A stretch of 37,985 nt of DNA from assembly GCA_017616445.1 (NCBI GenBank), contig JAFZYE010000045.1, positions 1 to 37,985 on the forward strand, given 5' to 3'. Origin of the DNA: Bacteroidaceae bacterium (GTDB lineage: Bacteria > Bacteroidota > Bacteroidia > Bacteroidales > Bacteroidaceae). The position numbers and the translations under genes are program-made. The notes under the pieces were generated by a model. That model saw only the letters and a program-made list of their open reading frames with translations. It had not been told where the DNA came from and made no database searches. Within the stretch, counting starts at the first letter, position 1. Each line of letters opens with the position of its first letter. This document shows, in pieces, positions 1-37,985 of this stretch.

Positions 1-47
1 CAAATGGCCAAATTGTAAATAGTAAATGGCTAAATAGTAAATCAAAT
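1..47. repeat. AT-rich period-7-like tract
   Basis: The bases before the tRNA are a degenerate tandem of GTAAATA/GTAAATG-like heptamers. The tract resembles the other period-7 tracts in this window and is cut by the window edge. No gene is visible in it. Confidence 0.5.
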
Positions 48-119
48 GGCGCTTTCGTCTAGCGGCTAGGACACATGCCTCTCACGCATGGAACACGAGT
101 TCGATTCTCGTAGGCGCTA
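48..119 (+). tRNA. tRNA-Glu (anticodon CUC)
   Basis: The segment folds as a cloverleaf. The acceptor strand GGCGCTT (48-54) pairs with AGGCGCT (112-118), including two G-U pairs. The anticodon stem CATGC/GCATG closes the loop CTCTCAC, which puts CTC at positions 34-36 and reads GAG (Glu). The T arm is ACGAG-TTCGATT-CTCGT. The discriminator base is A119 and the CCA end is not encoded, as is common in Bacteroidota. A strong hairpin terminator follows within 10 bases. Confidence 0.95.
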
Positions 120-125
120 CAAAAC

Positions 126-162
126 AAACCTTGTAAGTTTCGGCTTACAAGGTTTTTGTTTT
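126..162. terminator. Intrinsic terminator after tRNA-Glu, probably bidirectional
   Basis: A perfect 12-bp stem (AAACCTTGTAAG with CTTACAAGGTTT) closes a 6-base loop and runs into a T-rich stretch on the plus strand. A-rich sequence on the other side gives a usable U-tract on the minus strand as well. It therefore probably also ends the convergent esterase gene whose stop is at 178. Confidence 0.9.
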
Positions 163-177
163 CTGTAGATGGTTTAT

Positions 178-987
178 TCACAGGCAGTTATCGATTTCTG
201 TGAATCTGTTGAATGTCTTTTCGTCTCTGGTTATCTTCTCAAAGAACATCTTTTCAGGACGCACCCAGCACTTCTGTTCCCCATACATGGCTTGGTATAT
301 CACCATCCGCTCTTGTGTCTCGCTGTCAAATGCAGTTTGTATAAACCGGTATTTGCCTCCTTTGAAATGTTGGAAATAGCGAGACCTACCACTTTGCTCT
401 GCATACCCCCATAGGTGTTGCTCTATCACAGAAACATAATAATTGCGTACTTCTTCGGCAGTGGGAGTGTGTCCTCCTGGGAAGTGAAAAGCACAATCGT
501 AGTGCTCACGAAACAGCGGTTCGAAATGCGCCAATGTGTCTTGGTCGCCGAATATCCCGATGATACGATTCTTGTAGAATGGATTGCAGCAGTCAAACTG
601 ATGAACCTCTATCTCTGCAAACTCTGCTATCAATGGCTCATCAATGATGAAGTTCTGACGTCCATCGTTACGAGGTGACTTGTATTGGTGTTCACCAATT
701 CTCGTCTTCAGGAATTCCGTCATCTTGAAGTGTGGGTTGCCAAGCAACGCAGGAAGCCCTACAATCGGAGCCACCATCTGTGCATAGAACGAACCGCAGC
801 TGTTGCCTACCAGCAAGTCCGGCTTCTCGTGGTCAATCACGTCACGTATGAAGCTGATGGCTTCCTTGGGATGTAAGGGAAGGTCTGGTGTCAGCACCTT
901 CGCTTTACCCTCGAAAGCCTCTTTCAATGCCAATGCAGGTACGCACTGCCCACTGGCAAAGAACCCGTGAAGGAACAGTATCGTCAT
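178..987 (-). CDS. YqiA-like alpha/beta-hydrolase (esterase) fused to a DUF1653 domain
   Basis: A 269-aa cytoplasmic protein with no signal peptide. The N-terminal ~200 residues look like the YqiA/UPF0227 esterase family: FLHGF at 5-9 (oxyanion region), nucleophile elbow GNSCG with Ser63, a likely acid in FGDQD (Asp148 or Asp150) and GGH with His173. Residues ~203-262 match DUF1653 (pattern Y-F-H-F-K-G-G-K-Y, then VIYQ and WVRPEKMF). The two domains are usually separate proteins, so this is a fusion. Substrate is unknown; family members act on short acyl esters in vitro. The start ATG is 11 bases after the flavoprotein stop, so the two genes are probably co-transcribed. Confidence 0.85.
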   Translation of the reverse strand: MTILFLHGFFASGQCVPALALKEAFEGKAKVLTPDLPLHPKEAISFIRDVIDHEKPDLLVGNSCGSFYAQMVAPIVGLPALLGNPHFKMTEFLKTRIGEHQYKSPRNDGRQNFIIDEPLIAEFAEIEVHQFDCCNPFYKNRIIGIFGDQDTLAHFEPLFREHYDCAFHFPGGHTPTAEEVRNYYVSVIEQHLWGYAEQSGRSRYFQHFKGGKYRFIQTAFDSETQERMVIYQAMYGEQKCWVRPEKMFFEKITRDEKTFNRFTEIDNCL

Positions 988-998
988 CGTTTGGCTGT

Positions 999-1514
999 TT
1001 ACAGTTTCTGCACCAATGCCTGAACTTTGCTCAGCGTGGCATCTGTCTTCTGCTCGTCAATCTTAGCGCTGACGTAGCCCATGTTCTCAACGCCCCAGTA
1101 GTTGCAGATATCGCGGAACTCTGCGACAGCACCATCATAGACGTTAGGCGAGTAGGATGACATCAGCAAGGCCATCTTCTTCACCTTGGCAGGATGGTTC
1201 ACACAGTACATTCGTTGGATAGGAGCCTGAATCTGGGCGCAGAGTGTGAAGTAATAGATGGGCGCAGCCAGTACCAGCACCTCTGCCTCTGCCATCAGCG
1301 GATAGAGTTCCTGCATATCGTCTTTCTGGATGCAGGCACCATTGCCCTTATTGCGACAGTACTCGCAAGCCAGACAGCCTGCAATCTTCTTTCTCGATAC
1401 GTTGACCAGTGTTACCTGATGACCTGCTGCCTCGGCAGCTTTCTTGTACTCTTCCGCCATCCAAGCGGTGTTTCCGTTGGCTCTCGGAGAGCCTTGTAAA
1501 ATAAGAATATTCAT
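999..1514 (-). CDS. Flavodoxin-like NAD(P)H-dependent FMN reductase family protein
   Basis: A 171-aa protein of the NADPH-dependent FMN reductase/iron-sulfur flavoprotein type. It opens with the flavodoxin-fold strand and FMN phosphate loop (MNILILQGSPRANGNT). A Cys cluster follows (CLACEYC, then C about 10 residues on), then the AAPIYYFT motif that packs on the flavin. The start is ATG at 1514, where the conserved beta-strand begins. An upstream in-frame start at 1550 would add twelve poorly conserved residues. It probably reduces quinones or other electron acceptors using FMN; the Cys cluster resembles that of iron-sulfur flavoproteins, but cluster binding is not proven. Likely operon partner of the downstream esterase. 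Confidence 0.85.
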   Translation of the reverse strand: MNILILQGSPRANGNTAWMAEEYKKAAEAAGHQVTLVNVSRKKIAGCLACEYCRNKGNGACIQKDDMQELYPLMAEAEVLVLAAPIYYFTLCAQIQAPIQRMYCVNHPAKVKKMALLMSSYSPNVYDGAVAEFRDICNYWGVENMGYVSAKIDEQKTDATLSKVQALVQKL

Positions 1515-1569
1515 AATCTCATTGTGTTTAGATGTTTTATTTGTCTTCACTCTTCGCTAACTCTTTTTC

Positions 1570-3618
1570 CTAACGCAGCGTCTGTCCCAGGGCGTTGTAG
1601 CGTCTGCCGTTCTTCATGATGACAAGGCGTCCGTTTTGCATGACCTTGAGTGTTTTGGCCCTGGCTGAACCGCTGACTTCGCTGAGGGCGGTGGCGGTAT
1701 TTGAAGGAAGTTCGTATGGACCTATGTCGCGAGCTGTGCCAGTGGTGGTACGTGCCAGGAAGGGGAAGTCCTGCACCAGTTGCTGCCAGACACCATTGAC
1801 ATTATCCAGGTCAGCATTGCCGGCATCAACTAACTGATTTTCTGGATCTGCTGTCGGACGACCGAATTTGCGTGGAAGACCGCCGTTGATGTCGCGAGGC
1901 AGCAGTGCATCGTCTTTGTCCAGCGTGACATAGTTGTCAGCACTGATGCCAGTTACAACATGATTTGTCCAACCATTCTTCGACATCGGCGAAGGCACGG
2001 CATTGTAATCGTCATAGCCAACATAGATTTCTTGTTTACCAAGACATACATTATTATAAAACTTAGTGTTGGCATCGGAGCCATCGCTTTCAAACATGTA
2101 GTCGCAGTTGTTGTCAAAGGCCAGACAGCCTACCAGAACATGACCGCCTGTGTGACCGTTACTGTAGAAACCCGTTGCGGTGCTGCTTTGCCAATGGCCG
2201 AACGAGATGGAGTTGAAGACATAATGGATTCCTCTTGAATTGCCGCCAGTACCGTTACCACCGAGCTGGAAGCCGTTGCCGGAGCTGGAGAACTGTTCTG
2301 ATGTATGTTTAGTGATATAATCCTTCACCCAAAGAAGTTCAGATTTATCACCAGCCATCCAAGCCCAGCATTCTGCTATCACAACATCATAGTCGGTCTC
2401 GAAGAGATCCCATGAAGTGTTACTGTTATACCATGCACGGCAGCGGATGAAGCGGTTACCTACGCCGTTGTGATATCCACAGGCAAAGCCGGCGGCCTTA
2501 TCTCCGTAGCTGGAATCATAGTTGCAGTTGTGATGCGAGTCGCAGTCGATGATATCGTTGTAGGCGCAGTAGGTGCCATCGTTCTCGCTAATGCCGGGAA
2601 AGGTGTCTGAGAACTTATGCCCAAAGCCCATCTGCAGTCCGGTGTCAAGGTTATACGAGAATTCACAACGCTCAATGCGGTTGTGTGAGCCTTCCAGTTT
2701 GATAGCGTTGTCAGCGGCGTGGGTAATATGCAAGCCGAAGAGCCACCAGTAGTCACCTGTGATGGTCAGACCACGCTCACCGACACGCTCAGTTGTCAAG
2801 CCGTTCACGAAGTCGAAGACAGGCTTCTCGCCGTCGTAGCAACGGATGACGATGGGGGCTTCTGCTGTACCACTGTTCCTGAGACGAATCGTGAACTTAC
2901 CATCGCCCTGTACCTTCATATTGTAAGTACCGCCACGGCAGATGATATGTGTGCCTGGCGTTGCCGCATCAATGGCCTTGCCTAAGTTGAACCAAGGATT
3001 CTCTTTCGAACCGTCACCTGTCTGGTCGTTGCCGTCTGGAGCAATGTAAATCTCCTTCGTTGCCGTTGGGAAAGCCTTCGTTGGTACCCACACACCCTCA
3101 GTGATATACGTTGGGTCATCGGGAACAACGGGAGCAGCATTCGCTGACTTGATGGCCACCTTTGTCACATACGTGTTAGTGGAACTGCCTACAAAGCGGA
3201 AGCGCACGTTGGTTTTTCCGTCGAGACCTGTCTTGGCACTATATGACTTTGCACCAGAACCACCGGAAGAAATCTCTGCAAGTTGCTGCCATGCTCCGTA
3301 ATTGACTGAGTAGCTGATAACTAATTTATTGCTACCGCCTGATCCCCAGTCAACAGAAATCTTGCCTGGGTCATCCAGAGCTGGGGTAATCAGATAAGAG
3401 CTACTACCGCTGTAGAACGTGAACTGCTTGACACCATTGTTCTCTTTTATTTCCATCTTCAAAGCCTCCCACTCACCCGAGGGTATCGAGAGGGTTACAG
3501 CACTATTAGCACCGTATTTTGCTTTTGGCAAAGAAGAGAAGTCCTCCTTGAAATCTGTCTGTGCATGTACTGAGAATGCACAGAGCAACACTGCGATACA
3601 TGATAACATCTTCTTCAT
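1570..3618 (-). CDS. Secreted right-handed beta-helix protein, PL9 pectate-lyase-like
   Basis: A 682-aa exported protein. A signal peptide (MKKMLSCIAVLLCAFSVHA) is followed by a beta-sandwich-like domain (~25-165). A parallel beta-helix then opens with YIAPDGNDQTGDGS, the usual start of this fold. The centre (GDKAAGFACG, GNRFIRCRAWYNSNTSWDLFE) matches the pattern of family 9 polysaccharide lyases, so I infer pectate/polygalacturonate cleavage at or outside the cell surface. The last ~30 residues (LKVMQNGRLVIM, then RRYNALGQTLR) are a Prevotella-type C-terminal tail. The ATG at 3618 is preferred; three bases upstream only ATT and then TTG are found. No SusC/SusD pair is nearby, so a pectin utilisation locus is not evident. 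Confidence 0.75.
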   Translation of the reverse strand: MKKMLSCIAVLLCAFSVHAQTDFKEDFSSLPKAKYGANSAVTLSIPSGEWEALKMEIKENNGVKQFTFYSGSSSYLITPALDDPGKISVDWGSGGSNKLVISYSVNYGAWQQLAEISSGGSGAKSYSAKTGLDGKTNVRFRFVGSSTNTYVTKVAIKSANAAPVVPDDPTYITEGVWVPTKAFPTATKEIYIAPDGNDQTGDGSKENPWFNLGKAIDAATPGTHIICRGGTYNMKVQGDGKFTIRLRNSGTAEAPIVIRCYDGEKPVFDFVNGLTTERVGERGLTITGDYWWLFGLHITHAADNAIKLEGSHNRIERCEFSYNLDTGLQMGFGHKFSDTFPGISENDGTYCAYNDIIDCDSHHNCNYDSSYGDKAAGFACGYHNGVGNRFIRCRAWYNSNTSWDLFETDYDVVIAECWAWMAGDKSELLWVKDYITKHTSEQFSSSGNGFQLGGNGTGGNSRGIHYVFNSISFGHWQSSTATGFYSNGHTGGHVLVGCLAFDNNCDYMFESDGSDANTKFYNNVCLGKQEIYVGYDDYNAVPSPMSKNGWTNHVVTGISADNYVTLDKDDALLPRDINGGLPRKFGRPTADPENQLVDAGNADLDNVNGVWQQLVQDFPFLARTTTGTARDIGPYELPSNTATALSEVSGSARAKTLKVMQNGRLVIMKNGRRYNALGQTLR

Positions 3619-3671
3619 AATCAAAGTTTTTTAATTGGTATTAACTTGGTATTTTTTTACTTATAGCGTTC

Positions 3672-5450
3672 TTATTCGTTCACTATCACCACTACCATTA
3701 TCGTGGATTCGGTACCGAAAGAACTTGTGGCATTAAATTCGATACAATAGTCTCCTGGTGTTTCCGGGGTTACTTCAAAGTGTCCGGATTCTGCATCCCA
3801 GGTGAATCCAGAGGAGAAATCGTTGTAGGTCATTTCAATGGTTGATATGTCACCGCCCTCAACGCTGGCGGAAACATCAAAGGATAGAGGCTCGTTAACC
3901 GAAATCTTATAGAATGTCTCCATGTTAAAGACGGGGTTAGGTGGGGATGTGCTGATGAATATTTTGTAGTCCTCATATTCGTCGTAATTGTTGGTTATAT
4001 CGCTATCCATTTTCCCGTTTTCGTCGAATGCTGCCGTAATGGTTCCTCCTATCGATCCGTTGACCATAAGTATTGCCCATTTATTCAAATAGTAAGCACC
4101 GTCAGAGATGTCCCCTTCAACGATTACGTATGAGCTTTGGGTCATCTCGAAGTCTCCGCTTGTATTACCATTGATGATTAAATCCATGTTAATATCTACT
4201 ATGGTCTTATAGCCCGTATTGCCTTGCAATGCGATAGCGCCCGGATTGATGATTTTGCAGTATTCATTTGTGGTAATCTTCGCGGTCTTTCCAGATACGC
4301 TTTGTAGATTCACGCATCCTCGGATTTGGGTGTAGTCTGCAAGTTTCAGTACAATCTCTCCGCTTCCCACAATGTTTCCTTTTCCAGTTCCGCTGACCGT
4401 ATAATTATGACCGTCTTCCAGGATGAATGTATCTCCTGTCTTTGTGACTGGTGAACTTGTGTCATCGTCAATCACGGTCAATGGCTCAGCCTGTAATGTC
4501 ACCGAGCTTTGGTAGTATTCACCGAACTTGAAGCCGTCAGTGGGGCAACTCATTGTGCCAACGTATTTTATGTCCTCAGCATCAAAAGCAACAAAGGTCA
4601 GCATGTCGCTTGCTGCAGGGTGATCTTCGTCATAGTTAAATCTGAGCATCGTGTAGAGCTCATTCCCATCAACATGGGGAAAAAGTATCCAATCCCTGTA
4701 GAAATTGTCACTAACTGGATAATATTGATATACGAGCGTTTCGTTTTCCGAATAGATCTCCAGACTGCTAATGTTGGAATTCACTTCCGCCCCAGTTTCG
4801 TCTTTCAGGATGAAGTTCAGGTGGAAGAATGTCGACTGTATCACCTGGAAATCCACATTATTGGCATTCAGGGTGTTTCCGATTCGTGTCAGTGTAACCC
4901 CTTTTGCCATCGCAAAGTCACGTAATGAAACATCTGCGGTCGAGCCAAATTGTAGGTCAAAACTGAAATAGGAGGATGTTGGCTCTTCTGTATCCGCGCG
5001 ATTCATCTGGTAGTACAGACTGTAGGTGTCAGATGCTCCGGGGGTAACAGGATAGAAATCGTGTAGATCGTCATATTTATAGAATTTCAGGTCGCCTGTC
5101 AGGGTGCAATGCTTCCCGTCGGCAGAGATGTCTGTGGGATTCAGTGCAATAGGAACATATTCCTCTTCATCGTCATCATATTCGCAGGCGAAGGCATTTA
5201 GTGTTTCGTTATAGACTAGGACCTTCTCTCCATCCATGAATATGGATCTGACATACGAATCTCCGCTGAACTCTACGCCACGAGTGGTGCTACCTAAAGT
5301 GGCAGGGATGCTGACATGAAACACATTCGTCTGAAAGGGGAATTGTCCGTCCCCGTCCACGCTGTTATCTTCGTTCGAGCAAGCTGTGAAGCCTGCGGTG
5401 AGTGCTACTGCTATCGTCAGTACACTCAAGATGTAGTTTACCTTCTTCAT
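3672..5450 (-). CDS. Predicted surface lipoprotein of unknown function with C-terminal Ig-like domain
   Basis: A 592-aa lipoprotein: signal peptide with lipobox GFTAC (Cys24), then an acidic stretch. The N-terminal region has features of fimbrillin-like proteins (a TTRG near residue 57, then FMDGEKVLVYN). The middle (~340-460) is a run of short beta-strand motifs. The last ~90 residues read like a putative Ig/cadherin-like fold (SVNEPLSFDVSA, WDAESGHFEVTPETPGDYCIEF). I cannot assign a function. Its leader up to the first codons is nearly the same as those of the two LRR genes (starts 7327 and 11914), so it belongs to the same set of duplicated lipoprotein cassettes. Confidence 0.7.
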   Translation of the reverse strand: MKKVNYILSVLTIAVALTAGFTACSNEDNSVDGDGQFPFQTNVFHVSIPATLGSTTRGVEFSGDSYVRSIFMDGEKVLVYNETLNAFACEYDDDEEEYVPIALNPTDISADGKHCTLTGDLKFYKYDDLHDFYPVTPGASDTYSLYYQMNRADTEEPTSSYFSFDLQFGSTADVSLRDFAMAKGVTLTRIGNTLNANNVDFQVIQSTFFHLNFILKDETGAEVNSNISSLEIYSENETLVYQYYPVSDNFYRDWILFPHVDGNELYTMLRFNYDEDHPAASDMLTFVAFDAEDIKYVGTMSCPTDGFKFGEYYQSSVTLQAEPLTVIDDDTSSPVTKTGDTFILEDGHNYTVSGTGKGNIVGSGEIVLKLADYTQIRGCVNLQSVSGKTAKITTNEYCKIINPGAIALQGNTGYKTIVDINMDLIINGNTSGDFEMTQSSYVIVEGDISDGAYYLNKWAILMVNGSIGGTITAAFDENGKMDSDITNNYDEYEDYKIFISTSPPNPVFNMETFYKISVNEPLSFDVSASVEGGDISTIEMTYNDFSSGFTWDAESGHFEVTPETPGDYCIEFNATSSFGTESTIMVVVIVNE

Positions 5451-5461
5451 ACTTATTTAAT

Positions 5462-5582
5462 CTAATAGTTAGGAGTTAGGAGTTAGGAGTTAGAAGTTAG
5501 GAGATATAAGTTAGGAGTTAGGAGTTAGGAGTGCATCTGCGAACATTTCTCTCACCTCTCACCTCTCTCCTCTCACCTCAAA
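5462..5582. repeat. Heptanucleotide repeat cassette, copy 1
   Basis: Upstream of the lipoprotein start lies a TTAGGAG/TTAGAAG tandem. A short unique block GCATCTGCGAACATTTCTC follows, then a CTCACCT/CTCTCCT tandem. The same order recurs at 7334-7464 and 10395-10580. A further run of TAAACTT-like heptamers follows to about 5632. No gene or clear promoter is seen in this gap. Confidence 0.85.
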
Positions 5583-5633
5583 TCTAATAACCTATTAACC
5601 AATTAAACTATAAACTTTAAACTTTCAACTTTA

Positions 5634-5719
5634 TCCTCCCCATAGAGGGGGAGCGGGGATCCTCATTTTTACATTTTACATTCTACATTTTACATCTTCC
5701 TCCCTTTGGGAGGAGGGTC
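5634..5719. repeat. G/C-rich palindromic 3'-end elements
   Basis: Two short palindromes, CCTCCCCATAGAGGGGGAG near 5635 and CCTCCCTTTGGGAGG near 5700, are separated by a TTTTACA heptamer tract. The second abuts the LRR gene stop codon, so that the minus strand reads TAAGACCCTCCTCCC. Similar elements follow pgk (19709-19733) and the queuosine transporter gene (21716-21755). Confidence 0.65.
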
Positions 5720-7327
5720 TTACTCCTCCTCCTCTATAGTTGCAAACAGTCCCCAAGTTTCATCCTTGCGGTAGGCATCGGCTGCGCCTTTGGGCACGAT
5801 GAGTTTGGCATTGTATTGGGTGAATACGCCTTTGCCGAGGGTAGGGGGCACGGCACAATGCAGGGTGATGGTTTCGATTGACTTATCGTTGGCGAATACA
5901 CTGTCGCCAATGGCTGTGAGCGCAGCAGGGAGCGTTACCTGCTTCAGGTTTGTACATTCATAGAAGGCAAAACTGTCAATGACAGATACGTTTTCAGGAA
6001 TGACGATGGATGTCAACATTTCTGCTTTTTCGAAGCAGCTTTCGCTGATTGCGGTCAGTGTGCTTGGCAACAGAACTTCCTGTAGCTTCTCACAATAGCT
6101 AAAGGATGCTTGACCGATTGATGTCATCCCCTCTGGTATCACGATCGAGGACATTGAAGAACAGCCAAAGAAGGTCTTGATGCCTAATTTGGTCACGCTC
6201 TTAGGAAGTGTTATCGACTCGAGGCTTTCGCAGCGACCAAAGGCCCAGTCGCCAATGGAATCCAAACCCTCTTGGAGGTTCACAGAGACAAGGTTGACGT
6301 CTTCGTAAAACGCTGCTCCAGAAATAACAGACAAGCTTTTAGGAAGTGTTATCGACTCGAGGCTTTCGCAGCAACCAAAGGCCCATTCGCCGATGTATTC
6401 CAAACCTTCTTGTAGGTTAATAGATACTAGTTTTTGGTTGTCGCTAAATGCATAGTCGCCAATTTTGGTCAAGCCCTTGGGAAACGTTATCGACTCGAGG
6501 TTTGGGCAGGAGGAAAAGGCCCAGTTGCCAATGGATTCCAAACCCTCTTGGAGGTTCACAGAAACAAGGTTGACGTCGCCGTAAAACACTACGTCACCAA
6601 TTTTGGTCACGCTCTTGGGAATCGTTATCGTCTCGAGTTTTTTGCAGTAACCAAAGGCCCAGTTGCCAATAGAATCCAAACCCTCTTGGAGGTTCACAGA
6701 AACAAGGTTGACGTCGTTGTAAAACGCTGCTCCGCCAAGTACGGACACGCTCTTAGGAAGCGTTATCGACTCGATGCTTTCGCAGTTGGCAAAGACCCAT
6801 TCATTAATAGAGGTCACTCCTTCGGGAATATTGATTGTTTTCAGGTTCGTACAATAACGGAAGGCTCCATTGCCGATGCTGGTAACTCCCTCTGGAATGG
6901 TCAGCTCGGTCAGGCCTGTGCAGGAGAATAGGCAGTACGCTCCAACGGAACGGAGTGTGGTAGGCAAAGTGATGGAGGTGATTTCATCACATTTAAGAAA
7001 GGCATAATTCCCAACCTCCCTTACCGGGCAGTTGCTGCCGTTGAAAGGTACATAGTCAGGGATGACAACATCGCCCTGAGGCTTGTCGAAACCTGTCCAT
7101 GATTCTTCATTGTCTAAGTCGATGTCTGGGTACATCGGCGAAACGACGACTGCCTCGCCCTCAGGATTGACGATGTAGTAGAGCTTCTGTCCCTGGTAGG
7201 TGTAGCTGAATGCTTCGTCGTAGTCATAATACTCTGTTACAGGATTGTCATCGGTTGAGCACGATGTCAATACCATCATTGTTGTGCAGCAAAGGACGGC
7301 TGCAAGCGTCATCAGATTCTTCTTCAT
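5720..7327 (-). CDS. BspA-like leucine-rich-repeat surface lipoprotein, paralogue A
   Basis: A 535-aa lipoprotein with signal peptide and lipobox LTSC (Cys23). A conserved ~100-residue N-terminal region is followed by about 16 LRR_5 (BspA/TpLRR) repeats of 23 residues, pattern ITLPxSVTxIGxxAFxxCxxLxS. It ends in a cap with CAVPPTLGKG and LIVPKGAADAYRK typical of BspA proteins. Four repeats of a 46-residue double unit (about 6240-6760) are nearly identical at DNA level, with a 138-bp period. Family members bind host matrix proteins or other cells; here binding is inference. The first 67 residues are identical to paralogue B at 10586-11914. Confidence 0.93.
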   Translation of the reverse strand: MKKNLMTLAAVLCCTTMMVLTSCSTDDNPVTEYYDYDEAFSYTYQGQKLYYIVNPEGEAVVVSPMYPDIDLDNEESWTGFDKPQGDVVIPDYVPFNGSNCPVREVGNYAFLKCDEITSITLPTTLRSVGAYCLFSCTGLTELTIPEGVTSIGNGAFRYCTNLKTINIPEGVTSINEWVFANCESIESITLPKSVSVLGGAAFYNDVNLVSVNLQEGLDSIGNWAFGYCKKLETITIPKSVTKIGDVVFYGDVNLVSVNLQEGLESIGNWAFSSCPNLESITFPKGLTKIGDYAFSDNQKLVSINLQEGLEYIGEWAFGCCESLESITLPKSLSVISGAAFYEDVNLVSVNLQEGLDSIGDWAFGRCESLESITLPKSVTKLGIKTFFGCSSMSSIVIPEGMTSIGQASFSYCEKLQEVLLPSTLTAISESCFEKAEMLTSIVIPENVSVIDSFAFYECTNLKQVTLPAALTAIGDSVFANDKSIETITLHCAVPPTLGKGVFTQYNAKLIVPKGAADAYRKDETWGLFATIEEEE

Positions 7328-7333
7328 ACTTAT

Positions 7334-7464
7334 TTAATCTAATAGTTAGGAGTTAGGAGTTAGAAGTTAGGAGTTAGGAGTTAGGAGTTAGAAGTTAGAT
7401 GTTAGGAGTTAGAAGTTAGGAGTGCATCTGCGAACATTTCTCTCACCTCTCACCTCTCACCTCA
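7334..7464. repeat. Heptanucleotide repeat cassette, copy 2
   Basis: The same arrangement as at 5462: the leader ATTTAATCTAATAG, a TTAGGAG/TTAGAAG tandem of about ten units, GCATCTGCGAACATTTCTC, then CTCACCT units. It occupies nearly the whole gap between the maturase stop and the LRR start. Confidence 0.85.
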
Positions 7465-7475
7465 AAACGGAGGGG

Positions 7476-8702
7476 CTAAAGCTTTTTTTTTATCTGGGGG
7501 TACTTCTGGCGGATATACCGGAAGAACATCTTGTAGCCGGCACAGAGGTAGTTGCGGCGCTCCACGGTGGCACCGACGGCAGATGTGCCAATGGGTGACG
7601 CTGCAATGGAACCGAACGTCAGGCGCTCAAGGAGCCGATCCTTGGGACAGCCACCGAAGCAGAGGTCGACCACATCGCAGTGGAGGCACTGGCTGGGAAG
7701 ACTGTCGATTTTGTATTCACCGAAACGGCGGTTGGTCTGCATCATATCGTGCAGTGGTTGAGTCATGATGTTGCCGATGCGGTACTCGGGGAAGACGTAG
7801 CGGTCGCAGCGGTATAGGTCGCCGTTCTTCTCGATGACACCGCAGTGGCCGCAGACCCCTTCGTGGACGCAGAGGCCAGCGGGTCGCCGTGTGAGGTTGC
7901 CGATGGTGGCCTCAATGACCTGAACGAACTTGTGGCCCATGTCCTTTGCCATCCAGAGGTCGAGGATGGTGCAGAGGAACTTGCCGTAGGCTTCTGCAGG
8001 AACGGAGAAATGACTCACCTGCTGCCCCTCATGGTGATGGATATGTGTATACAGCCCAGGTGGCATGGCAACATTGCCGTTGTCCTTCGCTCTTGGCAGG
8101 ACCTCGACGACAGGCAGGAACTGCATGAAGTCGGAGAACTGTCGGAGGAAGTCATAGACTTCGGTGGGGTGGGTGGCGTTGGCTGCGTTGACGGTGGTCA
8201 ACGTGTTGAACTCCACGCCGTGTTTCTGTAGGAGTTCAAGACCGTGCATGGTGCGGGCAAAGGTTCCCTCACCATGCACGTCTTTTCTGTAAATGTTATG
8301 CAAGTGTTCCGGACCGTCGATGCTGATGCCGATGCGGAAGTGGTGGTCGTGGAAGAAACGACACCAGTCGTCGGTGAGCAGTGTACCGTTGGTCTGTAGT
8401 GTGTTGAGGATGCGACGACCGAGACCATACCTCCGTTGTAGCTGTAAAGCCTTTTCAAAGAAGGGGATGCCACACATCGTCGGCTCGCCGCCGTGCCAGG
8501 CAAACTCTATCTCGGCCCGTCGGCCGTGGATGGCGATAACCTGCTGGACGTAGCGTTCGAGTACATCGTCAGACATCAGGGCGGGGGCGGCAGACTGGCC
8601 GCTCCCTTTCCCTAAGTAGTAGCAGTACTCGCAACGCAGGTTGCAGGCAGCACCGATGGGTTTTACCTCGATGGCATAGTGGCGAAGGGGATCAATGAAC
8701 AT
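7476..8702 (-). CDS. Anaerobic sulfatase-maturating enzyme (radical SAM, SPASM)
   Basis: A 408-aa radical SAM enzyme that converts a Ser or Cys in sulfatases to formylglycine without oxygen. The CxxxCxxC motif is CNLRCEYC (Cys20, Cys24, Cys27), followed by FAWHGGEPT, the glycine-rich SAM-binding segment. The C-terminal half carries the SPASM/auxiliary cluster cysteines: CVHEGVCGHCG, then YRCDRYVFPEYRIGNI, then CLHCDVVDLCFGGCPKDR. Length and motif order fit anSME. It starts 13 bases after the sulfatase stop, so sulfatase and maturase form a two-gene operon and the sulfatase is the expected substrate. Confidence 0.95.
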   Translation of the reverse strand: MFIDPLRHYAIEVKPIGAACNLRCEYCYYLGKGSGQSAAPALMSDDVLERYVQQVIAIHGRRAEIEFAWHGGEPTMCGIPFFEKALQLQRRYGLGRRILNTLQTNGTLLTDDWCRFFHDHHFRIGISIDGPEHLHNIYRKDVHGEGTFARTMHGLELLQKHGVEFNTLTTVNAANATHPTEVYDFLRQFSDFMQFLPVVEVLPRAKDNGNVAMPPGLYTHIHHHEGQQVSHFSVPAEAYGKFLCTILDLWMAKDMGHKFVQVIEATIGNLTRRPAGLCVHEGVCGHCGVIEKNGDLYRCDRYVFPEYRIGNIMTQPLHDMMQTNRRFGEYKIDSLPSQCLHCDVVDLCFGGCPKDRLLERLTFGSIAASPIGTSAVGATVERRNYLCAGYKMFFRYIRQKYPQIKKKL

Positions 8703-8715
8703 TTACAATGAGAGA

Positions 8716-10368
8716 TTATTCCACTGGTTTAGCAAATGGCTTTACACCATACTGTGAATAAGTCTTTGTCTCACGGCCGTCGTCAACACCAATCTCTTGT
8801 CCGATAAGGGTGTTCAACTTCTGGTTCATCTGTTCAACTACAGATTGGTTGTTGCCCTTTGGCCATGCCAGGTTGTCGGTCTCGGCACTGCCGTAGGCGA
8901 ACATCTCCACATCGTTCTTCTCGTAGAGATCGTTGAAGTCGGTAGGTGTGTTGAAGCCGACAGGTGCAAAATAACGAGCAAACTTGTAGTCTTCGGTGAT
9001 GATACCACGGACGAAACCGCGCTTGGTGATGTCGAGACGATAGGCTGGCTTGATGGACTGGTCGATCATGAATTTGCTGTCGATCATCGATAGCATGTCG
9101 TAGCAGAAGAGAGCTCCTTCGCCATTACGCACATCGATAGAAGGATTCTTGACAGCAGGCACCAGTGAGTGACCATGCAGGCCATCGGTGATGGCAGCGA
9201 ACTGCGAAGCATCGCCGTTGGTGGCGAAATCGACGAATGTGGGGGCAAGATCCAGATGCGAGGTGATGTGGGTGCAGTGGCCGCCACCCTTGATTTCGGG
9301 ATGGTAGACAATCAGCGGCACATGGATATTGTTCTCGTAGATGTAGCCACCCTTGCCTTTCAGACCGTGTTCGCCCTGCATCTCACCATGGTCGCTGGTA
9401 TAGATGATGATGGTGTTCTGCATCAGGTTGTTATCTGCTAAATAGTTGAGCAACTGCAGCATGTGATTGTCGCAGTCCTGGATGGTGTTGTAGTAATAGT
9501 CGCGGAACGTCTTCCAACCTGCCTCGCTTGTAGGAGAAGGACCAACCATACGCTCCCAGTTGCCTGCATACTCGCCATGGGCAGCTACGCGGCCTTCCTT
9601 GTCGAACGGTTCATTCCATGTGGCAGGTACAGGCACATTGTAACTCTTCTTATAGACGAGGTCATCGGGAGCAGGCACGCCCTGACCGGCCAATCCTCCG
9701 ATGCCATCCTCGTTGTAGTACATGATGTCGTGAGGGTTCAGGAAGTTGACAGCAAGGAAGAACGACTGACCGTTGGCGTTCAGCTGCTTACCCTTGCTCT
9801 TCAACCAATCAATGGTGTTCTGGGCAATCGTACCGTCCTCATGCCAGCCCTCATAGACGGCTCCATACATATCGCCCTCGGTCCAGTCGCTGAATCCATA
9901 CTCTTCGAGCGAGTTGATACCTTCCGACATGTGCCACTTACCCTTGAAGGCTGTGTAGTATCCAGCCTTTCGGAGCATGTCGCCTACAGTGGTAAGCTCT
10001 GTCGACATGTTGGGCTGGAAAGCATAGTTGGTGTTGTCGAGCATGCAGGTCTCGGTAATGTGGCGACCTGTGTAGATGACAGAACGGCTTGACGTAGATA
10101 CGTTGGCACAGGCATAGTGCTTCTCGAACGAGGTACCTATGGCCTTCAGCCGCTCACGGGCAGCAAAGTCACTTCCTTCAGGATACTGCTCCATGTATGC
10201 TTCCTGGTCAGTTGTGATGAAGATGATGTTGTACTTGCCATCACCGTTCGGCTTTGGCAGATTGTTGTCCACGGGGTTGTCTGATGTGTCAGTACAACCA
10301 GCCAGCAGTGCTGCTCCGGTGGGTAGCAATACTGCTGCGAGATTTTTCGGTTGCAGGATTTGTTTCAT
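8716..10368 (-). CDS. S1-family sulfatase, lipoprotein, Ser-type active site
   Basis: A 550-aa sulfatase with a lipoprotein signal (lipobox LLAGC, Cys25), so it should be anchored on the periplasmic or surface side. NIIFITTDQ (Asp54) supplies a metal ligand. The modification motif is CANVSTSSRSVIYTGRH, in which Ser91 would become formylglycine and Arg95 is the conserved Arg. The usual Pro/Ala at position 3 is Ser (S-T-S-S-R). A later motif, YTSDHGEMQGEHGLKGKG, carries metal and sulfate-binding Asp/His/Lys. A Ser-type site fits the adjacent anaerobic maturase. The substrate may be a sulfated glycan such as mucin or glycosaminoglycan; the sequence alone does not decide. Confidence 0.93.
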   Translation of the reverse strand: MKQILQPKNLAAVLLPTGAALLAGCTDTSDNPVDNNLPKPNGDGKYNIIFITTDQEAYMEQYPEGSDFAARERLKAIGTSFEKHYACANVSTSSRSVIYTGRHITETCMLDNTNYAFQPNMSTELTTVGDMLRKAGYYTAFKGKWHMSEGINSLEEYGFSDWTEGDMYGAVYEGWHEDGTIAQNTIDWLKSKGKQLNANGQSFFLAVNFLNPHDIMYYNEDGIGGLAGQGVPAPDDLVYKKSYNVPVPATWNEPFDKEGRVAAHGEYAGNWERMVGPSPTSEAGWKTFRDYYYNTIQDCDNHMLQLLNYLADNNLMQNTIIIYTSDHGEMQGEHGLKGKGGYIYENNIHVPLIVYHPEIKGGGHCTHITSHLDLAPTFVDFATNGDASQFAAITDGLHGHSLVPAVKNPSIDVRNGEGALFCYDMLSMIDSKFMIDQSIKPAYRLDITKRGFVRGIITEDYKFARYFAPVGFNTPTDFNDLYEKNDVEMFAYGSAETDNLAWPKGNNQSVVEQMNQKLNTLIGQEIGVDDGRETKTYSQYGVKPFAKPVE

Positions 10369-10394
10369 AATGATTAATTGTTAAGGTGGGTTGA

Positions 10395-10580
10395 AAGTTG
10401 AAATCTAAAAGTTAGGAGTTAGGAGTTAGAAGTTAGGAGTTGAGCCACGACTAACCTAATAACCAATTATTAATGAAGAGGTAAAAGAGGTAAGGAGTAT
10501 GAGGTAAGAGGATACCACAGGGCGTTAACATCTGCGAACATTTCTCTCACCTCTCACCTCTCACCACTCACCTCAAAACG
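10395..10580. repeat. Heptanucleotide repeat cassette, copy 3
   Basis: The gap between the sulfatase start and the second LRR gene holds TTAGGAG/TTAGAAG units, a less repetitive stretch with GAGGTAAGAGGT-like units, then CATCTGCGAACATTTCTC followed by CTCACCT units. The minus strand downstream of the LRR stop reads TAAGACCCCG, like other gene ends here. No promoter motif was found. Confidence 0.8.
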
Positions 10581-10585
10581 GGGTC

Positions 10586-11914
10586 TTACTCCTCCTCTAT
10601 AGTTGCGAATAGTCCCCAGGTTTCATCCTTGCGGTAGGCATCAGCTGCGCCTTGGGGCACGATGAGTTTGGCATCGAATTGGGTGAATGCGCCTTTGCCG
10701 AGGGTAGGGGGCACGGCACAATGCAGGGTGATGGTTTCGATTGACTTATCGTTGACGAATACACTGTCGCCAATGGCTGTGAGTGTGGCTGGGAACGTCA
10801 CCTCCTTCAGGTTTGTACATTCATAGAAGGCAAAACTGTCAACGAAAGAGACGTTTTCAGGAATAACGATGGAGGTCAGCGATTCGTCGTAAACGAAGCA
10901 ACCATCGCTGATTGTGGTCAGTGTGCTTGGCAACTTGACCTCTTGTAGCTTCTCACAAAAGCAAATGGCGTATTGACCAATCGATGTCACTCCCTCTGGT
11001 ATCACTATCGAGGTCAAAGAAGAACATGCGACGAAGGCTCCAAGCCCTATAGTGGTCAGTGTCGTTGGGAGAGTGACTTCTTCCAGACTTTCACATTCAG
11101 AAAAGGCCCATTCATTAATAGTGGTCACCCCTTCGGGAATATTGATAGTCTTCAGGTTCGTACATTGAGCAAAGACAGAATGGTCAATGGTTTCAAGGCC
11201 CTCAGAAAGTTTGACAGTGGTGAGGTTGGTACAACCAAAGAAGGTGTACCCTGGCAGTTCTTTTACGCCACAGGGAATGGTCACCTCGGTTAGGCTTTCA
11301 CAGTAGCAAAAGGCCTCTTCACCGATGTATTCCAGTGAGCTGGGGATGTTTATCTCACTCAGACTATTGCACATATAGAAGGTGTACATATCCAGTGATT
11401 TCAGGGTTGAAGGCAGTTTCACCGTTTTCAGTGACTGGCAATAATTGAAGGCGCTGATGTCAATACTGGTGACACCCTCTGGAATGGTCACATCCGTCAG
11501 GCCAAGGCATCTGCAGAAGCAGGCACTACCGAGGGAACGGAGTGTAGAAGGTAAGGTGACAGAGGTGATTTCATCACAATTATAAAAGGCATAATCACCT
11601 ACCTTCCTTACCAAGCATTTGCTGCCGTTGAAAGGGATATAGTCAGGGATGATAACGTCGCCCTGAGGCTTATCGTAGCCCGTCCACGTCTGAAAGGTAT
11701 TATAGTCGAATTCTGGGTACATCGGTGACACGACGACTGCTTCGCCCTCAGGATTGACGATGTAGTAGAGCTTCTGTCCCTGGTAGGTGTAGCTGAATGC
11801 TTCATCGTAGTCATAATACTCTGTTACAGGATTGTCATCGGTGGAGCACGATGTCAATACCATCATTGTTGTGCAGCAAAGGACGGCTGCAAGCGTCATC
11901 AGATTCTTCTTCAT
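10586..11914 (-). CDS. BspA-like leucine-rich-repeat surface lipoprotein, paralogue B
   Basis: A 442-aa paralogue of the protein at 5720-7327. Signal peptide, lipobox (Cys23) and the first 67 residues are identical, and the C-terminal cap differs by only a few residues. The central LRR_5 region is shorter, about 12 units, and more diverged, without the 138-bp internal repeats of paralogue A. Identical ends with different cores suggest recent duplication or gene conversion at the ends. Like other BspA proteins it should be displayed on the surface and bind ligands through the LRR face. It has its own heptamer-type leader, so it may be transcribed separately from the sulfatase pair downstream. 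Confidence 0.93.
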   Translation of the reverse strand: MKKNLMTLAAVLCCTTMMVLTSCSTDDNPVTEYYDYDEAFSYTYQGQKLYYIVNPEGEAVVVSPMYPEFDYNTFQTWTGYDKPQGDVIIPDYIPFNGSKCLVRKVGDYAFYNCDEITSVTLPSTLRSLGSACFCRCLGLTDVTIPEGVTSIDISAFNYCQSLKTVKLPSTLKSLDMYTFYMCNSLSEINIPSSLEYIGEEAFCYCESLTEVTIPCGVKELPGYTFFGCTNLTTVKLSEGLETIDHSVFAQCTNLKTINIPEGVTTINEWAFSECESLEEVTLPTTLTTIGLGAFVACSSLTSIVIPEGVTSIGQYAICFCEKLQEVKLPSTLTTISDGCFVYDESLTSIVIPENVSFVDSFAFYECTNLKEVTFPATLTAIGDSVFVNDKSIETITLHCAVPPTLGKGAFTQFDAKLIVPQGAADAYRKDETWGLFATIEEE

Positions 11915-11920
11915 ACTTAT

Positions 11921-12050
11921 TTAATCTAATAGTTAGGAGTTAGAAGTTAGGAGTTAGGAGTTAGGAGTTAGGAGTTGGAAGTTAGGAGTTAGGAGTTCCC
12001 TACTAACCTATTAACCTACTAAACTTTAAACTCTAAACTCTAAACTTTAT
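11921..12050. repeat. Heptanucleotide tracts in the leader of LRR paralogue B
   Basis: The leader ATTTAATCTAATAG and a TTAGGAG/TTAGAAG/TTGGAAG tandem of about nine units are followed by TAACCTA-like and TAAACTT/TAAACTC heptamers. The GCATCTGCG block of the other three cassettes is absent here. Confidence 0.8.
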
Positions 12051-12065
12051 AAGGGAACGGGTCTG

Positions 12066-12767
12066 CTATTTACGGTCAGGGTATTTTGTGGCGATATAGT
12101 CTCTTGCCCACTTGAGGTATGGGTGATTCGCATAATACACGCCCTCCTCCACTAACTGGTCATAAGCCATATAGCCGTTGCCATAGAAGTAATCCATAGC
12201 AAAGGCTACGGGAATGAGTGTGTTGCGCTCGTCAATATATATTTGGTTAATCTTGGCTAACATTTCTGCAAATGCTTGATTCAACTCTTCTATGATTGCA
12301 TCCTCGTTAGCCGCAAATTCTTCCTCTGACATAGTCATCGCTTTCATGTATACCTCATAGTACGGACGATTAACCTCCTTGTCGTACTCAGAAAGGCGGG
12401 TGTTCAGTGGTGAACCCTGTAGCGTACTGTCGTTGAGATTAGCCGTTACAGGCGTGCCGTCGTTGAAGAAAAATAGGTACCAGCTACCCGGCCCTAGTTT
12501 TTGTAAGCTTACTCCAATCAGGGCTTCTTTGTCAATCGACCCGTAGAATGAGAATTTGCCATCGACTACTTTGACGCTGTCGATACACTTCTCGGTAGAC
12601 ATATTATACAGATAAGCCATTTTACCGTTACTGTCGCTGATTCCATTGACGGAATATGCAACAGATTCTACTACAGGGTTATCGGTCATGTCGTCCGAAC
12701 ACGCGGTAAAAACACTTGCGCCGCAGCAGAGGATGGCGGCGAGCATCCATAGGAGATTCTTTTTCAT
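12066..12767 (-). CDS. DUF4369-type lipoprotein, tandem copy 1
   Basis: A 233-aa lipoprotein (lipobox VFTAC, Cys23). Residues ~37-130 match the DUF4369 beta-sandwich often found at the N-terminus of Bacteroidota thioredoxin-like proteins: AYLYNMSTEKCIDSVKVVDG, FSFYG, then TPVTANLNDSTLQGSPLN. A helical segment follows, but there is no CxxC thioredoxin domain, so disulfide chemistry is not expected. Function unknown. The neighbouring gene at 12815-13513 is a close paralogue with the same layout (shared MKKNLLWMLAAIL start and IDERNTLIP motif). The gap between them is 47 bases, so they likely share the promoter near 13550. Confidence 0.8.
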   Translation of the reverse strand: MKKNLLWMLAAILCCGASVFTACSDDMTDNPVVESVAYSVNGISDSNGKMAYLYNMSTEKCIDSVKVVDGKFSFYGSIDKEALIGVSLQKLGPGSWYLFFFNDGTPVTANLNDSTLQGSPLNTRLSEYDKEVNRPYYEVYMKAMTMSEEEFAANEDAIIEELNQAFAEMLAKINQIYIDERNTLIPVAFAMDYFYGNGYMAYDQLVEEGVYYANHPYLKWARDYIATKYPDRK

Positions 12768-12814
12768 CGTCTTATTTACTATTGATTTACAATTTAACTA
12801 TTAATAATTACAAA

Positions 12815-13513
12815 TTACTCAGCGTCCATTGCCGCTACCTTGTCTCTTGCATACTTGAGGTATGGGTGATTCGCAAAAATCACGCCCTCCTCAATTAACT
12901 TGTCATAAGCCTCAATGCCGTTGCCATAAAAGTAATCTATGGCAAAGGCCAGGGGAATGAGCGTATTGCGCTCGTCAATAAAGATCTGGTTCACCATGGC
13001 TGTGATATCTTCATCTATTTGAATGAGCGCTTCCATGATTTCTTCCTCCTTAGCCGCAATTTCTTCTTCTGACATAGCCATCACTTTTCTTTGTAAATTA
13101 AAGTACGGACGATAAACCTCTATGTCGTAGTAAGAAAGGCAGGTGTTCAGCGGAGAACCCACAAGCGTGCTGTCGTTGAGATTAGCTGTTACAGGCGTGC
13201 CATCGTTGAAGAAAAGTGTTATCCAGCAATTTACCTCAAACTTATTTAAGCCTATCCCCATCATGGCATCTTTGTCGAGCAAGCCGCTGAATGAGAATTT
13301 ACCATCGACAATTTTGACACTGTCGATAGTCTTTTCGTTCGTCATATTCATCAGATACACCATTTGACCGTTACAATCGCTGATCCCATTGACGGAATAT
13401 GCAACCTGTTCTACGACCACGGGGTTATCGACCATATCGTCCGAACACGCGGACAAAACACTTGCGCCGCAGGCGAGGATGGCGGCGAGCATCCAGAGGA
13501 GATTCTTTTTCAT
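12815..13513 (-). CDS. DUF4369-type lipoprotein, tandem copy 2
   Basis: A 232-aa lipoprotein (lipobox VLSAC, Cys23) paralogous to the gene just downstream. It shows the same DUF4369 motifs (MVYLMNMTNEKTIDSVKIVDG, TPVTANLNDSTLVGSPLN), the same helical part with a Glu-rich stretch, and the C-terminal YFYGNG and NHPYLKYARD. No thioredoxin active site is present. It is first in a likely two-gene unit: a TATCTTTG -7 element lies about 36 bases upstream of its ATG. Function unknown. The pair looks like a tandem duplication followed by moderate divergence. Confidence 0.8.
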   Translation of the reverse strand: MKKNLLWMLAAILACGASVLSACSDDMVDNPVVVEQVAYSVNGISDCNGQMVYLMNMTNEKTIDSVKIVDGKFSFSGLLDKDAMMGIGLNKFEVNCWITLFFNDGTPVTANLNDSTLVGSPLNTCLSYYDIEVYRPYFNLQRKVMAMSEEEIAAKEEEIMEALIQIDEDITAMVNQIFIDERNTLIPLAFAIDYFYGNGIEAYDKLIEEGVIFANHPYLKYARDKVAAMDAE

Positions 13514-13548
13514 TGCTCTATTTTTTTGTTTTACATGATTTCATGGTG

Positions 13549-13556
13549 CAAAGATA
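13549..13556 (-). promoter_or_regulatory. Bacteroidota-type -7 element for the DUF4369 pair
   Basis: The minus strand reads TATCTTTG, matching the TAnnTTTG consensus, 36 bases before the ATG at 13513. A well-spaced -33 TTG was not found; the nearest lies about 11 bases upstream. Confidence 0.7.
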
Positions 13557-13670
13557 CAAAAAATAGACAACTGAGCATAAGAATTGCGGTTTTTTTTACC
13601 TTGGAGCGCGAGAATTCTATCCAAAGTCCAAAAACGCTAAGAAAATACGAAAAAAATAAAAAAAAGTAAA

Positions 13671-16046
13671 TTAGAACGGCAGTCCTACTGCGAAGTGGAA
13701 AGAGAAGTCGCGACTGAGGACAGGATGTGCGATGGGGTAGTGACCGTGTCCTTGATAGGCAGGGTTGATGGCTTTCATGCCGGCATCGAAGCGGAGGATA
13801 AAGAAATCGAGGTTCATGCGTAGTCCGAGTCCGTAGGCAACAGCGATTTGTTTGTAGAATTCGTTCAAGCGGAAAGCACCGCCTGGCTGATCAGCATAGT
13901 CGCGTATGGTCCAGATGTTTCCGGCATCGATGAAGAGTGCTCCGTTGAACTTCCAGAAGAGGAAGGCACGGTATTCGATGCTGAGGTCGAGCTTGAGGTC
14001 GCCCGACTGGTTGATGAAGTTGATGCCTCGGTCGGCACCGTTGTAGGCTCCTGGTCCGAGTGAACGTACCGACCATCCTCGCACGCTGTTGGCTCCTCCT
14101 GCGAAGTAACGCTTCTCGAACGGCAGGATGTTGGAGTTGCCGTAGGGGTAGGCGATACCGAGTGCGGCATGAAAGGCTACCGAGTTGTTCTTGTCGATGC
14201 GGAAACTCTTTGAGAAATCGAAATCGCCCTTGACATATTGTGCGTAGGCGATGCCGCAGAACTTGCGCTTGCCGTCGTCGGTGTATTCTGCTCCGAAGAG
14301 GTCGGTGACGCCTTCAAGCAGGTTGCCTGCCGTCTCGATATTGAACTTGATGGTGTAGGCGTTCTTTCCGTAGGTGGTGGTTGTGGCCGTTCCTAAGGAG
14401 TTGAAGGCGTAGGTGTAGCCAAGTTTGGTGATGAGCAGGTTCTCGTAGTTGTATTTGAGGATGGCATTGGTCTTGCCGAGTGAGTCGAGGTATTGCTCCT
14501 TGAAGGTGCGCGACATCCACGGCATGTAGACGTAGTTGATTTCGAGAAGGTCGAACCGATGGGTCGCCTTCTGGTTGACATTGTTCCATTTATAGCGCCA
14601 GGCAGCTGTGAGTACACGACGGTTGAACTCCGGACGGTTCTGCATGTTGTATTGCAGGGATATTTCAGAGGTGGCGCTGTGGATGGCTCCGAACTGTTTG
14701 CTGACGGCGGGCATGAGGAAGCCTGGGAAGCCGAGTGTGGCTTCACCGCCCCATTCGATGTAGTTGTGTCCTTCGTAGCCTTCAAGTCCCGTGATGGCCT
14801 CGTAGGCTCCACGTAGTTTCACCGTCAGGCTCTCTGATGCACGGAAAAGGTTCCTGTGCTGGATTGATGTGCTGGCTGCAATACCGAGGTCGCCTGCCGA
14901 GTTGGTGCCTTCGAGGTCGAAATTGATGGACTTGGAAGCTGCGTGGTTGACGATGATGTTGCAATCGAGGGTGGGGGAGACTGCATCGTCGTGCTCCTCG
15001 AACTTGATGTTGGAATAGCTGAGGGCCCGCAGACGTGTAAGGTATCGGTAGGTGAGCTTCTGATGGTCTTCGTTGTAGAGGTCGCCTGCATGGAACAAGG
15101 TGTTCGAGGTGAGCAGGTGAGGACGGAACCGGAGTCGGTCGCTGTAGTAGATGTTGGTGTCCTTGTATCTGATGCAGTTGAGTTGCAGGGTATCGGTGAT
15201 GCCGTTCGTGTCGACGAAATAGTTGAGCTTTCCGATACGATACTGCTGATGCTGATGTGGGGTGGATCGGTTGTTCTCGAGATAGAGCGGTATGTTCATG
15301 GTGATGTCGACTTCGGTACTTCCATGACAGGTATCGGCAACAAAAGTGATTAGTTCCTTGTAGAACTTATAGTAGCCAATCGTTCGTAAGTGTGTGGAGA
15401 TACGACTGCGCTCTTCGTTGAGTCGGTTGATGTTGAACGGCATGCCATGTCGGAGCAGGGAGTTCAGTGTGTCGTCCTGACAAATCAGTTGTTCCAACAC
15501 AGGATCATCGACGTTGCGACGGATGTTGCGGATGGTGAACTGAGTGCCTGGGTCGACGATATAGGTGATGTTGATCTTCTTTCCTTTGACGGCTTTGTCG
15601 AGCTGGATATCTGTGTGCATATATCCTTCGTTGTACATCACCTGCCGCAGATCCTGAATGGTACGTTCAGCCTTGCGTTGGTCGTAGATGACGGGATCCT
15701 GTCCAATCTTGCGGAACAGACGTGTTGCCCAGTTCGTGGTATCGACACCTCCGAGACAGTAGATCTTGAGGGGTATCTTCGCTCCAAACCATTTGCTGTT
15801 GGGGGTCTGTAGGATGTAGTCGTCGAGTAACAGGTTTTTCGTTGCTTTCCGGTTGGTCGATACGACTTGGGTCTCTTTCAGAAAGTATTCATCCTCACCC
15901 ACGAAGCGGTCAACAGAACAGGCCGTGAAAAGTGTAAGAATTAATAGAGATAAGAGGTAAGAGTAGAGAGGTGAGAGGATACCTTGCTGATGTTGGTTAG
16001 CATAGTATCGTCTGAACTTCTGAACTTCTGAACTCCTGAACTCCAT
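13671..16046 (-). CDS. TamA/BamA-family outer-membrane protein with lipoprotein-type signal
   Basis: A 791-aa Omp85-superfamily protein. After Cys43 (lipobox LFTAC) come POTRA-like domains (~55-290, for example GYMHTDIQLDKAVKGKKINITYIVDPGTQF). A C-terminal 16-stranded-barrel region follows, with the RYFAGGANSVRGWSVRSLGPG motif (VRGW/F signature) and a final aromatic FHFAVGLPF. It probably inserts or translocates surface proteins in the outer membrane. The ATG at 16046 lies 2 bases after the methyltransferase stop, suggesting translational coupling; ATG 16073 would overlap that gene. The long n-region of the signal is encoded by octamer and heptamer repeat DNA, which is odd for such a conserved family. 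Confidence 0.88.
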   Translation of the reverse strand: MEFRSSEVQKFRRYYANQHQQGILSPLYSYLLSLLILTLFTACSVDRFVGEDEYFLKETQVVSTNRKATKNLLLDDYILQTPNSKWFGAKIPLKIYCLGGVDTTNWATRLFRKIGQDPVIYDQRKAERTIQDLRQVMYNEGYMHTDIQLDKAVKGKKINITYIVDPGTQFTIRNIRRNVDDPVLEQLICQDDTLNSLLRHGMPFNINRLNEERSRISTHLRTIGYYKFYKELITFVADTCHGSTEVDITMNIPLYLENNRSTPHQHQQYRIGKLNYFVDTNGITDTLQLNCIRYKDTNIYYSDRLRFRPHLLTSNTLFHAGDLYNEDHQKLTYRYLTRLRALSYSNIKFEEHDDAVSPTLDCNIIVNHAASKSINFDLEGTNSAGDLGIAASTSIQHRNLFRASESLTVKLRGAYEAITGLEGYEGHNYIEWGGEATLGFPGFLMPAVSKQFGAIHSATSEISLQYNMQNRPEFNRRVLTAAWRYKWNNVNQKATHRFDLLEINYVYMPWMSRTFKEQYLDSLGKTNAILKYNYENLLITKLGYTYAFNSLGTATTTTYGKNAYTIKFNIETAGNLLEGVTDLFGAEYTDDGKRKFCGIAYAQYVKGDFDFSKSFRIDKNNSVAFHAALGIAYPYGNSNILPFEKRYFAGGANSVRGWSVRSLGPGAYNGADRGINFINQSGDLKLDLSIEYRAFLFWKFNGALFIDAGNIWTIRDYADQPGGAFRLNEFYKQIAVAYGLGLRMNLDFFILRFDAGMKAINPAYQGHGHYPIAHPVLSRDFSFHFAVGLPF
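15924..15981. repeat. Period-7 tract inside a signal-peptide coding region
   Basis: Eight degenerate heptamers (GTGAAAA, GTGTAAG, AATTAAT, AGAGATA, AGAGGTA, AGAGTAG, AGAGGTG, AGAGGAT on the plus strand) lie inside the TamA-like gene. They encode its hydrophobic signal segment, from about LSPLYSY through LLSLLILTLFT. Confidence 0.7.
16011..16044. repeat. Octanucleotide tract at the start of the TamA-like gene
   Basis: Four tandem TCTGAACT/CCTGAACT octamers run up to the ATG of the TamA-like gene and encode its first ~11 residues (EFRSSEVQKFR). Confidence 0.85.
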
Positions 16047-16048
16047 GA

Positions 16049-16741
16049 TTATCTTCTTCTGAATTCCGAACATACGATGGCGGTAGCGATGGCTACATTG
16101 AGTGATTCACTGGTTTCACGTCCCTGTGGGTAATTGGGGATGAGCAGTCGATGGGTGACCTTTGCTGCCACAGCATTGGAGATGCCGTGTCCCTCGTTGC
16201 CCATGATGATGAGTCCGTGTGGCTGAAGAGTGGTCTGGTAGATGTTGTCGCCATCGAGGAATGTTCCATAGATGGGGAAGTGGCCCTTGGCTTGTAGGTC
16301 TGTGATGGTTTGCGTGAGATCGGTCTCGTGTATATGTACGCGTGCCAACGCTCCCATCGTAGCTTGTACGACTTTGGGGTTATAGATATCAGCACAGCCT
16401 CGTGAGCAGATGATATGTTCAATACCGAACCAGTCGGCCAGACGGATGATGGTACCCAGATTGCCTGGGTTCTGGATGTCGTCGAGCGCCAGCATCAGTT
16501 GGTCGTGAGGTGAAGGAATGGGTGTCTCAGCTGCTTTCTTGAAGACAGCAAACAGGTGCTGAGGGGTATCGAGGAAACTGACACGATCAGCATCCTCACC
16601 TTCAATCAGTTCGACGAGTTCGAAATGACCCTTCAGTTCATTCACCACCTTCGGGCCTTCAGCTACGAACACACCATGCATGTCCCGGAACTTCTTGAGT
16701 TCCAGACTCCTGAGATGCTTTATCTGGTTCTTACTTATCAT
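16049..16741 (-). CDS. TrmH/SpoU-family (SPOUT) RNA 2'-O-methyltransferase
   Basis: A 230-aa SAM-dependent methyltransferase for ribose 2'-O-methylation of rRNA or tRNA. All three SpoU motifs are visible: motif 1 NPGNLGTIIRLADWFG, motif 2 IIMGNEGHGIS, and motif 3 LLIPNYPQGRETSESLNVAIA, which forms the trefoil-knot SAM site. An N-terminal L30e-like substrate-binding region (~1-80) precedes them. The exact RNA target cannot be told from sequence. The ATG is placed directly after a GGAG-containing heptamer tract that serves as a ribosome-binding region. The stop is 2 bases before the TamA-like start, so the genes are probably translated in concert. Confidence 0.92.
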   Translation of the reverse strand: MISKNQIKHLRSLELKKFRDMHGVFVAEGPKVVNELKGHFELVELIEGEDADRVSFLDTPQHLFAVFKKAAETPIPSPHDQLMLALDDIQNPGNLGTIIRLADWFGIEHIICSRGCADIYNPKVVQATMGALARVHIHETDLTQTITDLQAKGHFPIYGTFLDGDNIYQTTLQPHGLIIMGNEGHGISNAVAAKVTHRLLIPNYPQGRETSESLNVAIATAIVCSEFRRR

Positions 16742-16766
16742 CTTCTAACTCCTAACTTCTAACTCC
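16742..16766 (-). repeat. Heptamer tract forming the TPR stop codon and the methyltransferase RBS
   Basis: The minus strand reads GGAGTTAGAAGTTAGGAGTT and then AGAAG before ATG. The TAG ending the TPR gene (16754-16752) and a GGAG about 10 bases before the methyltransferase ATG are both units of the TTAGGAG repeat. Confidence 0.85.
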
Positions 16767-18971
16767 TTGTATCATCCTCACCGTATCGTACATCAACTGC
16801 AGTCGGTCAGCATTCAGTCCGATGCGGTTGAGATATTTCTTCCATTCCCAGAATGCCTTGCGGAACTCCTCTTCATCTTTTGCCAGTTGATAGGCAGCAG
16901 CGTAGAGGTTGTAAGCCTGTTGGATGTCGTCTTTCAGGAGGTAGAGGTGTGCCATGTTGATGTTGTTGCGTACAGATGGATGCTGCTCCATCAGTTCGCT
17001 GTGAATCTTTTCTGCTTTCTCAGTGTTCCCGCTCATCAACAATCCCCATGCCAACATCTCCTGCGCCTTCTCTGACTGTTCATCGAGATAGGCTACCTTG
17101 TAGAGGGTAGGGAGACTCTCTTCATATTGCTCCATCCCAAATAGACATTCTGCCTTACGGCTCAGCCACTTCAGGTTGTCTTCATCGTCTTCGAGGATGA
17201 TGTCGATATATTGCTGTGCTAACGTGTAGTCTTTTGCGTCGAATGCCGTCTGCGCCAGATGTTGAACGGTCCATTTCGAATTGGGGTTCAGCTGATAGGC
17301 GGTGAGGTACATCTTGATGGCACTCTCGCTCTCCCCAATCTTTTGCAGGCAGAATCCCATCTTCTGCCACAGGTCGCTATCTTCCTCGCGTTCTTTCGGA
17401 TGGAGTGAGTTGAAGAGGCTGATGGCATCGTGGTACTCTCCCCGACGCATCATGAACTCAGCCAGCGAGAGGGTCTCGTCGTAGTTGTCGGCAAGAGGTC
17501 GGAGCATGTCGAAATAGAGTGGGGAGAAGTTGACGAACTGCTTGCTGAAGGGGTCGAACAGCTGACTGTGATAGGGATAGGCCTTGAACAGACGGTAGAG
17601 GTCGTAGATGTAACAACGCGACACATCCTTGGCTTTGCGCTCGTGAGACTTGAGTTGGTCGAACAGGTCTTGAGCCCCTTCCTCGTTGAGTTGCTCGTTG
17701 ATTTGGCCTGCGATCACGTCTTGTCCCATCTGCTTCACGCTTTCAATCATGAAGAGGAAAGAAAACATGTCGCTGCTGCAGAAGGGTGAGATTTGGTACA
17801 ACGCTTTCACGGTCTTCAGAATCTCGGGGCGTAGGGTAGTCGTCAACTGATAGGTCTCAGGGTATTCGAACGAGAAGGGTGCGACCCAGTGATAGAGTTG
17901 TTGAAAGAACGGGAAGCCTTTGAGCGACACGAACGAGGTCCAATAGACATCTGCCCCTTCGGTCTGCATGTCAGCCATCTGTCGCATCTTCTTCTCTGCC
18001 TTGCTGTCGTCCTTCGTGTTCTGGTGCCATTCGGGGTTCTCTCCGTTCTTGGTCAGTTCGCTATCGAGCTTACGCAGGTCGATTCCCTTGAACCGTGAGG
18101 AGCGCAAGATGGCCGGCATGATGTCGTTTGTCATCTTGGCGGTCACGGCATCCGTCATCTTGCTGTATTGCAGTTGCATGAAGATGCGGAAGCAGTCCTC
18201 GACAAACTGACGGTTCTCGCAGTAGAGGCTGAAACGTGACTTGACCTTCGGGAAGAAGGCCAGACGGTTGTCGTAACGGATGATAAGCAGAATCAGCCCT
18301 ACGAGGGCACGTTGACTGATTTCCGTGTCGTTATGCAGATAGGCATCGAACAGGAGCATCAGTTTCTGAACATCGAACAACTCATAACAGGCAAGTGTGA
18401 CTGCGCTGATAACGACAGCTTTGTCAGGAGCCGGCAGTTGTTCGCTGGCGATGAGGTTCGAATAGTCGGCATAGTCGTTTTTCGTCCAGATGTCGGATGT
18501 CCATGTGTGGTCGAACAACTTACCCATCAACTCGTCATGTTGTTTGAGGGCTTGCCCTAAATCGTGTTGACGGATGCTTTCACGCATATCATCGGTCAGC
18601 AGGCCCTGAATCGTGACTCCGATGGTTTCGAGTGCCACTTGTGTGGATGGCACGTTGAGTGCTTCAGCCCTGCTGGTTGTATAGGTCTGACAATATTTGT
18701 TGAACGGTTGTTTCCGCAAGGTGATAGAGCGGTTGGCCCTGTCGTTGATGGAGTAAGCCTGCTGGATGAGTTTCTGTCGGATGGATTGTGCCTCGGGGTC
18801 TTCGATGCCTTGAGTCAGATAAGACAGCATGGTGGAGTAGGTGGATTGGATTTGTTCCAGATCTTGCTGGAGTTGCCAATCCCCCAGGTGATCCACCTTG
18901 GTCTTGAGCATGATGAGCGCATCGACCAGGTTTCCGTCCTGCAGTTCGCTGTAGATATTCTTATTCGACAT
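16752..18971 (-). CDS. Large TPR-repeat protein, function unknown
   Basis: A 739-aa protein without signal peptide or obvious membrane segments. The N-terminal ~450 residues are mostly helical, and no catalytic motif is seen. The C-terminal part (~500-720) contains tetratricopeptide repeats, for example DSDLWQKMGFCLQKIGESES, WTVQHLAQTAFDAKDYTLAQ and MLAWGLLMSGNTEKAEKIHS. Similar proteins sit in Bacteroidota genomes without assigned function; scaffolding of a complex is the general TPR role. Its ATG overlaps the end of the upstream binding-protein gene by 11 bases, and its last codons and TAG stop come from a heptamer repeat, so its C-terminus may be a recent product of repeat insertion. Confidence 0.8.
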   Translation of the reverse strand: MSNKNIYSELQDGNLVDALIMLKTKVDHLGDWQLQQDLEQIQSTYSTMLSYLTQGIEDPEAQSIRQKLIQQAYSINDRANRSITLRKQPFNKYCQTYTTSRAEALNVPSTQVALETIGVTIQGLLTDDMRESIRQHDLGQALKQHDELMGKLFDHTWTSDIWTKNDYADYSNLIASEQLPAPDKAVVISAVTLACYELFDVQKLMLLFDAYLHNDTEISQRALVGLILLIIRYDNRLAFFPKVKSRFSLYCENRQFVEDCFRIFMQLQYSKMTDAVTAKMTNDIMPAILRSSRFKGIDLRKLDSELTKNGENPEWHQNTKDDSKAEKKMRQMADMQTEGADVYWTSFVSLKGFPFFQQLYHWVAPFSFEYPETYQLTTTLRPEILKTVKALYQISPFCSSDMFSFLFMIESVKQMGQDVIAGQINEQLNEEGAQDLFDQLKSHERKAKDVSRCYIYDLYRLFKAYPYHSQLFDPFSKQFVNFSPLYFDMLRPLADNYDETLSLAEFMMRRGEYHDAISLFNSLHPKEREEDSDLWQKMGFCLQKIGESESAIKMYLTAYQLNPNSKWTVQHLAQTAFDAKDYTLAQQYIDIILEDDEDNLKWLSRKAECLFGMEQYEESLPTLYKVAYLDEQSEKAQEMLAWGLLMSGNTEKAEKIHSELMEQHPSVRNNINMAHLYLLKDDIQQAYNLYAAAYQLAKDEEEFRKAFWEWKKYLNRIGLNADRLQLMYDTVRMIQGVRS

Positions 18972-19701
18972 GTCGGGCTATCGAGTAGGCTTCTATGATT
19001 TTCTGGATATCTTGTTTCTGTTTCTTCATCACACGCTGCTTTACAAGCACTCGCATCAGAGGGGCCTTGAGACTGTTGATGCGGTAGGCACCTTGTTCCT
19101 CGCACTGTGTGGCGAACGGTTCGGGCAGGATGGCTCCATCGTACTGATTGAGGTTGAGCATGTCTGCTCTGAGTGCGATGTTGTTGATTTGTGGACGATT
19201 GAGATATTCACGTTTAATCTTCGCCTTGTCCATCGTCTGGTCGGCAAAGTAGTCGACGGCTGAGTTGCGAGTCACAGCAATGATTTTCTCTTTCAGGCTG
19301 CTGATGGACTTGATACGGGTCGGTTTGCCAGTCATCACCGAGAGCCGTAGGGTATCTGTGATGATGGCGATGATAGAGTCTTTTCGGGTGATACGATTGA
19401 GATAACGGGCTTTCAGAGAGTCGGATACCAGCAGCTGCACTTGGTCGTTCATGAAGGCAGTATCAGCATCCATAGCGGCCATAAACGTGTCGAGCTGGAC
19501 GACCACTCCTAAAGAGTCGTACAATCCCCGCTGCTGTGCTACATAGAAAGGACGGCATTCCTCTGTAGGCAACACAGCAATGTGGATCACCGCAGAATCT
19601 GAATCCTTGGTGCCCTTCTCTTTATCAACACTGCCGTACTGACATGCACATAACATGCTCAGTACGACAGCTGTTAACAGTATTGAAATATAATCTTTCA
19701 C
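18961..19701 (-). CDS. ABC-transporter-type solute-binding lipoprotein (NMT1/THI5-like)
   Basis: A 246-aa lipoprotein (lipobox LCAC, Cys20) with the NMT1/SsuA-like periplasmic binding fold: IAVLPTEECRPFYVAQQRGLY at ~41-61, the usual opening of this fold, then SSLKEKIIAVTRNSAVDYF and DGAILPEPFATQ. Family members carry thiamine precursors, alkanesulfonates or similar small molecules; the ligand is unknown and no permease or ATPase is adjacent. The start is GTG at 19701, as no ATG exists between it and the pgk stop. It begins 32 bases after pgk with a C-rich palindrome in between, so it is likely read through from pgk. Confidence 0.75.
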   Translation of the reverse strand: MKDYISILLTAVVLSMLCACQYGSVDKEKGTKDSDSAVIHIAVLPTEECRPFYVAQQRGLYDSLGVVVQLDTFMAAMDADTAFMNDQVQLLVSDSLKARYLNRITRKDSIIAIITDTLRLSVMTGKPTRIKSISSLKEKIIAVTRNSAVDYFADQTMDKAKIKREYLNRPQINNIALRADMLNLNQYDGAILPEPFATQCEEQGAYRINSLKAPLMRVLVKQRVMKKQKQDIQKIIEAYSIARHVE

Positions 19702-19708
19702 TTTTAAT

Positions 19709-19733
19709 TCCCCCTAAAGGGGGTTAGGGGGTC
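19709..19733. repeat. G/C-rich palindrome between pgk and the binding-protein gene
   Basis: CCCCCTAAAGGGGG (19710-19723) is a perfect palindrome followed by TTAGGGGG. The minus strand reads TAAGACCCCCTAACCCCC right from the pgk stop codon. It could be an attenuator or REP-like element; it lacks a clean U-tract on the minus strand. Confidence 0.7.
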
Positions 19734-20978
19734 TTATCCTTTAATCGCAGCTACTCCTGGAAGTTCCTTGCCTTCGATAGCCTCGAGCAGAGCACCACCA
19801 CCAGTTGAGATATAAGATACTTTGTCTGCCAATCCGAACTTGTTGACACAAGCTACAGAGTCACCACCACCGATGAGTGAGAATGCACCCTCAGCTGTAG
19901 CCTCAGCAACTGCGTTACCAACAGCGCGTGAACCAGCACAGAAGTTATCGAACTCGAACACACCTGCAGGACCGTTCCAAAGGATGGTCTTTGCACCCTT
20001 GATGGCTGCAGCAAATGCCTTCTGAGTCTCAGGACCTGCATCGAGACCTTCCCAACCTTCTGGAATTGCGTTAGAAGGACAAACCAACTGCTTAGCATCG
20101 TTAGAGAAGCTGTCACCACAGATAGAGTCAGTACCCAGAACGAGTTCCACACCGTTCTCCTTAGCCATCTTCTCAACGTTGAGGGCTACATCGAGCTTGT
20201 CAAGCTCTACGATAGAGTTACCGATCTCACCACCGTGTGCCTTTGAGAAGGTGTAAGTCATACCACCACAGAGGATGAGCTTGTCGACCTTACCCAAGAG
20301 GTTTTCGATGATACCGATCTTGCTTGATACCTTAGAACCACCCATGATAGCAACGAATGGACGCTTGATATTGCTGAGCACGTTGTCAACAGCCTGTACT
20401 TCCTTCTCCATCAGCAGACCCAACATCTTGTTGTCAGCATCGAAGTAGTCAGCGATGACAGCAGTAGAGGCATGCTTGCGGTGAGCTGTACCGAAGGCAT
20501 CCATTACGTAGCAGTCAGCGTATGAAGCCAACTTCTTTGCGAAGTCCTTCTGGCGACCCTTCATCTCTTTCTTTGCATCTTCGTATGCAGGATCATCCTT
20601 CTCGATACCTACTGGCTTACCTTCCTCTTCTGGATAGTAGCGGAGGTTCTCAAGCAAGAGCACTTCACCCTTCTTCAATGCAGCAGCTGCCTCACTTGCG
20701 TCAGCACAGTCTGGAGCGAACTTAACTGGTACACCCAGAGTCTGGCTTACTGCGTCAACAATCTGGCTGAGTGAGAGTTCTGGTTTCTTCTTTCCTTTTG
20801 GCTTACCCATGTGTGACATGATGATGAGGCTTCCACCCTTCTCAAGAATCAGCTTGAGTGTAGGAGCAGCACCGTTGATACGAGTCATGTCTGTAATCTT
20901 ACCGTCCTGAATAGGCACGTTGAAGTCAACACGTACGATAGCTTTTTTGCCGTCGAAATTGTAATCTCTGATATTCAT
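19734..20978 (-). CDS. pgk: Phosphoglycerate kinase
   Basis: A 414-aa cytosolic glycolytic enzyme that interconverts 1,3-bisphosphoglycerate plus ADP and 3-phosphoglycerate plus ATP. Signature features include [21 protein letters not shown] near the N-terminus, SHMGKPKG, the hinge region [16 protein letters not shown], and the nucleotide-binding [13 protein letters not shown] and [19 protein letters not shown]. Length matches the family. The gene has its own TATCTTTG promoter about 50 bases upstream and is first in a likely operon running pgk, binding protein, TPR, methyltransferase, TamA-like. It is a conserved housekeeping gene. Confidence 0.98.
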
Positions 20979-21027
20979 AATTAGTACAATTAAAAATGAT
21001 TAATACTTTTATATGCGTATTTGGGCG

Positions 21028-21035
21028 CAAAGATA
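21028..21035 (-). promoter_or_regulatory. Bacteroidota-type -7 element for pgk
   Basis: The minus strand reads TATCTTTG, matching TAnnTTTG, with a short A/T-rich leader of about 50 bases to the pgk ATG. The heptamer tract starts right upstream. Confidence 0.75.
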
Positions 21036-21048
21036 GTAATAATTTTCG

Positions 21049-21140
21049 AGTTAGGAGTTAGAAGTTAGGAGTTTTTCGCTTTTCTCTCATCACTTTTCAC
21101 TCTTCACTCATCACTTTTCACTCTTCGTTTTTCACTTTTC
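21049..21140. repeat. Two adjoining period-7 tracts downstream of queF
   Basis: TTAGGAG/TTAGAAG units (about 21049-21070) are followed by units that read AGTGAAA, AGTGATG, AGTGAAG on the minus strand. The second tract runs into the end of queF: its last codons (REK) and TGA stop are part of the repeat pattern. Confidence 0.8.
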
Positions 21141-21599
21141 ACGAATGAGGTGATTCTTCATCCGATACTCTGCCAGCTGCTCATACTTAGTCCCTGGTCG
21201 TCCGTAGTTGGCGTATGGGTAGATGGAGATGCCGCCACGTGGAGTGAAGATGCCTGTCACTTCGATGTACTTGGGATCCATCAAACGGATAAGGTCTTTC
21301 ATGATGATGTTGACACAGTCCTCGTGGAAGTCCCCGTGGTTGCGGAAACTGAACAAATAGAGTTTCAGGCTCTTGCTCTCTACCATTCGTTGGTCGGGCA
21401 GGTAGCTGATCCGTATCTCTGCAAAGTCGGGCTGACCCGTGATGGGGCAGAGACTGGTGAATTCCGGACAGTTGAACTGTACCCAGTAGTCGTTCTCCGG
21501 GTGTTTGTTCACGAATGTCTCCAGCACCTCTGGTGCATAATCTGTCTTGTATTCGGTCTTACGTCCTAACAACTCCAGACCTTCTTCATTTCTTTCCAT
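21132..21599 (-). CDS. queF: NADPH-dependent 7-cyano-7-deazaguanine reductase
   Basis: A 155-aa short-type QueF that reduces preQ0 to preQ1 in queuosine synthesis. The catalytic Cys lies in [16 protein letters not shown] and forms the thioimide with preQ0; Asp in QPDF is the partner. The QueF motif [20 protein letters not shown] binds NADPH, and [20 protein letters not shown] is the conserved C-terminal part. It lies downstream of a VUT-family queuosine-precursor transporter on the same strand, with a 156-base gap holding palindromic elements. A preQ1 riboswitch candidate sits upstream of the transporter. The end of the reading frame lies in a heptamer tract. Confidence 0.97.
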
Positions 21600-21633
21600 A
21601 TTAAAAAAAAACTCTTATCAGACTCACCTCCAT

Positions 21634-21755
21634 GCCCCTCCCTGCGAGGGAGGTGAGTAGATACTTTTCTAATGGTTATGATTAGTCATTTTATGATTGT
21701 TCCGTTGATGGTAACCGCTCCCCGCCCTTATAGGGAGGGGTAGGGGGCGGGTCTG
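21634..21755. repeat. G/C-rich palindromes between the transporter gene and queF
   Basis: CCCCTCCCTGCGAGGGAGG near 21636 and CCCGCCCTTATAGGGAGGGG near 21723 are separated by a ~60-base A/T-rich stretch. The second sits immediately after the transporter stop (minus strand TAACAGACCCGCCCCC) and belongs to the same family as the element after pgk. Either could attenuate transcription into queF. Confidence 0.65.
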
Positions 21756-22511
21756 TTAAATTTGCTTAATCTTAAATGCATTATATGACACATCATCATC
21801 GTACACATCTGTACCCTCATGTTTCTTTACGTAGTTGACCACACGGATGGTAATCGGTAGCGCTACAATCTCGTATAGGGTCTTGGCTACTACCTGAGTA
21901 AGCATCAGACTGATTAGTACTTCGAACGGTACCTTGGGGGCTCCTTCAATCAGAGTAGGGAAGATGTAGAATGCCAAAGGGAAGAAGATGACAGAGTCGG
22001 CACTCTCGCCTACGATGGTCGATGCGACCGCACGAAGGGAGAAGTAGTAGTTCTTGTGCCCTTTGTTCCTGTTGGCCAGTTTCATCTTGCTCATCACCCA
22101 TGCGTTGAGGAACGAACCTACTACGAAGGCAATGAAGCTGGCAACAGTAATCTGAGGTGCGAACATGAAGATCTGACGGAATGCGTTGTCGCCTCCTGGT
22201 TCCAAAGGTGGCAGGAAACAGGCGATGGTACCCATTACGACCACGAAGAAGTTCATCATGAAGCCTGCCCAGATGATGAGTCGTGCCTTACGATATCCCC
22301 ATACTTCTGCGATGCAGTCGTTGAGGATGTAGGAGATAGGGAAAATGATAAAACCGCAGGTAAGCGACAGGTCGCCATACACACGAAACACCTTGGTCTC
22401 GAGTAAGTTAGATGTGATGAGGGCAACACAGAAGAGGATGCCCATCAGCATGAAGGAAACACTCACGGTTCCCTTCCTTTCCCCAGCGGGGAGAGTTGTC
22501 TGTTTTGTCAT
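21756..22511 (-). CDS. Queuosine-precursor transporter (VUT/YhhQ family)
   Basis: A 251-aa integral membrane protein with about six hydrophobic segments. It matches the YhhQ/QPTR family (VUT, formerly DUF165): FMLMGILFCVALITSNLLETKVF, then the signature FPISYILNDCIAEVWGYRKAR and later ADSVIFFPLAFYIF. It imports queuosine precursors (preQ0, preQ1 or queuine depending on member) across the inner membrane. The start is ATG 22511. An in-frame GTG at 22547 lies inside the proposed aptamer and would add 12 non-conserved residues, so it is rejected. queF lies downstream, giving a salvage plus reduction module. Confidence 0.92.
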   Translation of the reverse strand: MTKQTTLPAGERKGTVSVSFMLMGILFCVALITSNLLETKVFRVYGDLSLTCGFIIFPISYILNDCIAEVWGYRKARLIIWAGFMMNFFVVVMGTIACFLPPLEPGGDNAFRQIFMFAPQITVASFIAFVVGSFLNAWVMSKMKLANRNKGHKNYYFSLRAVASTIVGESADSVIFFPLAFYIFPTLIEGAPKVPFEVLISLMLTQVVAKTLYEIVALPITIRVVNYVKKHEGTDVYDDDVSYNAFKIKQI

Positions 22512-22516
22512 GATTT

Positions 22517-22549
22517 CTTGTTTTTTTTGCGTGGTTTTCAAGCACACGC
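22517..22549 (-). promoter_or_regulatory. Candidate preQ1 class I riboswitch
   Basis: On the minus strand, a 5-bp stem P1 (GCGTG 22549-22545 with CACGC 22533-22529) closes loop TGCTTGAAAAC. An A8 run (22528-22521) and CAAG (22520-22517) follow, and CAAG can pair with CTTG of the loop (P2), giving an H-type pseudoknot. The cytosine just 5' of the P1 3' strand (22534) occupies the place of the ligand-pairing C of known preQ1-I aptamers. The A-rich tail has the expected length. The pseudoknot ends 5 bases before the transporter ATG, so ligand binding would mask the initiation region. A CCCC...GGGG hairpin lies just upstream. Confidence 0.75.
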
Positions 22550-22620
22550 CCCCTTCTTGAGGGGAAGTTAATACTATTTAGCCCCCTCCGACTCCCCCGA
22601 GTGGGGGAGAGAGGAGAAGG
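22550..22620. repeat. G/C-rich palindromes upstream of the transporter
   Basis: CCCCCTTCTTGAGGGG (about 22551-22565) and CTCCCCCGAGTGGGGGAG near 22590 are short inverted repeats of the same style as those at 19709 and 21716. They lie between the esterase stop and the riboswitch candidate; the second could terminate readthrough from the esterase gene. Confidence 0.6.
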
Positions 22621-22626
22621 CTTCTT

Positions 22627-24594
22627 TTATTTCACTAATACTTTTTTTCCGTCGATGATATTGATACCTTTACGCAATGCGTTGATGGATTGACCTTGCA
22701 AGTTGAAATAGCGATGGTTGGCTTCTTTCACCATGTTGATTTCGTTGATGCCGTCGGTGAGTGCCAGCACTTTGTCAAGATAGGATGTCAACTGCTTGAT
22801 TGAGTTGAGAATCTGCTTGTCGTCCTTGATTTTGGAAGCAGCACTATAATAGCTGCGGGCCTTGACGAGTCGTTCGTATGCACCATTGGAGCTGACGGAT
22901 TCTATGTCAGCAAACTGGGCGATGACCTGATCGACCTGGGCTATCAGGGTAAAATAGTCATCCAGGTTTTGCTTACGGGTCACCAGTGGTTCTGTTGCCT
23001 CGCTGAGGGCTGTTGTAGCCTCCTCATAGGCTGTTGGTGAGGTGCTGGCAAAGCCGTCATATTGGTCAATCAAACCTTTTAGGGTCGCTCTTAGCTTCTC
23101 TGCCGAGTTGTAAGTGGTGTCTGCTGTTGCTGCATAGAGGTCTTTCGCTTTCTGCAAAGCTTCGTTGAATGGCTTCTTGTACTTGACAGCTGCTGCTGAG
23201 GTCTCGCTCACACCAAAGGTGTAGGTGAACTTGATGGTCGATGCTGTCACACCACGTTCGTCCTTCATCTTCGTGATGTTCAGGGTGTAGGTGCCTTCCT
23301 GAATCTCTGCTCCTTCAACAGGTTTGAGGGTGATGACGTTGCTCAGTCCTGTCTCTTCTGCTTTGAGTTCAACCCTTCCTGCAGTTCCTGTCATATAGGC
23401 CACGATGTTTTCTGCTTCTACCTTCAGGTCAAAGGCATAACGGAACGAATTGGTGGTCAGCGGGAGGTCGAACGAGTTGTTCTCGTAACATGCTTCTGTC
23501 ATCACGATGGGTACAGGGTTCTCGACAGTGATGGTACGCGACATCTCTTTCTTCTTGTTGTCGTTGTCGGTTGCAACCACTCTGATGGTGTGGCTACCAG
23601 CCTTAGGGTTGGCCCAGTCGTAGCTCACGATGGTGTCTTTGGCTGTGATATCGCGGAATGCCTTACGCATCGACCCGTCAAGATAGATCTGTATCATCTT
23701 TATCGTACCGTCTTTGTCATACGCTCTGGCCTCTACCTTGATGGTGTCGAGATAGGTGTAGGTGTCAGTCACCAGCGGTGAAAGAATTTTCACGTTTGGA
23801 ATATTGGGGTCGAGCGAATAGCGCTTACAGAAGTTCCAGATTTCTTTGGAGTTTCCTGATGATGGATTGTGCCAGTTTGCATTGTACGAGAAAAGCTCCA
23901 CCATCGTTCCGTTTTTGCCGTCGCTCCATATTTCCCTGTCACCAGTATTTCCTCCTAATGTCCTGTAGTTCTTGGTCATTTTGTAGGTCTTACATTCGTC
24001 CAGTTCCAATGCAAGTGACTTGACATAGTCGCGTATGTTCCACTCGTCGTACTTGAATACATCGTCTCCGTATGCATGACAATGAATCACATTGACTGGC
24101 TTTGAACATCTTTGCCATTCCTTGCCACCGAAAGCAATACCGCTGGTAGGTGCAAACGCTGCGATCTTGTCTAACATATCAGCCATCCCGTGGTATATAA
24201 GTGCTGAGCCCATCGAGAATCCTGACCAATACACACGGTTTGTGTCGATGTTATACTTGGTCACCATCTCCTCGATGGTCTTCGATACGAAGTTCAGGTC
24301 TCTTGTGCCACCTGTGTCCCATGACTTGTCGATACCTGCCAGGTAGGCAATAACGAACTTGGCGGTATCAATCAACTCGTACATCTTGTCTGCACCCAAT
24401 TGATATTCAGGGTCTTGGTTCATACCGTGAGTGACGATAAACAGTGGCGAGTTTTCGGGCAGCGAGTTAGGGGTGAACACCACCATGCTACGTGTCTGGC
24501 CGTTCACGTTGATGTTGATACTTTGTTTCTTGTAGGCATAGCTCTGGAAGAATGTGCAGAGCAAAAGGATAGTAGTAAAAAGCTTCAGTTTCAT
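22627..24594 (-). CDS. Secreted CE1/PHB-depolymerase-like esterase with Ig-like and helical C-terminal regions
   Basis: A 655-aa exported protein (signal MKLKLFTTILLLCTFFQSYA). Residues ~24-270 form an alpha/beta-hydrolase of the LpqC/feruloyl-esterase type: LFIVTHGM at 51-58 (oxyanion), nucleophile elbow GFSMGS with Ser127, and a likely His in NANWHNPSSG. An Ig-like domain (~275-360, SHTIRVVATDNDNKKKEMSRTI) and a second beta domain follow. A helical region (~480-620) precedes a C-terminal tail NHRYFNLQGQSIN...GINIIDGKKVLVK, typical of secreted Prevotella proteins. A role in removing acyl or feruloyl groups from plant polysaccharide is inference. Its promoter (24681-24688) is divergent from that of the thioesterase. 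Confidence 0.8.
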   Translation of the reverse strand: MKLKLFTTILLLCTFFQSYAYKKQSININVNGQTRSMVVFTPNSLPENSPLFIVTHGMNQDPEYQLGADKMYELIDTAKFVIAYLAGIDKSWDTGGTRDLNFVSKTIEEMVTKYNIDTNRVYWSGFSMGSALIYHGMADMLDKIAAFAPTSGIAFGGKEWQRCSKPVNVIHCHAYGDDVFKYDEWNIRDYVKSLALELDECKTYKMTKNYRTLGGNTGDREIWSDGKNGTMVELFSYNANWHNPSSGNSKEIWNFCKRYSLDPNIPNVKILSPLVTDTYTYLDTIKVEARAYDKDGTIKMIQIYLDGSMRKAFRDITAKDTIVSYDWANPKAGSHTIRVVATDNDNKKKEMSRTITVENPVPIVMTEACYENNSFDLPLTTNSFRYAFDLKVEAENIVAYMTGTAGRVELKAEETGLSNVITLKPVEGAEIQEGTYTLNITKMKDERGVTASTIKFTYTFGVSETSAAAVKYKKPFNEALQKAKDLYAATADTTYNSAEKLRATLKGLIDQYDGFASTSPTAYEEATTALSEATEPLVTRKQNLDDYFTLIAQVDQVIAQFADIESVSSNGAYERLVKARSYYSAASKIKDDKQILNSIKQLTSYLDKVLALTDGINEINMVKEANHRYFNLQGQSINALRKGINIIDGKKVLVK

Positions 24595-24680
24595 AATGTT
24601 TGTATTTGTTTGGTAATCTCTTTTTATTGATAATTCAGAGTTGCAGGGATGGTCTCACCTCTCACCTCTGAATTTGGGTA

Positions 24681-24688
24681 CAAAGGTA
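24681..24688 (-). promoter_or_regulatory. -7 element for the secreted esterase
   Basis: The minus strand reads TACCTTTG (TAnnTTTG), about 87 bases before the ATG at 24594. It lies back-to-back with the plus-strand promoter at 24783, so the ~220-base gap is a divergent promoter region. Confidence 0.7.
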
Positions 24689-24782
24689 CAGCTTTTCTTC
24701 GAAACAGCCAAATAAATCAAACAAAAACCATAATTATTGCATTTTTTCCTTTCTTCTTACCTTTTACTTCTTACCTTTTTTG

Positions 24783-24790
24783 TATCTTTG
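24783..24790 (+). promoter_or_regulatory. -7 element for the thioesterase
   Basis: TATCTTTG matches TAnnTTTG and lies 23 bases before the ATG at 24814. The preceding bases (TTCTTAC, CTTTTAC, TTCTTAC) form another short period-7 tract in the -33 region. Confidence 0.75.
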
Positions 24791-24813
24791 TCCCGAATTA
24801 TAATCATTGAAGA

Positions 24814-25233
24814 ATGAAGTTGATAAAGAATCCTTGGTTGGACAAGGAGGGATATAACTGCATCGGATGCTGTCCAGGTAACCCGCTGGGTTTCCATCTG
24901 TCGTTTTACGAAGATGGTGATGATGTGGTGTCAAAATGGAGTCCTACCCAGTTCCACCAGGGATGGATTGACACACTGCACGGTGGTGTGCAGGCCCTGC
25001 TGATGGACGAAGTGGCTGGATGGGTGGTGACCTCGAAGTTGAAGGCGACGGGTGTGACATCGAAGATGAACATACAGTACTTGAAACCGATCTCTACCCG
25101 TGAGAAGGAACTGACCATCCGTGCACGAGTGAATAAGATGATGCGTAATGTGGCTTTCATCGATGCGGAAATCATCAATGGAGAAGGGGAGATTTGCTCG
25201 AAGAGTGAACTAATCTACTTCTGCAAAATGTAG
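24814..25233 (+). CDS. PaaI-family hotdog-fold thioesterase
   Basis: A 139-aa cytosolic hotdog-fold protein. The family motif is visible as GWIDTLHGGVQALLMDEVAGW (~49-69): HGG contacts the thioester and the Asp/Glu in MDE is the likely catalytic acid. The second half (KMNIQYLKPIS) carries the central helix/strand pattern. It likely hydrolyses an acyl-CoA or acyl-ACP; the substrate is unknown. An early Cys-rich stretch (YNCIGCCPGNP) appears in many Bacteroidota members. It is followed by the GH2 gene 75 bases downstream in the same direction, possibly co-transcribed. Confidence 0.88.
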   Translation: MKLIKNPWLDKEGYNCIGCCPGNPLGFHLSFYEDGDDVVSKWSPTQFHQGWIDTLHGGVQALLMDEVAGWVVTSKLKATGVTSKMNIQYLKPISTREKELTIRARVNKMMRNVAFIDAEIINGEGEICSKSELIYFCKM

Positions 25234-25242
25234 CCCCTTTCT

Positions 25243-28539
<3,297 letters not shown>

Positions 28540-28586
28540 TAGAAACGATTGGTGTAACGCACTCATCGCGTGCTCCTAAAGTTAGT

Positions 28587-28637
28587 GTGGTTTGGATGTG
28601 TGTATTTACATTCAAACCACATGTTTTTATTTTTATA
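28587..28637 (+). terminator. Rho-independent terminator after the GH2 gene
   Basis: A 13-bp stem (GTGGTTTGGATGT with ACATTCAAACCAC, one G-U pair) with an 8-base loop is followed by ATGTTTTTATTTTT. The remaining part of the ~310-base gap to the next gene is A/T-rich and holds the promoter at 28795. Confidence 0.9.
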
Positions 28638-28794
28638 GAATTGTGGTTATTTCTGTAAATCTAATTACGGGGTTGTTTCTGTCATTTTGCACATTTTATT
28701 TTATTTCGTTATCATATTTTCATTTGAAATTAGAAAAAACGTGTGTTTTTGAAGTTTTTTTGACATTTTGCATTTTGCATTCAATTTATTTTTA

Positions 28795-28802
28795 TACCTT
28801 TG
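28795..28802 (+). promoter_or_regulatory. Promoter of the polysaccharide operon
   Basis: TACCTTTG matches TAnnTTTG. TTTTG repeats at 28766-28770 and 28773-28777 could serve as the -33 TTG element. Transcription would start near 28809 and give a leader of about 45 bases before the UpxY-like gene. No other TAnnTTTG element was seen before the later genes of the operon. Confidence 0.75.
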
Positions 28803-28812
28803 CAGCCTAAAC

Positions 28813-28838
28813 CTCCCATAGGCGTTTGTCGATGGGAG
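28813..28838 (+). promoter_or_regulatory. Leader hairpin before the UpxY-like gene
   Basis: CTCCCAT (28813-28819) pairs with ATGGGAG (28832-28838) around a 12-base loop. It lies between the promoter and the UpxY-like start. In Bacteroides, UpxY proteins act on the 5' leader of their own capsule operon; whether this hairpin is the contact is inference. Confidence 0.55.
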
Positions 28839-28853
28839 AAATGTTGAAAATAG

Positions 28854-29459
28854 ATGTGTAGAAACAATGCCGGTCACGAAAATGGTGCGACAGCGGAGGG
28901 CGCTGGCGACGCCGTAGGCGTGTCGCAACGCCACTGGTTTGTGGCGTTTGTGGGACATAATGCGGAGAAATCAAGCCGGGACCGACTACTCAAAGCTGGC
29001 TATGAAGCCTTTGTCGCATCACAACAAGAGATGCACTATTGGCGTAATGGCAAACGCAAGATGATTGAGACTGTCGTCATCACAAATTATGTGTTTGTCC
29101 GGGCCACTGAGAGCGAACGCCGTCAACTCGTCAACTTGCCATACATCAAGTCATTCATGGTCAATAAATCGGGCAAACCCAATGCACAAGGGTTTCGTCC
29201 CATTGCAGAAATACCTGACCATGAGATCGAGATGCTCAAATACATGCTCCACAGAGCAGAGTGCCCTGTACAGTTCATGGCTACATTCGCCAAAGGCGAT
29301 AAGGTGAAGGTGATTCGTGGTACCATGGTTGGTGTAGAAGGTAATGTGGTCGAGGTCAAAGGCTCTACCGATAAATACATCGGTATCAACATCGGTTTCC
29401 TCGGATGTGCCATCGTCCGCATCTCACCCGAAGACGTGGTAAAATTAGTTGACAATTGA
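28854..29459 (+). CDS. UpxY-like NusG-family transcription antiterminator
   Basis: A 201-aa NusG paralogue. The N-terminal NGN domain reads HWFVAFVGHNAEKSSRDRLLKAGYEAFV, then NYVFVRATESERRQLVNLPYIKSF. A KOW domain is at the C-terminus (AKGDKVKVIRGTMVGVEGNVVEV). Being first in a surface-polysaccharide operon, it matches the UpxY role of preventing premature termination in the leader of its own operon in Bacteroides and relatives. The first ~25 residues (MCRNNAGHENGATAEGAGDAV) are poorly conserved, so the exact start is uncertain. The stop TGA overlaps the LicD start by 4 bases. Confidence 0.9.
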   Translation: MCRNNAGHENGATAEGAGDAVGVSQRHWFVAFVGHNAEKSSRDRLLKAGYEAFVASQQEMHYWRNGKRKMIETVVITNYVFVRATESERRQLVNLPYIKSFMVNKSGKPNAQGFRPIAEIPDHEIEMLKYMLHRAECPVQFMATFAKGDKVKVIRGTMVGVEGNVVEVKGSTDKYIGINIGFLGCAIVRISPEDVVKLVDN

Positions 29460-30250
29460 AGCAAGTAACTGACCGTGAAGCCAGAACCATCATGCTTGAC
29501 ATCTTGCTTGATGTGTCTAGGTTCTGTGATGAGAACAACCTCACCTATTTCTTGGCTTATGGAAGCCTGATAGGTGCTGTGCGTCACAAGGGATTTATCC
29601 CTTGGGATGACGATATCGACCTCCTCATGCCACGACCCGATTACGACCGCTTCATGGAGCTGTATAGAGCCAAAGGACACTATTCTCTCCAGTCACCTAT
29701 GGATAAGGGGGCTGTGCACGAGTGGATAAAGATAAGTGACGACCGCACCTTGAAGATTGAAGCTGTTGACTACTCCGTATGTAAACCCTTAGGAGTCAAC
29801 ATCGACATCTTCCCGATAGATGGACAGCCTGATAACATGGAGACATTCAGGCGAGAGACCGATGAGCGCATGCGACTTCATCATCGCATCGAAATCATCA
29901 CACGTCCCCTCAAGGGCTTTCCGTTGAAAGGAAAAATCGCAACTTTGGTATATCGACTCATAGGGGTACGCCACTACCTCAAGAAATACAATCAAAGTGC
30001 AACGAAATACCCGTATGAAACGGCTTCTTATGTAGGGTATACCAACCCGTACCCATGGAAACTTTATTCCGACCGACATCCCAAGTCCCTGTTCGAGGGG
30101 AGAGTCAAGGTGCCGTTCGAGGGATATGAGTTCTGGGCGCCGGCAGGATATGATACATTCCTTAGAAACATTTATGGCGATTATATGCAATTGCCGCCTG
30201 TAGAGAAACAGGTTACACACCACGATCATACGTTATACTGGAAAGACTGA
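29456..30250 (+). CDS. LicD-family phosphotransferase
   Basis: A 264-aa LicD/fukutin-type nucleotidyltransferase-fold enzyme; relatives add phosphocholine or related phospho-groups to surface glycans. The hallmark is YGSLIGAVRHKGFIPWDDDID (~35-55) with metal-binding Asp residues, followed by VNIDIFPIDG. The chosen start is TTG at 29456, which overlaps the UpxY stop (TTGA). The first in-frame ATG at 29492 would remove part of the conserved N-terminal helix. No licA/licC (choline kinase or cytidylyltransferase) is in the window, so the transferred group is unknown. It is expected to decorate the glycan made by this operon. Confidence 0.88.
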   Translation: MKQVTDREARTIMLDILLDVSRFCDENNLTYFLAYGSLIGAVRHKGFIPWDDDIDLLMPRPDYDRFMELYRAKGHYSLQSPMDKGAVHEWIKISDDRTLKIEAVDYSVCKPLGVNIDIFPIDGQPDNMETFRRETDERMRLHHRIEIITRPLKGFPLKGKIATLVYRLIGVRHYLKKYNQSATKYPYETASYVGYTNPYPWKLYSDRHPKSLFEGRVKVPFEGYEFWAPAGYDTFLRNIYGDYMQLPPVEKQVTHHDHTLYWKD

Positions 30251-30254
30251 AATA

Positions 30255-31766
30255 ATGTCAACCTCATCACGAGTCATTAAGAACACAGGCTTCCTGTACG
30301 CCAAGATGGCCATCACGATTTTCATATCGTTGTATGTCACACGCCTCATCTTGGAATCGTTAGGAGAATCTGACTTCGGTGTATTCAAACTTGTCGGTGG
30401 GGCCATCGCGATGATGGGTTTTCTCAATACCACTCTGGCGAACGCTACGCAGCGTTTCATGTCTTACGCGGAAGGCGAAGGGGTACTTGAGAAGAAACGT
30501 AAGATATTCAATGTGAGCTTCGTGCTCCATGTGGCTATTGCCTTTGTGACGGTGATACTGATGCTCATCGCATTGTTTCCGCTGTTCAATGGCATCTTCA
30601 ATATCGAGACCGACCGTGTGCAGGCTGCAAAGATCATCTACTTCAGCCTCATCTTCAGTACCGTACTGACCATCATCAACGTGCCGTACGATGCTGTCAT
30701 GAATGCACACGAGAATATGCTTTACTATTCCATTATAGGCATATTCGAAGCATTGTTGAGACTCGGTATTGCATTTATTTGTGTTCATACAACATACGAT
30801 AAACTGATTGTCTATGGCATCCTGATGGCTTGCGTGCCACTCATCACACTTACAATCATGAAGATTTACTGCCACAGACATTACGAAGAGTGTGTCATCG
30901 CACCACGTCGGTACTGGGACGGCAGTCTCGTACGAAACATATCAAGCTTCTTCGGATGGAACTTCTTAACTGCCATCAGCAGCTTGTTCTCCGTGCAAGG
31001 TATAGGCATCGTACTCAACAACTTCTTTGGTACTGTGCTCAATGCCGCACAAGGTATTGCTAACGACGTGAATGGTTGCCTCTCACATTTCTCTGGCAAC
31101 ATGATGAAGGCCCTGAACCCTGTGATTGTCAAAAGGGCAGGGGCGGGCGATCTCAATGCGATGAACCGTGCGACACTCGCAGGATGTAAGTTCTCGGTGT
31201 TGCTGACCATGCTCTTCGCCATACCCTTGTCAATCGAGATGACATACGTGCTCGATCTTTGGTTGAAAGATGTGCCGCAGTGGGCTGTTACTTTCTGTAC
31301 ACTGCAACTTACCATGACAATCATCACTCAGATGGCTGACAGCGCATCGACTGCTGTCTATGCACAAGGTGACATCAAACACTATGCCATCTGGAAGAGC
31401 GTGATGAACGCCTCACCCGTATTGCTCACATGGATAGCCTTCCAATTAGGAGGCAGTCCAGAATGGCTTTACATCCCTATGATAGTCGTGTGGGCTGCAG
31501 GAGGCGATGTCGTCATCATTTACTATGCCAAACAGAAGTGTGGACTCCGTGTGGGCGAATATCTCAAACAGGTGCTGGCACCACTGATAGGTACTGCTGT
31601 CTTGATGCTGGCATTCGGTATCATACCGCTCATGCTGCTTCAGTCTACTTTCTTGCGTGTGGTCATCACCAGCATCTCCACCACCATCGGTCTGCTCCTA
31701 GCCGCCCTCCTCTTCGCTATGACCAAAGAGGAAAAGACCCAACTGGTAAGCATGATCCGAAAATAG
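30255..31766 (+). CDS. Wzx-like polysaccharide flippase (MATE/MVF-type)
   Basis: A 503-aa membrane protein with about 12-14 hydrophobic segments, matching the polysaccharide-synthesis (Wzx/RfbX) branch of the MOP exporter superfamily. It starts IKNTGFLYAKMAITIFISLYVTRLIL and has ESDFGVFKLVGGAIAMM, the early-helix pattern of Wzx proteins. It would flip undecaprenyl-linked oligosaccharide units across the inner membrane. It begins 4 bases after the LicD stop, in the same operon. No Wzy polymerase or glycosyltransferases are present in the window, so the repeat-unit genes must lie elsewhere or further downstream. Confidence 0.9.
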   Translation: MSTSSRVIKNTGFLYAKMAITIFISLYVTRLILESLGESDFGVFKLVGGAIAMMGFLNTTLANATQRFMSYAEGEGVLEKKRKIFNVSFVLHVAIAFVTVILMLIALFPLFNGIFNIETDRVQAAKIIYFSLIFSTVLTIINVPYDAVMNAHENMLYYSIIGIFEALLRLGIAFICVHTTYDKLIVYGILMACVPLITLTIMKIYCHRHYEECVIAPRRYWDGSLVRNISSFFGWNFLTAISSLFSVQGIGIVLNNFFGTVLNAAQGIANDVNGCLSHFSGNMMKALNPVIVKRAGAGDLNAMNRATLAGCKFSVLLTMLFAIPLSIEMTYVLDLWLKDVPQWAVTFCTLQLTMTIITQMADSASTAVYAQGDIKHYAIWKSVMNASPVLLTWIAFQLGGSPEWLYIPMIVVWAAGGDVVIIYYAKQKCGLRVGEYLKQVLAPLIGTAVLMLAFGIIPLMLLQSTFLRVVITSISTTIGLLLAALLFAMTKEEKTQLVSMIRK

Positions 31767-31776
31767 ACCAGCCCCT

Positions 31777-32147
31777 TTAGAGTGTAGAGTTAAGAGTTTA
31801 GTGTTTAGAGTTAGGTTAGTGAAGTTCAAAGTTCAACGACCTTCGGTCAGTTCAAACTCCCTTGAACTTTGAACTTGGAACCTGAAACTTTGAACTTGGA
31901 ACTTGTAACCTTGAACTCGCATCCCTGCTGCCTTGAACCAACTTTTGAATATTTTTTCTTTTTAGCATGGCAACAGACCATAGGGAATGAATGGTGTGGA
32001 TGTAGGCTTTTGTCTGGGAGCTGGCTCACAAGAAAAAGTGTACAGACGCAGCATATAGGACGTTAGTCCTGCCATGACGACGAAGCTTTTTTATTATAAT
32101 TGTTTAATTTCTGTGTAATCTGTGATATCTGTGTGACAAATTATCAA
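31777..32147. repeat. Composite intergenic repeat element, copy A
   Basis: This ~370-base gene-free gap has three parts. First come period-7 tracts (TAGAGTT-like, then TTGAACT/TGGAACC/TGAAACT to about 31915). Next is a conserved block CCTGCTGCCTTGAACCA and CTTTTGAATATTTT, and a ~120-base middle with a small hairpin AGGACGTTAGTCCT (32057-32070). The last block is CGACGAAG, TTTTTATTATAATTGTTTA, then repeats of ATCTGTG, running into TATCAAC heptamers. Copy B is at 36779-37117 with the same ends and a different middle. Confidence 0.75.
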
Positions 32148-32990
32148 TTGTCAACTATCAACTGTCAACTATCCAAGTTGACCTTTCTTTTGGCACTCCT
32201 CCTCTTCTTCTCTTGCACCAAAGCAACGTTAGAAGAGCAGCCAGACAACGGCACAGCAAATAATGCCAACCTCGTTGTCCGTATTGCCAAAAACCAACTG
32301 ACTGCTACACGTCTGAACTTCGTCGTGTATGACGAAGGCACGCGCGTCAAGCAAATCAACCAGCAGTCGAGTGCTGCTGATTTCGGATCAGCAGTGTTCC
32401 AACTCGAACCTGGTACCTACCGCTTGGTAGTGCTCGCACATAGCAGCAACGGGAATCCTACCTTGACCGACCCTTCGAAGATTCAGTTCAAGAACAACCA
32501 AGGATTCACCGATACCTTCCTCTACGATACGACGATTACCGTGGGAGAGGAATCACAGACACTCAATGTGACGCCCAACCGCATCGTGGCCCTCTGTCGG
32601 TTTGTTATCAATGACGCCATACCCGAGGGTGTTACCCAGATGCAGTTCTATTATACAGGTGGAAGTGGAGCTTTCAATGCGACAACAGGCTTAGGCTGTG
32701 TCAATAGCAAGCAACAGATGAAGTTCGATGTATCTGCAGGTCAAGAGCACACGATATACGACCTCTACACCTTCCTCCATCAGCAGGAAGGAACCATCAA
32801 ACTCATCGCCTCTGCCCTCGATGCAGCAGGAGAAACCCAGTGTGCATGGGAATTTGCGATTCCCTTGGCCCAGAACCAAATCACCTGGACCACAGGCAAT
32901 TTCTTTGCTGACCAACCCGATGATTGGACCATCATCCCAACCACCGCCATCGATCATTCTTGGGCATCTCACCAATACCTCGAGTATTAA
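32148..32990 (+). CDS. FimB/Mfa2-like lipoprotein 1, no ATG start
   Basis: A lipoprotein of about 280 aa with hydrophobic stretch LTFLLALLLFF and lipobox Cys (FFSC). The body matches the FimB/Mfa2 fimbria anchor family: LEPGTYRLVVLAHSS, then LNVTPNRIVALCRFVINDAIP and YYTGGSGAFNATTGLG. Such proteins anchor or cap Bacteroidales fimbriae. No ATG lies in frame upstream; the frame opens at 32100 after a stop. Possible starts are GTG 32133, TTG 32148 or TTG 32178. I choose TTG 32148, which gives a 22-residue signal, but this start lies inside heptamer repeats. The gene may have lost its native 5' end. Confidence 0.7.
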   Translation: MSTINCQLSKLTFLLALLLFFSCTKATLEEQPDNGTANNANLVVRIAKNQLTATRLNFVVYDEGTRVKQINQQSSAADFGSAVFQLEPGTYRLVVLAHSSNGNPTLTDPSKIQFKNNQGFTDTFLYDTTITVGEESQTLNVTPNRIVALCRFVINDAIPEGVTQMQFYYTGGSGAFNATTGLGCVNSKQQMKFDVSAGQEHTIYDLYTFLHQQEGTIKLIASALDAAGETQCAWEFAIPLAQNQITWTTGNFFADQPDDWTIIPTTAIDHSWASHQYLEY

Positions 32991-33029
32991 TACTCCTCCA
33001 GTGTTTGGTGTTTGACAATTAAAAAAATA

Positions 33030-33074
33030 GGAGAAGGTTCCGAGACGGCCTAGAGGGGTAGTTGTCCGTTCTCC
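33030..33074 (+). other. Possible hairpin after FimB-like gene 1
   Basis: GGAGAAGG (33030-33037) can pair with CC-g-TTCTCC ending at 33074 across a G-rich interior. No U-run follows, so termination is unlikely; it may be an RNA stability element. Weak. Confidence 0.35.
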
Positions 33075-33120
33075 TTGTAAATAAATTAATTAATAACAAA
33101 TAACTAAAAAAAATAATAGT

Positions 33121-34015
33121 ATGAGAAAAGTTATTTTTTTTAGAAATCATTTCAATGACTTTCCTCTTTGCTGCGTGCAGCAAAGATAGTGTTAATAATG
33201 AATCAGAGCAGGTCTTTGCACCTGTGACGGTTCGAGTAGATGGCTTCTCAATTGCTCAGGGAGAATTCCCGACCACACGTGGGACTGCCATCGCTGATTA
33301 TTCTAGTGTAAAGGCCATTACGTTGGCCTTCTACGCAAGTGACGGAACACAGGCGTATAAACATACGCAGTTCAAAGCCTCTTCGGGTACCTACACCACC
33401 TATGGTGAGTTTACTACCACGTTGCCGGTGGGCAATTACACCCTTGTGGTGATAGGCTATGGTCAAGGTGCAGAAAATGAGGCGATAACGCTCACGAGTC
33501 CAACCTCAGCGAGTTTCGGGACAACAGTTCGCGAGACTTTCGCAAAAACTCAGACGGTGACAGTGACCAACAGCTCTCCGCTCGAAGTCTCTGCAACCCT
33601 CGATCGTGTCATCTCAAAGCTCTCTTTGGTATCCACCGATGGTCGTACAGCTGATGTGAATACCATTCGCGTGACTTTCGGAGGCGGTAGCAGAAGTTTC
33701 AATCCTACAACGGGATTGGCAACCGACAACAATGGTTTCGCTAATGTGGTAGTAACGAGTGCAGCGGTGGGCAACACAACCAATATTGGCAGTGCGGTGT
33801 TCTTGGCTACCGACGAGCAGACGATGGACATCACCATTGAAACGCTCGATGCTGACGGTGCTGTCTTGTTCACCAAAACAGTCAACAACGTACCGCTCAA
33901 GCGCAACCGCGTGACAACCCTCACCGGTGCGATGTATTCAGTAACAGGTTCTGCATCTGCTGGTTCTTTTCAACTGAATGCTGACTGGGAGACAGGTAAT
34001 AGCGTCAGCTTCTGA
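33121..34015 (+). CDS. FimB/Mfa2-like lipoprotein 2, signal peptide out of frame by one base
   Basis: The mature part (from 33155; 286 aa) is a second fimbria-anchor-like lipoprotein: FAAC lipobox, TTRG, LPVGNYTLVVIGYGQG, then VISKLSLVS and GGGSRSFNPTTGLATDN, the last shared with the neighbour. The only natural ATG with a normal leader is 33121 (MRKVIFF...), but it is not in frame with the lipobox. Removing one base from the T8 run (33134-33141) or the A4 run (33126-33129) fuses MRK and an 18-residue leader to FAAC. As printed, translation from 33155 gives just seven residues before the Cys, too short to export. This is either phase-variable OFF, a pseudogene, or a sequencing error. Confidence 0.75.
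33134..33141 (+). repeat. T8 homopolymer, candidate phase-variation switch
   Basis: Eight consecutive T in codons 5-7 of the FimB-like lipoprotein 2 gene. Seven or ten T would restore the signal-peptide frame; eight puts it out of frame. Confidence 0.6.
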
Positions 34016-34035
34016 TGCTAATTAATTAGCGGAGT

Positions 34036-34090
34036 AGGAGGACGGACACATCCCCACATACCGTCAAGTGAACCTCCTCCTTATCTTTTA
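34036..34090 (+). terminator. Terminator-like hairpin after FimB-like gene 2
   Basis: AGGAG and GACGG on the left pair with CTCCT and CCGTC on the right (with an asymmetric bulge), followed by TTATCTTTTATAT. It could attenuate transcription into the wzc-like gene; in the UpxY-processive operon it may be read through. Confidence 0.5.
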
Positions 34091-34112
34091 TATACAAACA
34101 AAGCATTAGTAT

Positions 34113-34132
34113 CACCCCGCACGGTGTTTTTT
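34113..34132 (+). terminator. Small CACCC/GGGTG-type hairpin with T6
   Basis: CACCCCGCACGGTG followed by TTTTTT lies 90 bases upstream of the Wzc-like ATG. The stem is just 4-5 bp, so it is weak; it might be an antiterminator target. Confidence 0.4.
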
Positions 34133-34154
34133 GACGCAGCGACAATTTTTGTTT

Positions 34155-34195
34155 CAAATTTCTGCGTTATCTGTGTTATCTGTGTGACAAATATG
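34155..34195. repeat. Third, short copy of the ATCTGTG leader block
   Basis: TTTCTGCGTTATCTGTG and TTATCTGTGTGACAAAT precede the Wzc-like ATG, as they do the FimB-like 1 and HAD genes, but the heptamers and the middle part of copies A and B are missing. Confidence 0.7.
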
Positions 34196-34221
34196 AAATA
34201 AAATAAAAATTCATCATAATT

Positions 34222-36777
34222 ATGTCAGACGAAAAGAAAAACAACCTCAACGAACTTGAGGACCTATCTGTAGAAGGCCAGAACGACAATGGCGCTTCCT
34301 GGTTCAGTTTCTCCAATCTCTTTGCGGTATTGGTGCTCAACTGGCAGTGGTTCCTGCTTTCGTTGTTCATTTGTGTGTGTGGCGCACTCATTTATCTGCG
34401 CTATGCTACACCTACCTATCAGGTATCAGCGAAGATGCTGATTAAAGATGACGACAATCGCCGCCGTAGTTCTGCTAACCAGATGTTGTCAAATATGCAA
34501 GACTTCGGTTTTTTGACGAATTCTGCAGGTATCGAGAACGAGATAGAGATCTTGGGCTCTCGTATCCTTGCGCGCGATGCTGTCATGGATTTGCAGCTCT
34601 ATGTGCAGTATTATGCGTTCGGTCGCTTGTCAAAGCATTTGGTATATGGTAATCTGCCAATTTGTGTAGATGCAGATACTGCCATGCTCGACCAGTGGGA
34701 CCAAGAGCTGTTGGAAGGTTCTAAGTCTATCAAGCTGACCATCGAAAAGACTGGCAAGAAATATGCTGTGAAGGGACAAACCATAGCCAATGGAAAACCT
34801 TTGAGTGACTTTTCGCAGGTAATAGAAAAGTTGCCTGCCAGCGTAAGTACCAAATTTGGTGTGTTGACGCTGACCCAGGGTAATAATAAGGAGATGAAAG
34901 ATGGCGACAAGTACTTGGTGAATATTCTGCCTCCAATGCAAGTGGCAACTGCATACGCCAAGGCCATCAATGTTGCTCCTACCTCCAAGCAGACTTCGAT
35001 TGCTGAGCTGACTTTAGTTGACCAGAACACCCATCGTGGACTGGCTTATCTGCGTCAGTTGGCAACATGTTATAACCGTCAGGCCAATGCTGACAAGAAC
35101 GAGATTGCACTGAAGACCGAAGAGTTTATCAATGGCCGTCTGGAGAAGATTGATAAAGAGTTGGGCAAGACAGAAGATCAGCTGGAGAACTACAAGAAAC
35201 TCAATGCCGTTACCCAGCTGAGTATGGATGCTTCCCAATCGTTGGCTCAGAGTACTCAGTACGAGACCAAACTGACCGAGGTGAACTCACAGATTCAGCT
35301 CATGGACTATCTCCGCGAGTTCGTGGACAATCCAGCTAACCAGTATAAGATTATCCCTTCAAATGTAGGTATGTCCGATCAGGCTTCAACCTCTCTGATT
35401 GTCTCTTACAACCAGGCTGTTCAGGAGCGTAACCGCTATTTGAAGACTGTCAGCTTGCAGGCTCCTCAGGTAGTGACGCTCACTGCTACACTCGACGACC
35501 TCCAGTCATCTATCCGTACAGCCCTCTTGCAGGCTCGCCGTTCTGCTGACATCCAGCGCCAGAGCTTGCAGCGTCAGTTGTCGAAGTATCAGGGTCGTAT
35601 TGGTAACACGCCTGAGCAGGAGCGTGTGCTCACCCAGATTGGTCGTCAGCAGGAAGTGAAGTCAGGTCTGTACCTCTTGCTGCTTCAGAAACGTGAGGAG
35701 AACAGCATCTCCCTTGCAGCTACTGCAGATAAAGGTAAGCTGATTGATGAACCGCTGTCGATGGGTCAGGTAAGTCCTAAGAAGGCCATCATCCTCTTGG
35801 TTGCTATCATTTTGGGCTTGGGTATTCCATTGCTTGTGATTTATATCATCCAGTTGTTGAGCTTCCGTATTGAGGGACATGACGATCTGATGAGTCTGAC
35901 CAAGTTGCCGATTGTGGCTGACGTACCTGTGGCAAGTGACTCTGCGAAGACAGCTGCTGGTATCGTGGTACAGGCGAATAAGAACAACCAGATTGACGAG
36001 ATCTTCCGCTCGATGCGTACCAATATCCAGTTCATGATGAAGGAGGACGATAAGGTAATCCTCTTTACCTCAAGTACCTCTGGTGAAGGTAAGACGTTCC
36101 TGGCAGCTAACTTGGCCGTATCGTTTGCCCTCCTTGGCAAGAAGGTCATCCTCTGTGGTCTGGATATCCGTAAACCTGCCTTGGGCCGTTTGTTCAACTT
36201 GAAAGACCGTACAGCAGGTATCACCCATTTGCTGGTGAAGGATGCCGTCACTGAGACCGACCTGCGTACCAATATCTGTCCGTCAGGAGTGAACGAGAAC
36301 CTCGACCTGCTCCTGGCTGGTCCTACGCCTCCAAACCCAACTGAGTTGTTGGCACGTGAGAACCTCCATCAGGTCATCGAGCTCCTGAAGAAGCAATATG
36401 ATTACATCATCCTTGATACCGCTCCTGTAGGTCTGGTAACTGATACCCTCCAGATTGGACGTTATGCAAGTGTGAACTGCTACGTATGCCGTGCCGACTA
36501 TACTCCGAAGTCTAACATCGGTTTGCTGAACTCTCTGGTTACAGAGAAGAAGCTTAATAACTGCTGCGTCATCCTCAATGGCGTCGACATGTCGAAGAAG
36601 AAGTACGGTTACTACTATGGCTACGGCCGCTATGGCAAGTACGGTCGTTACGGCTATGGCCGCTATGGCTACGGCAAGTATGGCTATGGTAAGTACGGTT
36701 ATGGCAACTACGGCAACTACGGTAGCTATGCCGAATCCCGCTACTCCAACAAAAACGATGACTCCATCAAGAAATAA
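34222..36777 (+). CDS. Wzc-like polysaccharide co-polymerase / BY-kinase
   Basis: An 851-aa inner-membrane protein. It has TM1 (~32-58), a periplasmic Wzz-type region with coiled-coil and GNVR-like part, TM2 (~516-542, AIILLVAIILGLGIPLLVI), then a cytosolic bacterial tyrosine kinase. Walker A is TSSTSGEGKTFLAANLA (~616), Walker A' is LCGLDIRKPALG (~647) and Walker B is YIILDTAPVG (~730). The C-terminal tail (~793-840) is a Tyr/Gly run with about 19 Tyr, the autophosphorylated cluster. It sets chain length and couples export with an outer-membrane Wza-type protein, which is not seen in this window. The separate leader suggests it can be internally regulated. Confidence 0.95.
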   Translation: MSDEKKNNLNELEDLSVEGQNDNGASWFSFSNLFAVLVLNWQWFLLSLFICVCGALIYLRYATPTYQVSAKMLIKDDDNRRRSSANQMLSNMQDFGFLTNSAGIENEIEILGSRILARDAVMDLQLYVQYYAFGRLSKHLVYGNLPICVDADTAMLDQWDQELLEGSKSIKLTIEKTGKKYAVKGQTIANGKPLSDFSQVIEKLPASVSTKFGVLTLTQGNNKEMKDGDKYLVNILPPMQVATAYAKAINVAPTSKQTSIAELTLVDQNTHRGLAYLRQLATCYNRQANADKNEIALKTEEFINGRLEKIDKELGKTEDQLENYKKLNAVTQLSMDASQSLAQSTQYETKLTEVNSQIQLMDYLREFVDNPANQYKIIPSNVGMSDQASTSLIVSYNQAVQERNRYLKTVSLQAPQVVTLTATLDDLQSSIRTALLQARRSADIQRQSLQRQLSKYQGRIGNTPEQERVLTQIGRQQEVKSGLYLLLLQKREENSISLAATADKGKLIDEPLSMGQVSPKKAIILLVAIILGLGIPLLVIYIIQLLSFRIEGHDDLMSLTKLPIVADVPVASDSAKTAAGIVVQANKNNQIDEIFRSMRTNIQFMMKEDDKVILFTSSTSGEGKTFLAANLAVSFALLGKKVILCGLDIRKPALGRLFNLKDRTAGITHLLVKDAVTETDLRTNICPSGVNENLDLLLAGPTPPNPTELLARENLHQVIELLKKQYDYIILDTAPVGLVTDTLQIGRYASVNCYVCRADYTPKSNIGLLNSLVTEKKLNNCCVILNGVDMSKKKYGYYYGYGRYGKYGRYGYGRYGYGKYGYGKYGYGNYGNYGSYAESRYSNKNDDSIKK

Positions 36778-36778
36778 T

Positions 36779-37117
36779 AGAACTTTGAACCTTGAACCTT
36801 GAACTTGTAACTTGGAACTTGGAACCTGAAACTTGGAACTTGAAACTTGAAACCTTGAACTCCGCAGCCCTGCTGCCTTGAACCAGCTTTTGAATATTTT
36901 CTCTTCAAGGATTGTAAAGCATGTAATGCGAAGTGGATGTTGTTGAGAGTGGATGATATAAGCTCGCTTATAATCATACACTGTCAGCGGCAGACACAGC
37001 ATCGAGGAACGAGATGTCAATCCGACGAAGTATTTTTATTATAATTGTTTAATTTCTGTGTTATCTGTGATATCTGTGTGACAAATTATTAACTATCAAT
37101 TGTCAACTATTATAACC
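36779..37117. repeat. Composite intergenic repeat element, copy B
   Basis: After the Wzc-like stop come TTGAACT/TGGAACT heptamers, the CCTGCTGCCTTGAACCA block, CTTTTGAATATTTT, then a ~140-base middle unlike that of copy A with a TATAAG-CTCG-CTTATA hairpin (36957-36972). CGACGAAG, TTTTTATTATAATTGTTTA and ATCTGTG repeats follow, then TATCAAT/TGTCAAC heptamers. No gene is seen in this ~355-base stretch. Confidence 0.75.
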
Positions 37118-37133
37118 TCTAACCCCAAAAATT

Positions 37134-37568
37134 ATGTTAATCGCTGTAGATTTCGACGGCACAATCGTGACCCACAAGTATCCAGCCATCGGTGAAGAAA
37201 TCCCCTTTGCTGTCGATACATTGAAGATGCTCCGTCAAGATGGGCATCGACTGATCCTCTGGTCAGTCCGCGAGGGAGAGTTGCTCGATGAAGCCGTCAA
37301 TTGGTGCCGTGAACGTGGTCTGGAGTTCTATGCCGTCAATCGCGACTACCCTGAAGAGACTACTGATAACAATCCCCACTTCTCCCGCAAGCTGAAGGTC
37401 GATATGTTTATCGATGACCGTAACCTTGGCGGTCTCCCCGACTGGGGCACCATCTATAAGATGATTAAGAATCGTCATAAGTGGGACGATGTGATTGACG
37501 AAGTCCTCTCCCAGTCCCAAATCGACCATACCGCCCCTCCCAAGAAGAAACACTGGTGGCAATTCTAA
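37134..37568 (+). CDS. Small HAD-superfamily hydrolase
   Basis: A 144-aa HAD-like phosphatase: motif I DFDGT (Asp6, Asp8), motif II in LILWSVRE, and motif IV FIDDRNLGG with paired Asp. A conserved Lys is likely in RKLKVDMF. It resembles the small Bacteroides HAD proteins found beside capsule genes; dephosphorylation of a sugar phosphate is the likely reaction. The tail PPKKKHWWQF is basic/aromatic. It is last in the operon; a repeat array follows immediately. The start ATG is near a typical A-rich leader. Confidence 0.88.
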   Translation: MLIAVDFDGTIVTHKYPAIGEEIPFAVDTLKMLRQDGHRLILWSVREGELLDEAVNWCRERGLEFYAVNRDYPEETTDNNPHFSRKLKVDMFIDDRNLGGLPDWGTIYKMIKNRHKWDDVIDEVLSQSQIDHTAPPKKKHWWQF

Positions 37569-37573
37569 TCCAC

Positions 37574-37985
37574 CCACGCTCCAGCGCTTCCCCCTCTTCG
37601 TCCAGTTCTCTCCACTTTAGTGGTGAGTTTGCTCCAGCGTTTCCCCCCTCTTCGTCCAGTTCTCCCCACTTTAGTGGTGAGTCTGCTCCCACGCTCCAGC
37701 GCTTCCCCTCTTCGTCCAGTTCTCCCCACTTTAGTGGTGAGTCCGCTCCCACGCTCCAGCGCTTCCCCTCTTCGTCCAGTTCTCCCCACTTTAGTGGTGA
37801 GTTTGCTCCAGCGCTTCCCCCCTCTTCGTCCAGTTCTCTCCACTTTAGTGGTGAGTCCGCTCCAGCGCTTCCCCCTCTTCGGCCAGTTCTCCCCACTTTA
37901 GTGGTGAGTCCGCTCCAACGCTCCAGCGCTTCCCCTCTTCGGCAAGTTATCCCAACTTTAGTGGTGAGTTTTCTCCAGCGCTTCC
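37574..37985. repeat. Tandem array of 53-60 bp units with a central palindrome
   Basis: About seven units run off the window end. Each has the order GCTCCAGCGCTTCC, CCTCTTCGTCCAGTTCTC, then the inverted repeat CCACTTTAGTGG and TGAGTCCG. Spacings between successive palindromes (37612, 37666, 37726, 37786, 37840, 37893, 37953) are 54, 60, 60, 54, 53 and 60 bases; long units carry an extra CCCACG. No CRISPR spacer pattern is seen: all bases within units are conserved. Confidence 0.9.

Follow-up and report, generated by a model that had tools for sequence, protein, structure and literature searches.

A probable preQ1-I riboswitch before a queuosine precursor transporter gene in Bacteroidaceae and tandem copies of the element in related Bacteroidales

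Results

A preQ1-I-like aptamer directly precedes the start codon of the transporter gene

In the window (the whole stretch of DNA that was analysed, 37,985 bases) the leader of a queuosine precursor transporter gene very probably acts as a class I, type II-like preQ1 riboswitch. Judged from its sequence, it would turn translation of the transporter, and probably also of the following queF gene, off when preQ1 is plentiful. The complete aptamer of 33 nt occupies positions 22517..22549 on the minus strand, where the leader reads GGGG-GCGUG-UG-CUUG-AAAA-C-CACGC-AAAAAAAA-CAAG-AAAUC-AUG.

The 5' strand of stem P1 (GCGUG, 22545..22549) and its 3' strand (CACGC, 22529..22533) form 5 bp, a pairing that shows covariation in relatives, and enclose a loop of 11 nt. 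This loop contains the U of L1 (22544), a G at 22543 between this U and P2, the 5' strand of P2 (CUUG, 22539..22542), L2 (AAAA, 22535..22538) and a cytosine at 22534, the expected partner of preQ1. Downstream of P1 follow L3, a run of eight A at 22521..22528 that corresponds to -10 to -17 from the start codon and is expected to dock in the P1 minor groove, and the 3' strand of P2 (CAAG, 22517..22520), which pairs with CUUG to close an H-type pseudoknot. A spacer of 5 nt (22512..22516) separates P2 from the ATG of the transporter (22509..22511), a placement that recurs in relatives. Direct reading bore out every element that the first-pass annotation had described: the 5-bp P1, the 11-nt loop, the A8 tail, the CUUG/CAAG pseudoknot and the ATG 5 nt further on.

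When both strands of the window were scanned for this anatomy, a single place was found, and it lay on the minus strand. Outside the leaders of 80 related loci, the scanner found 31 places in 805,460 bases (strands counted apart), which corresponds to a chance expectation of about 0.003 per 77-nt leader; the anatomy in the window is above chance. The folding energy of P1 by itself is unremarkable and would not make the case (-6.6 kcal/mol, z -1.26; 22 of 200 shuffles were equally good). Immediately upstream, flush with P1 and without any gap, a further 5-bp hairpin is predicted from folding (CCCCU-CAAGA-AGGGG, 22550..22564, minus strand), and the two folded jointly gave -14.6 kcal/mol (z -2.41). 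A flush 5' hairpin with differing stem and loop sequences was found in all five relatives that were folded (L001, L003, L005, L021 and L022), and it is perhaps a coaxial stacking partner of the aptamer. By eye, a similar GC-rich hairpin just upstream of the aptamer was seen across L001-L006, L021 and L022. The window and its near relatives carry a single aptamer copy. A coding extension starting from the in-frame GTG at 22547 was ruled out, as leader length and copy number vary among relatives.

The gene behind the leader (21756..22511, minus strand) encodes a queuosine precursor transporter of the VUT/YhhQ family (TIGR00697, 109.2 bits, cut-off 50.95), and the next gene (21132..21599, minus strand) is queF, encoding preQ1 synthase (TIGR03139, 172.8 bits, cut-off 86.9). 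These matches confirm the transporter and adjacent queF that had been proposed at first reading. In related loci, a queF match was located downstream on the same strand in 71 of 77 cases, and a queC match 685-895 nt past the aptamer, also on the same strand, in 43 of 77. A transporter-queC-queF order is common in relatives; in the window queF directly follows the transporter. On both sides of the transporter, GC-rich intergenic inverted repeats of the CCCTCCC...GGGAGGG kind were noticed by eye at about 22578-22621, 21711-21755 and 21621-21658, and like repeats were seen upstream of the transporter orthologue in L001 and L004. These are perhaps a small repeat family.

The motif recurs before orthologous transporters and other queuosine genes

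The comparison set consisted of 80 loci, the best of 424 relatives of the transporter protein. The covariance model R1 was trained on alignment A2, which holds 24 distinct copies and does not include the window sequence. An earlier alignment of 44 copies (A1), in which tails and the longer L1 of Phocaeicola were misplaced, was set aside and supplied no counts. Applied to all 80 loci (424,577 bases, both strands), R1 gave 116 matches at E <=1, all on the transporter strand and in the transporter leader, a result that holds partly by construction as the model was trained on leaders of the same loci. A match preceded the orthologous transporter in 77 of the 80 loci. The contig of L030 ends before the leader, and in the two other loci without a match, L017 and L066, a variant motif with an AUAG/CUAU P2 was recognised by eye. 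The distance from the end of the last copy to the first ATG was 0-9 nt in all 77 loci, with a mode of 4 nt (36 loci), and this ATG opened the transporter frame in 76 of them (the exception is L008).

In the window's own genome (2.38 Mb) the leader was the sole significant R1 match (36.1 bits, E 7.6e-7), followed by a next best score of 15.1 bits (E 0.86). Among 151 genomes of the family, which were searched with stricter filters so that weak matches may be lost, 113 matches at E <=0.01 were obtained in 94 genomes. Nearly all of them (107) directly preceded a transporter match and together covered 94 of the 131 transporter places; the other six comprised one site before queC (G027), one before queD (G005), a strong match of unclear context in G117 and three weak ones. 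These three weak orphans (G136, G123 and G147, E 0.008-0.009) were put down to chance; the one in G136 lies beside a long open frame. The strong orphan (L188, G117:C42:84026-84055, minus strand; 38.2 bits, E 1.7e-7) is located about 14 kb from the transporter site and precedes a short ORF and a lipoprotein that resembles, by eye, a nucleoside hydrolase; a link to queuosine salvage or a displaced copy are both possible.

Across 395 genomes of the class, 10 had a match at E <1e-4, all of them in the window's order, and in two of these (G255 and G484) a second site was present before queC. A further class match, in G299 (E 2.5e-4), is located inside a long open frame and looks fortuitous. Of 247 genomes of the order, 36 had a match at E <=0.001. 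QueC was assigned by TIGR00364 (245.5 and 254.7 bits, cut-off 150.3) and in G484 by likeness only; the QueD assignment in G005 relied on TIGR03367 (97.8 bits, cut-off 89.25). With sites at transporter, queC and queD genes, the element marks the queuosine pathway.

Reading 15 leaders by eye from the 37 transporter places without an R1 match revealed a variant of the motif in eight (L192, L193 and L195-L200); no motif was seen in L194 and L202-L206, and L201 was doubtful. Several aptamers deviated from the common layout. A hairpin is inserted inside L2 in L040 (2459-2510), L198 has, by eye, a long insert in L3, and the aptamer of L018 (2408-2445) has a 19-nt loop. In Phocaeicola loci (L062 2489-2520 and others) L1 is two bases longer (UAUU) and P2 is CUAG/CAGG with one A-A mismatch; this P2 could extend into a GGA stretch. 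Two loci carrying the titles Roseburia sp. (L049) and Candidatus Mailhella (L074) have transporter leaders and genes of the usual Bacteroidales kind; misbinning of Bacteroidales contigs is the probable explanation. Many of the compared genomes may be metagenome bins.

P1 pairing and the unpaired cytosine are conserved

In alignment A2 (24 rows), 94.3% of cells were paired and covariation reached 0.208 against a shuffled mean of 0.064, a value that none of 500 shuffles reached. The covariation was abolished when the partners were displaced by 1 to 3 columns. The shuffles used here and in the tests below keep the relatedness among rows. When 76 distinct copies were parsed in a fixed register, 302 of 304 P1 cells were paired with 44 double changes (maximum 23 in 1000 shuffles), and 272 of 304 P2 cells were paired with 17 double changes (shuffle maximum 13). 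These counts are inflated and partly circular, as the scanner by which most of the copies were collected accepted only sequences with a paired P1, paired outer and inner P2 positions, an A-rich tail and a loop with U first and C last, and some copies were added by eye. One copy, the middle one of L024, resisted parsing and is absent. The scanner did not demand the identity of the P1 pairs or pairing at the two middle P2 positions. P1 occurred as CGUG, CGAG, AGUG, GGGG and AGAG, and one of the middle P2 pairs showed 14 changes from U-A to C-G, mostly in upstream copies.

The thinner P2 counts are offset by a test of P1 on an alignment made without regard to pairing. This alignment was anchored on AAAAC plus three bases with the ATG within nine more, and neither pairing nor the U or the specificity C was demanded. 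The anchor was found in 78 of 79 leaders (not in L065) and in the window; 71 rows were used, leaving out L017, L021, L022, L033, L040, L043, L048 and L049, in which the anchor lies further downstream or letters are missing. Four P1 pairs were present in 52 of the 71 rows and three in the common register in 18, and one row was misaligned. In the 42 distinct rows that remained with the longer-L1 rows set aside, P1 (CGUG, CGAG or AGUG) was 98% paired with 21 double changes, compared with a mean of 8.5 and a maximum of 13 in 1000 shuffles. The position of C22534, the base beside the 3' strand of P1 that the first-pass annotation had singled out, was C in 71 of 71 rows, and likewise in all 116 model-found copies. 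A missing covariance-model hit together with orthologue leaders that keep neither the pairing nor this C had been named there as evidence that would count against the riboswitch; the Rfam match stays below its threshold, but pairing and C are both kept.

For P2 the same alignment, which represents start-proximal copies, was nearly uniform (CUUG/CAAG) and gave 2 double changes with a shuffle maximum of 2. Compensating P2 types found in relatives are CCUG/CAGG, CUGG/CCAG and AUAG/CUAU, and imperfect types are CCAG/CCAG and CUAG/CAGG. On comparative grounds P1 and the specificity C are firmly supported and P2 more thinly, the case for P2 coming mainly from upstream array copies (CCUG/CAGG), from L066 and L015, and from homology.

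The predicted ligand pocket is that of class I, type II

According to PMC11625349, preQ1-I aptamers of type II have AC before the 3' strand of P1 and those of type I have UC, and the ligand is contacted by the specificity C, a G-C floor, U6 and an adenine of L3. The window aptamer has all four, the U at 22544 being the equivalent of U6. AC precedes the 3' strand of P1 in the window and in 69 of the 71 pairing-free rows, the other two having CC. The U of L1 was present in 115 of 116 model-found copies, the exception (L067) being a register slip. Together with the G-C floor and the final A of L3 it was found in 76 of 76 distinct parsed copies, most of which had been collected with this U demanded.

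The remaining hallmarks of type II, namely the P1 hairpin, the pairing of the loop with the 3' tail (P2, H-type pseudoknot; CUUG/CAAG in the window) and the queuosine gene context (the TIGR00697 transporter and queF here, queC and queD elsewhere), are likewise present. A type I aptamer, with UC before the 3' strand of P1 and a C inside the A tract, does not agree with AAAAC followed by CACGC and with the uninterrupted A8 of the window. Nor was the AAGG Shine-Dalgarno sequence of type III found in the 3' strand of P2, where the tail reads CAAG and then AAATC. By its sequence, the leader thus fits the type II ('AC') form of class I as it is structurally defined. What the first-pass annotation had called a class I preQ1 candidate is supported, with pairing and C kept, and is best called class I type II. 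PMC11625349 names Bacteroidota among the phyla with type I and describes the distribution of type II as similar, so finding preQ1-I in this phylum is in itself no novelty. In an older regulon study (PMC3766115) preQ1 riboswitches are described as mostly limited to Firmicutes.

The Rfam model detects the aptamer below its gathering score

A search with the Rfam PreQ1 model (RF00522) had been suggested at first reading as a check. It gave a match at the right site of the window, with a score of 16.6 bits that stayed under the gathering score of 39. At gathering scores, Rfam returned tRNA only across the window, and RF00522 had no match above its threshold in the window, in 20 of the 80 related loci or in 151 family genomes. 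In the latter, 14 sub-threshold matches were obtained, of which four lay in transporter leaders (G056, G092, G086 and G065), including the two best (29.6 and 26.1 bits). As sub-threshold matches fall at the right places, the missing above-threshold match was dismissed as evidence of absence. The gathering threshold is a detection limit and not a structural feature; the window aptamer is not filed under RF00522 as its curators delimit it. In 395 class genomes, one match exceeded the cut-off (G481, 50.7 bits); it is type I-like (UC) and located before a YhhQ-family transporter. Rfam matches with higher bit scores near the leader (Pab91 26.7, CRISPR-DR63 19.6, mir-320 19.2) were rejected, as they do not overlap the aptamer and are far under their own gathering scores.

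Relatives carry tandem arrays of the aptamer

Among the 80 loci, 16 leaders contained three copies, seven contained two and 54 contained one. Of the 23 arrays, 20 are kin and do not represent independent events. At 36 of 39 junctions the last G of P2 was directly followed by the first base of the next P1, the linker being 3 nt in two cases and 2 nt in one. P1 sequences of neighbouring copies differed at 37 of the 39 junctions; this alternation would keep neighbouring copies from cross-pairing, as expected of separately folding RNA helices. The start-proximal copy ended in CAAG in 22 of 23 arrays, the first copy of three in CAGG in 15 of 16, and the middle copy most often in CCAG (10 of 16). 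A transporter tree with 77 rows was made from the window and 76 of the R1-matched loci (all but L008); with 22 rows in the tandem state it called for at least three gains or losses, which rules out a single origin of the arrays.

In 66 of 77 loci the 150 nt preceding the first copy contained a -7 promoter box with the consensus TAnnTTTG (PMC7366714), compared with 5.7% of random stretches. In 19 of the 23 arrays the box was located 16 to 19 nt ahead of the first copy, so that the leaders of those mRNAs would be little more than aptamers. In the window no such box was found within 200 nt upstream, and transcription could begin at another place or extend from the upstream gene.

A survey from 2022 (PMC9481103), for which RefSeq 80 and environmental sequences were searched with Infernal, lists PreQ1-I, II and III in its Table 3 among the classes not found in tandem, and no report of tandem preQ1 arrays was found in the open-access literature, to which this statement is limited. 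Relative to that survey the tandem preQ1-I arrays in relatives are new; they were apparently missed earlier since the library model does not score them.

Discussion

Proposed mode of action

In the ligand-free state of the proposed switch only the P1 hairpin would form and the A-rich tail would be open. Binding of preQ1, which would pair with C22534 between P1 and P2, is expected to lock the CUUG/CAAG helix and to dock A8 into P1, so that a tightly folded pseudoknot would lie no more than 5 nt from the AUG. The A tract would have two roles, as L3 of the aptamer and as landing site of the ribosome, and docking would remove this landing site. Bacteroidota are described in PMC6847099 as lacking Shine-Dalgarno sequences and commonly having A-rich leaders. 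Translation initiation in Flavobacterium johnsoniae is promoted by adenines at -3, -6, -12 and -13, and bS1 is a possible reader of the A-rich stretch (PMC6847099). Of the 77 leaders, 75 had A at -12 and 71 had it at -13; the counts for -6 and -3 were 44 and 42. The A8 of L3 in the window, spanning -10 to -17, covers -12 and -13. As there is no Shine-Dalgarno pairing in Bacteroidota to hide, the expression platform is more likely the A-rich L3 and start region. The gap between P2 and the ATG (0-9 nt in relatives, 5 nt in the window) leaves no room for a terminator. Control at transcription or mRNA decay instead of translation is possible. In the arrays, the strand continues from P2 of one copy into P1 of the next, which would permit end-to-end stacking into one rod, and stacked arrays before one start codon may give a steeper, cooperative response.

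Alternative explanations

The same fold might respond to another 7-deazaguanine, preQ0 or queuine, or some copies, the middle ones with a CCAG/CCAG or CUAG/CAGG P2, might differ in affinity or ligand. YhhQ, the proteobacterial relative of the transporter, takes both preQ0 and preQ1 (PMC10622847), sites also precede queD and queC, the product of which makes preQ0, and the middle copies differ consistently in L1 and P2. We nevertheless consider a different effector improbable, because the pocket agrees, position by position, with that of preQ1-binding class I aptamers and because queF, which makes preQ1, lies downstream in 71 of 77 loci and renders preQ1 the natural end-product signal.

Another reading, in which a transcription factor of queuosine genes uses the inverted repeat as its DNA operator and RNA pairing is incidental, is highly improbable. 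A CGTG...CACG repeat near promoters, with the -7 box within 150 nt upstream in 66 of 77 loci, would suit such an operator, as would the thin P2 covariation beside the start codon. However, the letters of P1 change while its pairing stays (CGUG, CGAG and AGUG, also GGGG and AGAG), they differ between neighbouring copies at 37 of 39 junctions, and the spacing is tight towards the start codon (0-9 nt) and loose towards the promoter box (nearest 9 to 93 nt). Covariation of P1 and the invariant unpaired C also argue against a general A-rich translation enhancer that carries a fortuitous hairpin and binds no ligand, and so does the distribution, as a genome normally has a single significant leader that is almost always located at queuosine genes. 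Hence, we regard such an enhancer as scarcely credible, even though A-rich leaders are common in Bacteroidota (PMC6847099) and the folding energy of P1 by itself is not unusual. A preQ1 riboswitch remains our preferred reading of the leader.

Comparison with known systems

With the type II preQ1-I riboswitches of Thermoanaerobacter tengcongensis and Bacillus subtilis (RF00522), the proposed preQ1 riboswitch shares the H-type pseudoknot, the G-C floor, U6, the specificity C preceded by A, the A-rich L3 ending in A, the inner G-C pair of P2 and the queuosine genes downstream. The family of the window differs from them by scores under the Rfam gathering score in 151 genomes, by UG-CUUG/CAAG in L1 and P2, by the lack of a Shine-Dalgarno-like tail in the window, by the flush 5' hairpin in the window and close relatives, and by flush arrays in relatives. 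Type I (dual-ligand) riboswitches have the same fold, and the type I-looking match in G481 also precedes a YhhQ-family transporter, whereas the window has AC instead of UC and an A tract without a second specificity C. Type III, in the E. coli yhhQ leader, has in common with the window the transporter family and translational control, which in the window is presumed. Type III hides an AAGG Shine-Dalgarno sequence (PMC10622847, PMC11625349), whereas the window has none and its loop is longer. Like tandem glycine riboswitches, the arrays in relatives combine several aptamers with one expression platform, but they consist of pseudoknots with mostly 0-nt linkers and up to three copies.

Implications

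The chances are about even that the wider picture holds in full. This would be a branch of preQ1-I in Bacteroidales that is unseen by Rfam and uses its A-rich L3 as a landing site free of Shine-Dalgarno pairing. In several lineages, two to three linkerless, P1-alternating, rod-stacked copies would read preQ1 cooperatively via one start codon. They would be the first preQ1 riboswitches known in tandem and, among multi-aptamer switches, perhaps the most compact.

The class listed in PMC9481103 as not found in tandem, preQ1-I, thus occurs as tandem copies in many Bacteroidales of rumen and gut. As orthologous genes are naturally preceded by one, two or three copies, they provide a direct test of whether extra aptamers bring cooperativity. 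The leader is furthermore a clear example of what is probably a translational riboswitch from a phylum without Shine-Dalgarno pairing, and illustrates how gut bacteria, for instance Phocaeicola vulgatus (L062), probably sense queuosine precursors.
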